Below are positions 1-64,000 of a stretch of DNA of 64,000 nucleotides, piece after piece (position 1 is the first letter of the stretch; the number at the start of each line of letters is the position of its first letter). The notes under the pieces were generated by a model. It had not been told where the DNA came from and did no database searches. It was given only the letters and a program-made list of their open reading frames with translations. Both the position numbers and the translations under genes were made by a program. Source of the stretch: Nocardiopsis alba DSM 43377 (GTDB lineage Bacteria; Actinomycetota; Actinomycetes; Streptosporangiales; Streptosporangiaceae); NCBI RefSeq assembly GCF_000341225.1, contig NZ_ANAC01000011.1, forward strand, positions 434,001-498,000. Reading direction: 5' to 3'.

Positions 1-558
1 TCGGGCCTTCTCATGCAGGTCATGGGTCTGGTGGTCCTCTTCGGCTCCGACCTGCTCTTCCCGATGAGGATGGACGCCGACGGGGTGCCGATCATGACCC
101 CCGAGGGCATGCCCGTGATCGAGCCGGGCGCCCAGATGATGACCTCCCTCTCGGGAACCTTCACCGGTATGGGCGGGGCGCTGTTCTACCTGGGACTGGT
201 GTGGTGGCTGGTCCGCCGGGACGGCCGGGTCGCCCGGGCCCTGGGGGCGCTGACCCCGCTGGGGCGGATGACGCTCACGGTCTACCTGGCGAGCACGGCG
301 GTGTTCCTGGTGTTGAAGCCCTTCGAGGGGCAGCTCCCGACGCTCGCCCACTACGCCTTGGGCGTGACCTACTTCGTGGTGATGGCCCTGGTCGCGCGCT
401 GGTGGCTGGGCCGGTTCCGGCTGGGCCCCCTGGAGTGGGTCTGGAGGAGCCTCGTCCACCTGCGCCCCATGCCGATGCGGCGGCGCGAGACGGGCGTGGC
501 CGAGACGGAGGCCGTGGCGTCCGCTCCGAGCGCGGGCGGCACCGGAACCGCGGCCTAG
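1..558 (+). CDS. DUF418 membrane protein, 5' truncated by window edge
   Basis: The frame is open to the first base, so the true start lies outside the window; 185 residues of the C-terminal half are present. Several hydrophobic helices are visible, and the C-terminus carries the F-x-x-GPLEWVWR signature typical of DUF418 proteins (here FRLGPLEWVWRSL). DUF418 proteins are multi-pass membrane proteins of unknown function. The C-terminal 30 residues are Ala/Gly/Glu-rich and probably cytoplasmic. It converges with the MoaD-like gene with only 8 bases between stop codons. A second, complete DUF418 gene lies at 34943-36142. The family call is firm, the function unknown. Confidence 0.8.
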   Translation, partial: SGLLMQVMGLVVLFGSDLLFPMRMDADGVPIMTPEGMPVIEPGAQMMTSLSGTFTGMGGALFYLGLVWWLVRRDGRVARALGALTPLGRMTLTVYLASTAVFLVLKPFEGQLPTLAHYALGVTYFVVMALVARWWLGRFRLGPLEWVWRSLVHLRPMPMRRRETGVAETEAVASAPSAGGTGTAA

Positions 559-566
559 AACACTCC

Positions 567-851
567 CTAGCCGCCGGCGACGGAGGGCAGCAGGCGTACG
601 TCGGCACCGTCGTGGACGGGGGCGTCCAGACCACCGATGGTCCGGCACTCGTCCTCGTCCACGAACACGTTCACGTACCTGCGCAACAGCCCACGCTCGT
701 CCCGGATCCTGCGATCCAGCCCCGGATGACGCGCGACCAGGGCGTCCAGGACCCCGCGCAACGCCACGGGGCCGTCGACCTCCACCGGGACGTGGGCGGC
801 CCCGTCGGCGTCGGAGCGCAACAGACCGGGCAGGTGCACGATCACCCGCAT
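567..851 (-). CDS. MoaD/ThiS-like ubiquitin-fold protein
   Basis: A 94-residue protein starting at MRVIVHLP and ending in ...LLPSVAGG. The C-terminal Gly-Gly and the beta-grasp pattern match the MoaD/ThiS family, whose members carry sulfur as a C-terminal thiocarboxylate. A VNVFVDEDE segment sits near the middle, as in MoaD. It starts one base after the stop of the BNR-repeat gene, so the two are almost certainly co-translated. No molybdopterin or thiamine genes are adjacent, so its sulfur acceptor is unknown; it may act as a protein modifier or with the neighbouring beta-propeller protein. An in-frame upstream start at 905 was rejected because it would lie inside the preceding gene. Confidence 0.8.
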   Translation of the reverse strand: MRVIVHLPGLLRSDADGAAHVPVEVDGPVALRGVLDALVARHPGLDRRIRDERGLLRRYVNVFVDEDECRTIGGLDAPVHDGADVRLLPSVAGG

Positions 852-852
852 C

Positions 853-1956
853 TCACACCTCCGCGGCCCGGACGCACAGCACGTCGGGCAGATGGGCGAC
901 CACACGGTGCCAGCGCTCCTCGTCGTCGGTGAGGGCGTAGACGTCGCCGTTGCGGGTCCCGAAGTAGAACCCGGGCACCTCGGCCCCGTCGGTGCAGGCC
1001 GCGTCGCGCAGCACGATCCCGAAGTAGGGCTCCTCGGGCAGTCCGGCGTCGATCGCCCGCCAGCTCTCCCCGGAGTCGTCGGTGCGGTAGGCGCGCAGCC
1101 GGTTCTCCGGTGGCAGGTGCACCTCCTGGCTGACCACGGGGAAGTTGAAGGCCGACTCCGCCCGATGCGGGTGGGCGACGATCGCGAAGCCGAAGTCGGT
1201 GGGCAGCCCCGTCTCGATCGGCCGCCACCCTTCGGTGGCGGGGGAGGCGCTGCGATAGACCCCGTGGTGGTTCTGCGCGTAGAAGGAACCGTCCGGCGCG
1301 ACGGTCACCTTGTGCACGCACTGGCCGAACTCGGGCTCGGGGTCCGGGAGGAACCCGGCGGAGATGCCCCGGTTGGTGGGCGCCCAGCTCTCCCCGTCGT
1401 CCGAGCTCTGGTAGACGCCTCCGGTGGGCATGGCCACGGTGATGGCCTCGGGGAAGCGCTCACCCGAGCCGAGGACGCCGGGCAGGACGGTGTGGATGGC
1501 GGCCCCTCCGGCGCCGGGGAACCATTCGGCCCGGTGCGGGTGGTCCCAGAGCGAGCGGACCAGGGTGAAGTGGTCGCCGCCGTCGGTGGAGCGGAAGAGG
1601 GCGTGCGGTTCCACGCCCGCGTAGACGGTTCCGGGCTCGGGGCCGAAGGCGAACTGCCAGGCGCGGACGAGGGAGGCGTCGGTGTCCTCGGGGAACGCGA
1701 TCGGCGCGGTGCCGGGCTCGGTCCAGGTGCGGCCGAGGTCGTCGCTGTGCCAGACGCTCGGGCCGAAGTGCCAGCTCTCGGTCCCCACGAGCAGACGGTG
1801 CGTGTGCGGGTCGATCCCGACCGTGTAGACCGGGCTCATTCCGGCGTCGTCGTTCTCGTCGAGCCGGTGCGGTCCGAGCACCTCCCACGAACGTCGATCC
1901 TCGCTGCGCGCGGTGAACAGGCCCTTGCGCGTTCCGATGATCAGCAGATACGTCAT
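853..1956 (-). CDS. BNR/sortilin-like beta-propeller protein
   Basis: A protein of about 367 residues with repeated Ser/Asp-x-Asp-x-Gly-x-(S/T)-W Asp-box motifs (SDDLGRTW, TDGGDHF, SDDGESW, TDDSGESW). These mark BNR or VPS10/sortilin-like beta-propellers. The opening LLIIGTRKGLF is typical of the bacterial exo-alpha-sialidase-like family of unknown substrate. There is no signal peptide, so a cytoplasmic role is likely and sialidase activity should not be assumed. The start chosen is MTYLL, with a G-rich tract just upstream; an ATG four codons earlier (1968) is possible. It is the first gene of a two-gene unit with the MoaD-like protein. Confidence 0.75.
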   Translation of the reverse strand: MTYLLIIGTRKGLFTARSEDRRSWEVLGPHRLDENDDAGMSPVYTVGIDPHTHRLLVGTESWHFGPSVWHSDDLGRTWTEPGTAPIAFPEDTDASLVRAWQFAFGPEPGTVYAGVEPHALFRSTDGGDHFTLVRSLWDHPHRAEWFPGAGGAAIHTVLPGVLGSGERFPEAITVAMPTGGVYQSSDDGESWAPTNRGISAGFLPDPEPEFGQCVHKVTVAPDGSFYAQNHHGVYRSASPATEGWRPIETGLPTDFGFAIVAHPHRAESAFNFPVVSQEVHLPPENRLRAYRTDDSGESWRAIDAGLPEEPYFGIVLRDAACTDGAEVPGFYFGTRNGDVYALTDDEERWHRVVAHLPDVLCVRAAEV

Positions 1957-2451
1957 CACGCCCCCCATGATGTGACCTAGATCTCCACTGTGACACAGGG
2001 GTGTGACATTCGCCGGTCGTTCACCCGTGGTTCCCCGGGGGAGCCTGTCCGGAAGGTGTAGATATGTCCTTGGTTGGCGGGTTCCGGACGCATGGAAAAG
2101 TCAATAGTTAGGAACCCGAACGATTTACTCGAGGTGGTTTATTCGCGCCGCTCGGAAAAGAGACCCCTCCGGAGGGATAACTTCCCTCAGGGGGGAACCC
2201 TTTCCGATCAGAGGTTTCGTCGTTCAGCGGAAGGCGGTTGTCGGTCTCCCAACGCTTTGCAATAAAATCCCGGGCCAACAAGCGGTGCCCCGAAGATCCT
2301 CCAGGCCTTCGGGTGCCGCACGCATCCCATCCCTAGAACAGCCCGGACGATTTCCCGCCACCTCGATCTTCCGCGTCCGTTTAGGGACCACCGTCCCAAT
2401 GGTCGGTCCCGCGTACCGAGAAGTACCGAGTTCCATCGATAGGGTCGCCTC
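1957..2451. other. gene-poor stretch between divergent genes
   Basis: No convincing gene. A 63-codon frame at 2074-2265 has no homology I recognise. The part near 2090-2150 is visibly less GC-rich than the surroundings. The hexamer TGTGAC occurs three times in direct orientation at 1971, 1989 and 2002, just upstream of the BNR gene start. The octamer GTACCGAG is repeated at 2413-2420 and 2423-2430, one helical turn apart and about 20 bases before the TetR gene. Both repeats are candidate regulator-binding sites only. Confidence 0.4.
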
Positions 2452-3045
2452 ATGCAACACCCCTCCGACACGCTCCACGCGCGCAAACGCCGTAAGGCGC
2501 GGGCCATGATCGTGTCATCAGCCTTCCAACTCTTCTCCGAACACGGATTCGACAACGTGACCGTCGCGGCCATCGCCGAGCGGGCCGAGGTCGGCCGGAC
2601 CACCTTCTTCCGGTACTTCGGCGACAAACAACAGGTGCTCTTCGCCGACGAGTGCGACGAGGTGGACCGCATGTGCGCCTACGTGCGCGACAAGGCGGGT
2701 CGCCCCCTGGGCTCCGACCTCGGGGCCGCACTGGCCCTGCTCCGCGAGGCCGACACCGTCACCAAGCCCTACGCCGTGCTCTCTCCGGCGCACTCGGCCG
2801 TCCTGGCCCGGCTGCTCCGGGAGAGCGTCGACCTCAGATCCCGTTACCTGCTCACCCGCCAACAGCGGGCGCTACGGCTGGCCGGAGCCCTGGTCGAGGC
2901 CGGAGCGGTCGAGAAGGTCGCGGTTCTGGCGGCCCACACGGCGATGGCCTGCGAACTCACCGCCATGAGACTCGCCGAGAGCCCCGAGGCCCACCCCGCA
3001 CACGTGGAGGAGGCCCACGGGCTGCTGCGCTCTCTCGGAGGATGA
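2452..3045 (+). CDS. TetR-family transcriptional regulator
   Basis: A 197-residue regulator. The N-terminal helix-turn-helix (about residues 18-62) shows the TetR pattern: an AxxLFxExGFDNVTVAAIAxxA core followed by GRTTFFRYFGDK. The Phe-Phe-Arg-Tyr-Phe variant is common in actinobacterial TetR proteins. The C-terminal two thirds is the variable ligand/dimerisation domain. The gene stands alone; the direct repeat of GTACCGAG just upstream could be an autoregulatory site. A GC hairpin at 3054-3091 follows the stop. Target and ligand are unknown. Confidence 0.85.
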   Translation: MQHPSDTLHARKRRKARAMIVSSAFQLFSEHGFDNVTVAAIAERAEVGRTTFFRYFGDKQQVLFADECDEVDRMCAYVRDKAGRPLGSDLGAALALLREADTVTKPYAVLSPAHSAVLARLLRESVDLRSRYLLTRQQRALRLAGALVEAGAVEKVAVLAAHTAMACELTAMRLAESPEAHPAHVEEAHGLLRSLGG

Positions 3046-3053
3046 TCGACGAG

Positions 3054-3091
3054 GACCCGCGACCCCGGGAACGAGGCCGTGGTCGCGGGTC
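3054..3091 (+). terminator. hairpin downstream of TetR gene
   Basis: Perfect 11-bp inverted repeat (GACCCGCGACC / GGTCGCGGGTC) nine bases after the stop codon, without a T tract. Such U-less GC hairpins are common actinomycete terminator candidates. Confidence 0.5.
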
Positions 3092-3273
3092 GTACGTCGT
3101 GCTCACGCGCCGGGCGGGGGAGCCGCGGCGACCTTCCGGGGGCGGACCGCCCCGACGGGACGGCCCCTGAGAGGATCGTGCGCGACCCGAGGGTGTGTTC
3201 GAGATCCGGAAGGGACCGACGAGATCATGAGTATGAACCCGACCATCGTCCGTGGACGAGACGGGGCCGCCCG

Positions 3274-4326
3274 ATGACCGACGACTCCAAGGTGCTGTTG
3301 CGGGTCGAGGGCGCTCTGGCCCGCGCCACGCTCAACCGCCCCCGCGCCATCAACGCCCTCGACCACGAGATGGTCCTCATGCTCTCCGACGCCCTCGACG
3401 GCTGGGAGAAGGACGGGTCGGTCGTCGCGGTGCTCATCGACGGCGCCGGTGAACGCGGCCTGTGCGCGGGCGGCGACGTCCGCGCCATGCGGGACAGCGC
3501 TCTGGCCGGGGACGACCGCGCCGCGCGGTTCTGGCGGGACGAGTACCTGCTCAACGCGCGGATCGCCCGCTACGGCAAGCCCTACATCGCCTTCATGGAC
3601 GGTGTGGTCATGGGCGGCGGTGTCGGCGTCTCCGCGCACGGAGGCGTTCGTGTGGTCACCGAGCGCTCCAAGGTGGGCATGCCCGAGACCACCATCGGGT
3701 TCGTTCCGGACGTGGGCGGCACCTACCTGCTGTCCCGCGCCCCCGGAGAACTGGGCACCCACCTCGCCCTGACCTCTACCGCCGTCGGCCCGGCCGACGC
3801 CGTCCACGTGGGCCTGGCCGATCACCACGTACCGTCCGAGCGGCTGCCCGAACTGGCGGTCGCCCTCACCGCCATCGACTCCGAGAGCGCCATCGCCGAG
3901 GTGGTGGCCCGCTTCGTCGAGGAGCCCGCGGCGGGCACGCTGGAACGCGACCGGGAGTGGATCGACGCCTGCTACGCCTCCGACGACGCCGAGGAGATCG
4001 TCGCACGGTTGCGCGCCCACGGCGCCCCGGAGGCCGCCGAGGCGGCCGCGACCATCGAGAGCAGGTCGCCGACCTCGGTGAAGACCACTCTGGCCGCGCT
4101 CCGACGGGCCCGGCGGGCCGGGTCCCTGGAGGAGGTCCTGGAACAGGAGTACCGGGTCTCCTGCGCCGCCCTGAACGGGCCGGACATGGCCGAGGGCATC
4201 CGGGCCCAGGTGGTCGACAAGGACCGGAACCCCGCCTGGACGCCGTCGACGCTGGCCGAGGTCGACGACGCCGATGTCGAGCGCGCCTTCGCGCCCGCGC
4301 CGAGCGGACCGCTGGGCCTGGTCTGA
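3274..4326 (+). CDS. enoyl-CoA hydratase/isomerase, 3-hydroxyisobutyryl-CoA hydrolase-like
   Basis: A 350-residue crotonase-fold protein. The oxyanion-hole segments GLCAGGDVRAM and GVVMGGGVGVSAHG are present, followed by MPETTIGFVPDVGGTYLLS. The GGDVR and PETxIGxxPDVGG pattern together with the 350-residue length (plain hydratases are about 260) points to 3-hydroxyisobutyryl-CoA hydrolase, which acts in valine degradation by releasing 3-hydroxyisobutyrate. The start MTDDSK was chosen because the protein begins directly with the crotonase fold there; the frame is open further upstream without recognisable sequence. No other valine-degradation gene is adjacent. Confidence 0.82.
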   Translation: MTDDSKVLLRVEGALARATLNRPRAINALDHEMVLMLSDALDGWEKDGSVVAVLIDGAGERGLCAGGDVRAMRDSALAGDDRAARFWRDEYLLNARIARYGKPYIAFMDGVVMGGGVGVSAHGGVRVVTERSKVGMPETTIGFVPDVGGTYLLSRAPGELGTHLALTSTAVGPADAVHVGLADHHVPSERLPELAVALTAIDSESAIAEVVARFVEEPAAGTLERDREWIDACYASDDAEEIVARLRAHGAPEAAEAAATIESRSPTSVKTTLAALRRARRAGSLEEVLEQEYRVSCAALNGPDMAEGIRAQVVDKDRNPAWTPSTLAEVDDADVERAFAPAPSGPLGLV

Positions 4327-4333
4327 CGTGAGA

Positions 4334-4361
4334 GGGTCCGGGTGGAGGATCGCCCGGACCC
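4334..4361 (+). terminator. hairpin downstream of hydrolase gene
   Basis: Perfect 9-bp inverted repeat GGGTCCGGG / CCCGGACCC with a 10-base loop, seven bases after the stop codon. Confidence 0.5.
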
Positions 4362-4456
4362 CGTCCCGAACCGGCCGCCCCTCGGGCCCGTCACAGGGGA
4401 GTACGTTCCCGGGGCGAAGGGCCTCGGCCCAGAGCAGCGCGGAGGAGGACCTCCCC

Positions 4457-4936
4457 ATGTCCCCCAGGCCCGGAACCATCACCGCGATCCAGGTGATCCT
4501 CTACATTCGAGCGACCTTGGGCGTCCTGAGTCTCCTCGCCGTCCTGACCGGGTGGGGGCCGACGAGCGGCTCGGAGGTCTGGAGGGTCACGTGGGACACG
4601 GCCGTGTTCGACGTCGTCCCCGAGCTTCAGGCGGAGGGGTATCCCGGTCTCTACACGGGTGCCTTCGTCTCCTCCCTCATGGCCGTCGTGGAGCTGATCG
4701 CCTTCGAGTTCTACGTGGCCTCGACCCTGGGGCGTGGAGGCCGTCGAACCCGCCTGCTCGTACGGATCACGGCGGTCTTCGGCTGTGTCGGCGCCGCTCT
4801 GGCCCTGTTCTCCGGAGGGGACTTCGCACCTCTTCTCATCCTCATGATCGTGGTGTTGGTGCTCAACGAGAGCGCCTCGGCCGAGGACTGGTACCGGGAG
4901 ACCGAGTACCCGGCCCCGCGCCCCGGCGCCGTCTGA
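4457..4936 (+). CDS. small four-helix membrane protein, unknown function
   Basis: A 159-residue protein with about four hydrophobic segments: near residues 10-30, 63-85, 98-118 and 122-138. It starts at an ATG preceded by a strong ribosome-binding site (GGAGGAGG, 4441-4448). The short C-terminus is polar (EDWYRETEY). I do not recognise the family. It resembles many small actinobacterial integral membrane proteins of unknown role. It converges with the response-regulator gene; a shared hairpin overlaps both stop codons. Confidence 0.65.
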   Translation: MSPRPGTITAIQVILYIRATLGVLSLLAVLTGWGPTSGSEVWRVTWDTAVFDVVPELQAEGYPGLYTGAFVSSLMAVVELIAFEFYVASTLGRGGRRTRLLVRITAVFGCVGAALALFSGGDFAPLLILMIVVLVLNESASAEDWYRETEYPAPRPGAV

Positions 4937-4960
4937 CCCTCCCGGTTCCCGAGGGGTCAG
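4933..4960. terminator. bidirectional hairpin between convergent genes
   Basis: CTGACCCTC pairs with GAGGGGTCAG (one bulged base). The hairpin overlaps the stop codons of the membrane protein on the plus strand and of the response regulator on the minus strand. Confidence 0.4.
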
Positions 4961-5559
4961 AGCCAGTCGTGTTCGCGCGCGTACCGGGCCGCCTTGTGCC
5001 GGGTCCGCGTCCGGGTCTTGCTCATCGCGTTCGACAGGTAGTTGCGCACCGTGCCCTCGGCCAGATGGAGACGGGCGGCGATCTCGGCCACCGAGTACCC
5101 CTCGCCCGTCTCCCTCAGCACGTCGACCTCGCGTTCGGTCAACGGACAATCGTCGATGACGGCGAGCGCGGACACCTCCGGGTCGATCCACCGGCGACCT
5201 TCGTGCAGGGTCGCGATCACGGTGGCGATATGCGACGGTTCGGCGGATTTGCCGACGAACCCCCGGACACCCAGCCGCAACGCCTTGCGGAGCACACCGG
5301 GCCTGGCATGCCGGGTCAGCATGAGGACCACCTGGTCCGGGAGCTCTCGCCGGATCCTCTCGACCGCCCCCAGCCCATCGATCCCGGGCATCTCCAGGTC
5401 GATGACGAGCACGTCGGGCCGGTGGGAGAGCGTGGCCTCCACGGCCCGCGCGCCGTCCTCGGCCTCGGCGAGAACGGTGATCTCGCCTTCGAGGGGGAGC
5501 AGCGCGGCCAACGCCTTGCGCAGTAGGGCCTCGTCGTCGACGAGTACGACGGTGGTCAT
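4957..5559 (-). CDS. NarL/FixJ-type response regulator
   Basis: A 200-residue regulator with a receiver domain (VLVDDE acidic pair near residues 8-10, phospho-acceptor D54 in VIDLEMPG, switch Thr in LMLTRH, and the conserved Lys in FVGKSA). A LuxR-type helix-turn-helix follows (LTEREVDVLRETGEGYSVAEIAARLHLAEGTVRNYLS). The partner is the kinase immediately upstream: stop and start overlap in TGATG, so the two are translationally coupled. The pair resembles the DesK-DesR/LiaSR type. Its signal is unknown. Confidence 0.93.
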   Translation of the reverse strand: MTTVVLVDDEALLRKALAALLPLEGEITVLAEAEDGARAVEATLSHRPDVLVIDLEMPGIDGLGAVERIRRELPDQVVLMLTRHARPGVLRKALRLGVRGFVGKSAEPSHIATVIATLHEGRRWIDPEVSALAVIDDCPLTEREVDVLRETGEGYSVAEIAARLHLAEGTVRNYLSNAMSKTRTRTRHKAARYAREHDWL

Positions 5560-6695
5560 CAACGGTCCTTCTCGGTCGTCGCGGAGATGTCGGAGAGCGG
5601 TCGGGGGAGAGAGGCCGCCGTCGTGAACCGTCCGGCCTCGCGCTCCACGGTCAATTCGCCCCCTTGGTCGATGAGCCTTTCCCTGAGGACGGCGAGCCCG
5701 CCGAGCTCAGGAGTGGGGCCCGGACCGGCACCGTCGTTGACCACACGGATCCCCGACTCCGACAGTGAGATCCATACCCGCTCGGCCTCGGAGTGGCGGA
5801 GGATGTTGGTGGTGGCCTCCCTGAGGACCTGACCGAGCGATTCGCCCGCCCGTACGTCCACCTCGCCCTCACGGTCGACCTCCACCCGGATCCCGGCCGC
5901 CTCGAAGAGGTTCTTGGCGTTCTCCAGCTCCACGGACAGGTTGAGCCGACGTTGGGCGTAGGCCAGCTCCCTGGTACGGAGGATGGTGTCGCCGACCAGG
6001 GAGTGGATCTCCTCCAGTTCCCGTTCCGCCCGCTCGGCGTCGACGTGCACCAGCCTGCGGGCCAGCGTGGTCTTCAACTTCACCACGTGCAGTGTGTGGC
6101 CCTGAATGTCGTGCAGGTCGCCGGCGAACCGCACCCTCTCCCGGGCCACGGCCAGCTCCGCCTCATGCTCGCGGGCCCGGTCCAGTTCCGTGACGAGCTC
6201 GGAGATCACCTGGTTGAGGTGGACCATGATGACCCCGGTCAGGGCCACGCTCAGGGGGACGGCGACATAACCGAGCATCTGGTCGACGAGGCTCTCGTCG
6301 GAGAACAGCGGTCGGACCGCGATCCCCAGGAGGAGGACGAGGAACGCGCCCAGGGTCACCGCCCTCCGGTGGGCCGGCAGCCGGTAGGCGACGACCGCGC
6401 TCACGATCGCGAAACCGTAGGCCGCCGTCGGGGAGTCCGCCACCGTCGTCCCGAGGAACCAGAGGGCCGTGGTGACGATCAGGCAGGGCAGGAGGACGGA
6501 GAGACGTCCCGCGGTCCGTCGTGAGACCGCCGTCAGCGCCGCGGTCAGCCCGATCGCCAGGAGAAGGGCCTGCCACCAGGTCTTGGCGTCGACGGCCGCC
6601 AGCAGGGCGCCCATCGAGGAGAGGGAGGCGGAGACGATGTGGAGGTTCAGGTCGTGCAGACGGCTCCGCGTCGTCTCGACCGGCTCGGTGGTCAC
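5559..6695 (-). CDS. DesK/NarX-type sensor histidine kinase
   Basis: A 378-residue membrane kinase. Five to six hydrophobic segments occupy residues 20-165, then a short coiled linker, then the HisKA_3 phospho-acceptor motif FAGDLHDIQGH with His195. The C-terminal ATPase domain is compact: REATTNILRHSEA supplies the N-box and VVNDGAGPGPTPELGGLAVLRERL the G-box. There is no large extracytoplasmic domain, so it probably senses a membrane-borne cue. It starts with GTG and is first in a two-gene unit with its response regulator. Confidence 0.92.
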   Translation of the reverse strand: MTTEPVETTRSRLHDLNLHIVSASLSSMGALLAAVDAKTWWQALLLAIGLTAALTAVSRRTAGRLSVLLPCLIVTTALWFLGTTVADSPTAAYGFAIVSAVVAYRLPAHRRAVTLGAFLVLLLGIAVRPLFSDESLVDQMLGYVAVPLSVALTGVIMVHLNQVISELVTELDRAREHEAELAVARERVRFAGDLHDIQGHTLHVVKLKTTLARRLVHVDAERAERELEEIHSLVGDTILRTRELAYAQRRLNLSVELENAKNLFEAAGIRVEVDREGEVDVRAGESLGQVLREATTNILRHSEAERVWISLSESGIRVVNDGAGPGPTPELGGLAVLRERLIDQGGELTVEREAGRFTTAASLPRPLSDISATTEKDR

Positions 6696-6808
6696 GTGCG
6701 GCTCTTCTCGGTCGAACTGCGGGGATCGACCCTCAGTATTCTCTCGCCGATGGGCGCCGACCAGTGACGTGGCGTCATCGTTCCGGGCCTCTCCACGTCA
6801 CACCGGAA

Positions 6809-6840
6809 CCCCGTCGCCCGCTCGTGGGCGGACGACGGGG
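6809..6840 (-). terminator. hairpin downstream of glucanase gene
   Basis: CCCCGTCG pairs with CGACGGGG, with a shorter inner CCC/GGG stem. It lies between the start of the kinase gene and the end of the glucanase gene, both on the minus strand, so it fits termination of the glucanase transcript. Confidence 0.45.
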
Positions 6841-6850
6841 CGGTATCCGA

Positions 6851-8029
6851 TCAGAACGGGGTCAGGGTGATCTCCAGGCCGGCGGGGGCGTGGTCCTGCA
6901 CGTAGGAGGCGAAGTCGGCCACGTCGTCGAAGGCGAACCCGTAGGCCTTACCGTCCTCGGTGTGCTCGTGGAAGACGGCGGCGTAGTGGTTGGCGATCTC
7001 GTCCAGGTAGAACCCGGCCGGGTCGTCGGTGGGCTGCTCGGCGATGTCCGCCAGGGTGGAACGGTTGAGCGCGGCGCCCACGATGGCGGCGACCGGTCCG
7101 GTGATCCCGTCGTTGGGGGCGGCCAGGGCCCCGTCGCAGAAGAACACGTCCCGCGTGGTCGGCCTGGGGATGGGGGCCACGCCTCCGTCGAACAGCAGCT
7201 CGTCGCCCTGGACCCGTCCGGTGAAGGTGCCCGCGTTGGTGGTGACCCTCAGGTCGGTGTCCGTGTAGCGCGACCACACGCGGTCCACGTAGGGGTCGAA
7301 GTAGTCGTTCGGGAAGAGTCCGACGTCGAGCGCGTGACCGGGGGCGATGACACGGTGGTCGTCGAAAACCAGCGGGGAGAAGACGGGGTCGGCGGAGAGG
7401 GTCTCGAAGATCGCGTCCCGTCCGCCGGGCAGGAGGAAGCCGGTGCTCTGGTCGGCGTCGCCGGTCAGCCGGATACCGATCGGGACACTGAACTGGTCCA
7501 CCATCGAGGTGTTGCAGAACATCCCGTCCTCGTTGTGCGTGAACTCCACCGTGTCGTGCAGGACGTCGAAGGCGTCGTCGTCCTCCACCCAACCGGCGGG
7601 CAGTTGCAGGGCGGGGTTCCCGTCGCCGTCCTCGACGATCCGGATCCCGAGCTTTCCGCCCAGCGCCAGGTAGATCCGCCCGGACATGTAGGGGAGCGTC
7701 ATGTCGTCGGGCAGCGCGCCCAAGGGGATGGAGTAGTCCGTGTATCCGTCGTCGGTGTTGTCGTCGAGGCTCACGGGGTGCGGGGTCCCGTCCGCGTCGA
7801 CCCGGCAGTGCCGGCCCGTGGTCAGGTCGGTACCGACGATGTACACCAGCACCTCGTCGTCTCCGTAGCGGCCGCTGTCGTTGGTCACGCTGACCGGGAG
7901 CGCTCCCAGATTGGTCGTGGCGGAGGCGGGTCGGAGGAGGCGGGAACCCTCCGGGGCGGCGATGGCGCCCAGCAGGGGGGTGGCGGCGGCGAGCGACGCT
8001 CCACCCAGGAAGAGCCTGCGGTCGATCAT
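6851..8029 (-). CDS. Tat-secreted GH64 beta-1,3-glucanase
   Basis: A 392-residue exported enzyme. The N-terminus (DRRLFLGG then an Ala-rich hydrophobic run) is a twin-arginine signal. The body matches GH64 thaumatin-like endo-beta-1,3-glucanases, which cut curdlan or laminarin to laminaripentaose. E162 (VEFT) and D178 (MVDQF) lie 16 residues apart, the spacing of the catalytic Glu154/Asp170 I recall for the Streptomyces enzyme. The segments DQSTGFLLPGGRD and DPYVDRVWSRY are also family-like. A GGAGAG ribosome-binding site precedes the ATG. The substrate is probably fungal or algal wall glucan. The upstream methyltransferase frame runs through this whole gene in another frame. Confidence 0.87.
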   Translation of the reverse strand: MIDRRLFLGGASLAAATPLLGAIAAPEGSRLLRPASATTNLGALPVSVTNDSGRYGDDEVLVYIVGTDLTTGRHCRVDADGTPHPVSLDDNTDDGYTDYSIPLGALPDDMTLPYMSGRIYLALGGKLGIRIVEDGDGNPALQLPAGWVEDDDAFDVLHDTVEFTHNEDGMFCNTSMVDQFSVPIGIRLTGDADQSTGFLLPGGRDAIFETLSADPVFSPLVFDDHRVIAPGHALDVGLFPNDYFDPYVDRVWSRYTDTDLRVTTNAGTFTGRVQGDELLFDGGVAPIPRPTTRDVFFCDGALAAPNDGITGPVAAIVGAALNRSTLADIAEQPTDDPAGFYLDEIANHYAAVFHEHTEDGKAYGFAFDDVADFASYVQDHAPAGLEITLTPF

Positions 8030-9224
8030 GTTCGTTCTCTCCTCTAGTAGCGGGTTCGAAGAGGTGGGCCCCATGGAGCCAGGAACACGAGCGCACGTCA
8101 ATGGGGGTAAGGGGGATGATTCGTGTGGCGGTGGAGTCACCCGTGGTGACAGGTGTAAGTGTGGCGTGGATCACTCTCCCTTCGGGGGTGAACTCCAGCA
8201 GCGCGGCCCCGTTCTCCTCTTCGCTCCACACGAGGCGGAGCCCCGCCTTCGAGGCCAGATCGGACAGGGCGCGCGTGTCCCTCTCCCGCCCGTTGAAATA
8301 GGCCAGCATGCGCAGGTCCAGCTCGCTCACCCGGTTCCCACGACCCTTCCGGCCCTCGTCGCCGTACTCGGCGACCAGTACCCGACCTCCGACCCCGGCC
8401 GCCTCCGCGCAGCGTCGCAGGATCTCGACGGCCGCGTCGTCGTCCCAGTCGTGCAGCACCCAGCACAACAGGTAGGCGTCTCCGTGGACGGGCAGCGGTT
8501 CGAAGAAGTCGCCCTCGACGGCGTCGGCCCGGTCGGCCACGCCCGCGGCCCGAAAGGCCTCGCCCGCCAGAGCCACCGGGCCGGCCAGATCCACCACGGT
8601 CCCGCGCAACCGCGGCGCGCGCCGCAACAGCGCCCGCATCAGAGTGCCGTCGCCACCGCCCACGTCCACCAGGTGCTCCAAGGCGTCCCAGTCGTACAGT
8701 CCGACCAGGGTCCGGGCCAGGTCGGCCATCCGGGAGGCCATCAGCTCGTCGAAGGAACGGGACAGCGCGGGGTCGTCGGACAGATCGGCCCAGAACGTCG
8801 AACCGTCGAACCGCAGCGAGTAGGCGCTCTCTCCGCTGCGCAGGGCCTCGGCCAGGTCGGCCAGGCACAGGTCGGCCCGCCCGTGCGCGCCGTCGGCGGT
8901 GAACCAACCGAGCCGGGAGTGCGGGTGGTCGGACCGGAGCGCCGCGCCCACCTCGGTGAGGGAGAACCGGTCGCCGTCCCGCGTGAACAGGCCCTCACGG
9001 ACCAGGTACCCCAGCACCCGGGCCAGCCCCTCGGGGTCGACCCCCACCGAGGCGCCGAGTTCGGCGGCGGTACGCGGCCCGTCCTTCAGATGGTCGGCGA
9101 CCCGCAGCGTCGCGATCGCGCGGATCGCCATCGGCGTGACCGGGCTGGCCAGTGCCCAGAGACGGTCGGCCGCCTCTCTCGGGTCGACCTCACCGGTCCG
9201 GGCGCGCGCGTTCGTTCCGTCCAT
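6948..9224 (-). CDS. O-methyltransferase with no stop codon before the glucanase gene
   Basis: The real homology spans about the first 350 residues. An N-terminal dimerisation/winged-helix domain (about residues 20-115) is followed by an acetylserotonin O-methyltransferase-type SAM domain with LVDVGGGDGTLM, GDFFEPLP, CWVLHDWDDDAAVEILRRC and VAEYGDE. These enzymes methylate small-molecule hydroxyls, often in natural-product pathways. After GAALLEFTPEG, where such proteins usually end, the frame stays open for about 400 further codons, entirely antiframe to the glucanase gene. The extra part is Arg/Pro-rich and has no sense of its own. Either a stop codon was lost or a base error or frameshift lies near 8130-8180. 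The start is an ATG at MDGTNARA. Confidence 0.7.
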   Translation of the reverse strand: MDGTNARARTGEVDPREAADRLWALASPVTPMAIRAIATLRVADHLKDGPRTAAELGASVGVDPEGLARVLGYLVREGLFTRDGDRFSLTEVGAALRSDHPHSRLGWFTADGAHGRADLCLADLAEALRSGESAYSLRFDGSTFWADLSDDPALSRSFDELMASRMADLARTLVGLYDWDALEHLVDVGGGDGTLMRALLRRAPRLRGTVVDLAGPVALAGEAFRAAGVADRADAVEGDFFEPLPVHGDAYLLCWVLHDWDDDAAVEILRRCAEAAGVGGRVLVAEYGDEGRKGRGNRVSELDLRMLAYFNGRERDTRALSDLASKAGLRLVWSEEENGAALLEFTPEGRVIHATLTPVTTGDSTATRIIPLTPIDVRSCSWLHGAHLFEPATRGENEHDRPQALPGWSVARRRHPPAGRHRRPGGFPPPPTRLRHDQSGSAPGQRDQRQRPLRRRRGAGVHRRYRPDHGPALPGRRGRDPAPREPRRQHRRRIHGLLHPLGRAARRHDAPLHVRADLPGAGRKARDPDRRGRRREPRPATARRLGGGRRRLRRPARHGGVHAQRGRDVLQHLDGGPVQCPDRYPADRRRRPEHRLPPARRTGRDLRDPLRRPRLLPAGFRRPPCHRPRSRARRRTLPERLLRPLRGPRVVALHGHRPEGHHQRGHLHRTGPGRRAAVRRRRGPHPQADHAGRVLLRRGPGRPQRRDHRTGRRHRGRRAQPFHPGGHRRAAHRRPGRVLPGRDRQPLRRRLPRAHRGR

Positions 9225-9466
9225 CGGGCCCCCTGTGCGGGTTCGTCCACGGTCGTTTCCGATGACGCCCTACCCAGGAATCCGCCCTCCGAGTACAAGG
9301 GGCCCCGGCCTATCGCGGACGTGGCCCCCGGAGCGTCGAGGTCGGAGACGGCCCGCGGGCCCAGGGCATGTGGTCGGTTCCCATGTCGGCAACGTCTACC
9401 GGCGGTCGGCGACCGTTGCCGACGAATGCCAACACGTTTCGACGTGGTCGGGGTTACGCTGGCATC

Positions 9467-9700
9467 ATGCACCGCACACTGCACCTGGCCGTCACGGTGA
9501 CGCCCGACCACGATGCCGGTGGCTACGTGGCTCGCGCGGTGGACGTCGAGATCGCCTCCCAGGGGGAGACGGAACAGGAAGCGCTGGCCGCGCTCACCGA
9601 AGCGTTGGAACTGTACTTCGAGGACGATGAGGAAGCCGTGCGCCACTTGGAGCGAACGGCCAGTAAAGCGACGGAGATCGACATACGCTTGCCTGCGTGA
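9467..9700 (+). CDS. hicB: HicB-like antitoxin
   Basis: A 77-residue protein with the HicB pattern: a beta strand followed by DAGGYVARAVDVEIASQGETEQEALAALTEALELYFED. HicB proteins have a partial RNase-H-like fold and neutralise HicA. There is no obvious DNA-binding domain at the C-terminus, so autoregulation by this protein alone is uncertain. Its stop overlaps the GTG start of the HicA-like gene (GTGA), giving translational coupling. The antitoxin-first order is reversed relative to the enterobacterial hicAB pair but occurs in many other genomes. Confidence 0.83.
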   Translation: MHRTLHLAVTVTPDHDAGGYVARAVDVEIASQGETEQEALAALTEALELYFEDDEEAVRHLERTASKATEIDIRLPA

Positions 9701-9918
9701 GCCCTTCCCACATACCGATCTCCTCCGGTGCCAAAGTGGTCGCCGCGCTTCGGAAGGTCGGCTTCGAGCATGTTCGGACCAAGGGTGACCATGCGAAGCT
9801 TCGAAGAGACTCTCGTGTGGTGATCGTGCCACTGCACAAGGAACTCAAGAGGGGGACCACGGTCTCGATCCTCAAGCAGGCCGGATTGACGGCGGACGAG
9901 CTCCGCAAGCTCCTCTGA
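9697..9918 (+). CDS. hicA: HicA-like mRNA interferase toxin
   Basis: A 73-residue protein with the YcfA/HicA double-stranded RNA-binding-like fold: KVVAALRKVGFEHVRTKGDHAKLRR, followed by VIVPLHKELKRGTTVSILKQAGLTADEL. H32 in the G-D-H segment corresponds to the catalytic His of the G-S-H motif; Asp replaces the usual Ser. HicA toxins cleave mRNA and are held inactive by HicB. The gene starts with GTG overlapping the hicB stop by four bases. Confidence 0.85.
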   Translation: MSPSHIPISSGAKVVAALRKVGFEHVRTKGDHAKLRRDSRVVIVPLHKELKRGTTVSILKQAGLTADELRKLL

Positions 9919-9973
9919 GCGGTCCGCCGTCGATCCGCACGGCTCCGGGGGCCGATCGGAAGAAGAACCGGGT

Positions 9974-10630
9974 TCAGGCGGGGTGGGGACCGCCGTGGGG
10001 CCACTGGCGGCGTTCGGTCATCAGACGACGCTTGTGCCGGCTGCGGCGGGTGCCCGTGACGATCAGGACCGGGAGTCCGATCGCCATCCCCAGAAGCGGC
10101 GCGCCGAGCGCCCATAGGAACGAGGACAGCAGGCCTCGAGCGAACCCGGCCCCGCCGTCACCGATGTCGGCCACCGCGAACGTGTCGACACCGGGCTCCG
10201 CTTCGCAGGTCAGGGTGTACTCGCCGGCCTCACCGATCCCTCGAGAGCCCACCAGCTCCCAACGTTCGCCGCCGACCTCCACGTAGTGGCTGTAGCCCGG
10301 CCACCCGAACCTCTCCTCGGTGCCGTCGGGCAGGACGAGCGAGCACATGCCCTGGTCGCCGGTGGGAGAGGCGTAGAGGCCGAGCTGGAAGTCGGTCTCG
10401 TCGACGGTGAAGACGACCTCCTCGCCCGCGTTCGCCCGGGCCTCGAAGTCGGGCAGGGCCACGGTGGAGAACATCGAGAACACGAAGCCGACGAGGGCGG
10501 TGACGAAAGCGCAGACCAGGACCAGGGCGCCCACGATGTACCAGACGCGTCCGGGACGTAGTTCCTTCGGATCGATGTGGATCGGCGCGGGGCCGTAGGG
10601 CCCCTGCGCAGGGGGGTACGGAACGCTCAC
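9974..10630 (-). CDS. two-helix membrane protein, Pro-rich N-terminus (paralogue 1)
   Basis: A 218-residue protein. A proline-rich cytoplasmic tail (residues 1-25) is followed by a transmembrane helix, an external beta-rich domain of about 110 residues with two cysteines (GMCSLVLPDG and GEYTLTCEA), a second transmembrane helix, and a basic tail (RRSRHKRR). The GTG start is set by a GAGGAG ribosome-binding site six bases upstream. It shares the layout and the LGLYASP...C...GEYTLTC signature with the genes at 10725-11681 and 50364-50966. No function is known to me. Confidence 0.7.
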   Translation of the reverse strand: MSVPYPPAQGPYGPAPIHIDPKELRPGRVWYIVGALVLVCAFVTALVGFVFSMFSTVALPDFEARANAGEEVVFTVDETDFQLGLYASPTGDQGMCSLVLPDGTEERFGWPGYSHYVEVGGERWELVGSRGIGEAGEYTLTCEAEPGVDTFAVADIGDGGAGFARGLLSSFLWALGAPLLGMAIGLPVLIVTGTRRSRHKRRLMTERRQWPHGGPHPA

Positions 10631-10724
10631 GGGGCTCCTCCTCGCCGGACGACCGATACCCCTTGGGATGCCCGCCGGCCCGGTTTCGTTGCGCGTGGGC
10701 GTCTCCACCGGGCCGGGCGGGGGC

Positions 10725-11681
10725 TCAGGCCCCGCGGGCCATCCGCTCCCTGTAGGTCCCTCGACGGACCCCGATGGTGATGACGGTCGCGATCATCGCC
10801 AGCACGCCCAGGCCGGCTCCGGCCATGAGGGCGAGGAAGGTCGTCGCGCCGCGGCGATCGTCCTCGTGGGCGGTGCGCGTCTCGGCGACGACGTACGAGG
10901 CCTCCGAGGGGCCCTGGCAGGTCATCGTGTACTCGCCGGGGGAGGAGACCTCCAACGAGTACATCAGCCGTCGGTCGTCCCAGCTGTGGCCGACGGGCCG
11001 CTCGGCGAAGCGGATCAGGGTGTAGGACTCCTCGAACGAGCAGGTGACCTCCTCCGCGTCGCGCGGGGAGACGTAGAGGCCCAGCGAGTCCAGGTCCTCG
11101 GAGTCGACGACGAACGTGGTCGAGCCGTACCCCTCGACCTCGTCGGACCGGGGACCGGGCGTCTCGGTGGAGGTGAAGGCGTTCATCCCGAACAGGGAGA
11201 GCAGGAGCAGCGCCACACCGACGAGGACCGGGGGGAAGAACGGGGCCAACAGGAACCAACGGCGCCGAGGCCGGACGTCGGCGGAGGGGATGGCCGGGGT
11301 ACGGGGGACGGGCGGGCCGACGGGCGGAGCCATCGGGGAGGGGTACCCGTGGGGCGCGTTGATCACGCGTGCGCGCTCGGCCCGTGCCCTCGAGATCCTG
11401 TTGGCGCGGACCGCGTACGTCGTGATGACGACGCCGAGGCTCGCGGGGACCGACAGGACCAGGAGCACGATGCAGATGAGACCGACCCAGAACGGCACGT
11501 CGTACCACTCGGTGAGGGTCAGCACCACGACGGTGAAGAGGAGGGCCGCGGGCAGGAGGGAGCCGCCGATCCAGTACCAGCGCCGGCTCGGCCGGACGGT
11601 CTTCGGATCCGGTTCCGGGGGCGGGGCGTGCGGAGCGGGGGGCGTCTCGGACATGGCCGGGTACTCAGGGGGGTGGTTCAT
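10725..11681 (-). CDS. four-helix membrane protein (paralogue 2)
   Basis: A 318-residue protein with a Pro-rich N-terminus, two helices, a second Pro-rich cytoplasmic segment (GYPSPMAPPVGPPVPRTP), a further helix, an external domain and a final helix. The external domain carries LGLYVSPRDAEEVTCSF and GEYTMTCQG, matching the paralogues at 9974-10630 and 50364-50966. The N-terminal third looks like an added membrane module. An internal ATG at MSETPP (11654) is an alternative start, as neither site has a strong ribosome-binding site. Function unknown. Confidence 0.65.
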   Translation of the reverse strand: MNHPPEYPAMSETPPAPHAPPPEPDPKTVRPSRRWYWIGGSLLPAALLFTVVVLTLTEWYDVPFWVGLICIVLLVLSVPASLGVVITTYAVRANRISRARAERARVINAPHGYPSPMAPPVGPPVPRTPAIPSADVRPRRRWFLLAPFFPPVLVGVALLLLSLFGMNAFTSTETPGPRSDEVEGYGSTTFVVDSEDLDSLGLYVSPRDAEEVTCSFEESYTLIRFAERPVGHSWDDRRLMYSLEVSSPGEYTMTCQGPSEASYVVAETRTAHEDDRRGATTFLALMAGAGLGVLAMIATVITIGVRRGTYRERMARGA

Positions 11682-12123
11682 CGGGGTGCCGTTCCGTGTC
11701 GTTCGGGGTTTCGGGGGCCGTTACGCGTGAGGTGCCCTGCGCCGCGGCGCGGTGACGACCCCGACCACGACGGCCGTGAGCGGAAGCAGTGGGACGAGGC
11801 CTCTCCGCGCACGGGGAGGCGCCCACGTACCGGATCCTTCGGGTCCGGGCACCCGCCGGGAGGGACCTCGGGGCATGGGTGGTCGCGGAGGGGGATGTGC
11901 CATGTGCGCAGTGTCGCAGAATCCGCTGACAGGGCGTGAATCGGGTGAAGCCCGACGCTTCGCGCGGCCGCTCCGGCGCGGGCCTTCGCGTCCATGAGAC
12001 GCGGTTCGGGACAGAGGGGGAGAGAACGGGGCGACTCGCCGGTAGAACCGGCCGAACCCCCTTGTCAGATGCCCTCCGCGCGGTTTCAATCGGGTCCTGG
12101 GAGACCGTGACGGAGGGACGCCG
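11682..12123. other. intergenic stretch between divergent units
   Basis: No firm gene. It may contain one short minus-strand frame (11721-11903, listed separately). The start of the GAF regulator at 12124 is preceded by GACGGAGGGACGCCG, a plausible ribosome-binding site. Confidence 0.4.
11721..11903 (-). CDS. possible 60-residue remnant of the paralogous membrane family
   Basis: A frame of 60 codons with a Pro-rich start (MAHPPPRPPMPRGP), a basic stretch, one short hydrophobic run (LVPLLPLTAVVVGVV) and a basic end. This is the N-terminal layout of the paralogous proteins just downstream, without their external domain. It could be a degenerate copy. No ribosome-binding site was seen, and chance open frames are common at this GC content, so confidence is low. 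Confidence 0.25.
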   Translation of the reverse strand: MAHPPPRPPMPRGPSRRVPGPEGSGTWAPPRARRGLVPLLPLTAVVVGVVTAPRRRAPHA

Positions 12124-13428
12124 ATGGCGGGCTCATGGAAGGCGTGGTCCTGGGGGACCGATCCCGACACCGTGCGCCGGGACGTGGCCGTCGCGCACGA
12201 GCGCTTCACCGGCTCCGGACGCCTCGGAGACGCCGTGCGCCCCATGGTGGGCGAGTCCTGGCGGCGCAGCGTCCTGCACGGGGTGGACCCTGACCGGACC
12301 CTCCCGCCGCTCGAACTCACCGGCTCCCACCTGCTCCGTCATCGTGAGCGCCACCCTCTGGCCGTGACCCTGCCGCTGCTGAGGCGTCTTCTCCTGGAGA
12401 ACGCTCCGGGGCCGCAGCTCCTCGCGGTGGGGGACGCGTCGGGGCGTCTGCTGTGGGTGGAGGGCGACCACGGCCTGCGCTCCAAAGGCGAGGAACTGCA
12501 CTTCGTTGAGGGTGCCAACTGGCACGAGCGCTCGGCCGGGACCAACGCCCCGGGGGTCGCCCTCGCCCTCGGCCACGAGGTGAGGGTCTTCGCCAGTGAG
12601 CACTTCAGTCGGGGCGTTCAGCATTGGAGCTGTTCGGCGGCGCCTCTGCGCGATCCTGACACGGGGGAGCTTCTGGGGGTCCTGGACCTGACCGGCGACG
12701 ATCATCTGGCCTCTCCGCAGGCGTTGGCCCTGGTCCGTGCGGCGGCGACCGCCGCCGAGATGGAGATCCGCGTCCGACGCTCGACCTCGCCGGCCCGGAA
12801 CGGGCTCTCCCCGTACGGGGACGAGGCGGGGCCCGCGCGGCCGAACGCAGCCCCGCCCCCGACCCGGTTGTGCGTTCTCGGCCGGGACCGGGGGCGACTC
12901 GAAACGGAGGGGCGACCGATCGAGCTCGGCGCGCGTCACTCGGAGATCCTCCTGCTGCTGACCCGGCATCCGCGCGGGCTGACCGGTGAGGCTCTGGGCG
13001 CCCTGCTGCACGAGCGGGGCGTCGCCCCGGTGACGGTCCGGGCGGAGATGTCCCGTCTCCGTCGCCTGCTGGGACCCGGTCTGCTGGCCTCCCGGCCCTA
13101 TCGCCTGCTCCACCCCTTGGACACCGACGTCGACCGGGTACGGCGGTGCCTCCTCGAGGGCGACGATCGGGGCGCCGTCGAGCTCTACGAGGGGCACGTC
13201 CTGCCCGGCTCCGAGGCGCCCGGGGTGATCGAGGCGCGTGAGGAACTCCGCGCCGAGATGTGCGAGGTCCTCACGGCGCGGGCCGACCCCCGGGCCTTGG
13301 CGGAGTGGGTGGAGCGACCCGAGTGGCGGGACGATCCCCGGGCGATCGAGGCGGCGCTCGGTGCGGTCGAACCCGACGCGCCACGTCACGCGGTCCTGCG
13401 GGGGCGGCTGCGCAGGCTCGGCCTCTGA
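12124..13428 (+). CDS. GAF-domain transcriptional regulator
   Basis: A 434-residue regulator. Residues 60-220 form a GAF domain of the AcoR type ([61 protein letters not shown]). A winged-helix domain follows (about residues 255-330, with [13 protein letters not shown]), then a short segment that looks like the start of a BTAD/SARP helical domain ([25 protein letters not shown]). The sigma-54 AAA domain of classical AcoR is absent. Such proteins commonly sit beside aldehyde dehydrogenase genes and probably activate them; here the dehydrogenase starts about 110 bases downstream on the same strand. Confidence 0.85.
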
Positions 13429-13540
13429 GAGCGCGCAACGTGGTCGCAACCTCCGGGTGACTAGCGTCACGACCTCTTGTTCCGTGGGCACGCGGAGCCG
13501 GTGCGCGAGCATCGGCGCCCGGATCGAAGGAGGCAACCGC

Positions 13541-15063
<1,523 letters not shown>

Positions 15064-15064
<1 letters not shown>

Positions 15065-15441
15065 TGCGGCCCCCGGAAGGGGACGGGGCGGTGGAGCGGG
15101 TGGCGGTCACCGACGAGGCCGCGGACCTGATCCGGGAGCTCCACGCCGAGCACGGTCCGCTGATGTTCCACCAGTCCGGTGGTTGTTGCGACGGCAGCGC
15201 GCCGATGTGCTATCCGGCGGGGGAGTTCCGCGTCGGCTCCGCCGACGTGCTCCTCGGGCACCTGGAGGTCGGTCTGCCCGAGCCGGTGCCGGTGTGGATG
15301 TCGCGTTCCCAGTTCGAGCTGTGGCGTCATACCCACCTGACCATAGACGTGGTCCCCGGGCGCGGTTCGGGGTTCTCGCTGGAGTCTCCGACCGGGAGAC
15401 GGTTCCTGGTCAGGTCCCGGTTGATGGACGACGGGGGGTGA
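15064..15441 (+). CDS. DUF779 protein coupled to aldehyde dehydrogenase
   Basis: A 125-residue protein with the DUF779 signature: MFHQSGGCCDGSAPMCYP in the N-terminal half and VPVWMSRSQFELW in the middle. The clustered cysteines (GGCCDGS...MC) may bind a metal. DUF779 genes are regularly found directly behind acetaldehyde-type dehydrogenases, and here the start overlaps the dehydrogenase stop by one base. Its biochemical role is not established; an accessory or metal-related role is inferred from context. Confidence 0.85.
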
Positions 15442-15469
15442 TGGACGAGGTCCCATGCCAGAGGGGAAA

Positions 15470-15507
15470 GGGCGGGCCCGTGGGGAGTACTCCCGACGGG
15501 CCCGCCC
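15470..15507. terminator. bidirectional terminator hairpin
   Basis: Perfect 12-bp inverted repeat GGGCGGGCCCGT / ACGGGCCCGCCC, between the convergent DUF779 gene and the last gene of the Mrp operon. Confidence 0.7.
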
Positions 15508-15529
15508 GTGTCCTCCGTGGCTTCGGGGC

Positions 15530-15940
15530 TCAGCCCTGGGCGGGGTCCGGCTCGGGGCCCTCGTTCGCCCGGTGCTTGGAGTCCAGACGTTCGGCCAGTT
15601 CGTCGGTGACCACGAGATCACGCCGGATCCGGCCGGTGCGGTAGCCCACCCGCGCGGCGATGTGACCGGCGACGGGGACGGTGACCACCTGGAACAGGCC
15701 CACCAGGATCAGCGTGCCGAAGTCGAACACGCCGGTCTCCTCCACGGGCAGTATCCGCAGCCCGATCCCCACCAACACCAGCAGCATGCCCAGGATCTGC
15801 GGCTTGGCCGCGGTGTGCATGCGCGACAAGAGGTCGGGGAAGCGCATCAGGCCGACCGCGGCGACGAAGGAGAGCAGGGAACCGGCCAGCAGACACAGGA
15901 TCGCGGCCCAGTCCAGGACGGTGACGAGCTGATCGCTCAC
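15530..15940 (-). CDS. mrpG: Na+/H+ antiporter subunit G
   Basis: A 136-residue MnhG/PhaG-type subunit with three helices. It carries the family pattern GSLLSFVAAVGLMRFPDLLSRMHTAAKPQILGMLLVLVGI. It is the last gene of the Mrp operon. Its start overlaps the mrpF stop by four bases (ATGA). The C-terminal tail is longer and more polar than in most homologues. Mrp complexes export Na+ in exchange for protons and need all subunits. Confidence 0.93.
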   Translation of the reverse strand: MSDQLVTVLDWAAILCLLAGSLLSFVAAVGLMRFPDLLSRMHTAAKPQILGMLLVLVGIGLRILPVEETGVFDFGTLILVGLFQVVTVPVAGHIAARVGYRTGRIRRDLVVTDELAERLDSKHRANEGPEPDPAQG

Positions 15941-16254
15941 GACGTCCTCCTCTCTCCGGAGTCCTCAGTGGGTTCCACGGGGTTGTCGGCGTGCTCCTCG
16001 GGACGTCGGGCGACGAACTTGGAGACGCTGATGGAACCGACGAAACCCAGGATCGACAGGACGAGCAGGGTGGGCAGCACCGTGGGGTCACGGTTGAAGG
16101 CCGCGTATGCGCCCAGCCCCGTCAGGGCCGAGGCCAGCAGCACGTCGACGGACAGGGCCCGGTCCAGGATGCTGGGGCCGATCAGCAGACGGGCCGTGCC
16201 CAGCAGGGCGGCGGCACCGAGGAGGACCGCCACGATGGTCCAGAGGATGTTCAT
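15937..16254 (-). CDS. mrpF: Na+/H+ antiporter subunit F
   Basis: A 105-residue subunit with three helices and the motif LLIGPSILDRALSVDVLLASALTGLGAY, characteristic of MnhF/PhaF. A polar C-terminal tail rich in Glu follows the last helix. It overlaps both neighbours by four bases, in line with translational coupling across the operon. Confidence 0.92.
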   Translation of the reverse strand: MNILWTIVAVLLGAAALLGTARLLIGPSILDRALSVDVLLASALTGLGAYAAFNRDPTVLPTLLVLSILGFVGSISVSKFVARRPEEHADNPVEPTEDSGERRTS

Positions 16255-16862
16255 GCGCTCCCCTTCCCGGCGGCCAGGGCGGCCTCCAGATCGGCGATGT
16301 TCTCGCGTGTGCCCAGGGCCCGGACGATGCGCTCCTCCAGCATGTGGATGTTCTCCTTGGCCTTCTCCGCCTCTTCCTCGTCCTCGGCGCCCAGGACGTG
16401 GACGTAGAGGATCTTCTCCGGCTGGGCGACCTCGATGATCACACTGCCGGGGATCACCGTCACCGTGATCGCGGTGCACACCAGCATCAGGTCGGCGTCG
16501 GTGCGCAGCCGCACCGCCACGACGGAGCTCTTGACCGGAGGGCCGGGGCGGAACACCTGGACCGTGACCTGGAAGCTGGAGACCACCATCTTGCCGAGGA
16601 CGTAGAAGAACAGGCGGACGCACTGGAGGGGCCAGAAACGGAAACCGGGAGAGATGGGCGGCAGCGGGAAGAGCATCATGATGCCCACGGACACCAGGAA
16701 CCCCACCGCCGCTGTACCGAGTGCCTCGGGACGCAGCTGGAAGCCCTTGAAGAGCATCATCCACACCAGCGTCATCCCGAGCGCGACCGGGATCTGTACT
16801 TTGCCCAGACGTCGACGTAGAGCGTTCACCCCCGCCTTCTTCCGGGTCTTCAGGTCGTTCAC
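16251..16862 (-). CDS. mrpE: Na+/H+ antiporter subunit E
   Basis: A 203-residue MnhE subunit. Two N-terminal helices follow a basic start; the cytoplasmic part contains RPGPPVKSSVVAVRLRTDADLMLVCTAITVTVIPGSVIIEV, which is diagnostic. The C-terminus extends by about 50 residues into a charged helix (EDEEEAEKAKENIHMLEERIVRALG), longer than in typical MnhE. It overlaps mrpD and mrpF by four bases each. Confidence 0.92.
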   Translation of the reverse strand: MNDLKTRKKAGVNALRRRLGKVQIPVALGMTLVWMMLFKGFQLRPEALGTAAVGFLVSVGIMMLFPLPPISPGFRFWPLQCVRLFFYVLGKMVVSSFQVTVQVFRPGPPVKSSVVAVRLRTDADLMLVCTAITVTVIPGSVIIEVAQPEKILYVHVLGAEDEEEAEKAKENIHMLEERIVRALGTRENIADLEAALAAGKGSA

Positions 16863-18517
16863 TGGGAACCTCCGAGAACCGCCTCGATGTAGGGCGTGCG
16901 CTGCAACAGTTCGACCGCGGAGTCCGAGGAGTAGGCGATGAGCGGCCCCGCGAAGACCGTCATGGCCAGACCGAAGGCGACCAGGGCCACCGTGGCGCCG
17001 ACCATGCTCTTGGGCAGGACGACGGAGGTCACCACCGGGGTGTCCACCGTCGAGGTGGCGCCCAGACGGGAGGACGGGCCGACGGCCTCGCCCGGGCCCA
17101 GGGCCGCGGTCGAGGTGTCGTCGTCCTCACTGTCCTCCAGGACGGTGCCCGGCTCGGCCACCGTGCCCTCGGAGGGGGTCCGCCAGAAGGCGTAGTTCCA
17201 CACCCGGGCGATGACGTACAGGGTCAGCAGGCTGGTGAGCACCGAGGCGCCGACCAGGGTGTAGGCCAGCGGGGTGCCCACGTCCACACCGGCCTGGAGC
17301 AGACCGATCTTGCCGAGGAAGCCCGACAACGGTGGGATGCCGCCCAGGTTCATCGCCGGGATGAAGAACAGGATGGCCAGCAGCGGCGCGATCTTGGCCA
17401 GACCGCCCAGATGGTCCAGTGACGTGGATCCGCCCCTGCGTTCGATCAGTCCCGTGATGAGGAAGAGCGTGGTCTGCACGGTGATGTGGTGGGCGATGTA
17501 GAACACCGCGCCCGCCAGGCCGAGCTCCGTCCCCAGGGCCACGCCGAACACCATGTAGCCGATGTGGCTGATCAGGGTGAACGACAGCAGACGCTTGATG
17601 TCGGTCTGCGCCACCGCGCCCAGGATGCCCATGATCATCGTGGCCAGCGCGACCCACATCAGCATGGTGTTGAGCTGGGTCCCGGGGAACATGAGGGTCT
17701 CGGCACGGATGATCGCGTACACGCCCACCTTGGTGAGCAGGCCGGCGAACACCGCCGTCACCGGTGCCGGCGCCGTCGGGTAGGAGTCCGGCAGCCAGGC
17801 GGCCAGCGGGAACACCGCCGCCTTGATGCCGAAGGCGAGTACGAGCATCACCTCGAGGACCAGCCGTAGCTCCGTGTGGATCTCCGGAAGCCGCTCGCCG
17901 AGCTGGGCCATGTTCACCGTGCCGGTCGCGCCGAAGATCAGCGCGATCGCCATCAGGAACAGGACCGAGGACAGTAGCGAGACCACCACGTAGATGGCGC
18001 CCGCCCGCATCCGCGACTGCGTCCCGCCCAGGGTCAGCAGCACGTAGCTCGCGGTCAGCAGGATCTCGAACCCGACGTACAGGTTGAACAGGTCACCGGC
18101 GAGGAAGGCGTTGGAGACACCGGCCACCAGGATCAGGTAGGTCGGCTGGTACACCGAGAGCGGCGCGACCTCGGCCTTGCCCGCCATGCCCTGACCGATC
18201 GAGTAGACCAGCACGGCCAGGGTGACCGTGGCCGAGACCGTCACCATCAGCGCGGACAACCGGTCGGCCACCAGGGTGATGCCGACCGGGGCCTCCCAGC
18301 CGCCGACCGCCACGACCTGCGGACCGAACATGTGGGCGCCCACCATCAGGGCGGCACCGATCAACAGCACCAGGGCCAGGGAGATGACGCTCAGCCACTG
18401 CTGGACCCGGGGCCAGCGGATGCCCAGCGCGAGTTTCACCCCGGCCGCGAAGAGCGGCAGCACCACCGGCAGCGGGATGAGGTAGTGCATGATTCCGGCG
18501 AAGTAGTCCCATCCCAT
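16859..18517 (-). CDS. mrpD: Na+/H+ antiporter subunit D
   Basis: A 552-residue complex-I ND4/ND2-like membrane subunit with about 14 helices. Typical segments are ASYVLLTLGGTQSRMRAG, KAAVFPLAAWLPDSYPTAPAPVTAVFAGLLTKVGVYAI with proton-path Lys residues, and ISHIGYMVFG. A cytoplasmic insert of about 60 polar residues (Glu/Asp/Ser/Thr-rich, around 445-505) precedes the last helix and is unusual. It begins two bases after the mrpC stop codon. Confidence 0.94.
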   Translation of the reverse strand: MGWDYFAGIMHYLIPLPVVLPLFAAGVKLALGIRWPRVQQWLSVISLALVLLIGAALMVGAHMFGPQVVAVGGWEAPVGITLVADRLSALMVTVSATVTLAVLVYSIGQGMAGKAEVAPLSVYQPTYLILVAGVSNAFLAGDLFNLYVGFEILLTASYVLLTLGGTQSRMRAGAIYVVVSLLSSVLFLMAIALIFGATGTVNMAQLGERLPEIHTELRLVLEVMLVLAFGIKAAVFPLAAWLPDSYPTAPAPVTAVFAGLLTKVGVYAIIRAETLMFPGTQLNTMLMWVALATMIMGILGAVAQTDIKRLLSFTLISHIGYMVFGVALGTELGLAGAVFYIAHHITVQTTLFLITGLIERRGGSTSLDHLGGLAKIAPLLAILFFIPAMNLGGIPPLSGFLGKIGLLQAGVDVGTPLAYTLVGASVLTSLLTLYVIARVWNYAFWRTPSEGTVAEPGTVLEDSEDDDTSTAALGPGEAVGPSSRLGATSTVDTPVVTSVVLPKSMVGATVALVAFGLAMTVFAGPLIAYSSDSAVELLQRTPYIEAVLGGSQ

Positions 18518-18519
18518 GG

Positions 18520-19350
18520 TCAGTCGTTCCCTTGCAGGTCGCTGTCCTCAGCGCGGGCCAGGCGTTCGCGCTCTGCCCGCATGGTCTGCCGTGCCTGCCG
18601 CCGCTGAGAGCGGATCCGGCGGCGCAGCTCGCGCCACAGTTCTCGCTCGGCGGCACGGTCGGCGCGCCGGTGTTCGCGAAGCCGCTTGCGGCCCAGACGA
18701 ATCCGGCCGCGCAGCTCCGTCACCTGGTTGACCATGCTCTGTTGGCGGTAGGTGAGACGACGCACGGTCTCCTGCGACCGTTCATCGGCCTCGCCGTCCT
18801 CGGCCTCGACCTCGAACCTGGCGAGTTCGGCCTGGGCCGCCGCGATCTCGGCCTTGATGCGGGCCTGCTCGGCCAGCTCCTGGGCGTCGGCCGCGGCGAT
18901 GGTGGCCTGGAGTTCGGCGCGCTGACGACGGATGTCCGCCCGCAGCTTGCGTCGCTCCTTGAGGAAGCGCTGGCGAACGGCGCGACGCCCTTCGCCCTGA
19001 ACGATCCTGAGGTCCTCGGCGTCGTCCTGGACCTCGTCGTTGCCCTCCAACTGCCAGCTCCGGTACGCGAGCGCCAGCAGGAAGGCCGTGAGGCCCAGGG
19101 TGATGACGATCGCCGTCAGGATCATCGCCTGTGGCAGTGGATCGCTCATCTCCTCGCCGCCGCTGAACCACAGGATCGGCGGCTTGCCCGGGGTCCCGGA
19201 CATGGCGAGGATCATCAGGTTGACGCCGTTGCTCATCACGATGAAGCCCAACAGCACACGGGTGAGGCTGCGCTCCAGCAGGAGGACGACGCCGACCGCG
19301 ACGAGGACCCCGATGACGACGACGAGGGTCAGGCTGGGTGACTCGTTCAC
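18520..19350 (-). CDS. mrpC: Na+/H+ antiporter subunit C with long charged C-terminal extension
   Basis: Residues 1-100 are a standard MnhC/NuoK-like subunit with three helices (SLTRVLLGFIVMSNGVNLMILAMSG and DPLPQAMILTAIVITLGLTAFLLALAYR). Residues 101-276 are an extra domain with no helices for the membrane: Arg, Glu, Ala and Gln dominate (for example QARIKAEIAAAQAELARFEVE), predicting a long coiled coil with a very basic end (RRRIRSQRRQARQTMRAERERLARAE). MnhC proteins usually end near residue 110-150. The GTG start overlaps the mrpA stop by four bases. The tail may link subunits or bind another cytoplasmic partner; that is inference. Confidence 0.9.
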   Translation of the reverse strand: MNESPSLTLVVVIGVLVAVGVVLLLERSLTRVLLGFIVMSNGVNLMILAMSGTPGKPPILWFSGGEEMSDPLPQAMILTAIVITLGLTAFLLALAYRSWQLEGNDEVQDDAEDLRIVQGEGRRAVRQRFLKERRKLRADIRRQRAELQATIAAADAQELAEQARIKAEIAAAQAELARFEVEAEDGEADERSQETVRRLTYRQQSMVNQVTELRGRIRLGRKRLREHRRADRAAERELWRELRRRIRSQRRQARQTMRAERERLARAEDSDLQGND

Positions 19351-22313
19351 GAGGTGACCTCCTCGGCTCGTTCGCGGGCCTCGGGACCCTCGGTCTCCCC
19401 GGCGAGGGCGGCGTCCCGTTCGATCTGTTCGTCGATGCGGGCGCCCAGACTGCGCAGGATGTCCAGGATCAGGCCGATCACCAGCAGGTACACACCGATG
19501 TCGAAGATCATCGAGACGGTCAGGTGAGCCGTTCCGAAGATGCCGAAGTCGACGTATCCGTGGGCACCGGCGAGGACGTCGCCGAGGAAGATCGCGCTTC
19601 CGATCGCCGTGCCCGTGGCCAGGGCCAGACCGGCGCCGATGAGGGCTCCCGGCTGGACCCACGCGGTGTTGTAGAGCTCGAACCTGCCGCCCGCGAGGTA
19701 GCGGACGATGAAGGCGACACCCGCCACGATGCCGCCGGCGAAACCGCCGCCGACGTCGGTGTGGCCGGTGAGCAGCAGGTACACCGAGAGGATCATGATC
19801 ACCGGGAAGAGGAAGCGCGAGACCACCTCGAAGATGACCGATCGGCGTTCGGTGGGCAGGGCGGCGGCCCCGGGGAGCCAGGTGCGGTTCCATACGGGCT
19901 TGACCCGGATGTCCTTGGGCGCGAATCGGAGTTCGCCCAGGTCCACCCGGCCCTGCTCGGTGGAGGGCGCCGGAGGCTTGGTGACCGACAGCGCCATCAC
20001 CCCACCGGGGGCCTTGCGGGGCTGGGCCCGGCGGCGCACGAACATCAGGCTGGCGACGCCGGCCGCGGCCGCGGCCAGCACCGAGATCTCGCCCATGGTG
20101 TCCCACGCACGAAGGTCGACCAGCAGCACGGAGATGATGTTCTCCCCACCGGCCCGTTCGGCCGCCTCCGGGTAGAGCTCGGAGATGGACGGCTCTTGAC
20201 GTCCCGCCAGGGCGAACCACGTCATCGCGGCCGCCAGCACACCGCTGGCCGCTCCGATGACCATGTTCCAGGTCCGACGCCCGCGCAGGGCGGGGGCGGA
20301 GAAGTAGGTCGGGAAACGCCTGAGCACCAGGACGAAGACGACCAGGCTGACGGTCTCGACCAGGAACTGGGTGAGCGCGATGTCGGGGGCGCCGAACAGG
20401 TAGTAGATGCAGGCCACGCCGTATCCGCCGATGCCCACCAGGATGACCGAGTAGAGGCGGCGACGGACGAACAGGATCAGCAGCGACGTCACGATGATGA
20501 TCGCGGCGGGGATGATCTGCACCGGGGTGTCCCACAGACGGATCTGCGGGGCGGGAAGCTCCCACAGGCGTCCGGTGAACACCGGGATGGTCGCGGAGAC
20601 CACCATGACGACCAGGATGGTGCCGAGGTAGACCGGCAGCGAACCACGCTGGGTGCTACCGGTGACCTGGAGCGCCAACGTCTCCAGCCCGGCCATCATG
20701 CGTCGGTAGTTGCGTTCGGGGTTGAACAGGGCCGTGCGATTGCCGAGCCAGGCCACCCCGTGGCGGAAGTAGAACAGCACCAGACCGCCCACGACGCAGA
20801 TCGCCGACAGCAGCAGCGGGAGTTCCCAGCCGTGCCACAGCGTCAGGTACGTGGGGTACTCCTCGCCGGGACCCTGCGGAACGGTGTCCGCGTAGGTGGC
20901 GAAGAGCGGGTCGGCCGGGTTGGAGAACAGGCCGCCGAGCAGGCTCAGCCCGGCCAGGACCACGGCGGGCGCGAGGAAGAGCGCTCCGGGGGCGTGGACC
21001 GGGGTGGGGGAGACGCCCTCCTTGTCGAAGAAGGCGCCCCACAGGTACCGAAGGCTGTAGCCGACGGTGAAGATGGAGCCCAGGACCATGCCGGTCAGGA
21101 TCAGGGCGTCGAACCGACCACCGTGGGTGTAGGCGCCGAAGGCCAGTTCCTTGGCGACGAAGCCCGCGGTGGGGGGCAGCCCGGCCATGGAGGCCAGGGC
21201 GACGATCGAGACCCAGAAGGCGCCGGGCATGGACTTGCGCAGACCGGAGAGTTCTCGCAGGTCCCGGGTTCCGGTGCTGTGGTCGATGATGCCGACCACG
21301 AGGAACAGCGGGGCCTTGAAGAGGGAGTGCGCGACGACCATCGCGAGACCGGCGAGGGCGGCGGCGCGGGTTCCGGTGCCGAGGAGGGCGATGAGGAAAC
21401 CGAGCTGGCTGATGGTGCCGTAGGCCAGGACGAGCTTGAGGTCGAACTGGCGGAGCGCCTTCCAGCCGCCGAAGATCATGGTGACCACACCGAAGGTCAC
21501 CGCCATGACCTGCCAGACGGGGACGTCCCCGAAAGCGGGCGTGAGGCGGGCGACCAGGTAGACACCGGCCTTGACCATCGCCGCGGCGTGCAGGTAGCCG
21601 GAGACCGGCGTGGGAGCCTGCATGGCGGCGGGAAGCCAGAGGCTGAAGGGGAACAGGGCCGACTTGGACATCGCGCCGATCATGATCAGCACGAGGGCCG
21701 AGGTGACCACCGCTCCGCTCTCGGGCGGGTCGGCGACGATCTCGGAGATCACGTAGGTCCCGGCGGTCTCGCCGAGCATGATCATGCCCACCAGCATCGC
21801 CAGACCGCCGAAGGTGGTGACGGTCAGGGCCGTCATCGCCGCCCGGCGGCTCTCCTGGGACTCGGCCTTGTGCCCGACCAGGAGGTAGGAGAAGACCGTG
21901 GTCAGCTCCCAGTAGATGAAGAGCTGGATGAGGTCGTCGGCCAGTACGAGCCCGAGCATGGCGCCGGCGAAGGCGACGAACACACCCGCGAAGCGCGGCA
22001 GCCCGGATTCGGAGTCGCCGAAGTAGCGCGCGCAGTAGACCAGGATCAACGTGCCCACGCCGGCGGCGATGAGGGTCATGACCAGACCGAGCGCGTCCAT
22101 GTACAGGCCCAGCCGCAGCGAGAACTGCGGGGCCCACGCCACGGACTCGGAGAGGGTGCCTCCGGCGAGGATGGTCGGGAGTTGGAAGAGGGCCCACACG
22201 GTGGACAGTCCAGGGACCACCGCCAGGGCATAGAAGCCGTTACGCCCCCACAGACGCACCAGTAACGGTGCGACCGCAGCGGTGATGAAATGCGCGACCA
22301 GCACTGTTGTCAA
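19347..22313 (-). CDS. mrpA: Na+/H+ antiporter subunit A, fused MrpA-MrpB
   Basis: A subunit of about 988 residues. The N-terminal 650 residues are an ND5-like proton-channel domain (KSALFPFSLWLPAAMQAPTPVSGYLHAAAMVKAGVYL). An MbhD-like segment follows (YGVACIYYLFGAPDIALTQFLVETVSLVVFVLVLRR), then an MnhB domain (LFPVIMILSVYLLLTGHTDVGGGFAGGIVAGVAFI), so no separate mrpB is needed. The TTG start is preferred because GGGAGGGG lies six bases upstream and the protein then begins directly at the first helix; a GTG at 22367 is an alternative. It is the first gene of the operon. Confidence 0.94.
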   Translation of the reverse strand: MTTVLVAHFITAAVAPLLVRLWGRNGFYALAVVPGLSTVWALFQLPTILAGGTLSESVAWAPQFSLRLGLYMDALGLVMTLIAAGVGTLILVYCARYFGDSESGLPRFAGVFVAFAGAMLGLVLADDLIQLFIYWELTTVFSYLLVGHKAESQESRRAAMTALTVTTFGGLAMLVGMIMLGETAGTYVISEIVADPPESGAVVTSALVLIMIGAMSKSALFPFSLWLPAAMQAPTPVSGYLHAAAMVKAGVYLVARLTPAFGDVPVWQVMAVTFGVVTMIFGGWKALRQFDLKLVLAYGTISQLGFLIALLGTGTRAAALAGLAMVVAHSLFKAPLFLVVGIIDHSTGTRDLRELSGLRKSMPGAFWVSIVALASMAGLPPTAGFVAKELAFGAYTHGGRFDALILTGMVLGSIFTVGYSLRYLWGAFFDKEGVSPTPVHAPGALFLAPAVVLAGLSLLGGLFSNPADPLFATYADTVPQGPGEEYPTYLTLWHGWELPLLLSAICVVGGLVLFYFRHGVAWLGNRTALFNPERNYRRMMAGLETLALQVTGSTQRGSLPVYLGTILVVMVVSATIPVFTGRLWELPAPQIRLWDTPVQIIPAAIIIVTSLLILFVRRRLYSVILVGIGGYGVACIYYLFGAPDIALTQFLVETVSLVVFVLVLRRFPTYFSAPALRGRRTWNMVIGAASGVLAAAMTWFALAGRQEPSISELYPEAAERAGGENIISVLLVDLRAWDTMGEISVLAAAAAGVASLMFVRRRAQPRKAPGGVMALSVTKPPAPSTEQGRVDLGELRFAPKDIRVKPVWNRTWLPGAAALPTERRSVIFEVVSRFLFPVIMILSVYLLLTGHTDVGGGFAGGIVAGVAFIVRYLAGGRFELYNTAWVQPGALIGAGLALATGTAIGSAIFLGDVLAGAHGYVDFGIFGTAHLTVSMIFDIGVYLLVIGLILDILRSLGARIDEQIERDAALAGETEGPEARERAEEVTS

Positions 22314-22452
22314 TGCGCCCCTCCCGGACCGGTCCGGGCCCGCCCGGGTGTTCGGACGGACGTCCACTGCCCTCGCAGCAGACAGCCGCCCACAACCGGA
22401 TCAGTGGACGGGGGTGTCGCTACCGTTTTGAGAGGGCATGGATCTACTTGAA

Positions 22453-22479
22453 CTTGCGTGCGCAAGCTATTTAATAGCT
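22453..22479. promoter_or_regulatory. two overlapping palindromes between mrpA and MarR gene
   Basis: CTTGCG-TG-CGCAAG (22453-22466) abuts AGCTATT-T-AATAGCT (22465-22479, 7-bp arms). The second is AT-rich in a very GC-rich setting and has the size of a MarR-family operator. It lies in the 239 bases between the mrpA and marR starts, so it could control both directions. Assignment to the adjacent MarR protein is inference. Confidence 0.55.
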
Positions 22480-22552
22480 AGACTACACATGCGTCAAACC
22501 ACCGCGCGGGTCGGGGACCCGCGCGCAGAGCCCATCCTGCGAGGACCGTTTC

Positions 22553-23047
22553 GTGCTCGACGAGACCCCTGAGACCCGCTCTGAGCAGCGGGTATCCACC
22601 GATTCGAACGAGGTGGAACTCGAGGAGTTCCAGCGTGTGTGGACAGAACTCATCAACGCGGCGCTCCACGCCCGCTCCCGGGGCGGACATGGGCATCGCG
22701 GTGCCGAGGAGATCACACTGACACAGTCGCTGCTCATGGAGGCGGTACGCGGCATGGACGGACCGAGTGTCGGTGCCGTCGCTCACATCGTCGGCGTATC
22801 GTCGCCGTCCGCGACCCGGATGATCCAGCAGTTGGAGCGCAAGGGGATGATGGTCCGGCGCCGGTCCGAACGTGACGAACGCAGCACCGTCGTCGCCCTC
22901 ACCTGCGAGGGTGAGCGCGTCCTGGCCGAGCGCCGCAAATCCATGGAGCACAAACAGCGACAGGTCTTCGACGCGATCAGGCCGGCACTACGGCCGATCG
23001 TCCTCGACGTCCTGCGCGACCTGAGGTCCGCCATAGACGAGAGCTGA
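22553..23047 (+). CDS. MarR-family transcriptional regulator
   Basis: A 164-residue winged-helix protein. The DNA-binding core reads [53 protein letters not shown], a classic MarR domain with its wing. It starts with GTG and diverges from the Mrp antiporter operon. Two palindromes lie between the genes, so regulation of the antiporter and of itself is plausible. The ligand, perhaps linked to sodium or pH stress, is unknown. Confidence 0.9.
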
Positions 23048-23193
23048 TCCAGCGCCTCGACGACACGGGCCCCCAGAACCCGGGCCCGCCCCTCCCTCGG
23101 ACGGAACGAGGGTGTCGAGGAACACACGGAACGATCACGGGCCCGGCTCCCCACCGACGCTCTTCGAGCATCGTCCCTCGGCTCGTCCGCCCC

Positions 23194-23215
23194 TCTGCCC
23201 TGGGCAGATCTGCCC
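23194..23215 (+). promoter_or_regulatory. PopR-type operator upstream of the clpP pair
   Basis: TCTGCC-CTG-GGCAGA (23194-23208) is followed by an overlapping perfect palindrome GGGCAGATCTGCCC (23202-23215). It lies about 110 bases before the first clpP start. From memory, the Streptomyces PopR regulator of clpP3-clpP4 recognises TCTGCC-N3-GGCAGA, which this site matches exactly; I cannot check that consensus here. A one-mismatch copy precedes the popR-like gene. Confidence 0.65.
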
Positions 23216-23323
23216 CCGGCCGAAAAGGTGGAGACCGCGGCGTATCCCGGCGCAGGCTGAAGGCACCGGCCCGGACGGACACACGGTCCGCCCCCGGGAA
23301 GAGAGCCGGACCGAGGAGTGCCG

Positions 23324-23971
23324 ATGCCGACCACATACGCCGCGGAGACCCCACCGAGCGGGAGTTTCGACGACCAGCTCTCCGCGCGCCTGCTGCGCAG
23401 CCGCGTCGTCCTGCTGGGCACCCAGGTGGACGAGGAGAGCGCCAACAGGGTCTGTACGCAGATCCTGCTCCTGGCGGACGAGGACCCGCACAAGGACATC
23501 ACCCTGGCGATCAACAGCCCCGGCGGGGTCGTCTCCGCCGGACTCGCCATCTACGACACCATGAACTTCGTGCCCAACGACGTCTCCACGCTGGTCATGG
23601 GCTTCGCGGCCAGCATGGGACAGTTCCTGGCCTGCACGGGCGCACCGGGCAAGCGCTACAGCATGCCCCACGCGCGGATCATGATGCACCAGCCCTCGGG
23701 CGGGCTGGGCGGGACCGCCGCGGACATCGCGATCCAGGCGGAGAACCTCGCGCACACCAAGCGCACCATGATCGAGCTCATCGCCCGACACAGCGGGCAG
23801 AGCGAGGAGACCATCGCGGCCGACCAGCACAGGGACGCCTGGTTCACCGCCGAGGAGGCCCGGGACTACGGCTTCATCGACCACGTGATCGAGAGCGCCG
23901 AACAGATGGGCGGCGGCCTGCGTCTCGGCGGGACCGCACCCGGCTTCGTCCGAGGAGGGGGCGCCCGATGA
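23324..23971 (+). CDS. clpP: ATP-dependent Clp protease proteolytic subunit (first of pair)
   Basis: A 215-residue ClpP. The triad is present: Ser in [11 protein letters not shown], His in [11 protein letters not shown], Asp in [18 protein letters not shown]. The ATG follows GAGGAG at five bases. The next clpP gene overlaps by four bases. Pairing with a second ClpP and a PopR-like regulator suggests the ClpP3-ClpP4-like backup protease of actinomycetes rather than the essential ClpP1-ClpP2 pair. The two subunits probably form a mixed tetradecamer working with an AAA+ unfoldase encoded elsewhere. Confidence 0.93.
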
Positions 23972-24579
23972 GCGGCCGTTACACGATCCCGACCGTGATC
24001 GAGCGGACCCCGAACGGGGAGCGCTCCTTCGACGTGTTCAGCCGACTGTTGTCCGAACGGATCATCTTCCTCGGGACCTCGATCGACGACGACGTCGCCA
24101 ACGTGGTCATGGCACAGATGCTGCACCTGGACCACGAGAGCCACGAGACGGACATCCAGCTCTACATCAACTCTCCGGGGGGATCCAACACCGCGCTGAC
24201 CGCCATCTACGACACGATGGGCTTCGTCCGGGCCGACGTGGCCACGGTGTGCATGGGTCAGGCGGCCTCGGCCGCCGCGGTGCTGCTCGCCTCGGGCGCT
24301 CCCGGCAAGAGGGCCGCCCTGGCGCACTCCCGCGTGCTCCTGCACCAGCCCTCCGGGGAGGGGCGGGGGCAGGCCGCCGACCTGGAGATCCAGGCGGCGG
24401 AGATCCTGCGGGTCCGTTCCCAGGTGGAGGAGATCCTCGCGCGGCACACCGGTCAGCCCCGGGAACGCCTGCGGGCCGACACCGACCGGGACAAGATCTT
24501 CACCGCCGACCAGGCCCGGGAGTACGGGCTGGTGGACAACGTGATCTCCGGTCGGGGCGAGGTCGCTCCGGCCGGCTGA
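23968..24579 (+). CDS. clpP: ATP-dependent Clp protease proteolytic subunit (second of pair)
   Basis: A 203-residue ClpP with Ser in [14 protein letters not shown], His in [11 protein letters not shown] and Asp in [19 protein letters not shown], so it should be catalytically competent. Its start overlaps the end of the first clpP by four bases (ATGA). It differs clearly from the first subunit around the active-site Ser (SAAA versus SMGQ), as expected for a hetero-oligomer. A strong hairpin after the stop separates it from the convergent popR-like gene. Confidence 0.93.
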
Positions 24580-24593
24580 GCCGAGACGGTCGA

Positions 24594-24625
24594 CGGGGTG
24601 GGGCGACGGAGGTCGCTCCACCCCG
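24594..24625. terminator. bidirectional hairpin between clpP and popR-like genes
   Basis: A 14-bp stem (CGGGGTGGGGCGAC / GTCGCTCCACCCCG, one G-T pair) with a four-base loop, between the convergent genes. Confidence 0.7.
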
Positions 24626-24643
24626 ATGCGGAAGGGGAGCGCC

Positions 24644-25042
24644 TCAGGCCGCCAGGGACAGGACCACGGTCCTGTGGGCGGAGGTCGACGGGGCGGAGGC
24701 CGGGGTCAGGACCGTGGACCGGTCGCCCACACGCTCGAAACGGGCGAGCGCGGTACGCCGATAGAGCTCTCCGAGCACGTCGGCGATGCTCAGTCCCAGG
24801 GAACGGTAGACCGCGGCGAGGACCTCGGAGGAGGCCTCCTTGCGTCCGCGTTCGATCTCCGAGAGGTAGGGCAGGGACACCTGGGAGTCCTCGGCCACCT
24901 CGCGGAGGGTGAGCCCTCGTTCCAGGCGTGTGCGGCGCAGCAGCTCGCCGACGAGGTCGCGCATGAGCGGTTCCTCCGCGGGCTCGGCGGGACGCTCGCC
25001 CCTGCGGGCATCGTCCAAGGAGCGCAGGACGCTCTCGCTCAT
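24644..25042 (-). CDS. popR: XRE-family regulator of the ClgR/PopR type
   Basis: A 132-residue protein with a ClgR-like helix-turn-helix (residues 30-90): LRRTRLERGLTLREVAEDSQVSLPYLSEIERGRKEASSEVL. The start follows GGAGG. It ends in LSLAA. In Streptomyces, PopR activates clpP3-clpP4 and is degraded by ClpP through a terminal Ala-Ala; the same ending, the position next to a clpP pair, and matching palindromes upstream of both units support the PopR assignment. ClgR is the alternative, but its known site GTTCGC-N5-GCG was not seen here. Confidence 0.82.
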   Translation of the reverse strand: MSESVLRSLDDARRGERPAEPAEEPLMRDLVGELLRRTRLERGLTLREVAEDSQVSLPYLSEIERGRKEASSEVLAAVYRSLGLSIADVLGELYRRTALARFERVGDRSTVLTPASAPSTSAHRTVVLSLAA

Positions 25043-25125
25043 GGGTGCCTCCAGGGCGGTCGGATCGTTCCGTCCCTTCGACCCTACGCCCGACGCCCCG
25101 TCCCGAGGGAGGGGTCGGTCCGCCC

Positions 25126-25142
25126 TTCTGCGCACGGCAGAA
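25126..25142 (-). promoter_or_regulatory. PopR-like palindrome upstream of the popR-like gene
   Basis: TTCTGC-GCACG-GCAGAA, a perfect 6-bp-arm palindrome, 84 bases upstream of the popR-like start. Read as TCTGCG-CAC-GGCAGA it differs by one base from the site in front of the clpP pair, which suggests autoregulation. Confidence 0.6.
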
Positions 25143-25290
25143 CCCCGTGACGCCGGGACATCCGGACGGGAGACGCCGGAGTGCTCATGGCACTCAAATC
25201 ATGGCAAAAGGTTCGTAGGTCGGGAAGGAAACCGGTGTTCCGGCCCATGTGACGGGGAACGAGGGGAGGGCGTCTACTGGGGGAGGTCCC

Positions 25291-25554
25291 GTGGAGATCA
25301 CCGGCATCATCAGCGCGCTCATCGTCGGATTGATCATCGGCGCTCTGGGACGACTCGTCATTCCGGGTAAACAGCATCTGCCGATCTGGTTGACCCTGGT
25401 CCTGGGCATCGTGGCCGCGTTCATCGGCGGATGGATCGGCACCATGATCTGGGACGCCTTCTGGTTCGTGTTGATCGTCCAGGTCCTGGTGGCGGCGGGG
25501 ATCGTCTACCTCGTGGACGGGATGTACTCCAAGAACACCGGACGTACCGCCTGA
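25291..25554 (+). CDS. GlsB/YeaQ/YmgE-family stress membrane protein
   Basis: An 87-residue protein of three helices: GIISALIVGLIIGALGRLVIPG, then IWLTLVLGIVAAFIGGWIGTMIW and VLIVQVLVAAGIVYLVDGMY. This is the transglycosylase-associated/GlsB family, membrane proteins induced by general stress with unclear function. The GTG start follows a GGGGGAGG ribosome-binding site. It is monocistronic, ending at a strong hairpin. Confidence 0.88.
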   Translation: MEITGIISALIVGLIIGALGRLVIPGKQHLPIWLTLVLGIVAAFIGGWIGTMIWDAFWFVLIVQVLVAAGIVYLVDGMYSKNTGRTA

Positions 25555-25592
25555 TCCACCTCGCCACCGCACAGTCGCGCCCAAGACCCGAT

Positions 25593-25625
25593 CCGAGGCC
25601 GCCGGAGTCGCTCCGGCGGCCTCGG
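25593..25625. terminator. strong bidirectional terminator hairpin
   Basis: Perfect 15-bp stem (CCGAGGCCGCCGGAG / CTCCGGCGGCCTCGG) with a three-base loop, between the convergent GlsB-like and galK genes. Confidence 0.8.
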
Positions 25626-25654
25626 ACGTTCGTCTCCGGACCGGGAGAGGGAGG

Positions 25655-26833
25655 TCAGCGCAGTCTCCGGGCCCCGTCCGATGGGGGCGCTGCGAAGGAC
25701 GACGGCTCCCCGAAACCGCGCTCGGCGAAGGCGGAGCGCACCTCCCGTACACAGGAGGCCACCCGGTCGGTGTCCACGAGGGCGATGACGCAGCCGCCGA
25801 ACCCGCCCCCGGTGATCCGGGCGCCCAACGCGCCGGCGGACAGGGCGGCCTCGACGGCGGTGTCCACCTCGGGCACGCTCACCTCGTAGTCGTCGCGCAG
25901 CGAGACGTGCGAGGCGGTGAGCGAGGGGCCGATCTCGCGGACCCGCCCCTCACGTAGGAGCGCCACCGTTTCCAACACACGGGCGTTCTCGGTCACCACG
26001 TGCCGGACCCGGGCGCGCGCCCGGTCGTCGGGAAGCCGGTCCAGGGCCCGGGGCAGCCCGGCGAGGTCGACGTCCCGAAGCGCCGGTACCCCGAGGGCGC
26101 GCGCGGCCCTCTCACAGGAGCGCCGACGCTCGGCGTAGGCGCCCTCCACCAGCCGGTGCGGAGCGCGGGTGTCCACCACCAGCAGGGACAGGTCGTGCTC
26201 GTCCGGTGCGAAGGGGATCGGCTCGGTGGTCAGGGAACGACAGTCCAGGAACAGGGCCCGTCCCTCGCGGGAGGCCATCACCGCGAGCTGGTCCATGGCG
26301 CCACAGGGGACGCCGACGAAGTCGTTCTCCGCCCGACGGGCCCACCGCGCCACCTCCCCGGGATCGGCGTCGATCCCGTACAGATCGGTGGCGGCCAGCA
26401 GCGCGGCACAGCACAACGCGGCCGACGTCGACAGTCCGCCGCCCATGGGGACCGAGCCGTCCACGAACAGGTCCATCCCGCCGACGTCGTGTCCCTCGTC
26501 GAGCAGGACCCACCGGCAGCCGGTGGGGTAGGCGCCCCAGCCGTCGACCGAACCGGGGGCCGCCTCCCCGTCCGTCTCGACGGTCTCGGAGAAGCGCGGC
26601 GACCGTGACCGCCACACACCGTCCGCGCGGCGGGCGGCGGCGACGGTCAGGGTACGGGGGAGGGCGAGGGGCAGGGCGAAGCCGTCGTTGTAGTCGGTGT
26701 GCTCACCGATCAGGTTGATCCTTCCGGGCGCCTCCCACACGCCCTCGGGGGAACGCCCGAACGCCCTCCGGAACCCCTCCGCGGCCCGTTCGGCCCGGAC
26801 GGTCGGTCCCGGCTGCCCGTCGTCGGCGTTCAC
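25655..26833 (-). CDS. galK: galactokinase
   Basis: A 392-residue GHMP kinase that phosphorylates galactose to galactose-1-phosphate. It carries the galactokinase signature GRINLIGEHTDYNDGFALP, the ATP loop PMGGGLSTSAAL and the third GHMP motif GARITGGGFGGCVIAL. The GTG start overlaps the galT stop by four bases. No galE is adjacent in this window, so UDP-galactose epimerisation must be supplied from elsewhere. Confidence 0.95.
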   Translation of the reverse strand: MNADDGQPGPTVRAERAAEGFRRAFGRSPEGVWEAPGRINLIGEHTDYNDGFALPLALPRTLTVAAARRADGVWRSRSPRFSETVETDGEAAPGSVDGWGAYPTGCRWVLLDEGHDVGGMDLFVDGSVPMGGGLSTSAALCCAALLAATDLYGIDADPGEVARWARRAENDFVGVPCGAMDQLAVMASREGRALFLDCRSLTTEPIPFAPDEHDLSLLVVDTRAPHRLVEGAYAERRRSCERAARALGVPALRDVDLAGLPRALDRLPDDRARARVRHVVTENARVLETVALLREGRVREIGPSLTASHVSLRDDYEVSVPEVDTAVEAALSAGALGARITGGGFGGCVIALVDTDRVASCVREVRSAFAERGFGEPSSFAAPPSDGARRLR

Positions 26834-27861
26834 CGGCCGGCCTTCCGGAGCAGTCGCGCCGTGGTCTCGGGGGCGACGTCGTTGACGAAGACGCCCATGC
26901 CGGATTCGGTGCCCGCCAGGTACTTGAGGCGGTCGGGGGCACGGCGAACGGAGAACACCTCCAGCCGCAGCCGGGACAGGGAGCGGGCCTCGGCGTCGTG
27001 GAGCGGGGCCTGGTGCCAGGCGGCGATGTAGGGCAGCGGCAGGTCGAACAGTCGGTCCAGCCGGGCGAGGAGGTCGGCGTACAGCTCGGCGAAGGCGTCG
27101 CGTTCGGCGTCGCCGAGGTCGGGGAGGTCCGCGACGGGGCGGCGCGGGTACAGGTGCACCTCGACGGGCCAGCGGGCCGCCTCGGGGACGAAGGCGGTCC
27201 AGTGGCCGTTCTCCAGCACCACCCGGGGGCCCGCCCGTTCGGCCGCGAGGACGTCCTCGAACAGGTCGCCGCCGGTCTCCTCGCGGTGGGCGCGGGCGGA
27301 GGCGAGGACGTCGCGGGTGCGCGGGGTGACGAACGGAAGCGCGTAGACCTGGCCGTGCGGGTGGTGCAGGCTCACCCCGATCTCCGGTCCGCGGTTCTCG
27401 AAGCAGTACACCTGCTCGATGCCGGGGAGTGCCGAGAGCACGGCGCTGCGGTCGGCCCAGGCGTCGACGACGGTGCGGATCCGCCGGGGGCCCAGACGGG
27501 CCAGGGAGGTGTCGTGCTCGTCGGAGAAGCAGAGCACCTCGCAGCGACCCCGGTCTCCGGCGAGCGCGGGGAAGAGGTTCTCGAAGGCGACCACGTCGTA
27601 GGAGGGCGCGGGGATCTCGGTGTGCCGTTCCGAGGTGGAGGGGCACAGGGGGCAGCGGTCGTCGGGCGGCAGGTGGGTGCGGTCCTGCCGGTGCGCGGCG
27701 ACCACCACGGGTTCCCGGGTCAAGGGGTCCAGGCGGATCTCGGAGCCGGCGGGGCGTGCGGGGAGGGCCCGGGGGTCGACGTGCGCGCGGTCGCCGTGGT
27801 CGGACTCGTCGTAGTAGACGATCTCCCGGCCATCGGCCAGACGGGCGCTGGTCTTCCTCAT
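26830..27861 (-). CDS. galT: galactose-1-phosphate uridylyltransferase
   Basis: A 343-residue HIT-superfamily enzyme of the Leloir pathway. The nucleotidyl-carrying histidine lies in SLHHPHGQVYALPF, with zinc-site residues in CPLCPSTSERH. The ATG follows GGGAG at five bases; the frame is open further upstream but without family sequence. It is the first gene of a galT-galK unit with a four-base overlap. Confidence 0.95.
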   Translation of the reverse strand: MRKTSARLADGREIVYYDESDHGDRAHVDPRALPARPAGSEIRLDPLTREPVVVAAHRQDRTHLPPDDRCPLCPSTSERHTEIPAPSYDVVAFENLFPALAGDRGRCEVLCFSDEHDTSLARLGPRRIRTVVDAWADRSAVLSALPGIEQVYCFENRGPEIGVSLHHPHGQVYALPFVTPRTRDVLASARAHREETGGDLFEDVLAAERAGPRVVLENGHWTAFVPEAARWPVEVHLYPRRPVADLPDLGDAERDAFAELYADLLARLDRLFDLPLPYIAAWHQAPLHDAEARSLSRLRLEVFSVRRAPDRLKYLAGTESGMGVFVNDVAPETTARLLRKAGR

Positions 27862-27953
27862 CCGGGCTCCCGACGTCGTGCGGCCGGACCCGCGCCCTTC
27901 CGCGGGTGGTCCGGTCCTGTCGGAGGAGAGTCTGAAGGGCCACCGTGACCCTG

Positions 27954-28910
27954 TCAAAGGTCGTGGGGGGATTCGTCCCTGAAACCACCGGACCGTGCCC
28001 CGACGACCGATGAGGCGCGCCGTTTCGGGGCGCGTCGCGGTGGTGGTCGGTGGGCGGTCAGTTGGACCAGCAGGACCGCCCCGATCGCGGCCGCGGCCCC
28101 GGCCCCCTGGATCGGGGTGAGCGTCTCGTGGAGGACCAGGTAGCCGAGCAGGGTGGCGGTGACCGGGCTGGCGAAGGAGAGGAAGGAGACCGCCAGTGTG
28201 GGCAGCCGTTCCAGGCCGCGGAACCACAGGACGTAGGACAGCAGCGCGCAGATCAGGCTCATGTAGGCGAACCCGGCCAGCTCGACCGCCGAGATCGTGC
28301 TCGGCACCCCTTCCACCAGCAGGGTGACGGGCAGCAGGACCATCCCTCCCGCGGTGAGCTGCCAGCCGGTGACCCCCGGCAGGCCCACCCCTTCGGGGCG
28401 TCCCCAGCGTTTGGTCAGGACCAGACCGGTCCCCATCGAGATCGCCGCCGCCACTCCGGCCAGGACGCCGATCGGGTCGAGGGCGGCCTCGGGACCCACG
28501 ACGAGCAGCCCCACGCCGACGGCGCCCAGGAGGCAGGCCAGGAGGTGGGCGGGGCGGATCCGTTCGCTCAAGAGCAGGGAGGACAGGGACAGGACGATGA
28601 CGGGTTGGATCGTGAGCACGAGGGCGGCCACCCCGCCGGGGAGCAGGTAGGCGGCGACGAAGAGCAGGTAGAAGAAGGCACCGATGTTGAGGGTGCCCAG
28701 GACCAGGGAGCGCCACCACCAGACACCGGTGGGCAGGGCACGGGAGAGGGCGAGGAGGATCAGGCCCGCGGGCAGCGCGCGGGCGAGGGAGGCCAGGAGC
28801 GGGCGGTCGGGCGGCAGGAACTCCGTGGTGACCAGGTAGGTGCTGCCCCAGACGACGGGGGCCAGCGCGGTGAGCAGGGAGTCGACGGCGATCCGTCCCC
28901 GGCCGTTCAC
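27954..28910 (-). CDS. EamA/DMT-family transporter
   Basis: A 318-residue membrane protein with ten helices in two repeated EamA halves (APVVWGSTYLVTTEFLPP opens the first; GVLAGVAAAISMGTGLVLTKRWG opens the second). DMT exporters of the RhaT/YdcZ/EamA group usually export amino acids or metabolites. The GTG start follows GGGAGGTCC. It diverges from a MarR regulator with a double palindrome between them, so it is probably the regulator's target. Confidence 0.87.
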   Translation of the reverse strand: MNGRGRIAVDSLLTALAPVVWGSTYLVTTEFLPPDRPLLASLARALPAGLILLALSRALPTGVWWWRSLVLGTLNIGAFFYLLFVAAYLLPGGVAALVLTIQPVIVLSLSSLLLSERIRPAHLLACLLGAVGVGLLVVGPEAALDPIGVLAGVAAAISMGTGLVLTKRWGRPEGVGLPGVTGWQLTAGGMVLLPVTLLVEGVPSTISAVELAGFAYMSLICALLSYVLWFRGLERLPTLAVSFLSFASPVTATLLGYLVLHETLTPIQGAGAAAAIGAVLLVQLTAHRPPPRRAPKRRASSVVGARSGGFRDESPHDL

Positions 28911-28952
28911 CGGAGGACCTCCCGTCTTCGGGCGGGGGGTGTCATGGCTTAC

Positions 28953-28983
28953 CTTTCGATATCGAATATTTCGATGTCGAAAG
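28953..28983. promoter_or_regulatory. double palindromic operator between EamA and MarR genes
   Basis: TTCGATATCGAA (28955-28966) is a perfect palindrome; TTTCGATGTCGAAA (28969-28982) is a second, near-perfect one 14 bases on. The whole is framed by CTTTCGA and TCGAAAG. Repeated half-sites of this kind are typical MarR operators placed to repress both directions. Confidence 0.7.
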
Positions 28984-29034
28984 ATTATGTTCGTGCTCAC
29001 GAGACCGTCAAGCGCGCGTCGCTATGATCGCCGG

Positions 29035-29535
29035 ATGAACGACGCCGTCGACCTCTTCCTCGCGCAGTGGGCCCGGGAACGTCCCGACCTCGACGTCTCG
29101 CCCATGGCGATCATCGGCCGGACCGGCCGCCTGCAACAGATCCTCGGGCGGCGCATCGGCGACCTCCTGGCGGAGGAGGGCCTCGAACGCTGGGAGTTCG
29201 ACGTTCTGGCGACCCTGCGCCGGGCCGGCGCCCCCTACCGGCTCACCGGCAGGGACCTGGTGCGGATGACGATGGTGGGCTCCTCCGCGATGACCAACCG
29301 CGTGGATCGGCTGGTCAAACGCGACCTGGTCCACCGAGAGGTCGATCCGGACAACCGGCGTCGTGTCCTGGTCGGGCTCACCGACGAGGGGTTGGCCACG
29401 GTCGACCGCGTCGTGGAGGGACACGTCGCCGGCGAAGCTGTTCTCCTGGAGGGGCTCGACCCCGACGAACAGGAGAGGCTGGTCGGGTTGTTGCGCAAAC
29501 TCCTGCTCTCCCTGGGAGATGGCGCGCCCGAATAG
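29035..29535 (+). CDS. MarR-family transcriptional regulator
   Basis: A 166-residue winged-helix protein: LERWEFDVLATLRRAGAPYRLTGRDLVRMTMVGSSAMTNRVDRLVKRDLVHREVDPDNRRRVLVGLTDEG. The sequence TATGAT at 29023-29028 could be a -10 box only seven bases before the ATG, which would make the transcript leaderless. It diverges from the EamA transporter gene and probably represses it through the palindromes between them. Confidence 0.9.
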   Translation: MNDAVDLFLAQWARERPDLDVSPMAIIGRTGRLQQILGRRIGDLLAEEGLERWEFDVLATLRRAGAPYRLTGRDLVRMTMVGSSAMTNRVDRLVKRDLVHREVDPDNRRRVLVGLTDEGLATVDRVVEGHVAGEAVLLEGLDPDEQERLVGLLRKLLLSLGDGAPE

Positions 29536-29610
29536 TCCCGCTCTGTTACGGGGGTGGCCTCGCGTGGCCGGATCCGCTGTCATGGTGGTTCCCGCTACGG
29601 AAGGTCCCCC

Positions 29611-30681
29611 ATGTCCGAAACAACCGAACCCGCGTCGGCGGCGCGCCGACGATCCCGGGTGGATCGCGCCACGCTCCGAGCCGACCTCCGCCGTCTGATA
29701 CCGGACACCGGCGCCGCGCTGGTGGTGACGGCGCTCATCTTCGCGATCCTCTGCGTCCGGATCGAGGCCGGCACGTCGCAGACCATCATGGTCATGCCGT
29801 TCCTCGCCGACCTGCGCGAGTACTGGCTCTACATCGTCTGTCAGGCCTTCGGATGGTCGGCGCTGCTCTGGGCGTGGATCACCATCATGTTCGGCCTGAT
29901 CCGCTCCTCGGCCCCGGTATCGGGGTCCCCGATCACGCACGCGCGGTGGGAACGTTGGCACCGCGTCACCTCCCTGACCACCATCGGGCTGATGTTCGCG
30001 CACATGCTCGCGTTCTTCATCGAACTGGTCCGCGCCGACGAGGAGGGTCTCGGCCCGGGCGGCCGACTCCTCTCCGCCTTCGTGGACGTGTTCGTACCCG
30101 GTGGATACTCGACCGGGACCGGCCAGGTGGCGATCCTGATCGGTCTGATCGCCTTCTACCTCGCCATCCCGCTCGGCCTGGCCTACTACGTCCGTTCCTG
30201 GACCGGCCCCCGCGTATGGCGGGTACTGCACCGCTTCGTCATCGTCGTGTACGTGCTGAGCGTCTGGCACACCCTGCTGTACGGGACCAACGTGTGGTTC
30301 GACGGCTGGTTCCGGACGGTGGTGTGGCTCCTCCAGATCCCGGTGGCGGCGCTCCTGCTCGCCCGTCTCCTGGCCCCGCTGCGTCGGGAGGAACGGTTCC
30401 GGTGGAGCGGTGAGGACCTCCTCGGACGGGCCCGGGCGCTGGGCGTGGCCGGCGCGCGTCTGGCGCTCGCGGGCACCCTCGTGCTCCTGGTGGGGGTGGT
30501 CGCGACCGGCAACGATGGAGGTCGCTCGCCGGACGTGCCGGCCGGGGAGATGTTGGTCGACCAGGGCATGGTCTGGGGCGGTCTGGTCGTCCTGCTCCTG
30601 ATCCTGGGGACGGCGGTGGCCATGGCGTGGTCACGCCCGCCCCGAGGCGGAGCGGCACGAGAGAGGGAGAGGACCCGCTGA
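29611..30681 (+). CDS. ferric-reductase-like transmembrane protein
   Basis: A 356-residue membrane protein with seven helices. Pairs of histidines that could bind two hemes sit in WHRVTSLTTIGLMFAHMLAFF and LHRFVIVVYVLSVWHTLLYG, the arrangement of ferric-reductase-like (FRD/YedZ/NOX) domains. The FAD- and NAD(P)H-binding domains are missing, and two further helices lie at the C-terminus. It probably shuttles electrons across the membrane with a separate partner. It stands alone, ending at a very strong hairpin. Confidence 0.82.
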   Translation: MSETTEPASAARRRSRVDRATLRADLRRLIPDTGAALVVTALIFAILCVRIEAGTSQTIMVMPFLADLREYWLYIVCQAFGWSALLWAWITIMFGLIRSSAPVSGSPITHARWERWHRVTSLTTIGLMFAHMLAFFIELVRADEEGLGPGGRLLSAFVDVFVPGGYSTGTGQVAILIGLIAFYLAIPLGLAYYVRSWTGPRVWRVLHRFVIVVYVLSVWHTLLYGTNVWFDGWFRTVVWLLQIPVAALLLARLLAPLRREERFRWSGEDLLGRARALGVAGARLALAGTLVLLVGVVATGNDGGRSPDVPAGEMLVDQGMVWGGLVVLLLILGTAVAMAWSRPPRGGAARERERTR

Positions 30682-30708
30682 CGGATCCCCTCCCGTGACA
30701 CCACGACT

Positions 30709-30741
30709 CCGGGTCGGGGCGGAACGTCCGCCCCGACCCGG
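30709..30741. terminator. strong bidirectional terminator hairpin
   Basis: Perfect 14-bp stem (CCGGGTCGGGGCGG / CCGCCCCGACCCGG) with a five-base loop, between the convergent ferric-reductase-like and thiD-like genes. Confidence 0.8.
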
Positions 30742-30745
30742 GCCG

Positions 30746-31549
30746 TCAGGCCTCGGTGGGGGCGATCGGCACCACCGAGGCGAAGGGGGCGTGGGTGGTC
30801 AGCCGGTCGGTGATCCCGGCGCGGACCATCGTCTTGGCGGTGCGGACCGCGTCGCCCACCTCGGCGCCCTTGGCCAGTTCGGCGGTGATCGCGGCCGCGA
30901 AGGTGCAGCCGGCACCGCTCACCCGCTCCTCGCCGATCTTGGGGGCGCTCAGCACGGTGACCTCCTCGCCGTCGAAGTGGACGTCGACGGCGTCGGGGCC
31001 GGGCAGTTCGGTCCCGCCCTTGACGATCACGTGCCGAGGGCCGAGCTCGTGGATCCGGCGGGCGGCCTCGATGAGGTCGTCCACGGTCTCCAGGCTCTCC
31101 ATCCCGGCGAGCGTGCGGGCCTCGAAGTGGTTCGGCGTGATGACGGTGGCCAGCGGCAGGATCTGCGCGGTCAGGGCCTTGTCGGTGTCGAGCGCGGCTC
31201 CGGGCTCCTGGCCCTTGCAGATCAGGACCGGGTCGAGGACCACGTGACGCCACTCCTGCTCGCGCAGGGCCTTGGACACGACGTCGATCGTGTCGGGGGT
31301 GCCGAGCATGCCGATCTTGACGACGTCCAGGTCGTGGCAGGACGTCGCGGCCTCGATCTGGTCGGCGATGACGCCCGGGTCGACCGGGACGAAGCGGTGT
31401 CCCCAGGAGTTCGCGGGATCGAAGGAGACGATGCAGGTGATCGTTCCGACACCGTAGACGCCCAGTTCCTGGAAGGCCTTGAGGTCGGCCTGGATCCCGG
31501 CTCCGCCGGTGGCCTCCGACCCTGCGATCACGTACGCGCGGTTGGTCAT
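30746..31549 (-). CDS. thiD: hydroxymethylpyrimidine/pyridoxal kinase (ThiD/PdxK family)
   Basis: A 267-residue ribokinase-superfamily enzyme. It opens with VIAGSEATGGAGIQADLKAFQELGVYG and has the catalytic GAGCTFAAAITAEL motif (anion hole and Asp replaced by GAGCT, as in the Bacillus PdxK/ThiD2 group). The form with Cys in GAGC is typical of pyridoxal kinases able to act on HMP, so it may serve vitamin B6 salvage rather than thiamine synthesis. A good ribosome-binding site (GGGAGG) precedes the ATG. No TPP riboswitch-like sequence was seen upstream. Confidence 0.85.
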   Translation of the reverse strand: MTNRAYVIAGSEATGGAGIQADLKAFQELGVYGVGTITCIVSFDPANSWGHRFVPVDPGVIADQIEAATSCHDLDVVKIGMLGTPDTIDVVSKALREQEWRHVVLDPVLICKGQEPGAALDTDKALTAQILPLATVITPNHFEARTLAGMESLETVDDLIEAARRIHELGPRHVIVKGGTELPGPDAVDVHFDGEEVTVLSAPKIGEERVSGAGCTFAAAITAELAKGAEVGDAVRTAKTMVRAGITDRLTTHAPFASVVPIAPTEA

Positions 31550-31654
31550 CGAACACCAACCTCCCTCTGTTCGTTGTGTTGTTGCGCGGTGTCGGGGCCC
31601 TGACGGGTCACGAACCCACTGGACATTGCATCACAACTGGTCATTTCAGGCATA

Positions 31655-32830
31655 TCAGTCGTCCGACGGGGGCGCCGAGAACAGCGCGCCGACGTCCTCG
31701 AAGGTACGGGCGGCGGCGAGCAGATCACCGTCGCGATGGTGGTCGGCGACCAGCTGAACACCTACGGGCGCACCGTTCCGGTCGAAGCCCGCCGGAAGGC
31801 TGAGAGCCGGATGTCCGGTCAGGTTGAACGCCCAGGTCAGATCCACACTCATGGTGCCACCCGGGCCCTCGTGCCCATGCGGCGGGTTCGGGGTCGTGGG
31901 GGTGGCCAGGAGGTCCACCTCGGAGAGGAGGGCGGCGAGGGCCGAGGGGGCGTATCGGCCGCCGTGGCGCGCCGAGGCGTCTCCGCTCCGCCGGGCCGAC
32001 CAGGAGGAGGCCGGGTCGGGAAGCACGAGCGTCACGTCCACCACCTCCATGCCGGGCAAGCGCTCCTCCCAGGCCCGTAGTCGGTCACGGGCCACGCGCG
32101 CGATCTCCGGGTCGGTGTCGGCGAACCCGAGGTCGGCGGACCAGCCCACCCGGAGCGTGGTGACCGGGGCCTTCACCGCGGGACCGCCGAGGACGACCCT
32201 GCGATACAGGTCGGCGTCGGCGGGGGAGCGTGTGATCGGACCGCCCGAGTTCAGCCGGGCCCGGTCGCGGGCCGGCAACAGCCCGTTGGTCGGCTTGTAG
32301 CCGACGACCCCGCACCACGCGGCGGGGATCCGGGTCGATCCGGCCCCGTCGCTCGCGGTGGCCATCGGGACGAGCCCGGCGGCGACCGCCACCGCCGACC
32401 CTGCCGAGGAGCCGCCGGGGGAGAGGTCGGAGCACCACGGGTTCACCGTGCGCCCCCGAGGGGTGTCCCCCCAGGTCCGCCAGTCCGTCCCCGGGCCGGG
32501 GATCGAGGCCGCCCCCACGGGGACGGCCCCCGCCGCGATCAGGCGCTCGGCCTGGACCGAGGAGATCCCTTCGGAGGCCTTGACCGCCAACGGCACCCCG
32601 GCCAGGGGAAGGACCTCGCCACGGCGCGCCGCCCGGTCGATCGCGGCGGCGCTGGACAGGGCGGATTCCGGCCACACCTCGGTGAAGGCGCGCAGTCGGG
32701 GATCGGCCCGGTCGATCCGTTCCAGGGCGGCGCCGACCGCATCCACCGCCGTCACGCGCCCCGAACGCACCAGGTGGGCGGTCTCTCCGGCTCCGAGGGA
32801 AGCGAGATCGGTGTCGGTCCTTCGGGTCAC
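31655..32830 (-). CDS. amidase (amidase signature family)
   Basis: A 391-residue enzyme with the Ser-cisSer-Lys triad of the amidase signature family: K84 in LAVKAS, S142 in GGSSAGSA and S165 in DGAGSTRIPA. The 23-residue spacing between the serines is canonical. It hydrolyses an amide to acid and ammonia; the substrate is unknown. The GTG start is preceded by GGGGAGGGC; a longer start at 32899 would overlap the amine oxidase gene. It follows that gene by 34 bases on the same strand and is probably co-transcribed. Confidence 0.88.
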   Translation of the reverse strand: MTRRTDTDLASLGAGETAHLVRSGRVTAVDAVGAALERIDRADPRLRAFTEVWPESALSSAAAIDRAARRGEVLPLAGVPLAVKASEGISSVQAERLIAAGAVPVGAASIPGPGTDWRTWGDTPRGRTVNPWCSDLSPGGSSAGSAVAVAAGLVPMATASDGAGSTRIPAAWCGVVGYKPTNGLLPARDRARLNSGGPITRSPADADLYRRVVLGGPAVKAPVTTLRVGWSADLGFADTDPEIARVARDRLRAWEERLPGMEVVDVTLVLPDPASSWSARRSGDASARHGGRYAPSALAALLSEVDLLATPTTPNPPHGHEGPGGTMSVDLTWAFNLTGHPALSLPAGFDRNGAPVGVQLVADHHRDGDLLAAARTFEDVGALFSAPPSDD

Positions 32831-32864
32831 ACGCCCTCCCCGGGGCTCGGGCGGGGGCGTTCGC

Positions 32865-34163
32865 TCACAGGTCGGCCATGAGGAGATCGGTGCCGTCATA
32901 ACCGCTCACGTAGGCGCCTTCGACGGTGTTCTCGCCGGTGGTGGGCTCTCCCATGAAGTACAGGACCCCGCGGACAGGGGCGGCCAGGGCGGCGGGGGCG
33001 TCGTGCGCGCCCGGAGGGACGAACAGGTAGGCGCCCGCGCTGAACTCGTCCATCGCCCAGTCGTGCGTGGTCCGGGCCACCGGTTCCGGGATCGTCTCGT
33101 CCAACGCCTCGGCCAGGGCCGTCAGACCGGCGGCGAACCGGTCCTCGACCGTCATGGCGGTCAACCGGCGGGCGTTCTTCCCGGCGGCCCAGGCCACCAC
33201 CACCTCCGGATCCTCGCGAGAGAGGCACCAGAACACGAACCCGGTGTCCTCGTCCCACCCCAGCACGTCCTCCTCGGCGGGGAAGACCGGTCGGTCGAAC
33301 TCGTAGACGAGCTTCAGGGCGTCGGTGCGGTCCAAGGCCCGGAGCGCCTCATGGTGGTCGTCCGGGAGTTCGGGGGAGAAGACGACGTCACCGGACTTGA
33401 GCACCCCGATCGGCAGGGTGATCACACAACGGTCGGCCCGGATCTCGGTCGGCCCCTCCAGGGCGTCCACCGACAGCACCACACCCCGGTCCGACCAGTG
33501 GACCCGGCGTACCGCGTGCGAGAGACGGATGTCCAGGCCATGGGCGAGCGGGGAGAGGATCCGGTCGTAGCCGTCCGGCACCCGGAAGTTCTCCCGGGGC
33601 GTCGACCACCAGTCGAAGAGTCCGGAGTCGTGCATCCACCGGGCGCTCCACCGGTGCATCGGCTCGTTGTCGATGGACACCGGGGGCCAGCGGTCCTCAG
33701 GGATCCCGAGGCGGGTCAGATAGGCGGCGGCGTCCTCGGCGTCGTGGGGAGGTTCGGGGGTCGGCAGAGGGTCGGCGATCTGGTCCGAGGGGCCGACCAG
33801 GACGGTCTCCGCCTCCGCCTCGGCCACGAGCTCCCAGGTGTAGGCGTCACGGCCGTGGATCAGGCCCGCGCCCAGTTCCACCGGGACCGACGTGAAGCCG
33901 CGGTCGGTGTACAACTGGCCGCCGATCCGGTCCCGGGCCTCCACCACCACGACCGAAAGTCCGTGGTCGCTCAGGTTGCGCGCGGCCGAGAGCCCGGCCA
34001 CCCCGGCGCCGATCACGACGACGTCCCACCGCTCTCCCAGGGTCCGGAACGAGGCGCCCACCGTCACCGCCCCTCCCAGGAGCACGGCTCCGCCCAACAG
34101 CAGGGATCTTCGGCTCAGTGGAGGCGAAGGGCCTCCCTTCGACCCGTGGACATCCGTGGTCAA
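32865..34163 (-). CDS. Tat-exported flavin monoamine oxidase
   Basis: A 432-residue FAD enzyme. The N-terminus has a twin-arginine signal (SRRSLLLGGAVLLGGAVTVG), then the dinucleotide site VVVIGAGVAGLSAARNLSDHGLSVVVVEARDRIGGQ. The C-terminal FAD-contact segment (YFMGEPTTGENTVEGAYVSGYDGTDLL) matches polyamine/monoamine oxidases. It oxidises an amine to an imine/aldehyde, releasing hydrogen peroxide, probably outside the membrane. The TTG start with GGGGAGG five bases upstream is the only good one. The amidase gene follows directly. Confidence 0.87.
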   Translation of the reverse strand: MTTDVHGSKGGPSPPLSRRSLLLGGAVLLGGAVTVGASFRTLGERWDVVVIGAGVAGLSAARNLSDHGLSVVVVEARDRIGGQLYTDRGFTSVPVELGAGLIHGRDAYTWELVAEAEAETVLVGPSDQIADPLPTPEPPHDAEDAAAYLTRLGIPEDRWPPVSIDNEPMHRWSARWMHDSGLFDWWSTPRENFRVPDGYDRILSPLAHGLDIRLSHAVRRVHWSDRGVVLSVDALEGPTEIRADRCVITLPIGVLKSGDVVFSPELPDDHHEALRALDRTDALKLVYEFDRPVFPAEEDVLGWDEDTGFVFWCLSREDPEVVVAWAAGKNARRLTAMTVEDRFAAGLTALAEALDETIPEPVARTTHDWAMDEFSAGAYLFVPPGAHDAPAALAAPVRGVLYFMGEPTTGENTVEGAYVSGYDGTDLLMADL

Positions 34164-34283
34164 CGCCGCCTCCCCAGACCTTCGTGAGCGCCTCACCCGT
34201 CGAGACGCCGCCTCCGCATTATCGGGGCGGCCGGGCACCGGGACGGCACCGGGAGGCCTCCGGGCCGTGGAGAGGTTGCGGAC

Positions 34284-34310
34284 ATAAAAATATGCCCATA
34301 ATATTTTTAT
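34284..34310 (+). promoter_or_regulatory. AT-rich TetR operator overlapping a leaderless start
   Basis: ATAAAAATAT (34284-34293) and ATATTTTTAT (34301-34310) are perfect 10-bp inverted arms with a seven-base spacer. The right arm abuts the ATG of the TetR gene at 34311. In a genome this GC-rich the block stands out. It leaves no room for a leader, so transcription probably starts at or near the ATG and the regulator represses itself. Confidence 0.75.
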
Positions 34311-34946
34311 ATGCCACGCACCGCGGACCATGACGAGAGACGAATCCAGGTCGCCGAGGCCCTGCTGCGCACCGTCGCGCGCAAAGGCCTGGCCCGGACC
34401 ACACTGGCCGACATCGCCGACGAGATGGGGGTCTCCGTCGGCCTGGTCCAGCGCTACTTCCGAAGCAAGACCGCGCTCCTGCGCTTCGGTGTCGAACACC
34501 TCTACCGGCGGGGCGAGGAGCGGCTCTTGGCGGTGGACCCCGTCCCACCGATCCACGACCTCGCCTACCGCCTGGCCCTCACCCTCCTCCCACAGGACGA
34601 GGAACGGCGTCTGGAGCTCACCGTCTGGCTGGAGTTCCTGCCCGCCACCATCACCGACCCCGAGATGGCGCGCATGCACGGAGAGGCCACCCGCGCGGTG
34701 ATCGACATGTTCACCCGGGTCCTCACCGCGGCACGGGAACGCGGCGAACTGGCCGAAGGGCTGGACCCGGCCGAGGAGGCGCGCGCCTTCGACGCCCTGA
34801 TCGATGGACTGACCATGCACCAACTGACCAACCCCGATCTGTACGGGGACGCCGACTCCCGCGCCATGCTCCGGCGCCACCTCGACCGGCTCTTCACGGC
34901 CGGCGAGGACACCGACGAACGGAACACGGAAGGGGACCGGGGATGA
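34311..34946 (+). CDS. TetR-family transcriptional regulator
   Basis: A 211-residue regulator with the helix-turn-helix RTTLADIADEMGVSVGLVQRYFRSKTALLRFGVEHLY (about residues 25-60), resembling BetI/TetR C_6 types. The ligand domain has the pattern LTVWLEFLPATITDPEMARMHGE common in that group. It overlaps the DUF418 gene by four bases and is thus the first gene of a two-gene unit. Its probable operator lies directly before the ATG. Confidence 0.9.
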   Translation: MPRTADHDERRIQVAEALLRTVARKGLARTTLADIADEMGVSVGLVQRYFRSKTALLRFGVEHLYRRGEERLLAVDPVPPIHDLAYRLALTLLPQDEERRLELTVWLEFLPATITDPEMARMHGEATRAVIDMFTRVLTAARERGELAEGLDPAEEARAFDALIDGLTMHQLTNPDLYGDADSRAMLRRHLDRLFTAGEDTDERNTEGDRG

Positions 34947-36142
34947 CCGGAACGGTCGGAGCCACGAGACCGGCTGAGCCGGGGAACACGAGCGGGCGAC
35001 TCCCCCTGCTCGACGTGCTGCGCGGGGTGGCGATCCTGGGCACGCTGGCCACCAACGTCTGGCTGTTCACCGCTCCCGGCGGCGAATCGGTGATGCTCTA
35101 CGGCAATGACGGGATCACCCCCATGGCCGCCTTCCTCGACTCCCCTTCGGTGGGCACGCTCGCGGAGGGGCTTCTGCGGACCGTCGCCAACGGCAAGTTC
35201 CTCGCCCTGCTCACCCTCATGTTCGGGGTGGGTCTGGCGATCCAGTACCGGTCCGCCTCCCGCCGGGCGGGACGGTGGCCGGGTCCCTACAAGTGGCGGG
35301 CGCTCTTCCTCTTCGTCGAGGGGGCGGTGCACTTCACCCTCGTCTTCGCCGCCGACGTGCTCATGGGGTACGCCGTGCTCTCCCTGCTGGTGGCCTGGCT
35401 GCTCACCCGCTCGGAACGGGTGCGGAACACGGTCATGTGGCTGTCGCTCTCCCTGCACCTGGCCGCGATGGGGCTCCTGACCGCCGCGCTGACGGCCTTC
35501 CCCGAAGAGGACACGGGGGTGCCCGCCGAGGCGATCGACCTCTACGCCCACGGTTCCTACACCGATCTGGTCGCCTTCCGGCTGGACAACGCCCTGGCCC
35601 TGAGGATCGAACCGATCATCACCTTCGGGTTGATGGTGTTCATGTTCCTGCTGGGGGTGCGCCTCTTCCGTGCCGGGGCCTTCGGGGCGGACGAGACCGG
35701 ACGGCGGATCCGGACCCGACTGTCGAGATGGGGGATCGGCCTGGGCGTCCCGTTGACGCTGATCACCTCCCTGGCCGGCCCGAACTGGTTCCTGTTGGAC
35801 CGCTACGTGGCGGCACCGCTGGTGGCCCTGGGTCTGATCGGTCTGGTGGGATGGGTACTGGACCGGGTCACCGGCCGGGGCCCCCTGGCCTCCGGGCTCG
35901 GCGCGCTCGGCCGGATGGCGATGACCGGATACGTCACACAGAACGTGGTCCTGATGTTCCTCTGCTACGGCTTCGGCCTGGGCCTGACCGAGCGGATGGC
36001 GGACACCGGCCCCGGCTGGGTCATGGGGCTGTGGGCGGCTCTGTCCCTGTCGCTCCTGGTCGGCGCGTCACTGTGGCTGCGCCGCTTCGAGCACGGCCCC
36101 CTGGAGGCCCTCCAGAAGAAGGTCCTGGCCCGGGCACGCTGA
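34943..36142 (+). CDS. DUF418 membrane protein
   Basis: A 399-residue protein of about 10 helices. It begins with the DUF418 N-terminal motif LLDVLRGVAILGTLATNVWLF and ends with FEHGPLEALQKKVLAR. Members are thought to act in transport, but no activity is established. It is translationally coupled to the TetR gene upstream and is likely that regulator's target. A related partial gene sits at the left end of the window. Confidence 0.88.
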   Translation: MTGTVGATRPAEPGNTSGRLPLLDVLRGVAILGTLATNVWLFTAPGGESVMLYGNDGITPMAAFLDSPSVGTLAEGLLRTVANGKFLALLTLMFGVGLAIQYRSASRRAGRWPGPYKWRALFLFVEGAVHFTLVFAADVLMGYAVLSLLVAWLLTRSERVRNTVMWLSLSLHLAAMGLLTAALTAFPEEDTGVPAEAIDLYAHGSYTDLVAFRLDNALALRIEPIITFGLMVFMFLLGVRLFRAGAFGADETGRRIRTRLSRWGIGLGVPLTLITSLAGPNWFLLDRYVAAPLVALGLIGLVGWVLDRVTGRGPLASGLGALGRMAMTGYVTQNVVLMFLCYGFGLGLTERMADTGPGWVMGLWAALSLSLLVGASLWLRRFEHGPLEALQKKVLARAR

Positions 36143-36236
36143 ACCCTGTGCGAAGAAGGAACGGAACGCCGGCCCCCCGGTTCCACACGAGAAATCGTCA
36201 GAGAACGACAACGACGGACGTCACCGGAGCATCATC

Positions 36237-37385
36237 ATGAACATGCCCCCACAGAACGCCCAAGCGGCCTTCCTGAACCTGCTGGCCTCGACCTACGCCC
36301 GGTACGGAGTGGAGATCGAAGCGCTCCCGCCCACCGGGATGCGGATCCCGATCCCGGGCCACGACCCCCTGGCCATCGACTACGCCGACACCGTCTCCGA
36401 GGTGCTCGGACACCCGCCCGAGCTGCACTCGGAGTTCGCCGAGCAGATCGTCTTCGGCATGCTGCGGCAGCTCCGCTCACGAGGGGTCCCCGTGGGCACC
36501 CACTACCCTCCGCTCTCCACGGACCTGGGGCGCAACGCCCTGCTGTCCGCCTTCTCCGAGCGCGGGATCAGGGCCCACTTCGACTTCCCGGACTCCCTGG
36601 TCGTCACGATGTCCGACGGCACGGGGATCCGGCAGAACGTCCAGGATCTCCTCGCCTCGCTCGAAGGGGCCGACGAGGGCACCGCGTCCAAGGCCGCGGC
36701 CGACTTCGTCGCCTCCTTCGAGGAGCGGGCGCGCCAGGTGACCTCTCGGCAGGCCCCGCCCCGCGAGACCCTGCGCTCGCGCCTCTACCCGGAGACGGCC
36801 TTCCCCGAAGGGGTGATGGAGCGGCTCCTGACCCGCCCGTTCGCCGCCGGGGTGGTGGAGACCGTGGTCGCGGACTCGCCCGAGAGCATGCGACCGCTGA
36901 ACCGCGGCGAGCTCTCCGACCTCGGCCTCACCGAGGAGCAGGCCTTCGCGCAGGCGGTCGAGGGCTCCCTGAGCGAACCGGTCGAGGTCTCCCGCATGAA
37001 CGCGGGAGACGTGCCGATCGTGCACATCGGCTCCGAGGGCGGCTTCTACGTCAACGCCCGACTGCACGAGCTGGCCCGTCACCTGGGCGAGACCGAGCAC
37101 GGCGCGCTCGTGGTGTTCCCGTCCCCGCCCGTGGTGATGGCCCACGTCCTGGGCACAGCGCACCCGATCCAGGCCATGGAGACCCTCCAGGGGATCACCG
37201 AGCGCTTCGTCGCGGACACCGACAAGCCCGTCACCGACAAGCTGTTCTGGTGGCGTCCGGGGACCACCGAGAACGGTCTTCCCCGTCTGTCCGAGGTGCG
37301 CGTCGAGGTCGACCACGAGACCAGGTCGGTCTCCCTGCACACCGCCGATCAGGAGTTCGGTCCCCTCCTCCAGAGCCTGATGTAG
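36237..37385 (+). CDS. protein of unknown function, about 380 residues
   Basis: A 382-residue soluble protein without signal or membrane segments. The C-terminal half (VPIVHIGSEGGFYVNARLHELARHLGETEHGALVVFPSPPVVMAHVL) weakly recalls DUF1444/YtpQ proteins, where a variable N-terminus precedes a domain of this shape; that link is only a suggestion. The codon pattern and GC-rich third positions look like a real gene. It follows DUF418 by about 95 bases on the same strand, with a weak ribosome-binding site. Confidence 0.65.
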   Translation: MNMPPQNAQAAFLNLLASTYARYGVEIEALPPTGMRIPIPGHDPLAIDYADTVSEVLGHPPELHSEFAEQIVFGMLRQLRSRGVPVGTHYPPLSTDLGRNALLSAFSERGIRAHFDFPDSLVVTMSDGTGIRQNVQDLLASLEGADEGTASKAAADFVASFEERARQVTSRQAPPRETLRSRLYPETAFPEGVMERLLTRPFAAGVVETVVADSPESMRPLNRGELSDLGLTEEQAFAQAVEGSLSEPVEVSRMNAGDVPIVHIGSEGGFYVNARLHELARHLGETEHGALVVFPSPPVVMAHVLGTAHPIQAMETLQGITERFVADTDKPVTDKLFWWRPGTTENGLPRLSEVRVEVDHETRSVSLHTADQEFGPLLQSLM

Positions 37386-37416
37386 CGGAGACCTTCGAAC
37401 GAAGTCGACGGGGCGG

Positions 37417-38235
37417 TCAACTCGGCCCGTCGGTCCGCGCGGTCTCGGCGAACTGTCCGGGACGACGTCCCTCGCCGGGGCCGCCCGCGTAGGTCTGCCC
37501 GATCGCCAGCCACTCCTCGGCGGCCTCCCCCCGAGATCGCAGGTCGGTGTCGGCCACGTGGCGACGGCGGGTGAGGACCAGGCAGAACTCCTGCGCGTCC
37601 CCGGTCACCACGTCCACGGCCTCCTCGGGCCCCATCCTCCAGAGGCCGCCGTCCGGGGCGGTCAGTTCCACCCGCACCGGGGCCGCCGGCTCGGGGAGCC
37701 CCCGGACCATGTGACTGTACGGACGGACCCGCAGCGCCAGGTGGACGATGTGCGCGAGCCGGGAGGTGGGCTCACGGGACGCCCCCAGGGCGTCCACGAC
37801 GTCCTGACCGTGAGCCCACGTCTCCATCAGGCGGGCCGTGGCCTTCGACGCCACGCTCATCGGCGGGCCGAACCAGGGCACCCGTGTCCCGGCCGGAGCC
37901 CGGGACAGCGCCTCGCGCAGGTCCGCCGAGGACCGGACCCAGAGGTGGAGCAGCTCCTCGGGGGGCAGGGCCGCCAGGGGAGCGGCGGCCGAGTCCACGA
38001 ACCCCTCCGGGTCGGCCGCCGCCTCGGCCAGTGTTCGCGCGAACGCCTCCTCGTCGGTCAGGGCCGTCGTCGCCGCCCGATCGAAGAAGGCCAGGTGCGC
38101 GACCTGGTCGGTGACGTCCCAACCGGGCGCGGGGGTGCGCGTGGCCCAGTCATCGGGGGAGAGCCCGGCCAACAGACCGGCCAACTCCTCCTGTTCCGCG
38201 CGCAGATCCTCGATGAGGGCGTGTACGTCGACCAC
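37417..38235 (-). CDS. TIGR03084-type DinB-fold metal-binding protein
   Basis: A 272-residue protein. The N-terminal four-helix bundle has metal-site histidines in DQVAHLAFFDRAA and METWAHGQDVVDALG, as in mycothiol-dependent maleylpyruvate isomerase-like proteins; the C-terminal part is the smaller SCP2-like wHTH domain. The family TIGR03084 is often beside acyl-CoA dehydrogenase genes in actinobacteria. Here it diverges from one with 168 bases between starts. Its reaction is unknown; a mycothiol- or CoA-linked step is inferred. Confidence 0.82.
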   Translation of the reverse strand: MVDVHALIEDLRAEQEELAGLLAGLSPDDWATRTPAPGWDVTDQVAHLAFFDRAATTALTDEEAFARTLAEAAADPEGFVDSAAAPLAALPPEELLHLWVRSSADLREALSRAPAGTRVPWFGPPMSVASKATARLMETWAHGQDVVDALGASREPTSRLAHIVHLALRVRPYSHMVRGLPEPAAPVRVELTAPDGGLWRMGPEEAVDVVTGDAQEFCLVLTRRRHVADTDLRSRGEAAEEWLAIGQTYAGGPGEGRRPGQFAETARTDGPS

Positions 38236-38403
38236 GGTGTCTCCTCACGGTGGCGGCCGGACAACGGAGTTGACCGACATGTCATGTTGCGCGCACCATA
38301 ACAAAAGGTGATCCGGGTCTCCCAGGGGTGGGCGCGCACCTCCGGGCGACCGAGAGGCCCCGACCCAGGTCCGCCCCCAGAACACGGATGCGAGTGTGCG
38401 CCG

Positions 38404-39567
38404 ATGAACGCGACCGACACCCCGAGAACCGACCGTTGGAACACCCCCGAGCGGGCCGCGCTCCGTGAGACGGTCCGTGCCTTCGCCGCCCGGGAGATCC
38501 TGCCCCATGTGGACCGATGGGAGGAGGAGGGGCGTCTCCCCCGAGACCTGCATCGGGCCGCGGGACGCCTGGGACTGCTCGGCCTCGGTCAGCCCGAGTC
38601 CGTCGGAGGGGCGGGCGAGATGCTCGACCAGCTCGTCGTCTCCGAGGAGGCCGTCCTGGCCGGGGTGCCCACCGGGGTCCTGGCCTCGCTGTTCACCCAC
38701 ACCATCGCCCTTCCGGCCCTGGTCGCCGACGGACGCGAACACCTGGTGCGCGACTACGTCCGACCGGCTCTGGAAGGGGAGTCGATCTGCTCGCTCGGCA
38801 TCACCGAACCCGGTGCCGGGTCGGACGTGGCCGGGCTGCGCACCCGAGCGGTCCGCGACGGGGACGAGTGGGTGCTCGACGGGAGCAAGACCTTCATCAC
38901 CTCCGGCTGTCGCGCCGACTTCGTGACCGTGGCCGCGCGCACCTCCGACACCGGCCACGAGGGCATCTCGCTCTTCGTCGTGGAACGTGGCACACCCGGC
39001 TTCACCGTCACCCGTGCCCTGGACAAGATGGGCTGGCACTCCTCCGATACCGCCGAGCTGTCCCTCGTCGACGTCCGGGTCCCCGCCGATCGGCTGGTGG
39101 GGGAGGTGGACCGCGGTTTCTACCAGATCATGGATCAGTTCGCGAGCGAGCGGATCGGCCTGTCCGTACAGGCCTGCGCGGTCGCGCGGCGCTGCGTCGA
39201 CCTCTCCCTGGAGTGGGTGCGCGAACGGGAGGCCTTCGGCGGCCCTCTGGCCCGACGGCAGGTCCTGCGGCACCGGCTGGTGGAGATGCACCGTCGTACC
39301 GAGGTCGCCACCGCCTACGTTCGGGGGATCGCCGAACGGCTCCAGGACGGGGAACCGCTCATCGCGGAGGTGGCGATGGCCAAGAACACCGCGACCGAGG
39401 CGATGGACCGCGTGGTCGACGACGCCGTCCAACTGTACGGAGGGATGGGTTTCATGCGCGGGACCGAGGTGGAACGCCACTACCGGGACGCCCGGGTGTT
39501 CTCCATCGGAGGCGGCACCTACGAGATCATGAACGAGGTCATCGCGAAGTTCCTCCCTCTGCGTTGA
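38404..39567 (+). CDS. acyl-CoA dehydrogenase
   Basis: A 387-residue flavoenzyme with both family signatures (CSLGITEPGAGSDVAGL and FSIGGGTYEIMNEVIAKFL). The position of the medium-chain catalytic Glu (YEGT) is IGGGT here, so the base must be elsewhere, as in isovaleryl- and long-chain-type enzymes; SERIGLSVQA supplies a Glu at the alternative position. That suggests a branched or long acyl-CoA substrate. A TetR gene follows 31 bases downstream on the same strand. Confidence 0.9.
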   Translation: MNATDTPRTDRWNTPERAALRETVRAFAAREILPHVDRWEEEGRLPRDLHRAAGRLGLLGLGQPESVGGAGEMLDQLVVSEEAVLAGVPTGVLASLFTHTIALPALVADGREHLVRDYVRPALEGESICSLGITEPGAGSDVAGLRTRAVRDGDEWVLDGSKTFITSGCRADFVTVAARTSDTGHEGISLFVVERGTPGFTVTRALDKMGWHSSDTAELSLVDVRVPADRLVGEVDRGFYQIMDQFASERIGLSVQACAVARRCVDLSLEWVREREAFGGPLARRQVLRHRLVEMHRRTEVATAYVRGIAERLQDGEPLIAEVAMAKNTATEAMDRVVDDAVQLYGGMGFMRGTEVERHYRDARVFSIGGGTYEIMNEVIAKFLPLR

Positions 39568-39598
39568 CCCTTCGAACCGGGAGGAGAGGGGGCGACCG

Positions 39599-40264
39599 GT
39601 GAACGGACGGGCGACGACCGGGCGACCGCCGACCGAGCGAGGCCGCCGTAAACGGGGCGCGCTCGTCCAGGCGGCGCGGGAGGTCTTCGAGGAGCGAGGG
39701 TTCGAGGACACCCGGATCGCCGGCATCACCGGTCGGGCCGGTGTCGCCTACGGAAGCTTCTACACCTACTTCGACTCCAAGGAGGCGATCTTCCACGAGG
39801 TCGCCAAGGGGGTGGCCGGAGAGATGTTCGACGCGGCCCGCTCGGCGGCGCCCCCGGGCACCGAGCCGATCGACCGCATCAGACACGCCACCGGTCGGTT
39901 CCTGGACGCCTACCGGGACAACGCCCGGATCATGCAGGTCATCGAACAGATCTCGCCCAGGCACCCCCTCTTCCGGTCCCTCTTCCTGGAGATCCGGGGC
40001 CTGTTCGTCGAACGCATCGTCGCCGGCACCCGCAGACTCCAGGAGGAAGGGGTCGCCTCCTCGGACATCGACGTGGCGGCCACGGCGAGCATGCTCGGCG
40101 GGATGGTGGAGCACACGGCCCGGATGCTCTACCTGTACGGGGAGGAACACGACCCCGAGGTGGTCGTGGAGACCGCCACCCGGCTGTGGGCCCGAGGCAT
40201 CGGCCTGGCCTACGAGGACCCTCCCCGGAGCCCGGAGGAGGTCGGTGTCCGCGACGGGAAATAG
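39599..40264 (+). CDS. TetR-family transcriptional regulator
   Basis: A 221-residue regulator with a strong N-terminal helix-turn-helix: ALVQAAREVFEERGFEDTRIAGITGRAGVAYGSFYTYFDSKEAIF. It starts with GTG shortly after the acyl-CoA dehydrogenase and is likely co-transcribed with it, as is usual for fatty-acid or steroid-related TetR repressors. The effector may be an acyl-CoA. GACATGTC at 38277-38284, upstream of the dehydrogenase, is a weak candidate operator. Confidence 0.9.
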   Translation: MNGRATTGRPPTERGRRKRGALVQAAREVFEERGFEDTRIAGITGRAGVAYGSFYTYFDSKEAIFHEVAKGVAGEMFDAARSAAPPGTEPIDRIRHATGRFLDAYRDNARIMQVIEQISPRHPLFRSLFLEIRGLFVERIVAGTRRLQEEGVASSDIDVAATASMLGGMVEHTARMLYLYGEEHDPEVVVETATRLWARGIGLAYEDPPRSPEEVGVRDGK

Positions 40265-40273
40265 CATCACCGC

Positions 40274-41005
40274 ATGAGCAAGAAACACACCCTTCCCGAC
40301 ATGCTCGACGACGCGGCCCTGCTCTCCCTGGAACACCAGATCCACCTGGAGGAGTTCCTCGGCGAGCACAACTGGCACGTGGACCTCCAGGCGGCCCGCT
40401 TCGAGTTCACCGGCGAGCGCCCCCTGATCTGCGAACGGTTCCACCTCCTGGGCAGCGCCGCCCCCGGCCCCCGATCCTGGATGTGGGGCTGGGCCAACCC
40501 CTCCGGCTTCCCCGAGGAACTGACCGCCCTCGGCGCGGCCGTGCGCGACTTCGGCCGCGACAACGAGATACCCGAACTGGCCGACCCCGAGGTCCCCTTC
40601 GTCTCCCTGCCCGGATCCCCGGAGGAGGCCCACCTGGCGCTGCACCCCCTCACGGAGGCGGCCAAGCTCCTCACCGGCCGCTGGTTCTCCTACAACGGCG
40701 ACGCGGGCGGAGGCACCCGGGTGGCCTTCATCATCGAACACCCCGACCTGAGGTTGCCCGCCCCCGTCTCCACCCGGGTCATGCGGATCCTCCAGGAGGG
40801 GATCTCCGGTCTGCGGCTGTTCGACCACAAGCGCGCCGTGTACACCTACGCCCGCCTGCGCGGACTCTCTCCCCGTTTCGTCGACGCGGAGCGGAGCGGC
40901 ATCACCCTCGGAGGGGCCGACTTCACCTTCGAGGTGTCCTTCGACGAGCACAACCGGATCTCGGGGATCGAGGGGAACCTGTCGGGGGCGTCGACCACCG
41001 GTTGA
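40274..41005 (+). CDS. DUF6882-like protein of unknown function
   Basis: A 243-residue soluble protein. The phrase SWMWGWANPSGFPEEL and the spacing around it match the DUF6882 group, small actinobacterial proteins of unknown role; my recall of that family is moderate. There is no signal or membrane segment. It follows the TetR gene by nine bases and could belong to the same transcript, but no functional link is evident. Confidence 0.7.
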   Translation: MSKKHTLPDMLDDAALLSLEHQIHLEEFLGEHNWHVDLQAARFEFTGERPLICERFHLLGSAAPGPRSWMWGWANPSGFPEELTALGAAVRDFGRDNEIPELADPEVPFVSLPGSPEEAHLALHPLTEAAKLLTGRWFSYNGDAGGGTRVAFIIEHPDLRLPAPVSTRVMRILQEGISGLRLFDHKRAVYTYARLRGLSPRFVDAERSGITLGGADFTFEVSFDEHNRISGIEGNLSGASTTG

Positions 41006-41171
41006 CCCTCCATATCCGGACCCCTCCGTCTCGGAAGGGCCGGTCGGATCGATGAGCGTGGACGAACGGGGGAGCCCTCCGCCTCGACACCGGTCGAGGC
41101 GGTGGCTCTGTGCCCGCCGACGATCCGCCCCGAGCTCCGCCTTCGCGCGGCCCCTCTGCGAGCATGACCCC

Positions 41172-42536
41172 ATGAACCATGAGACGGACGAGACGACCGC
41201 CCGGGTCTGGAGGGCACTCGGCGGATCGGACGACCCCCCTGTCCCGATCTCCCGTGTCTCCGCCGGAGCGGTGCTGCCCGCGACGCTGCCGGTCCGTGAG
41301 GCGGCCGGGGCGACGGTCGGAGCGTGCTCCCTCGCCGCCGCGGAACTCGCGGCGGCCCGGAACGGCGGGCCGGCGCCGCGTGTCCGAGTGGACGCGGGGG
41401 CGGTGGCCACCGCCTTCATCAGCGAACGACATCTGCGGATCGACGGCCGCGCGCCGACGCCCTTCGCCCCGCTCTCCGGGTTCTGGAGGACGGCCGACGG
41501 CTGGGTGCGCACCCACGCCAACTACCCCCACCATCGCCGGCGCCTGACGGAGGCGCTCGAACTCGGCGACCACGACGACCCCGAGACACTCGCGGCGACG
41601 CTGGCCGAGACGTCCGCCGTCGAGGTCCAGGAACGGGTGTACGCGGCGGGCGGCCTGGCCGTGGCCGTGGCGCCCGCCCCCGAACGCGGATCCCCTCCCG
41701 AGGACCGCCCGCCCCTGGTCGAGATCGGAACGCTCGGAGAGAGCGGAGGACGACACCTGGGGCCGGGACCGCTCCCCCTGTCCGGTGTGCGCGTGCTGGA
41801 CCTGACGAGGGTCATCGCCGGCCCCGTCGCCACACGGACGCTCGCCCTCCTCGGCGCGGACGTGCTGCGGGTCGACCCGCCCGCCACCCCGGAGGACCCC
41901 GACAGTCACATCGACACCGGCCAGGGCAAACGCTCGACCCTGGTGGACCTGGGCACGGCCGAGGGCCGCGGTGTCCTCGAGGGGCTGCTGGAGACCGCCG
42001 ACGTGGTGGTGGCCGGCTACCGCCCGGGCGCCCTCGACCGGTACGGACTCTCCACGAGGGAACTGATCTCCCGCCGCCCCGGACTGATCGTCGCCCGACT
42101 GTGCGCCTGGGGGTGGGAGGGCCCCTGGTCCGATCGGCGGGGCTTCGACAGCCTCGTGCAGGCCGCCACCGGGATCGCGGCGATCGAGGCGCCCGCGGAC
42201 GGCCGACCGGGCGTCCTCCCCGCCCAGGCCCTGGACCACGGCACCGGATACCTGGTGGCCGCGGGCGTGCTGAGGGCGCTCACCGAACGGCAGGGGGACG
42301 GTCTGGGGCGCGAACTGCGTTTCTCCCTCGCCGGTACCGCCTCCTGGTTGCTGCACGACGTCGTCCCGGAACCGGTGCCGGAGGGCCACCACGACGCCGA
42401 GGCGTGGCTGACCGAGACCTCGTCCCCCTATGGGCGGCTGCGGTACGCCCTCCCGCCGATCCACTACGAAGGCGGCCCCGGGGACTGGCGGCACCCCGCC
42501 GGCCGCTGGGGCACCGACCCCGCAGCCTGGGCGTGA
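41172..42536 (+). CDS. CaiB/BaiF-type CoA-transferase with swapped domain order
   Basis: A 454-residue protein. The usual N-terminal class III CoA-transferase motif, GVRVLDLTRVIAGPVATRTLALLGADVLRVDPP, occurs only at about residue 205 and is followed by GQGKRSTLVDL and the family core. The first 190 residues resemble the C-terminal half of the family (FAPLSGFWRTADGWVRTHANYPHHRRRL). So the halves appear in reversed order. Such enzymes move CoA between carboxylic acids; the acceptor is unknown. An ATG further upstream (41052) is possible but lacks family sequence. A GC hairpin follows. Confidence 0.8.
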   Translation: MNHETDETTARVWRALGGSDDPPVPISRVSAGAVLPATLPVREAAGATVGACSLAAAELAAARNGGPAPRVRVDAGAVATAFISERHLRIDGRAPTPFAPLSGFWRTADGWVRTHANYPHHRRRLTEALELGDHDDPETLAATLAETSAVEVQERVYAAGGLAVAVAPAPERGSPPEDRPPLVEIGTLGESGGRHLGPGPLPLSGVRVLDLTRVIAGPVATRTLALLGADVLRVDPPATPEDPDSHIDTGQGKRSTLVDLGTAEGRGVLEGLLETADVVVAGYRPGALDRYGLSTRELISRRPGLIVARLCAWGWEGPWSDRRGFDSLVQAATGIAAIEAPADGRPGVLPAQALDHGTGYLVAAGVLRALTERQGDGLGRELRFSLAGTASWLLHDVVPEPVPEGHHDAEAWLTETSSPYGRLRYALPPIHYEGGPGDWRHPAGRWGTDPAAWA

Positions 42537-42542
42537 CGGCAC

Positions 42543-42569
42543 GGGCCCGCCCGTGGGGCGGGCGGGCCC
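42543..42569. terminator. terminator hairpin between convergent genes
   Basis: Perfect 11-bp stem GGGCCCGCCCG / CGGGCGGGCCC with a five-base loop, six bases after the CoA-transferase stop. Confidence 0.65.
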
Positions 42570-42593
42570 ACACCTCTCGAAGGGCGGCCGGGA

Positions 42594-43406
42594 TCAGGCC
42601 GAACGGCGGGCCTCGGCCTCGGCGATGCCCCGTCGACAGGCGCGCGCCAGCGATCGGTGGTTGCCGAAGCGCTCCCAGAGACGGAAGGGCGGCAACGGGC
42701 CGGAGGGGGCGGTGCCGACCGGTGCCCCTTCCGCCTCCTCGACCAGCAGATATTCGCCTTCGAGCCGTCCCGAACGGGACCAACGTTCCCAACGTTCGAA
42801 ATCGGGACTGTACTGATGGGAAAAGGCGAACGCCGGTTCGTCGGACCCTTCCAACGACTTTCCATTTCGGGCCCACAATGCCGTCTTCGACCCCGATTGG
42901 TCCGACCAATCGTCGGCCGTGACCACCTCGACCTCGGGAACGCCGGAGCGGTCGCGGACCAGGAGGGCGTCGGAGGAGCGTGTACGCGGACGGGTCTCCC
43001 GCTCGACCTCCACCGAGGCGAGCGACACGATCACGCGCGGTACCCACCACCAGTTCTCCCGGCGGGCCAGGAGGCTGTTCGCCCGCAGCCGCGTCGGCGG
43101 GTGCTTGAGCGTCTCCTGATCGACCAGGGCGTCGACGAAGACGCGCCCCTCCAGGTCCTCGACGACCTCGACCGGGCCGACACCGACCACCCCTCCGGTC
43201 CCCCCTGCCCCCTCCTCGGTCACACTGAAGGCGACGCGACGATCTCCGAGCGTGAGGGCGGCGGTCGCGAGCGAGTAGGGGAGCGCGACGCAGGGGCGCT
43301 CGCGCCACATCAGCGGAACCACCGGAACGCCTGTGGGGCCGGAGGAGGAGATCCAACAGAGTTCCGCGACGGTGGACCGCTGCCAAACCGTGATCAGGTC
43401 TTTCAA
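42594..43406 (-). CDS. putative FMN-binding split-barrel protein
   Basis: A 270-residue soluble protein. The first half (VAELCWISSSGPTGVPVVPLMWRERPCVALPYSLATAALTLGDRRVAFSVTE) has the strand pattern of pyridoxamine-5-phosphate oxidase-like split barrels. The second half is not recognised. The TTG start follows GAAGG. It diverges from cstA; an inverted repeat lies between them. Function unknown. Confidence 0.6.
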   Translation of the reverse strand: MKDLITVWQRSTVAELCWISSSGPTGVPVVPLMWRERPCVALPYSLATAALTLGDRRVAFSVTEEGAGGTGGVVGVGPVEVVEDLEGRVFVDALVDQETLKHPPTRLRANSLLARRENWWWVPRVIVSLASVEVERETRPRTRSSDALLVRDRSGVPEVEVVTADDWSDQSGSKTALWARNGKSLEGSDEPAFAFSHQYSPDFERWERWSRSGRLEGEYLLVEEAEGAPVGTAPSGPLPPFRLWERFGNHRSLARACRRGIAEAEARRSA

Positions 43407-43428
43407 GGTCGGACCTTCATAGTCGGAG

Positions 43429-43455
43429 AAGTCACATGCTAATTTCTGGTGACTT
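43429..43455. promoter_or_regulatory. inverted repeat between the split-barrel gene and cstA
   Basis: AAGTCAC and GTGACTT (7-bp arms, 13-base AT-rich spacer), about 95 bases upstream of cstA. It could be a regulator site for either direction. No regulator gene is adjacent. Confidence 0.4.
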
Positions 43456-43547
43456 TAACCCATCGTCCGAGTCGGCGTGATACCGGGCGAAGGGCCAGGG
43501 TAAAGAACGTCGATTCGGGCCCGGAATGCGAAAGGTAGGCAACGGCC

Positions 43548-45317
43548 ATGCCCGCTGCCCTCGTCCTCCTCGCGTCCGTAGCGGTCTTCGCCCTCGGCTA
43601 CCGTTACTATTCGCGATACCTCGCGGACCGTGTGTACGCCCTGGAGCCAGGGTTCGTTACCCCCGCGCACACCTACAAGGACGGTGTGGACTTCGTCCCC
43701 ACCAACCGTCACGTCGTCTTCAGCCACCACTTCATCTCGGTGGCCGGCGCCGCCCCCATCGTCGGCCCGGCGGTCGCCGTGTTCTGGGGCTGGGGCCCCG
43801 CGCTCGCGTGGGTCCTGCTCGGCACCGTGTTCGCCGCCGGCGTGCACGACTACGGTTCCCTCGTGCTGTCGGTCCGTCACAAGGCCCGCAGCATCGGGAC
43901 CCTCACCGGAGAGGTCATCGGCAAGCGCGCCAGGACGCTCTTCCTGGTGATCATCTTCTTCCTGCTGACCATGGTCAACGCTGTCTTCGCCGTGGTCATC
44001 TCGAACCTCTTCGTGGCCTACCCGGAGTCGGTCCTGTCGATCCTGGTCGCGATCCCGCTGGCCATCGGCGTGGGCCAGGTCGTCTACCGGAAACGCACGG
44101 CCGCCCTGCTGCCCTCCCTGGTCGCCCTGATCCTGGTGTACGTGTGCATCCCGCTCGGCGTCCGGGTCCCGATCCAGCTCGACGGCATCGCCGAGGCGAT
44201 CGGCACGACCCCCAACACGCTGTGGGTCCTCCTGCTGTTCGTCTACGCCTTCCTGGCGTCCCGACTGCCGGTGTGGATGCTGCTCCAGCCGCGCGACTAC
44301 ATCAACCTGCACCAGATGCTGCTGGCCCTCGTGGTCATCTTCCTCGGAGTCCTGATCGGTTGGGACAAGGTCGTGGCCCCCGCGATCAACACCGACGTCC
44401 CCTCGGACTCCCCGTCCTGGTTCCCGCTGCTGTTCATCACCGTGGCCTGCGGCGCGATCTCCGGCTTCCACAGCCTCGTCGCCTCCGGGACCACCGCCAA
44501 GCAGATCGACAAGCCCTCCGACACCCGGATGGTCGGATACCTGGGCGCCGCCGGCGAGGGAACCCTCGCGGTCTGCTCCATCCTCGCCTGCACCGCCGGC
44601 GTGGTCGCCGCCTCGGCGTCGCCGCTGGCCGACTGGAACCTCATCTACAGCGACTTCGGCACGGCCTCGGCCGGGGCCACCGGGAACTTCGTCGAGGGTG
44701 TCGGGCAGTTCGCCGCCAACCTCGGGATCCCCCTCCAGGTCGGCGTCATCTTCGCCGTGGTCGTGGTGGTCAGCTTCGCCGCCACCACCATGGACACCGG
44801 CGTGCGCCTTCAGCGCTACATCGTCCAGGAGATCGCCGAGATCGTCCGCTTCCGTCCGCTGGCCCGCAACCTCACCCTGGCCACCCTGGTCGCCACCGTC
44901 GTTCCGCTGGGCCTGGCGCTCATCCCCGGCGACTTCGCCTTCGGTACGCTGTGGCAGCTCTTCGGCACCACCAACCAGCTCACCGCGGGCCTGGCGCTCG
45001 CCGTGATCGCGGTGTGGGTGACCAAGCGCAGGCGCAACCCGCTCGCGATCCTGATCCCGCTGGTCTTCCTGCTGTTCATGACCTCGTGGGCGCTGATCGT
45101 CAACCTGATCGAGTTCCTGCGCTCGGACTCCGCGATCGACCTGTTCCTGATGGCGCCGCTCGACTTCGTCATCTTCGGTCTGGCCATCTGGCTGGTCGTC
45201 GAGGCCGGGATCGCCCTGCGCAAGGCGTGGATCCAGCGCGACCTTCCGGGAGGCGAGGAGGAGACCTTGGACGAGGTCGCCGAAGAGACCGAGACCTCCG
45301 AGACGAAGGAGAAGTAG
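43548..45317 (+). CDS. cstA: CstA-family carbon starvation/pyruvate transporter
   Basis: A 589-residue membrane protein with about 16 helices. Typical CstA segments are GVDFVPTNRHVVFSHHFISVAGAAPIVGPAVAVFWGWGPALAWVLLGTVFAAGVHDYGSL and GFHSLVASGTTAKQID. E. coli homologues take up pyruvate or peptides and depend on a small partner (YbdD/YjiX) encoded next door. Here a CC-tailed small protein follows by four bases. The C-terminal tail is acidic (EEETLDEVAEETETSETKEK). Confidence 0.94.
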   Translation: MPAALVLLASVAVFALGYRYYSRYLADRVYALEPGFVTPAHTYKDGVDFVPTNRHVVFSHHFISVAGAAPIVGPAVAVFWGWGPALAWVLLGTVFAAGVHDYGSLVLSVRHKARSIGTLTGEVIGKRARTLFLVIIFFLLTMVNAVFAVVISNLFVAYPESVLSILVAIPLAIGVGQVVYRKRTAALLPSLVALILVYVCIPLGVRVPIQLDGIAEAIGTTPNTLWVLLLFVYAFLASRLPVWMLLQPRDYINLHQMLLALVVIFLGVLIGWDKVVAPAINTDVPSDSPSWFPLLFITVACGAISGFHSLVASGTTAKQIDKPSDTRMVGYLGAAGEGTLAVCSILACTAGVVAASASPLADWNLIYSDFGTASAGATGNFVEGVGQFAANLGIPLQVGVIFAVVVVVSFAATTMDTGVRLQRYIVQEIAEIVRFRPLARNLTLATLVATVVPLGLALIPGDFAFGTLWQLFGTTNQLTAGLALAVIAVWVTKRRRNPLAILIPLVFLLFMTSWALIVNLIEFLRSDSAIDLFLMAPLDFVIFGLAIWLVVEAGIALRKAWIQRDLPGGEEETLDEVAEETETSETKEK

Positions 45318-45321
45318 GAAC

Positions 45322-45603
45322 GTGACCCCGCTGGGTGCGCTCTCTCGTGTACGCGACGCCTGGAGACGGGTGGAGGCCTTCCACGACGCGGTCTTCGCCT
45401 CTCGTTGGCGTCAGGAGATCCGCCGAGAGGCGCGCACCCAGCAGGACACCCTGCGGGCCCTGCTGCTCCTGGAGACCCTGGGGGTGGAGGGGCCCGTGTC
45501 CTATGAGACCCTCGACCTGATCCCGTACATGGTGGCCGATCTGCACGAATGGCACCAGCGCATGGGGCGCGACGATCTGGGTGGACCGGGGGTGTGCTGT
45601 TGA
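45322..45603 (+). CDS. small CC-tailed protein (cory-CC-star/YbdD-like)
   Basis: A 93-residue protein ending in GGPGVCC. A conserved core YETLDLIPYMVADLHEWHQRMG precedes the tail. Proteins of this kind are named cory-CC-star in some catalogues. The E. coli CstA partners YbdD and YjiX also end in a Cys pair after a Gly-rich stretch, so this is probably the functional counterpart. It starts with GTG four bases after cstA and shares one base with the ArsA-like gene. The terminal cysteines may be a modification, metal or thiol site; that is inference. Confidence 0.75.
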   Translation: MTPLGALSRVRDAWRRVEAFHDAVFASRWRQEIRREARTQQDTLRALLLLETLGVEGPVSYETLDLIPYMVADLHEWHQRMGRDDLGGPGVCC

Positions 45604-46535
45604 TGTTCGGTCGACGCGGGCCGAGAACGGCCGAGAAGGTCGAGCCCACCGCGCCCCGCATCGTCTTCTTCGGAGGCAAGGGCGGGGTCGGCAAGACCAC
45701 CATGGCCGCCGCCCACGCGCTCCGCCTCGCGGACCGGGGGCTGCGCACCCTGCTCGTCTCCACCGACCCGGCGCACTCCCTCGGTGACGCCCTCGCCCTC
45801 CCCCTCGGGGACGACCCCGTTCCGGTCACGGAGAACCTGTGGGCCCGTGAACCCGACGCCGACGCGGCTCTGCGTCGACGTGTACGGGGGATCGGCGACG
45901 ACGCGGCCGCCGCCCTGCCCCGCGAGATCCTGCCGGCGGTCACCCGCCACCTGGAACACGCCGCGGCGGGGCCCGGCATGGCCGAGTCCGCCCTGGCCGA
46001 TCTGCTCATGGACACCATGGAGGAGGTCCCCGAACGATGGGACCGGCTCGTGGTGGACAGCGCGCCCACCGGCCACCTTCTACGCCTGCTCCACCTGCCC
46101 GAACTGCTGACCCCCTGGGTCCAGGGGCTGGCCCGCCAACGCGAACGCGCCATCGACGCGGACCGCTTCGTCGTCGGGGTGGTCGGCGGCTCCGGGGAGA
46201 ACGAGGACGACCCCCTCCTGGAGCGACTGCACGCGCGTCGCCGCAAGCTGGAACGCGCCGCCGAACGCCTCCGTGAGGACGCCGAGGTCCGTCTGGTGCT
46301 GGTGCCCCGCCGCATGGTCCTGGCCGAGACCGACCGCGCGGCCCGGGAACTGGCGGAGACCGGGTTCTGTCTGGGCACCGTGGTGATCAACCAGGTGCCC
46401 GGGGACGCCGACCACGAGGTCCTGACCGCCGTCCGTGAACGCTTCGCCGCCCAGGGCACCGTCGAACTGGCGTTGAGCGAACGCGAACCCCTGGGCCCCG
46501 ACGCCCTGCGCGCGTTGGTCGAACGCCTCCCCTGA
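45603..46535 (+). CDS. ArsA/Get3-family ATPase
   Basis: A 310-residue single-domain ATPase with a deviant Walker A motif (FFGGKGGVGKTTMAAAHAL), STDPAHSLGDAL (switch I) and VDSAPTGHLLRLLHLPEL (switch II). ArsA/Get3 proteins act as arsenite-pump motors or tail-anchored protein chaperones. No arsenite pump or arsR is near; the gene is coupled to the CC-tailed protein and cstA, so a role with that membrane complex is more likely. The ATG overlaps the upstream stop by one base. Confidence 0.88.
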   Translation: MFGRRGPRTAEKVEPTAPRIVFFGGKGGVGKTTMAAAHALRLADRGLRTLLVSTDPAHSLGDALALPLGDDPVPVTENLWAREPDADAALRRRVRGIGDDAAAALPREILPAVTRHLEHAAAGPGMAESALADLLMDTMEEVPERWDRLVVDSAPTGHLLRLLHLPELLTPWVQGLARQRERAIDADRFVVGVVGGSGENEDDPLLERLHARRRKLERAAERLREDAEVRLVLVPRRMVLAETDRAARELAETGFCLGTVVINQVPGDADHEVLTAVRERFAAQGTVELALSEREPLGPDALRALVERLP

Positions 46536-46583
46536 CCCCCTCAGCCGGTCGGGACCTCGTTCCTCCGGTGGTCGGGGACGGGA

Positions 46584-46619
46584 CGCGCTCCCGCTCACGT
46601 GGCGAACGGCGGGAGCGCG
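46584..46619. terminator. bidirectional hairpin between ArsA-like and copper chaperone genes
   Basis: Perfect 11-bp stem CGCGCTCCCGC / GCGGGAGCGCG between convergent genes. Confidence 0.65.
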
Positions 46620-46626
46620 GCGCGGC

Positions 46627-46887
46627 TCAGGCGCCGACGACCTTGTAGCCGGCCTCTTCGACGGCGGCGCGGATCTCGGCGTCGCCGAAGTCGGAGCCCT
46701 CGACGCGGACCCGACCCTCGGCCAGGTCGACGGTCACGTCGGTGACCCCGGAGACCTTGCCGATCTCGGTGCTCACCGAGTTCACGCAGTGGCCGCAGGT
46801 CATCCCCTCGACCTCATAGGTCCGGGCGTCCTCGGTGGCGGCGGTGGAACCGGCGGAGTCGGTGGAGCAGGAGCAGGTGGTGCACAT
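46627..46887 (-). CDS. copZ: copper chaperone CopZ-like, with Cys-rich N-terminus
   Basis: An 86-residue heavy-metal-associated domain protein. C31 and C34 in GMTCGHC bind Cu(I); the fold continues through VSGVTDVTVDLAEGRVRVEG. The N-terminus adds MCTTCSCS, three cysteines outside the fold, which may form a second metal site. AAGGAGA precedes the ATG. Two CsoR-like boxes lie upstream. No copA or csoR is adjacent in the window. Confidence 0.9.
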   Translation of the reverse strand: MCTTCSCSTDSAGSTAATEDARTYEVEGMTCGHCVNSVSTEIGKVSGVTDVTVDLAEGRVRVEGSDFGDAEIRAAVEEAGYKVVGA

Positions 46888-46910
46888 GGAAGGGTCTCCT
46901 TCGGTCTCAT

Positions 46911-46961
46911 ATACCCCTACCAGGTATGAGGGGCCGAGATGAATATACCCCCTGCTGGTAT
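46911..46961 (-). promoter_or_regulatory. tandem CsoR-like operator boxes upstream of copZ
   Basis: ATACC-N7-GGTAT occurs at 46911-46927 and again at 46945-46961, start-to-start 34 bases. The spacers are CCTACCA and CCCTGCT, so the boxes have the C-run/G-run look of CsoR sites. Both lie directly upstream of copZ, the only gene they could serve at close range. Confidence 0.7.
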
Positions 46962-46991
46962 CTGGGTGGACCATGGGAGGCCGGGAACGCG

Positions 46992-47027
46992 GAGCGGCCC
47001 CGCACCGGAAAGGGCGCGGGGCCGCTC
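46992..47027 (-). terminator. terminator hairpin downstream of gltS
   Basis: Perfect 12-bp stem GAGCGGCCCCGC / GCGGGGCCGCTC with a 12-base loop, 17 bases beyond the gltS stop. Confidence 0.7.
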
Positions 47028-47043
47028 ATGAGGCGGTCTCCGG

Positions 47044-48243
47044 TCAGGCCACCGCGTTGATGCACCACACGATCCACGGCAGCGCCACGATGTCGATCAA
47101 CACCGCGCCGGCCAGCGGAACGATCAGGAAGGCCTTCTCCGAACGGACCCCGAAACGGCGGTTGAAGGCGTCCATGTTCGCCATCGCGTTGGGGGTGCCG
47201 CCCAGACCGTGACCGACCATGCCCGCCGCCATCGTCGTGGCGTCGTAGTTCTTGCCCAGCAGGCGGAAGACCACCAGAGCGACGAACAGCAGCAGGACGA
47301 TCACCTGGACCGCGAGGAGCAGTACCAGCGGCAGGGCCAGCGCGTACAGGTCCCAGATCCTCAGACTCATCATGGCCATGGTCAGGAACAGGCCCAGCGA
47401 CAGCGACGACACCAGCGACAGGGCGCCCTGGTGCATGCGAAGGCCGAACCGGTCGCCCACGTTGCGCACGATGGCGGCCACCACCATGGCGCCCACGTAC
47501 GAGGGCAGCACGAACCCGGTCGTCTCGCTGAACCACGTGCCCAGCGCGACCCCGGCGACCATCACCGCACCGATCAGGACGGCGGTGTTCACCAGGGGGC
47601 CGTAGCCGACCGGCTCCTCCTTCTCCTCCACCTCGACCGTTCCGGTCGCGGCGGTGTCGGCGGCCGACGGCACCTTCACTCCGTGGCGCTTCATCAGCCA
47701 GGAGGCCATCGGCCCGCCCAGCAGACCACCGGCGACCAGGCCGAACGTGGCCGCGGCGATCGCGACCGCGGTGGCGCCGTCGGTCCCCAGGGCCTCGGCG
47801 GTGGGGCCGAACGCGGCGGCGGCGCCGTGGCCGCCCTCCAGGGCGACGGCACCGGCCATCACGCCCAGCACCGGGTCGAGGCCCAGCGCCGTGGCCATAC
47901 CGATGCCCACGACGTTCTGGAGGATCGCCAGGGTCCAGCACGCCAGCAGATAGACGATCAGCAGCTTGCCGCCCTTGCGGAGCAGGCTGACACTGGCCCC
48001 CAGACCGATGGTGGTGAAGAACGCGATCATCGCGGGGTCCTGCAACGTGGTGTCCAGCTCCAGCTGTGCCACGCCGGTCTCCCGCAGGGCCAGAACGGCC
48101 AGTGCGAAGGCGAAACCACCGATGACCGGACCGGGGATGCTGAACCGCTGGAGGAAACCGATACGGCGCCGGGCGAACTCGCCCAGGAGCAGCAGGGCGA
48201 CGGCCAGCGTCGTGGTCTGGATCAGGTCCAGGGAGATGTTCAT
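47044..48243 (-). CDS. gltS: sodium/glutamate symporter
   Basis: A 399-residue GltS-family protein with about 10-11 helices in two inverted repeats. Recognisable parts are LQRFSIPGPVIGGFAFAL, GGHGAAAAFGPTAEALG and GMVGHGLGGTPNAMANM. It imports glutamate with Na+. The central loop (residues 190-215) is polar. Its ATG overlaps the hutG stop by four bases, so it is the last gene of an iclR-hutG-gltS unit. Confidence 0.93.
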   Translation of the reverse strand: MNISLDLIQTTTLAVALLLLGEFARRRIGFLQRFSIPGPVIGGFAFALAVLALRETGVAQLELDTTLQDPAMIAFFTTIGLGASVSLLRKGGKLLIVYLLACWTLAILQNVVGIGMATALGLDPVLGVMAGAVALEGGHGAAAAFGPTAEALGTDGATAVAIAAATFGLVAGGLLGGPMASWLMKRHGVKVPSAADTAATGTVEVEEKEEPVGYGPLVNTAVLIGAVMVAGVALGTWFSETTGFVLPSYVGAMVVAAIVRNVGDRFGLRMHQGALSLVSSLSLGLFLTMAMMSLRIWDLYALALPLVLLLAVQVIVLLLFVALVVFRLLGKNYDATTMAAGMVGHGLGGTPNAMANMDAFNRRFGVRSEKAFLIVPLAGAVLIDIVALPWIVWCINAVA

Positions 48244-49187
48244 ACGCTCCGCCTTCTGCCCGCGCGTACGCGGTCCACCATGCGCGCGGCGACGCGCGCG
48301 GTCCGGCCGTCCACATCCAGGGACGGGTTGAGTTCGGCCACGTCGAAGAGGGCCAGCCGTCCAGAGGCGGCAACCTCCTCGACCACGGCCTGCACCACCT
48401 CGGGCGGAACGCCGAGCGGAGCGGGGGCGCTCACCCCGGGCGCGACCCACGCGGGCAGGGCGTCCAGGTCGAGCGTGAGGTAGACGTCGTCCACCGTGTC
48501 GAGGAAGGAACGGACGAAGTCGAGTACCCGCTCCAGGTGGGCGGCGGTGCACCGGTCGTCGGTGAGGTACTCGACGCCGAGCCGGTCGGCGCGGTCGAAC
48601 AGCACGGGGGTGTTCCCGGCCTCGTTGATGCCGACGACGGCGTAGCGGAAGTCCCGTCCCCGGGCCTTCTCCGCCTCGGAGATCTGAAGGAACGGTGTTC
48701 CGGAGGTGGGCTCGGACTCCTCGCGCAGGTCGAAGTGGGCGTCGATGTTGAGTACGCCCAGGGTGCGGGTCCGGTCCGTCCCGAGGCCCCCGTCCAGGCC
48801 CAGGTAGCTCGCGTAGGCGACCTCGTGGCCTCCCCCGAACACGATGGGGAAGTGCCCGGCCCTCATGGCCTCGGCCACCACGGAGCCCAGCGCGCGCTGG
48901 CCGGTCTCCAGATCGCCGTCGTCCACACGGACGTCTCCGGCGTCGTACAGAGCCTCGTCCCGGTGGAGGGCGAGCGGTGCGAGCGCACGGCGCAGGGCGG
49001 CGGGGCCTTCGGCGGCACCGGTGCGGCCCTTGTTCCTGCGCACACCCTCGTCGGAGGCGAAGCCGACGATCGCGGTCCCGGTCCGATCGGCGCGGTCGAG
49101 CGGTCGCACCGTGTTGTGCCAGCGCCGGTGCTCGGCGCCCGGGCCGTCGTCGCGTCCGGTCCAGACGGGGGGATCCACCCTGTTCAA
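48240..49187 (-). CDS. hutG: formimidoylglutamase
   Basis: A 315-residue ureohydrolase (arginase superfamily). The two-manganese site residues are in FGGGHEVAYASY, NIDAHFDLR and LTLDLDALP. The family converts N-formimino-glutamate to glutamate and formamide, the last step of histidine degradation. The pairing with a glutamate symporter fits HutG better than arginase or agmatinase. The TTG start with GGAGG six bases upstream is well supported and overlaps the iclR stop (TTGA). Confidence 0.88.
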   Translation of the reverse strand: MNRVDPPVWTGRDDGPGAEHRRWHNTVRPLDRADRTGTAIVGFASDEGVRRNKGRTGAAEGPAALRRALAPLALHRDEALYDAGDVRVDDGDLETGQRALGSVVAEAMRAGHFPIVFGGGHEVAYASYLGLDGGLGTDRTRTLGVLNIDAHFDLREESEPTSGTPFLQISEAEKARGRDFRYAVVGINEAGNTPVLFDRADRLGVEYLTDDRCTAAHLERVLDFVRSFLDTVDDVYLTLDLDALPAWVAPGVSAPAPLGVPPEVVQAVVEEVAASGRLALFDVAELNPSLDVDGRTARVAARMVDRVRAGRRRSV

Positions 49188-49945
49188 ATCGTTCCTCCAC
49201 TCAAGTCACGCGCCGCCTCCTTGACGAGACGGACGTAGTAGGGGCGTCGGCGCTCGGTCAGCGCCGCCGGGGCCATCACGGTGACGACCCCGCTCAGGGA
49301 GCCGGAATCGTCGAGAACAGGGGCGCTGGCGCCCCATACGCCCTCGTCGAGGGCGCTCTCGCTGATCGCCACGCCCCGTTCCCGCACCAGGGGGTGGGCG
49401 GCCTCCAGGGCCCGCACCCGTTCGGAGGGGAGGCGGTAGGCGGCGTACACCTCCTCGCGTCGGGAGTCGGGGAGGTGGGCCAGCAGTGCCTCGGCCGTGG
49501 CCCCGCGCAGCAGAGGCCGCACGGCTCCGCGGGTGTAGCAGCAGCGCAGCACCCGTGCCCCTTCGACCGCGTCCACGCACAGCGCTTCGGTGCCGACCGG
49601 CACCATGAAGGCCGCCAGTTCGCCGGACTCGTGCGAGAGCCGCTCCAGTCGGGGACCGATGGAGGTGCGCTCCAGCGCGCCGTTGCGGTACCTCTCGGCG
49701 AACCGGACCGCCACGGGGCCCGCCCCGTAGTCGGGGCCGGTGCCGACACGCTGCACGAACCCGGTCGAGGAGAGCCGGTCCAGCATTCGGTAGACGGTGC
49801 TGACCGGGATGCCGGTGATCTCGGCGACCTGCGCGGCGGTGGCCCTCTCCGCCTCGGCGAAGACCATCAGTACGCCGAGCAGGCGATCGGTGGTCCGCCC
49901 CGAGTTGCCGGAGGCCGGATCCGCGGGTGTCGCTTCGGCGGACAT
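49184..49945 (-). CDS. IclR-family transcriptional regulator
   Basis: A 253-residue regulator: winged helix at residues 18-80 (ATAAQVAEITGIPVSTVYRMLDRLSSTGFVQRV) followed by an IclR effector domain (LERLSHESGELAAFMVP, SLSGVVTVMAPAAL). It is the first gene of a unit with hutG and gltS, and so probably regulates them and itself. A perfect 7-3-7 palindrome upstream (50046-50062) is a suitable operator. The effector may be a histidine-pathway intermediate. Confidence 0.9.
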   Translation of the reverse strand: MSAEATPADPASGNSGRTTDRLLGVLMVFAEAERATAAQVAEITGIPVSTVYRMLDRLSSTGFVQRVGTGPDYGAGPVAVRFAERYRNGALERTSIGPRLERLSHESGELAAFMVPVGTEALCVDAVEGARVLRCCYTRGAVRPLLRGATAEALLAHLPDSRREEVYAAYRLPSERVRALEAAHPLVRERGVAISESALDEGVWGASAPVLDDSGSLSGVVTVMAPAALTERRRPYYVRLVKEAARDLSGGTI

Positions 49946-50045
49946 GGCGCCCCCCCCTTTCCCGGACCGAGCGAGCTCCGAGCTGCGGTGCGGACTCGGG
50001 GCCGGCCCACTCTATGGATCGGACAAAAGGGATGAAAAGGGCAAA

Positions 50046-50062
50046 TTCTCATCCAATGAGAA
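50046..50062 (-). promoter_or_regulatory. candidate IclR operator
   Basis: TTCTCAT-CCA-ATGAGAA, a perfect 7-3-7 palindrome about 100 bases upstream of the iclR start. Size and symmetry fit IclR-family sites. Confidence 0.6.
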
Positions 50063-50210
50063 GGCTATGTTCCGGTGCGCGGGCCGAAGAGGGATCGGTT
50101 CTGTGAGGTTGCGCTCAGGCGGGGCCTCGCGGAGGAAGGAGGCCCGCCGGGGCGGTGACGAGGGAAAAGAGCGGGTCGAGGATCCCCCAAGGCGGGGGAG
50201 CGGGTGGGAG

Positions 50211-50252
50211 AAGAGCCCGGACACGAGAGAAGGCCCCGCGGGGCGGGGCCTT
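50211..50252. repeat. hairpin repeat, copy A
   Basis: The 26 bases at 50211-50236 recur identically at 51788-51813. They run into a hairpin whose arms are AAGGCCCCGC (50230-50239) and GCGGGGCCTT (50243-50252). This copy is not at the end of a recognised gene, unlike copies B and C. Confidence 0.55.
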
Positions 50253-50363
50253 CCTCGGCTTTCGGTGGGCCTCCACACCGTTCGCTCCCCGCCGCCCGTG
50301 ACGGAGACGGAGGGGCGGAGTTTTCGTCGCGTCCTGTCACGCTTCACTGACATGATGTCGGGC

Positions 50364-50966
50364 ATGTCTATTTCCCCCCAGCCCCCACAGCCGTCCGCAG
50401 CACCACCCGTCCCGCATGTTCCTGCGGGGCGCGGTCTACGGGGCGGATACATCGCGAGTCTGATCTCCCTGGTGGCCACGGTCGTGGTCTTCGGTGTCCT
50501 CCTCGCCCTGGGCCCCTGGGTACGTCAGCCCACTCCGGACTTCATCACCGAGACCGAACAGAACCTCGAGGTCGAGCTGGAACTCGGAGAGGAACACCTG
50601 GGAGAGCTCGGGGTCTACGGCCGCTCATTCGGCGGAGGGTGTTCGTTCCACCGTCCGTCCGGTACCCCGGGCGAGATCCAGATGCGCGGTGCCGGGACCT
50701 TCTCCTACGGGGCGGAGGAGTGGAACCTGGTCCACGTCCTGACGGTCGTCGAGCCGGGTACCCACAAGCTCTCCTGCTCCAACGACGAGACCGAGTTCGG
50801 TGTCGCCTCCATGCACGTGGTCGAGACCGCCTCCACCCGACAGATGCTGTGGGGGCTCACCTGGATCGGCCTGCCCATCCTGGGCCTGATCACCACCGTG
50901 ACCCTCGGGGTCCTCACCCTGCTGCGCGACCGCAGGGAGAAGGCCGCCGTCGCGGCGGGCCGTTGA
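50364..50966 (+). CDS. two-helix membrane protein (paralogue 3)
   Basis: A 200-residue protein with the same layout as the genes at 9974-10630 and 10725-11681: Pro-rich start (PQPPQPSAAPPVPHVP), helix, external domain with LGVYGRSFGGGCSF and GTHKLSCSN, helix, basic tail (RDRREK). Three in-frame ATGs are possible (50352, 50355, 50364). The last is chosen because CATGAT at 50351-50356 could be a -10 box, making the transcript leaderless. Function unknown. Confidence 0.68.
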   Translation: MSISPQPPQPSAAPPVPHVPAGRGLRGGYIASLISLVATVVVFGVLLALGPWVRQPTPDFITETEQNLEVELELGEEHLGELGVYGRSFGGGCSFHRPSGTPGEIQMRGAGTFSYGAEEWNLVHVLTVVEPGTHKLSCSNDETEFGVASMHVVETASTRQMLWGLTWIGLPILGLITTVTLGVLTLLRDRREKAAVAAGR

Positions 50967-50985
50967 CCGTGCTCGAACGATCGTC

Positions 50986-51010
50986 AGGGGTCCGCCGTCG
51001 GCGGACCCCT
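50986..51010. terminator. bidirectional terminator hairpin
   Basis: Perfect 11-bp stem AGGGGTCCGCC / GGCGGACCCCT with a three-base loop, followed on the plus strand by TCTCCTCTTC. It lies between convergent genes. Confidence 0.7.
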
Positions 51011-51047
51011 TCTCCTCTTCGAGGACGATGGGACGACGTCCCGGCGG

Positions 51048-51692
51048 TCAGAGCGGGGTGACGGCCGTACCGGACAGGCCGTAGGTGATCTCGTACTCCT
51101 TGGTCTCACCGGTCGCGCCGTCCAGGGCCGTGCAGGTGCTCACATGCTCGTCGAGGACCGCGACCGCCACCTCGCCCTCGAACCCGCAGTCGATGTAGGG
51201 CAGGAGGCTGTACACGCGAATGGTGTGCTCCAGCTGCTCGACGATGATCGGTCCGGTGACCAGGCGGGCCCTCTCCGCCGCGTAGTTCTCCGAGCTCCGC
51301 TCCTCGTCCAGTTCGACCAGGTACTCGAACTCCTCGCCCATGTAGGTGACGACGCAGCTATAGCTCTTCTCCACCTGGAGGTCGACGTCCGGCGGGCACT
51401 CGGAGGTGGCGTCGGGGTCGGCGGTCCAGTTCATCTCCGAGACCTTGACCAGGGCGTTGTGGGCGTTGATCTCGTGCCGGGGAGCGCCGCGTTCGGGCTC
51501 GGGCGGCATCTGCGACTCGTCGATGGAGGGGCCCCTCTGGTTCTCGGTGGGGACGTCACCGTAGGTGAATCCGGTGGTGTCGACCTCCGTGGCGGTCTCG
51601 GTGTCCGCGCCTCCGATCCCGCCGCAGGCGGTCAGGGCCAGTGAGAGAGCGGTTCCGGCGAGGAGAAACGGTCCAGGACCGGTAGGGCGCAT
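51048..51692 (-). CDS. lipoprotein with DUF4333-like domain
   Basis: A 214-residue exported lipoprotein. The signal ends at the lipobox LTAC (Cys23). Two Cys pairs follow (SECPPDV...SYSCVV and DCGFEG...STCTAL). The first pair and its spacing, with VTYMGEEFEYLVELDEE, resemble the DUF4333 fold of actinobacterial lipoproteins; the match is by eye. It is unlinked to any enzyme. It may be a cell-surface protein of unknown role. Confidence 0.75.
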   Translation of the reverse strand: MRPTGPGPFLLAGTALSLALTACGGIGGADTETATEVDTTGFTYGDVPTENQRGPSIDESQMPPEPERGAPRHEINAHNALVKVSEMNWTADPDATSECPPDVDLQVEKSYSCVVTYMGEEFEYLVELDEERSSENYAAERARLVTGPIIVEQLEHTIRVYSLLPYIDCGFEGEVAVAVLDEHVSTCTALDGATGETKEYEITYGLSGTAVTPL

Positions 51693-51787
51693 GGGGGGAC
51701 TCCTGAGTCATGAAGGGGGCGGGGGTCATGCGTACTATCGCACCTTTCGCGAGTGCGGCCGTACACGCTCGGTCCCGGACCGTGGGA

Positions 51788-51832
51788 AAGAGCCCGGACA
51801 CGAGAGAAGGCCCTGCCCCGCGGGGCCTTCTC
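51788..51832 (-). repeat. hairpin repeat, copy B, at end of lipoprotein gene
   Basis: Bases 51788-51813 are identical to 50211-50236. The arms GAGAAGGCCC (51804-51813) and GGGCCTTCTC (51823-51832) form a hairpin. It lies 150 bases beyond the stop of the duplicated lipoprotein gene on the minus strand, so it may end that transcript. Confidence 0.6.
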
Positions 51833-51981
51833 CGGTGTTCGGGGCGGGGCTCGATCGGTCCCCCGTCGAGTCCGATCGAGTGCGCCTCCCGAACCCCGCG
51901 GCACCCCATCGGCCTCACGCTTCGCGAGACCGATGGGCCGCCGGGCTTCTGGTGGGAGCCCCGTCGACGAGGAGGGACGTT

Positions 51982-52740
51982 CTAGTACTCGGTGATCGAC
52001 AGGGCGACGCCGTCGACGATCTCGACCTCGGCCGTGATGGCGGTCCCGTTCGCGAGGGTGGCGTCGAACCGGTCGAAGTCACAGATCACGTCGCCGGTGT
52101 CGGGGTCCTGGACGCCCCCGGCGCAGGCGTAGAGGCCCGCGTGGATCACGGTGTCCTCGGCCACGTAGAACGCCGTGCCGTCGACCATGTACTCACCGGG
52201 GGAGATGTACTCCAGGTCGCCGCTCACGAGTTCGGAGGCCCCGTCCGCGGCGCCGTCCTCGGGGACCGGAGCCGACTCGGGGGTGTCCGTCGCGCCGGAG
52301 CCGTTCGGGGTCTCGCTGTCGTACTCGGTGATCGTCACGGCGATGATCTCGTCGTTCTCACCCGACTCCGCCTCGGCCTTGACGTGGACGGGGGCCTCCC
52401 CCTGGGCCGCGGCCTCGAAGGACTCCAGGTCGCATTCCACGACGCCGAAGCCGACGTCGTCGACCCCGTCCTCGGCGGGGCAGACGTCGAGGCCGCCCAG
52501 ATAGCGGGTCTCCTCGCTGACGAAGAACGCCTGGCCGTCGATGACGAACTCGCCCGGGGCGAGGTACTCCAGTTGTCCCATGAGCGCGTCCTCTCCCGTC
52601 CGATCGGAGGCCTCCGACCGTCCGGAGTCGGACGACGTCACCGCGTCGATCACCTCTTGAGAGGAGCAGGCCGCGGAGCCCACGATCACCAGACCGGAGG
52701 TCGCGAGGGCCAGGACGGTGTTGCGGATATCGCGCTTCAT
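51982..52740 (-). CDS. lipoprotein with an internally duplicated domain
   Basis: A 252-residue lipoprotein: lipobox GSAAC with Cys25. Residues 57-140 and 176-252 are two copies of one module: LEYLAPGEFVIDGQAFFVSEET and LEYISPGEYMVDGTAFYVAEDT, each with two Cys (LDVCPAE/VVECDLE and LYACAGG/VICDFD) and each ending in ITEY. A Pro/Ser/Gly/Asp-rich linker joins them. The start follows AAAGGAAG. I do not recognise the family; an external structural or binding role is likely. Confidence 0.75.
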   Translation of the reverse strand: MKRDIRNTVLALATSGLVIVGSAACSSQEVIDAVTSSDSGRSEASDRTGEDALMGQLEYLAPGEFVIDGQAFFVSEETRYLGGLDVCPAEDGVDDVGFGVVECDLESFEAAAQGEAPVHVKAEAESGENDEIIAVTITEYDSETPNGSGATDTPESAPVPEDGAADGASELVSGDLEYISPGEYMVDGTAFYVAEDTVIHAGLYACAGGVQDPDTGDVICDFDRFDATLANGTAITAEVEIVDGVALSITEY

Positions 52741-53277
52741 GCGCTTCCTTTCTTTCCCCCGGAAGGAGATGCTGAATTGCGGGTATTCGGGCATGACCAT
52801 GACGGCATCGGAATTTTCGGGGGATGTGGAAACGCGCGAAGGGCGGGTCGCGGTGTTTCGAAAAATTCGGATCCGGCGCGCTTCACGAGGGCGCGCCCCT
52901 GCCGGCGTTCCTTGACGAGATCCGCTTCGACCTCGGTCTTCGTCTCATCGGGTGGACGTCGCAGTCGACGTTCCACGGTTCCGACCGCGGTGAGAACACC
53001 GTTCTCGGATGCTGATCGGACCGTTGTACCGGGGGATTCTCCATATCGAACCCCGGGTCACGTGTTCCGCTTTATCTCCTTCGCTTCGCGGGTCGTCCCG
53101 CGTGCTCTCATTGTTCCTTTTCGGGCGTTCTGATGGCGGTCGGGGCGCCGAGGTTCTCCCGAATGAGGATTTTTTTCGAGCGTTCGCCCGGGTCCGTCGT
53201 TCCCGCGCAGGGATCGGGACATGAGAAAGGCCCTGCGAACAGGGCCTTCTCCGGTGTCGGGCAGAGGGGTCTCGGGC
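52741..53277. other. long intergenic region, no gene seen
   Basis: No supported coding region; short open frames here show no family resemblance. Composition is less GC-rich, with short T runs near 53168-53177. The right part carries the hairpin at 53227-53248 that probably ends the large operon downstream. It may hold the promoter of the duplicated lipoprotein gene. Confidence 0.45.
53227..53248 (-). terminator. operon-end hairpin (repeat copy C)
   Basis: AAGGCCCTG and CAGGGCCTT form a perfect 9-bp stem with a four-base CGAA loop. It lies 30 bases beyond the last gene of the ten-gene operon. It is related to the hairpins at 50230 and 51804, but its flank is diverged. Confidence 0.65.
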
Positions 53278-54132
53278 TCAGTGGGCCGCCACCGTGTTCG
53301 TCAGGAGGACGTCGTGGGTGCCGAACCTCATCTCGATCCGGTCACCGCCCTCCATCGAGAACCCACTGTGGAAGCTGCTGCGGTCGGCGCCGAGGTAGAC
53401 GTAGTGCACACGCCCCGGAGCGAGCAGCGCCTCGTACGCGAAGAGACCGGAGATCATCTCGGGCACGTCGTACAGGATGGCCTTGGTCCCCGTGGTGAAG
53501 GCGCCCTGCCACACGGGTCCGCCGTCCCGCTCGATGGTGACATGACCCGTGACGTGGCGGGGCGGGGCGTCCAGGAAGAGCCAGGGGGAGATCCCCGCGT
53601 CGCAGAGCTTGGCGTAGGAGAGGTGCCCGTTGTTCCGCTTGAAACGACCGATGTCGGTCAGGTCGTTGCCGAAGGTGTGGCCGACGTAGCGCGGGGTTCC
53701 GGAGGGGTCGGTGAGGTAGACGAGGACGACCTCCGCCTCCTCCGTCAAAGCGACGGCTCCGGACGGTACGCGCAGTGTCTCTCCGGGGACCTTCAGGACG
53801 TCGCCGAGGCCCTTGAAGAACCAGTTGGGCATGGTGTTCTCGGCGGCGTCGACCTTGGCGTGATGGGTCGCCATGAAACCACCGACCAGCGCGTCGCCGA
53901 CGGAGTCCGGCAGCAGTGGCGGACGGAGCCGTACGTCGGAGGCGGGGACGGGTGTCGCCTCACGCCCCCGGGTCAGGGCCTCGGTGAGGGCGGGGACGTC
54001 GCCGTTCGCCGCGAGCAGGGTGGACTGGAGATCGAGATCGCCGAGCGGGTACAGGTGGAGGGTGGTGGCCCCGGGGGAGTCGAGGCCGAAGTGGCGCTCG
54101 CCCCGGTGGACGCATTCGTACAGGGTGGGCAT
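53278..54132 (-). CDS. FAH-fold family enzyme (AraD1/GguC-like)
   Basis: A 284-residue protein. The segments VLVYLTDPSGTPRYVGHTFGNDLTDIGRFKRNNGHLSYAKLCDAGISPWLFL resemble the fumarylacetoacetate-hydrolase-like AraD1/GguC group, which acts on 2-keto-3-deoxy sugar acids or related ketoacids. The ATG overlaps the stop of the enolase-superfamily gene by one base (TGATG). It is the last gene of a ten-gene operon. The exact reaction is not predictable; hydrolysis, decarboxylation or dehydration of a keto acid is possible. Confidence 0.75.
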   Translation of the reverse strand: MPTLYECVHRGERHFGLDSPGATTLHLYPLGDLDLQSTLLAANGDVPALTEALTRGREATPVPASDVRLRPPLLPDSVGDALVGGFMATHHAKVDAAENTMPNWFFKGLGDVLKVPGETLRVPSGAVALTEEAEVVLVYLTDPSGTPRYVGHTFGNDLTDIGRFKRNNGHLSYAKLCDAGISPWLFLDAPPRHVTGHVTIERDGGPVWQGAFTTGTKAILYDVPEMISGLFAYEALLAPGRVHYVYLGADRSSFHSGFSMEGGDRIEMRFGTHDVLLTNTVAAH

Positions 54133-55349
54133 CAGGAGGTCACCTCGGAGGAAGCGGGGATCCAGCGGTCGTGGTACCAGGACCGGGAGGCCCAGCGTTC
54201 GGCGGACGCGTTCAGGCGCATACCGAAGCCGGGGCCGGGGGGCGGTGCCAGGGTGTTGGTCCGGCGGTCCACCAGGGGGCGCGGTGAGACGATCACGTCG
54301 GAGTCGGCGAAGAAGCGGTCGGACTGACCGGCCTCGACGGTGAGTGCGTCCGGGGCGCGGAAGGCCAGGGCCCGTCCGGCGTTGATCAGGGGCCCGACCT
54401 CCGCGACCTGTACACCGATCTGGAAGGCCAGGCCCGTGCCCCGGGCGTACGAGATCAGACGGGACGAGGCGGACAGGCCGCCGTTCTTGGCGACGCGCAC
54501 GTTCACGGCGTCGCACGCCTCGGTGTCCACGGCCGTCCGGGCGTCCGCGAGAGTGAGGACCGACTCGTCCAACATGACGCGGACGCCGGTCTCCCGACGT
54601 AGGACGCGAAGGTCCTTCCAGGAACGAGGGGGCAGCGGCTCCTCCAGGAGGTCCACCCCGACGTCGCGCAGCCGGAGGGCGTTCGGCACGGCGGTCTCGG
54701 AGGTCCAGCTCATGTTCGCGTCGACCATGACGGGGATCTCCGGGCCCAGCCGCTCCCGGATCGCCGTGATCGTACGGACGTCCTGTTCGAGGTCGGTGGA
54801 GGCCTTGACCTTGACGAAGTGGAAGGGCCCGCGCTCGTTCAGAAAGGTGTCGACGTCGGTTCCCAGATCGAGGACCTGGGAGATCGGAAGCATCGACGGT
54901 TCGGAGGACGTTCGGATCGGATCGGGCACGAGGTCGGTGGCGGGGAGGTCGAGGCGGCGGGCGATCAGGTCCAGCACGGCCGTCTCGATCAGACAGATCA
55001 GGTTGTTGTTCCGTCCGGGGGCACCGCCCGCGACGGCGGGACTCAGGACCTCCGCGAACACCTCCTCGAAGGGCGCCTCCCGTAGCCGTTCCAGGAGATC
55101 CTCCGGAGGAACGGACCTCAACCGGGCGAACAACCGGTCCATCGGGACCCGGAGCAGGGTCTCGCCCACGCTCGCGGTCGTCTCACCGGTGACGTAGGAA
55201 CGCGGCGCGCATTCTCCGACCCCGGTCGTGCCGTCGACGGTCAGACTCAGGACGAGGCCGTCGGCGGTGGAACGGCGGGCCGCCGGGTGGTCGAACCGGG
55301 CCAGCATCGGCGGCGCCGCCCGGTACAGCCGGGCCCCGGACTCAGACAT
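54132..55349 (-). CDS. enolase-superfamily enzyme, muconate-lactonizing/dipeptide-epimerase type
   Basis: A 405-residue protein with a full MLE-subgroup active site: K180-x-K182 (HFVKVKAS), metal ligands D210 (VDANMSW), E236 (EEPLPP) and D261 (DESVL), and K288 (NVRVAKNGG). This subgroup abstracts a proton next to a carboxylate and includes muconate cycloisomerases, o-succinylbenzoate synthases and dipeptide epimerases. Co-operon with an ATP-grasp ligase favours a peptide or amide substrate, but that is inference. It overlaps the hydrolase gene by eight bases and the FAH-like gene by one. Confidence 0.85.
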   Translation of the reverse strand: MSESGARLYRAAPPMLARFDHPAARRSTADGLVLSLTVDGTTGVGECAPRSYVTGETTASVGETLLRVPMDRLFARLRSVPPEDLLERLREAPFEEVFAEVLSPAVAGGAPGRNNNLICLIETAVLDLIARRLDLPATDLVPDPIRTSSEPSMLPISQVLDLGTDVDTFLNERGPFHFVKVKASTDLEQDVRTITAIRERLGPEIPVMVDANMSWTSETAVPNALRLRDVGVDLLEEPLPPRSWKDLRVLRRETGVRVMLDESVLTLADARTAVDTEACDAVNVRVAKNGGLSASSRLISYARGTGLAFQIGVQVAEVGPLINAGRALAFRAPDALTVEAGQSDRFFADSDVIVSPRPLVDRRTNTLAPPPGPGFGMRLNASAERWASRSWYHDRWIPASSEVTS

Positions 55350-56238
55350 CCCGGTCCAGGCCTTGGAGCAGGGTGTGGGTGGACGCCCAGTCGACGAGGT
55401 CGTCCCGGACGTCGGTGTAGAAGAGGTAGTGCCGATCGGTCGGGAAATGGATGATCGTGCCCCGTTCGGTGACCATCCGGTCGAACACGCGGCGGCTGTC
55501 GTCGAGGTCGAGGAAGGGGTCGGTCAGCCCGGACACGAACACGGTCGGTACACGGGGAGGTTCACTCCGGTCCGGGTGGTCCGGGTCGACGTAGAGGCGT
55601 TCCAGCTCCAGGAGGGTGCCGCGGGAGCGGCGGGTGATCGACCGGATCGCGAGATCGTCGTCGTCGATGAACCGCTGGTAACGGGGTACCGCGGTGAAGT
55701 CCTCCGACCGCAGACCGGCGTCCCACAGTTGGGTTCCGGTGTCGGCGGCCAGGGCCGCCCGTTCGCTCTCGCCGAGCAGCGAGTGCAGCCGTCCCAGCCA
55801 CGTCGAGCAGTAGACGGCGGCCTCGTAGCGGACGGTGAAGTCGGCGTGGTGCACCAGGGCGGCCAGGAAGGACCCTCCCAGGCAGTGCCCGAAGAGGGAC
55901 AGGGGGACGTCGTCGCCGATCGTCTCGCGAACGTGGGTCAGGGCGACGGTGTAGTCGGAGATGACGGTGGCCACGTCCGGGATCTCGTTGCGGGGGCCGT
56001 CGCTGACCCCGCTGCCGCGTCGGTCCAGGACGAAGAAGGCGATGTCGTTGTCCGCGAACCGGGGCCCCACCTCCCACAGCCACCCGGCGTGGCTCTGTAA
56101 CCCGTGGAAGTAGAAGACCGCGCCCTTGGGGCGGCGTCGGGGCCGCCACAGGTGGAGGGCCAGCCGGGCACCGTCGTCGGCCGACAGCGTGATGATCTCT
56201 CGACGTACGTTCTGAGGCGGCCTCTTGGTCTCGATCAC
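55342..56238 (-). CDS. alpha/beta hydrolase with Cys nucleophile
   Basis: A 298-residue serine-lipase-like fold of the monoacylglycerol-lipase group (oxyanion FHGLQSHAGW, DRRGSGVSDGPR). The nucleophile elbow reads LFGHCLGG: C119 sits where Ser is expected (codon TGC). The acid and His follow in SGLTDPFLDLD and FPTDRHYLF. Cys nucleophiles occur in dienelactone hydrolases and some thioester-processing enzymes. The GTG start overlaps the GH3 stop by four bases. It might release, transfer or cyclise an acyl product; that is inference. Confidence 0.82.
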   Translation of the reverse strand: MIETKRPPQNVRREIITLSADDGARLALHLWRPRRRPKGAVFYFHGLQSHAGWLWEVGPRFADNDIAFFVLDRRGSGVSDGPRNEIPDVATVISDYTVALTHVRETIGDDVPLSLFGHCLGGSFLAALVHHADFTVRYEAAVYCSTWLGRLHSLLGESERAALAADTGTQLWDAGLRSEDFTAVPRYQRFIDDDDLAIRSITRRSRGTLLELERLYVDPDHPDRSEPPRVPTVFVSGLTDPFLDLDDSRRVFDRMVTERGTIIHFPTDRHYLFYTDVRDDLVDWASTHTLLQGLDRDV

Positions 56239-57923
56239 CGGTGCGCTCCCGTCGATGCCGTGTCGCCGAGGATGTCGGCGGCGAAGTCGGTGTCCTGCTG
56301 GAAGGGCTTGTACTTGTACTGGGTGGTGTTGCCCCGCTGCCGGCGGGACTCGACGTAGGCGGCGATGCCGCCGTGCGGGACGGTGGTGAAGGTGAGCGGG
56401 GCGAGTCTGCCGCTGGTGCGCTTGGAGGCGTACTCGATGTTGATGTCCTGGAGCGCGCGGTCCACCCCCTCCGACAGGAGACGGTCCTGTTCCTCGCCGG
56501 GGTCGGAGATCTCGCCGACCATCACGTAGTACGGCGGCTCGCTCCAGCGCGGACCGCACAGGTAGAGCCCGACCGAACGTCCGGCCGCCGTCATGGCCCG
56601 TTCGATGGCCCTGGTGACCTGGGTCTCGGTGATCTTCTCCCCGGTGAAGGAGTGGAAGATCCCGTCCCGGTGGACGAAGTGCACCCACGGGGTTCCGTCC
56701 ACGAACCGGTCGACGTGGTAGACGTCGCCGGTCCACAGTCGGTACAGGCCGTTGGCCTGGGTCATGATCAGGTGATAGTCGCGACCCTCCTCCACCTCGT
56801 CGAACAGCAGGGTCTCGACCCGCTCGCCCGCGTCGAGCAGGGCGCCCAGGTCCGTCTCCGCCGGTACGAACTCGAAGAAGGCCTGGCCGACCGCCAGAGG
56901 CTGGCTGTCGAGGGAGTCGTCGACGGGGATGGTGGTCACCCCCTCGGTTCCGCAGCTCATGAACGGCATGGCGGACACCCCGGGGAGGACGGCCTCCAAC
57001 CGGGGCAGGTAGAGCTTGGCCGAGGACGACAACCAGGAACTGTAGGTGTTCAGCGACGGCCAGACGTCCTTGAGCGTGAACTCGCCCCGGTCCAGGACCG
57101 CCTGGAAGCGGCGGGCCCGCTCGGGGTCGGGGTCGGTGTGGGGCCGACCTTCGAGTGTGCCCTCGGCGAGGTCGCGGACCAGGTCCTCTCCGTGCTCGAC
57201 GATGAGGTCGCGTAACGAGATCAGGGTGCTCGGGTTGATGGCCGAGACGAAGCGCAGGTCCTCGCCGAGGAAGTGGCGGATCCGGTGGTACATCCGCCCG
57301 GAGTGCGAGGAGGGCGCGGCGGTGCCGAACCACGGCGCGGCGGACCACGGCGGGTTCCAGTCCCGGGCGTTGATCTTCGGATGGCGGTTGCTGATGGCCT
57401 GATAGGGGACGCCGGCCAGGAAGTCGTCGACGTCCTCGTAGACGGTCTGGGTGTCGAGCGCCGCGTACGGGTGGGCGAGGATCTCGGGGTGGTGTTCCAG
57501 GTAGACGCCCCACATGGCCCGCATCGCGGGGATACGGTACTTGAGCAGCCAGTGCAGGGTGTAGGGGACACGTTTGGGGACGCCCGTCGTCCCGCTCGTC
57601 TTCAACCAGCGCAGGACGGGGCTACAGGAGAGGGTTCCGCCCTTGGTCCGGATCTCACGGTCGATCTCTTCGGTGAAGTCGTCGTAGCGCATCACGGGAA
57701 GGGTGTCCCGGAAGGCGTCCGGGGCCGTCGTGAGGACGTCGTGACCGCGCTCCTTCCAATGGAGCGAGTCCGCGCACAGGGCGATGACGTCGTCGAGGAC
57801 CCGCCTCTGTGCCGTGGCCGGGTCCTTCAGGTCCACCAGGAAGGCCTCCCCGGCCCGCCGGCATTCCTCCGCGAAAGGGACACGGCGCGTGCGCCAGTGC
57901 TTCTGCCACTGCGTACTGCCCAC
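56235..57923 (-). CDS. GH3-family acyl-acid amido synthetase
   Basis: A 562-residue enzyme of the GH3 family, known from plants as the auxin/jasmonate amido synthetases that adenylate a carboxylic acid and couple it to an amine. Visible motifs: the P-loop-like LKTSGTTGVPKR (TSGTTG at 109-114), FMSCGTEGVTT (GTEG at 325-328) and NGLYRLWTGD (to residue 400), plus the hinge FTGEKITETQ. Bacterial members are uncommon and the acid and amine here are unknown. The gene overlaps the Cys-hydrolase gene and follows a monooxygenase pair. Confidence 0.88.
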   Translation of the reverse strand: MGSTQWQKHWRTRRVPFAEECRRAGEAFLVDLKDPATAQRRVLDDVIALCADSLHWKERGHDVLTTAPDAFRDTLPVMRYDDFTEEIDREIRTKGGTLSCSPVLRWLKTSGTTGVPKRVPYTLHWLLKYRIPAMRAMWGVYLEHHPEILAHPYAALDTQTVYEDVDDFLAGVPYQAISNRHPKINARDWNPPWSAAPWFGTAAPSSHSGRMYHRIRHFLGEDLRFVSAINPSTLISLRDLIVEHGEDLVRDLAEGTLEGRPHTDPDPERARRFQAVLDRGEFTLKDVWPSLNTYSSWLSSSAKLYLPRLEAVLPGVSAMPFMSCGTEGVTTIPVDDSLDSQPLAVGQAFFEFVPAETDLGALLDAGERVETLLFDEVEEGRDYHLIMTQANGLYRLWTGDVYHVDRFVDGTPWVHFVHRDGIFHSFTGEKITETQVTRAIERAMTAAGRSVGLYLCGPRWSEPPYYVMVGEISDPGEEQDRLLSEGVDRALQDINIEYASKRTSGRLAPLTFTTVPHGGIAAYVESRRQRGNTTQYKYKPFQQDTDFAADILGDTASTGAHR

Positions 57924-57939
57924 GATGTCAGCTTCCTTC

Positions 57940-58497
57940 TCAGCTCGGTCTTCCTGTACGCCGGTGGGTCATGGGCTCGGTCGATGTGGGTTTCTCGGGT
58001 GCCAGGACACGGAACCGGCTCCCGTGGAACACCAGGGGTTCGGCCGGTCCGGTCGGTGCGCCGTCGATGGTGGAGGCGATGATCAGTTCGTGGTCGCCCG
58101 CCGGGTGGACCACGGTGATCGCGCAGTCCAGCCAGCCCAGCCCGTCCGCCGGGACGGGGTGGCCGGCCGGGGTGGACGTCCAGCCGCGTCCGGCGAACCG
58201 GTCGGCGGCGCGGACGCCGAAACGTCGACAGAGGTCGACGTGCCCCTCTCCGAGGATGCTGACGGCGAAGTCTCCGGTCGCCCGGATCCTCGGCCAGGTG
58301 GTCGAGGTGCGGGCCGCGCAGAAGGCGACGAGCGGAGGGTCGAGTGAGACGGAGGTGAAGGAGTTGACGACCATGCCCGCGGGGCCGTCCTCCGTACGCG
58401 TGGTGATGAGGACGACCCCGGTGGCGAAACGGCCGAGGACGTCCCGGAACAGACGCCGGTCCAGGGGACGGTGCGCCGACGTGCTCTGTTGCGTCAT
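57940..58497 (-). CDS. flavin reductase (two-component monooxygenase partner)
   Basis: A 185-residue HpaC/RutF-type flavin reductase: FATGVVLITTRTEDGPAGMVVNSFTSVSLDPPLVAFCAARTSTTWPRIRATGDFAVSILGEGHVDLCRRFG. It supplies reduced FMN to an oxygenase; the LLM monooxygenase just upstream in the operon is the obvious partner. MTQQST was taken as the start because GGGGAG lies nine bases upstream; a GTG at 58521 is less likely. Confidence 0.9.
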   Translation of the reverse strand: MTQQSTSAHRPLDRRLFRDVLGRFATGVVLITTRTEDGPAGMVVNSFTSVSLDPPLVAFCAARTSTTWPRIRATGDFAVSILGEGHVDLCRRFGVRAADRFAGRGWTSTPAGHPVPADGLGWLDCAITVVHPAGDHELIIASTIDGAPTGPAEPLVFHGSRFRVLAPEKPTSTEPMTHRRTGRPS

Positions 58498-58563
58498 GCG
58501 GATGCTCTCCCCTTGTTCCACCGTTCGTTCCCGGACGCCCGGCCGTGACGGGTCATCGAGGTC

Positions 58564-59676
58564 TTACCGGGAGGAACGGGCGGCGATCGCCCGGTCCACG
58601 GCCTCCCGCGGCCGGTCCGCGGCACCGTTGATCCGAGGGGCGACGTGGCGCGCCAGGAGTTCGAGGCTGCGGTCGGTGTTCTCGTAGGTGGTCCAGTCCG
58701 CGGCGTAGACCAGGAGGGTGCCGAAGCCTCCGGTGGCCTCCTGCATCTTCCGGATGCCGGCGACCACGTCGTCCACGGAGCCGACGAGGGCTCCGCCGGC
58801 CTCGACCCGGGCCTCCAGGAGCTGCTCCCGAGGGACACCGGGGGGCTGGACGTCGCGTCCCGCCGCCTTGCCGAAGTATTCGAACAACCAGCGGTCGTAG
58901 CCCTCGCGGACCTCGTCGAACGCCTGTTTCCGGGTCTCGGCGACGTGCACCGGAAGGGCGATGCGCCATCGATCGCGGTCCAGGGTCCGGCCGAACTCCT
59001 CGGCGGCCTCCTCCGCGTACTTCCACTGTTGGGCCAGGCCGATGTGGTCCGGGGCGCCCGGGGTCATCAGCGCGAACGGGAGGGCGAAGGAGGTCATGCT
59101 CAGTCCGTACCGGCCGATGAGGCGGGGGCTGGTCACCGAGGTGCCGGAGGTGGCCAGCGCGACCTCGATCGGGTCGGGTCCGAACCGGGGCAGCTGAAGT
59201 CTGGCGTTCCGCAGCTCGTACCAGTCGGTCTTCTGGTCGACGACACCCTCGCCGTTGACCAGCTCGAGAAGGCTCGGCAGCGCCTCGTCCAGACGCCTGC
59301 GCTGGGTCGCCCCGTCGAGGCCGAACATGGGCGCGTCGAAGGGGACGCCCGGGCCCACGCCCAGGATGTAGCGGCCCTGGGAGAGGTGGTGCAGGTGTAC
59401 GGCACGACTGGCGACGTGGAAGGGGTGGTGGCCGGAGAGCGGGACCACGCCGTGCGCGAGCCTGATCTGCCGGGTGCGTTGACTCGCGGCGGCGATCAGG
59501 GTCTCGGGGGCGCCGACGAGACCCCAGCCCAGGGTGTGGTGTTCGCCGAACCAGGCCTCGTCGAAGTTCAGGCGGTCGGCGAGCTCCACGAGGTCGAGGT
59601 CGCGTTGGATCGCCAGATGCGGGTCCTGTCCCGTCTCGTGGACGGGGGACAGGAAGATACCTATACGACTGTGCAC
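58564..59676 (-). CDS. luciferase-like (LLM) flavin-dependent monooxygenase
   Basis: A 370-residue TIM-barrel flavin enzyme: ADRLNFDEAWFGEHHTLGWGLVGAPETLIAAASQRTRQIRLAHGVVPLSGHHPFHVASRAVHLHHLSQGRYILGVGPG. The C-terminus has the GSVDDVVAGIRKMQEATGGFGTLLV family pattern. It should use reduced FMN and O2, with the co-encoded flavin reductase, to oxidise a small molecule (hydroxylation, Baeyer-Villiger or N-oxidation cannot be told apart). It stands between the ATP-grasp and reductase genes. Confidence 0.9.
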   Translation of the reverse strand: MHSRIGIFLSPVHETGQDPHLAIQRDLDLVELADRLNFDEAWFGEHHTLGWGLVGAPETLIAAASQRTRQIRLAHGVVPLSGHHPFHVASRAVHLHHLSQGRYILGVGPGVPFDAPMFGLDGATQRRRLDEALPSLLELVNGEGVVDQKTDWYELRNARLQLPRFGPDPIEVALATSGTSVTSPRLIGRYGLSMTSFALPFALMTPGAPDHIGLAQQWKYAEEAAEEFGRTLDRDRWRIALPVHVAETRKQAFDEVREGYDRWLFEYFGKAAGRDVQPPGVPREQLLEARVEAGGALVGSVDDVVAGIRKMQEATGGFGTLLVYAADWTTYENTDRSLELLARHVAPRINGAADRPREAVDRAIAARSSR

Positions 59677-59727
59677 GGATGTGCCTCCGGTAGAGGAGAG
59701 GGGCGGGGCGATGGTGGGGCCCGAAGG

Positions 59728-60981
59728 TCAGGCCAGGCGGTAGAGCGACCCCTGGAGGGCGCGGGCCGCCTCATGATCGGCGGCGAGCCGATCTTCGTCG
59801 TCCGAGGTCAGATAGATGCGCATGGCGGCCGAGAGCAGGTCCGTGGTGGGGCGGATCCGATCGCCCGGCCCGTACTTCGGACTGGTCAGGAACACGCTGG
59901 GCAGTTCGTTGATCCGCGCGAGGACGTCCTGGTCCACGCTCTCCAGGACACCGTCGAGCGTGGTGGCCGGGTTGTAGCTGTAGGCGGACCGGAGCTTGCG
60001 GTAGGTCCGGCCGCCGTACTCCCGGACGAACCTCTCGGGGTGGGCGTAGGCCAACGCGGAGAGACCGGCCTGGTCGACGCCCAGGCACAGCTCTTGGAAG
60101 CCGGGGTGCACCAGACCGTTGAGACGGGCGGCGATCTCGACCAGGACCGGCCCCTGGTCGGTGACGATGACCTCGGCGTGGGCGGGGCCCCACCGTATGT
60201 TCAACGCCGCGAGGACCTCGTCCACGTAGGCGATGAGTTCCGGGACCGGCGCCTCGTCCGGGGCCAGCAGGATCTCCCGGTCGTAGACCCTCTGCCCGGA
60301 GGGCAACGGCCTCTTCTCGTACCGCCAGACCCCGGCGACGTGGCGATGGCCGTCGGCTCCGACGGTGTCGACGATGTACTCCGTCCCCTCCAGGTAGGAC
60401 TGGACCAGTACCTCGGTGTTGGTGGAGCCGAAGATGTCCCGGGAGCCCAGGTTCCGTTCGACGGCGGTCCGGACCTCCTCGGCGTCATCGCAGACGAACA
60501 CGCCGTCGGAGGCGGCCGAACCGACCGGCTTGACCACCACGGGCCAGGCGCCGCGGTCCCGCGCCCACTTGACGAGCAGCTCGGGATCGTCGCTCTTGAT
60601 CTGGTCGGCGCAGCGCACCCCGGCCCGGCGCAGCGTCTCGATCATCTCGTACTTGTCGCGACGGGCGGGGGAGAGCGCCGTGCCGTTGGACTTCACGTCG
60701 AGGGCTGCGCTGAGCCGGTCGGCCACCCGTACCGAGGACTCCTGACCCGGGACCACGGCGATCGGATCGTAGGGCCGCAGGAGTTCGACCAGTCGTTCCT
60801 CGTCGGAGCAGACGATGTTCTCCGCGTAGGCGGAGAGTTCGGGGGCGCGCATGGTCGGGATGAGTTCCGGGGTGCTCTGTACATGGACCACCCGGGCGCC
60901 GACGGAGGCGAAGGCCCCCGGGTAGAAGTTTCCTGCCGAGTAGCCGTCGACGACGACGGCGGTGGGCGCTTCGGGGTTCAA
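59728..60981 (-). CDS. ATP-grasp ligase
   Basis: A 417-residue ATP-grasp enzyme: DKYEMIETLRRAGV (K110), VVVKPVGSAASDGVFVC (K151), VQSYLEGTEYIVD and the metal-binding VLVEIAARLNGLVHP. This layout is like L-amino acid ligases (BacD/carnosine-synthase type), which join a carboxylate to an amine through an acyl-phosphate. The TTG start with GAGGAACGG is the only suitable one and overlaps the aminotransferase stop (TTGA). Substrates are unknown. Confidence 0.87.
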   Translation of the reverse strand: MNPEAPTAVVVDGYSAGNFYPGAFASVGARVVHVQSTPELIPTMRAPELSAYAENIVCSDEERLVELLRPYDPIAVVPGQESSVRVADRLSAALDVKSNGTALSPARRDKYEMIETLRRAGVRCADQIKSDDPELLVKWARDRGAWPVVVKPVGSAASDGVFVCDDAEEVRTAVERNLGSRDIFGSTNTEVLVQSYLEGTEYIVDTVGADGHRHVAGVWRYEKRPLPSGQRVYDREILLAPDEAPVPELIAYVDEVLAALNIRWGPAHAEVIVTDQGPVLVEIAARLNGLVHPGFQELCLGVDQAGLSALAYAHPERFVREYGGRTYRKLRSAYSYNPATTLDGVLESVDQDVLARINELPSVFLTSPKYGPGDRIRPTTDLLSAAMRIYLTSDDEDRLAADHEAARALQGSLYRLA

Positions 60982-62291
60982 GACCGTTCCTCAGGTGTGT
61001 CGTGCGGGGTTTTCTCGATGAAGCCGGCCAACCGCGCGATCCCTTCGCGGATCGCGTCGGGGGCGAGGTTGCTGAAGCCGATGCGGATCTCACGACGCCC
61101 GCCGTCGTCGTCGAGGTGGAACATGCTCATGGGGGCCCAGCTCACCCCGTGGTCACGGGCCGAACGTTCCATGGCCGCGAGGTCGGCGACGAAGGGGACC
61201 TTCAGGACCAGGAAGAACCCGCCGCTCGGGGTGTTCCAGGTGACCCCGTGGTCACCGCCGTCGGGGAAGTGCTCGGACAGGGCGTCCAGGGCCGCTCTCA
61301 GTCGCTCCTGGTAGATCGCGGCGAGTTCACGGGTGGCGGAGCGCAGGTCGTAGCCGTTCTCGACGAGGATCCCGCCGACCACGGCCTGAGAGAGGGTGGA
61401 GGAGCCGACCGTGAACATGGCCTTGGCCGGGGAGAGGGACTCGGCGAGGGTACGGGTGTTCCCCTCGGAATCGATGACCTCCTGGTCGGCGACCAGGTAG
61501 CCGAGGCGGGCCCCGGGGAAGGTCGACTTGGCGAAGGAGCCCAGGTAGACGACCCGACGATCGGTGTCCAGGGACTTCAGTGTGGGGAGCGCGGCGCCCT
61601 CGGCGGCGAAGAGCCCGTACGGGTTGTCCTCCAGGATCACGAGGTCCTCTTCGGCGGCCACCTCCAGCAGCCGGCGGCGGGCCGCGAGGGGGACCACCGT
61701 GCCGGACGGGTTGGAGAAGTCGGGCACCAGGTAGAGGGCCACGGCCCTCCGGCCCTCGGACCGCACCCGGCGGGCGGCCTCGGCCACCGCCTCGGGGTCG
61801 AGCCCGTCCGGGCCCTCGAGGATCCCGTGCACGGGGACGTCGAGCATGCGCGCCGCGCCTCGGATGCCCACGTAGGCGGGCGAGACCGACAGCAGGACGT
61901 CGTCGGCCGAGGTGATCAGGCCGCGCAGGGCGACCAGGGCCGCTTCCTGGAACCCGTGCGTGATCATGACGGCCTCGGGCGGAACGTCGATGTCCTCGTC
62001 CTGCTTCAGCATCAGGGCGACCTCGTCCCGGATGAGGCCGTTGACCGGCCCGTACTGGAAGAGGAGCCGGGTGACGCGTTCCTCGGGAAGGCCCTTGGCG
62101 CGTAGGTGCTCGATGTACCGCTCGACGTGGCGGGAGAGATCGGTGAGGTCGTGGTTCCCGTCGTAGGGGGCTCCCGACGAGAACGACAGGGAGTCGGGGA
62201 AACGCAGCGCGGTCTCGCTGAGGACGCGCATGGACCCCATCTCGGGGTCGACGACCCCGGCGTGCAGGGAATCATGATCGAACGAGAGCAT
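60978..62291 (-). CDS. PLP-dependent aminotransferase (class I/II, MocR/LysN-like)
   Basis: A 437-residue fold-type I enzyme. PLP contacts: N194 (DFSNPSG), D222 and Y225 (ILEDNPYG), K255 in GSFAKSTFPGARLGYLVAD. The similarity is to 2-aminoadipate-type aminotransferases and to MocR effector domains, but there is no DNA-binding domain. It begins one base after the YciI-like gene's stop, at ATG; GGAAGG lies upstream. It probably makes or breaks an amino acid used in the pathway. Confidence 0.9.
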   Translation of the reverse strand: MLSFDHDSLHAGVVDPEMGSMRVLSETALRFPDSLSFSSGAPYDGNHDLTDLSRHVERYIEHLRAKGLPEERVTRLLFQYGPVNGLIRDEVALMLKQDEDIDVPPEAVMITHGFQEAALVALRGLITSADDVLLSVSPAYVGIRGAARMLDVPVHGILEGPDGLDPEAVAEAARRVRSEGRRAVALYLVPDFSNPSGTVVPLAARRRLLEVAAEEDLVILEDNPYGLFAAEGAALPTLKSLDTDRRVVYLGSFAKSTFPGARLGYLVADQEVIDSEGNTRTLAESLSPAKAMFTVGSSTLSQAVVGGILVENGYDLRSATRELAAIYQERLRAALDALSEHFPDGGDHGVTWNTPSGGFFLVLKVPFVADLAAMERSARDHGVSWAPMSMFHLDDDGGRREIRIGFSNLAPDAIREGIARLAGFIEKTPHDTPEERS

Positions 62292-62292
62292 G

Positions 62293-62619
62293 TCAGCGAC
62301 CACCTTCCGAGGAGAGGGCCTCTTCGGCGCGGTCGGGTACGGAGATCCAGGCGCCCTTGCCCGGTGCCCATTCCCTGATCCGGGTTCCGGCGACGACCCC
62401 GCCTCGGACGTAGGGCTCCTCGTCCAGCACTTTCCGAAGTTCCTCGCGGTCCGCCACCTCGTAGAGCAGAAGCCCGGCGTTGTCACCGATGACCGGGCCG
62501 CCGAGCAGCAGGACGCCGCTCTCGGCGAGGCGATAGAGGTTCTCCGCGTGGGCCGGATGCAGGCCTTGGCGACCCTCCCGGTCCACGTTGTACTCGAATT
62601 CGACGACGAACTTCGCCAT
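62293..62619 (-). CDS. YciI-family protein
   Basis: A 108-residue small dimeric ferredoxin-like protein with the YciI pattern HAENLYRLAESGVLLLGGPVIGDNAGLLLYEVADREELRKVLDEEPYVRGG. YciI-like domains can act as small isomerases, dehalogenases or ligand-binding helpers. It is the second gene of the operon, 45 bases after the SDR gene. Confidence 0.85.
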   Translation of the reverse strand: MAKFVVEFEYNVDREGRQGLHPAHAENLYRLAESGVLLLGGPVIGDNAGLLLYEVADREELRKVLDEEPYVRGGVVAGTRIREWAPGKGAWISVPDRAEEALSSEGGR

Positions 62620-62664
62620 ACCGGCTCCTTGTGCGATGTTTCCTACCGAGGGCGGGGAAGGCCC

Positions 62665-63411
62665 TCACATGTAAAGTCCGCCGTTGATGTCGATGACGGA
62701 TCCGGTCGAGTAGCCGGCGCTCTCGGAGCACAGGTGCAGTACGCTCCCGGCGGCCTCGGCGACCGTGCCGTACCGGCCCATGGGGAGTCGGGCCAGGACG
62801 GCCTTCCGCTCCGCCTCGTCGCGACGCTCGAGGGCGCCCGCCACACGCTCGGTGGCGATCGGCCCGTGGGCCACCACGTTCACGACCACACCAGTGCCGG
62901 CGAGTTCATGCCCCATCTGCTTGGTCATGCCGATGACGGCGGCCTTCGAGGCGACGTAGGCGGCGTTGTTGAAACGGCTGAACGTACGTCCGCCCGTCGA
63001 CGCGAAGTTGACGATGCGGCCGTAACCGTCCCGCACCATGCGTGGAGCGACCACCTTGATCGCGATCCACGTACCGACCACGTTCTCCAGGTGGGTCTGC
63101 TCGAAGTGGTGGTGTTCCAGGTCGGCGTAGCCGATGATCCGGGTGTCGCCGCCGACCCCGTTGACGAGGATCGAGGGGGCGTGGCGTTCGGTGATCTCCG
63201 TCAGCAGTCGCTCCGCGGCGGGGACATCGGTGACGTCGCCGACGATCGCTTCGACCTTCGTCCTCGGCGACAGCTCCTCGGCCAGACGGGTGACGGCCTC
63301 CTCGTCCTTGTCGAAGAGGACGAGGGGGTGTCCCCCGGCGGCGAGCTCCCGGGCGACCTCGGAGAGGATTCCACCTGCGGCGCCGATCATGAGGGCGGTA
63401 CGTGCGGTCAC
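62665..63411 (-). CDS. SDR-family oxidoreductase
   Basis: A 248-residue short-chain dehydrogenase. The catalytic tetrad is present: N110, S138 (VNFASTGG), Y152 and K156 (YVASK). The cofactor motif reads IGAAGGILSEV instead of TGxxxGIG: Leu replaces the last Gly, so cofactor binding may be altered. GTG start, with GGTGAAAG upstream. It is the first gene of the ten-gene operon; a long upstream region holds a Crp-type palindrome. Confidence 0.88.
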   Translation of the reverse strand: MTARTALMIGAAGGILSEVARELAAGGHPLVLFDKDEEAVTRLAEELSPRTKVEAIVGDVTDVPAAERLLTEITERHAPSILVNGVGGDTRIIGYADLEHHHFEQTHLENVVGTWIAIKVVAPRMVRDGYGRIVNFASTGGRTFSRFNNAAYVASKAAVIGMTKQMGHELAGTGVVVNVVAHGPIATERVAGALERRDEAERKAVLARLPMGRYGTVAEAAGSVLHLCSESAGYSTGSVIDINGGLYM

Positions 63412-64000
63412 TTACTTTCACCTGGCCTGTGTGGGATATGGCGTGCTGGAAAGTCGTTCTGCCGGGTCGCCCGTACCGGTGGATCGGGGGCTCGCACCAG
63501 AGATGACGGCTCGATCGGCCGTGGGCGGAGAAGGTGGTACCGGATTCGCCTCGGAATCGTCGGTGATGCAATCCGGTGCTGAATTTTCCCGGTCTTTTCG
63601 AGGGCTTATTAATGCGCCGGAGAAAAGGGCTCTTGGTGGCCGTGGGATACGCAATCGATCGTGCAACAGCCTAAAGTCGCCGTCAATGTGACCTGAATCA
63701 CATTGCTACTTCTCTAGGGAAGTGGGTACCTTGATGGCCGCGCATATCGGAAATGCGACTTATGTTTTTTGAATCTTTGCAGTTCAGGCGCCATGATCAC
63801 GATCTGGGGAGTGCGACTCCGCGAAAATCGACCGCGGAGGAATTTCCTTTCCACTGCACTGATGTCCGGTTCGGGTCGTTCGTAGGCCCTCTTGTGGCTG
63901 GATTCGGCCATTGTTCTTCACATACGTGGCCGGTATCGGCCATTGATCACGAGAAACGGGAATGGGTGTCCGTCCGCACCATCGGTGGGCGAGGTACCTG
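63412..64000. other. upstream region of the biosynthetic operon, no gene seen
   Basis: No gene is supported; a 65-codon minus-strand frame at 63714-63911 has no family resemblance. The region is noticeably less GC-rich than the genes, as for a regulated promoter. It contains the palindrome at 63684-63705. The window ends before the next gene. Confidence 0.5.
63684..63705. promoter_or_regulatory. perfect Crp/Fnr-type palindrome
   Basis: CAATGTGA-CCTGAA-TCACATTG: 8-bp perfect arms. The core TGTGA-N6-TCACA is the Crp consensus, also used by actinobacterial Crp/GlxR. It lies about 275 bases upstream of the SDR start, far for a direct site, so a longer leader or an unseen gene outside the window are alternatives. 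Confidence 0.6.

Follow-up and report, generated by a model that had tools for sequence, protein, structure and literature searches.

NRPS-independent dipeptide clusters of the bacilysin type (bac) and the dapdiamide type (dda) carry an ATP-grasp L-amino acid ligase, an aminotransferase, an SDR and an MFS gene. GH3 proteins are best known from plant hormone biology, and the plant and bacterial GH3 synthetases JAR1, GH3.12 and OlsH are built from three GH3 domains with a nucleotide-binding motif. In the part of the source available, OlsH is the GH3 acyl-acid amido synthetase of planctomycetes (PMC12493201), and RubP3, a 567-aa protein of the rub (rubiginone) cluster of Streptomyces sp. CB02414, is listed as a "GH3 auxin-responsive promoter" (PMC8487521). 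The locus described here lies in a 64,000-nucleotide stretch of Nocardiopsis alba DSM 43377 (the window) and has the ligase, aminotransferase, SDR and MFS genes of the bac and dda clusters, the MFS gene standing without an NRPS module or carrier protein and presumably serving export. Unlike them it has no recognised prephenate decarboxylase or isomerase, and it adds a GH3 protein, a Cys-hydrolase, an MLE-type enolase, an FAH-fold enzyme, a luciferase-like (LLM) monooxygenase with a flavin reductase, and a putative B12 mutase. Its GH3 protein has the domains and motif of JAR1, GH3.12 and OlsH but sits in a metabolite-type cluster. The rub cluster likewise lists a GH3 protein and an alpha/beta hydrolase, but it is an angucycline cluster for which the available part of the source gives no ATP-grasp, enolase or LLM gene (PMC8487521). 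The features assigned in the window are as follows.

62665..63411, minus: SDR oxidoreductase, first gene (GTG start, alternative ATG at 63390; PF13561, 140 bits)
62293..62619, minus: YciI-like protein (PF03795, 45 bits)
60978..62291, minus: PLP fold-type I aminotransferase, MocR/aminoadipate-aminotransferase/MppQ-like (aminotransferase I/II and other profiles; conserved residues)
59728..60981, minus: ATP-grasp L-amino acid ligase (NF005543 over cut-off; solved chain 30vh)
58564..59676, minus: luciferase-like (LLM) monooxygenase (Bac_luciferase; solved-structure match)
57940..58497, minus: flavin reductase (Flavin_Reduct; HsaB/FerA-like, under their cut-offs)
56235..57923, minus: predicted GH3 acyl-acid amido synthetase (N, M and C domains)
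55342..56238, minus: alpha/beta hydrolase, monoglyceride-lipase fold (Hydrolase_4; Cys119, Asp240, His270)
54132..55349, minus: enolase-superfamily enzyme, muconate-lactonizing (MLE) subgroup (MR_MLE_C and invariant residues)
53278..54132, minus: FAH-fold enzyme, GguC/AraD1-like (model match; invariant acidic residues)
53226..53251, no strand: terminator-like hairpin and left member of an exact direct repeat of 26 bp (fold and repeat search)
63412..64000, no strand: start of the region between the operon and the divergent MFS gene (MFS ORF starts at contig C11 498038)

A preliminary description had read the ten minus-strand ORFs at 53278-63411 as a closely packed operon, and this proved sound: the ORFs stand where it had placed them, and the junctions range from -8 to +66 bases (SDR-YciI +45, YciI-aminotransferase +1, aminotransferase-ATP-grasp -4, ATP-grasp-LLM +51, LLM-flavin reductase +66, flavin reductase-GH3 +16, GH3-hydrolase -4, hydrolase-enolase -8, enolase-FAH -1). 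The -8 overlap vanishes with an alternative enolase start, and the 4 bases common to the GH3 and hydrolase genes are the setting of a speculative acyl hand-over considered further below. The hairpin proposed as the operon's end (53227-53248) folds better than its shuffles (z = -3.5; 2 of 200 equally good), but it is missing from the results of the consensus terminator scan. The gene families named at that time are also correct by profile matches and, for the FAH-fold gene, by its model. The ten genes are a true set and yet not the whole of it, because the cluster runs beyond the window end to 15 genes, the operon being joined by five divergent genes that encode an MFS protein, a GntB-like hydroxylase, methylaspartate-mutase-like subunits S and E and a second ATP-grasp ligase. 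The MFS gene starts 38 bases past the window end and matches MFS_1 and MFS_3. We presume that the region between it and the operon is a two-way promoter region; the consensus promoter scan found no promoter in its start (63412..64000), and an Rfam scan of 52800-64000 matched no family, cobalamin riboswitch included.

The operon consists of two modules, a core of GH3, Cys-hydrolase, MLE-type enolase and FAH genes and a dipeptide-ligase module (module 2) that holds the SDR, YciI, aminotransferase, ATP-grasp and LLM genes. By its domains and motif the GH3 protein is assigned as a GH3 acyl-acid amido synthetase: the N, M and C Pfam domains score 107.6, 57.9 and 43.9 bits against a cut-off of 23.6 each, and T109SGTTGxPK117 and E429-K430 are invariant in 29 aligned rows. 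We take T109-S-G-T-T-G114/K117 to be the nucleotide-binding motif and the K430 region to hold the Lys of the C-terminal part. In these conservation counts, as in the trees, rows shorter than 75% of the query were removed, so that L022 and L030 are out of the GH3 rows. The hydrolase has Cys119, Asp240 and His270 in the positions where a Ser triad is usual, and the earlier label of Cys-hydrolase is borne out by its GHCLGG motif, with Cys in 28 of 29 rows. It has the alpha/beta-hydrolase fold in common with the GrgF-type hydrolase of PDB 6lzh, at 18% identity and rank 47 among its structure matches; GrgF is reportedly a fungal enzyme of polyketide fusion with a Cys nucleophile. The enolase resembles MLE and chloromuconate cycloisomerase and carries K180-x-K182, D210, E236, D261 and K288 in 28 of 28 rows, thus the K-x-K, the three metal ligands and the second Lys base that we take to define the MLE subgroup. 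Its assignment as a methylaspartate ammonia-lyase was rejected (PF07476, 23 against a cut-off of 27). The FAH-fold gene stays under its sequence cut-offs (PF01557, 23.8 against 23.9; NF040903, 126.6 against 340), whereas the model of its product matches FAH-fold enzymes, best of all 2-keto-3-deoxy-D-arabinonate dehydratase, and E132-x-E134 and D157 are invariant in 26 rows.

In module 2, the ATP-grasp protein scores 354 bits with NF005543 (cut-off 302), and its nearest solved chain is 30vh, an L-amino acid ligase (211 bits). The aminotransferase keeps Lys258 and Arg406 in all 13 rows (numbered after window:60981-62300), and the best solved match of the LLM monooxygenase is 3,6-diketocamphane 1,6-monooxygenase, to which the flavin reductase presumably supplies FMNH2. 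Among the divergent genes, the mutase matches PF06368 (367 against 26.6), and the second ATP-grasp ligase carries a LAL_C2 domain, making three ATP-dependent ligases in the cluster (GH3 and two ATP-grasp). No condensation, adenylation or PP-binding domain was found at E <=0.001 in the 15 proteins of the cluster. All of the NCBIfam equivalogs considered stayed under their cut-offs, namely dapdiamide synthase DdaF (NF041595, 211.6 against 840), MppQ of enduracididine (139.1 against 540), GntC and GntB of guanitoxin (101.4 against 415 and, for the hydroxylase, 51.9 against 380), OlsH (44 against 620) and methylaspartate mutase S and E (TIGR01503, 336 against 390; PRK02261, 81.6 against 110).

The GH3 gene is the single one of its genome; it was absent from all 36 congeners searched, and among 60 relatives it was present just in the genome of the window itself. 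In a sample of 392 Streptomyces genomes, GH3 occurred in 11 and LLM in 9 (counted at E up to 1e-150, with G060, the genome around which the sample was drawn, among the nine), and all nine LLM genomes also had GH3, on the same contig 0.1-12.2 kb away in seven and on different contigs in two. The genes thus travel together, though of the 14 genomes with a similar ATP-grasp gene five gave neither GH3 nor LLM at the cut-offs applied, which speaks against the single-cluster reading. The scattering in related genomes that would have spoken against the earlier proposal was not seen in what was searched. Nine of the ten operon genes, all except the flavin reductase, recur in 10 of 30 loci; gene calls there come from our own codon-score scripts, and one genome search took in 26 genomes, standing for 27 of these 30 loci, without L011, L013, L021 and L032. 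We sorted the loci by gene content under our own labels A, B and C, leaving L025 and L030 unassigned. Architecture A, that of the window, is found in nine other loci of scattered soil actinobacteria, all nine with a second ATP-grasp gene nearby, and its GH3s (the window and eight of the nine) form one clade in the GH3 tree (99/98). Related clusters also carry PKS, MFS and AfsA/TetR (gamma-butyrolactone-type regulator) genes.

The cluster is flanked by two copies of the 26-bp hairpin, the right one lying beyond the window (contig C11 503833-503858), 16.6 kb from the left, and the hairpin's 22-base core has only these two sites in the 5.82-Mb genome at <=3 mismatches. The repeat seems particular to the present insertion, since a search at the borders of seven other architecture-A clusters, out of nine, gave no direct repeat longer than 13 bp. 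A flanking M20 gene is present in 40 of 40 genus genomes, our own included. The flanks come within 16 bases of each other in congener G019, where, however, the left one is inverted, so that this is not a clean empty site; G013 and G035 have other DNA at the insertion spot, G003 and G015 matched in the right flank alone, and no clean empty site was seen among the congeners compared. Plasmid tblastn with GH3 gave six records, all below 36% identity.

On the basis of gene content, conserved catalytic residues, co-occurrence and repeat-marked borders, we consider it likely that this is a 15-gene specialised-metabolite cluster, probably moved in as a unit, whose product is a small modified peptide or amide made without carrier protein or NRPS and exported. 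A biosynthetic role is supported by the co-occurring genes, the MFS protein, the three ATP-dependent ligases and the PKS and gamma-butyrolactone-type regulators of kin clusters. As we infer its substrates, order of steps, export and product, the B12 mutase pair would convert glutamate to 3-methylaspartate or a close relative, and the GntB-like enzyme would hydroxylate methylaspartate or another amino acid. SDR and aminotransferase may turn a hydroxy or keto acid into a non-proteinogenic amino acid, and LLM with its reductase may oxygenate an intermediate with FMNH2. GH3 would then adenylate a carboxylic acid and couple it with an amino acid; the enolisable intermediate so formed could be isomerised, transferred or cleaved, and dehydrated by the enolase, the Cys-hydrolase and the FAH-fold enzyme; one or both ATP-grasp ligases would add amino acids in the bacilysin dipeptide manner, and the MFS protein would export the product. 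No characterised pathway matched in what was searched, and the combination of GH3, ATP-grasp, enolase and LLM had no description among the open-access papers listed (subscription papers lay mostly outside that scope), so that calling the metabolite new rests on the combination not being found in the searches made. The Pbo cluster was set aside as a match, as it has an ATP-grasp ligase but also NRPS/PKS parts, and the main text, in the part available, makes no mention of GH3 (PMC8473136).

The proposal of a new amide- or peptide-like pathway thus stands as biosynthesis, but not as one indivisible pathway, and since other genomes have the two halves apart, these may work on different molecules. 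The core occurs in two phyla, and in the 12 architecture-B loci, Pseudomonas and Burkholderia included, it is without module 2 within the stretches examined. These loci (L006, L007, L010, L012, L015, L017-L019, L021, L026, L028 and L031) keep GH3, hydrolase, enolase and FAH in the same order (L021 ends before FAH), but 11 of the 12 place a TPP enzyme between enolase and FAH, and AKR, PKS, condensation-like, CHMI or SDR genes replace module 2. Furanomycin, a polyketide-derived product of one Streptomyces and one Pseudomonas, was dropped as a candidate architecture-B product, the available part of the source naming no biosynthetic gene cluster for it (PMC3662646). The modules are oppositely oriented in L008 and separated by at least two genes in L009, L016, L024 and L027, as if two pathways lay side by side, the core making one metabolite and the SDR-YciI-aminotransferase-ATP-grasp-LLM module another, or one of them serving the other for supply or protection, with co-transcription reflecting no more than shared regulation. 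This we regard as rather unlikely: LLM never occurred without GH3 in the 392-genome sample, and the architecture-A and -C loci group in the GH3 tree (85/89, a branch not starred) as if the modules had been joined once and kept, module 2 being seen in four of seven C loci while the other three end before it (L011, L013 and L032 were assigned to C from their left side only).

Within the biosynthetic reading, a carrier-protein-free line is a speculative version to which we give a small chance. The GH3 adenylate might pass to a thioester on Cys119, the hydrolase acting as an acyl- or C-C-bond-forming transferase, after which the enolase might isomerise or epimerise the N-acyl product and the ATP-grasp ligases finish the peptide. 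If this version is true, the core would be an exchangeable warhead module common to Streptomyces, Pseudomonas and Burkholderia that combines with PKS, mutase or dipeptide-ligase modules.

Members of the enolase, FAH, YciI and hydrolase families often serve catabolism, and the dehydratase match of the FAH model, the cycloisomerase likeness of the enolase, the weak muconolactone-isomerase likeness of the YciI-like protein (PF02426, 21.7 against a cut-off of 26.7) and a CHMI-like isomerase in architecture-B clusters could point to uptake and breakdown of an amide, a hydroxy or sugar acid, in which the enolase, the AraD1-like FAH enzyme, the SDR and the Cys-hydrolase would work in the dienelactone or 2-keto-3-deoxy-acid style. 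The cluster's three ATP-dependent amide ligases, its MFS transporter (also MFS_3), a scan of the 15 proteins in which neither a binding-protein importer nor a ring-cleavage dioxygenase was recognised, sporadic presence, and the PKS and regulator genes of related clusters make such degradation very unlikely. Conjugation of an auxin- or jasmonate-like acid to amino acids as in plants, with the neighbours recycling, would suit a single GH3 whose solved relatives are plant GH3s and loci that presumably come in part from plant-associated species, but is hardly credible given the low plant similarity (best 84.6 bits), the lack of other recognised hormone genes among the 15 proteins and the coupling to enolase and FAH genes, of which we know no case in hormone conjugation.

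The specialised-metabolite cluster that we favour belongs to a gene-cluster family in which GH3 stands together with ATP-grasp dipeptide ligases and a conserved Cys-nucleophile hydrolase. Its repeat-marked borders delimit a 16.6-kb unit ready to be expressed, which puts the question within reach of a direct test. NRPS-independent clusters like this one may escape mining tools keyed to NRPS/PKS signatures.

All ten minus-strand ORFs named in the preliminary description are present, and the families that it assigned to them agree with profile scans. The following features enter the analysis:

Window 53278-63411, minus strand: operon encoding an SDR, a YciI-like protein, an aminotransferase, an ATP-grasp ligase, a luciferase-like monooxygenase (LLM), a flavin reductase, a GH3 enzyme, a Cys-hydrolase, an enolase-superfamily enzyme and an FAH-fold enzyme
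Window 53226-53251: 26-bp terminator-like hairpin, first copy
C11 503833-503858 (same contig, past the window end): 26-bp hairpin, second copy

The junctions are as closely packed as described, with four overlaps (-4, -4, -8 and -1), one spacing of +1 and the remaining four of 16-66 bases, and the terminal hairpin folds better than shuffled sequence (z -3.5). The operon itself stands, and the unit is larger: divergent genes past the window end belong to it as well. On C11 these encode an MFS protein, a 404-aa protein that weakly resembles the arginine hydroxylase GntB and matches no Pfam family, the S and E subunits of a methylaspartate-mutase-like enzyme, and a second ATP-grasp protein whose C-terminal domain is of the L-amino acid ligase type; an M20 peptidase gene comes next.

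This M20 gene is shared by all 40 genomes examined in the genus, the organism's own included, whereas a search of 59 other relatives, including 36 from the same genus, turned up no GH3 gene. The 15-gene set is flanked by an exact direct repeat of the 26-bp hairpin; a search for the hairpin's 22-base core, allowing up to 3 mismatches, finds no further site in 5,820,411 bases. In the congener G019 both flanks lie 16 bases apart, one of them inverted, and GC content is 68.4% within the cluster versus about 70% outside. Taken together, these observations indicate that the cluster was probably acquired as a single unit; the repeat is a possible integration or recombination site. No such border repeat was seen at seven other clusters. 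The spot beside the M20 gene is a variable site in the genus; at the same spot in two congeners (L072 in G035 and L073 in G013) lies other DNA of about 12-18 kb.

We scanned genome contigs with GH3 and sorted the 30 loci found into three architectures. GH3 and the hydrolase are present in 30, the enolase in 29, FAH in 25, SDR, YciI and the aminotransferase in 13 each, ATP-grasp in 12, LLM in 11 and the flavin reductase in 7, counts that depend on identity limits and are in several cases lowered by contig or locus ends. In architecture A (nine loci and the window), a module of SDR, YciI, aminotransferase, ATP-grasp and LLM, with the flavin reductase in 7/9, adjoins the core of GH3, hydrolase, enolase and FAH. 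MFS and second ATP-grasp genes are nearby in all nine, and hydroxylase (GntB-like) and mutase genes in eight. Among the exceptions, L014 has its mutase genes on a separate contig and L008 has the module reversed; the stretch examined from L005 shows no SDR, YciI, enolase or FAH gene. Twelve loci, among them Pseudomonas L028 and Burkholderia L026, form architecture B. They have the core, and in 11/12 a TPP enzyme follows the enolase; many add an AKR, a condensation-like protein, MFS, a CHMI-like isomerase and an SDR, and seven have a divergent PKS-type protein, which in L018, the one scanned, is KS-AT-DH-ACP. Architecture C (seven loci) runs from the core through a condensation-like protein and MFS to the module, visible in the four loci that reach that far; LLM and flavin reductase are in all four clusters whose right side was retrieved. 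Most C loci also have AfsA-like, TetR, amidase and epimerase genes. L067, from a genome (G456) unmatched by GH3 or LLM, resembles C in its AfsA-, TetR-, epimerase-, MFS- and ATP-grasp-like genes.

A tree of 29 GH3 rows, from which L022 and L030 were excluded, shows A as one clade (99/98) that groups with C at modest support (85/89), with B outside in several pieces and the proteobacterial rows on long branches; the hydrolase tree recovers C (99/96) and, weakly, A (74/27). One simple reading is that the core is old, that the module was added to it a single time, ahead of the divergence of A from C, and that A then gained the mutase module. As an independent precursor module, the pair of mutase and hydroxylase also sits in other clusters, where its neighbours are FAD-enzyme, O-methyltransferase, PLP-decarboxylase or LLM genes; the members scanned in L036-L041 include an SAM synthetase as well as these. 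The genome of L005 encodes a PKS-type protein beside a second hydroxylase copy on another contig (L042, contig C555 of G062).

Because these loci were chosen by GH3, a less biased sample was drawn. Among 392 Streptomyces genomes LLM occurs in 9, GH3 in 11 and ATP-grasp in 14. The co-occurrence that the preliminary description proposed to look for is borne out for GH3 and LLM, with all nine LLM genomes carrying GH3 (Fisher p about 1e-16, uncorrected for kinship and with G060, the centre of the draw, an already known carrier) and both genes on one contig in 7/9, 0.1-12.2 kb apart. Five of the ATP-grasp carriers lack GH3 and LLM at the thresholds used. Their neighbourhoods hold other ATP-grasp genes and clusters, and the ligase family is thus not specific to this gene set. 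Clusters L068, L069 and L070 encode ATP-grasp-related proteins, one of them 863-873 aa long, together with a PKS-like protein and a 61-78-aa protein, which we guess may be a LysW-like amino-group carrier.

Both its family score and its nearest solved structure mark the operon ATP-grasp protein as an L-amino acid ligase, and its SDR, aminotransferase and MFS neighbours recall the bacilysin plan, in the gene roles generally ascribed to it. GH3 enzymes couple an acyl acid with an amino acid. The operon enolase retains the residues of the muconate-lactonizing subgroup, whose members are cycloisomerases, N-acyl amino acid racemases or dipeptide epimerases; the latter two would pair naturally with amide-forming enzymes. 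The FAH model (pLDDT 88) best matches 2-keto-3-deoxy-D-arabinonate dehydratase, and the hydrolase model (pLDDT 80.8) matches monoglyceride lipases. The hydrolase has the motif GHCLGG, with Cys119, Asp240 and His270; Asp and His are kept in 29/29 aligned rows and Cys in 28/29, the sole exception being the Gly of L005, which together with the enolase and FAH genes not found in the stretch examined there would fit a decaying copy. Active-site residues expected in GH3, enolase, aminotransferase and FAH, which we take to be catalytic, are invariant across aligned rows. Overall, the cluster most likely makes and exports a small modified peptide or amide, for which we infer the substrates and step order.

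No description of this gene combination was found among the open-access papers that our searches listed. A GH3 protein is reported for the rub cluster (PMC8487521), so that a Streptomyces metabolite cluster with GH3 has a precedent. We rate the cluster as belonging with the NRPS-independent peptide clusters, as a new variation on them.
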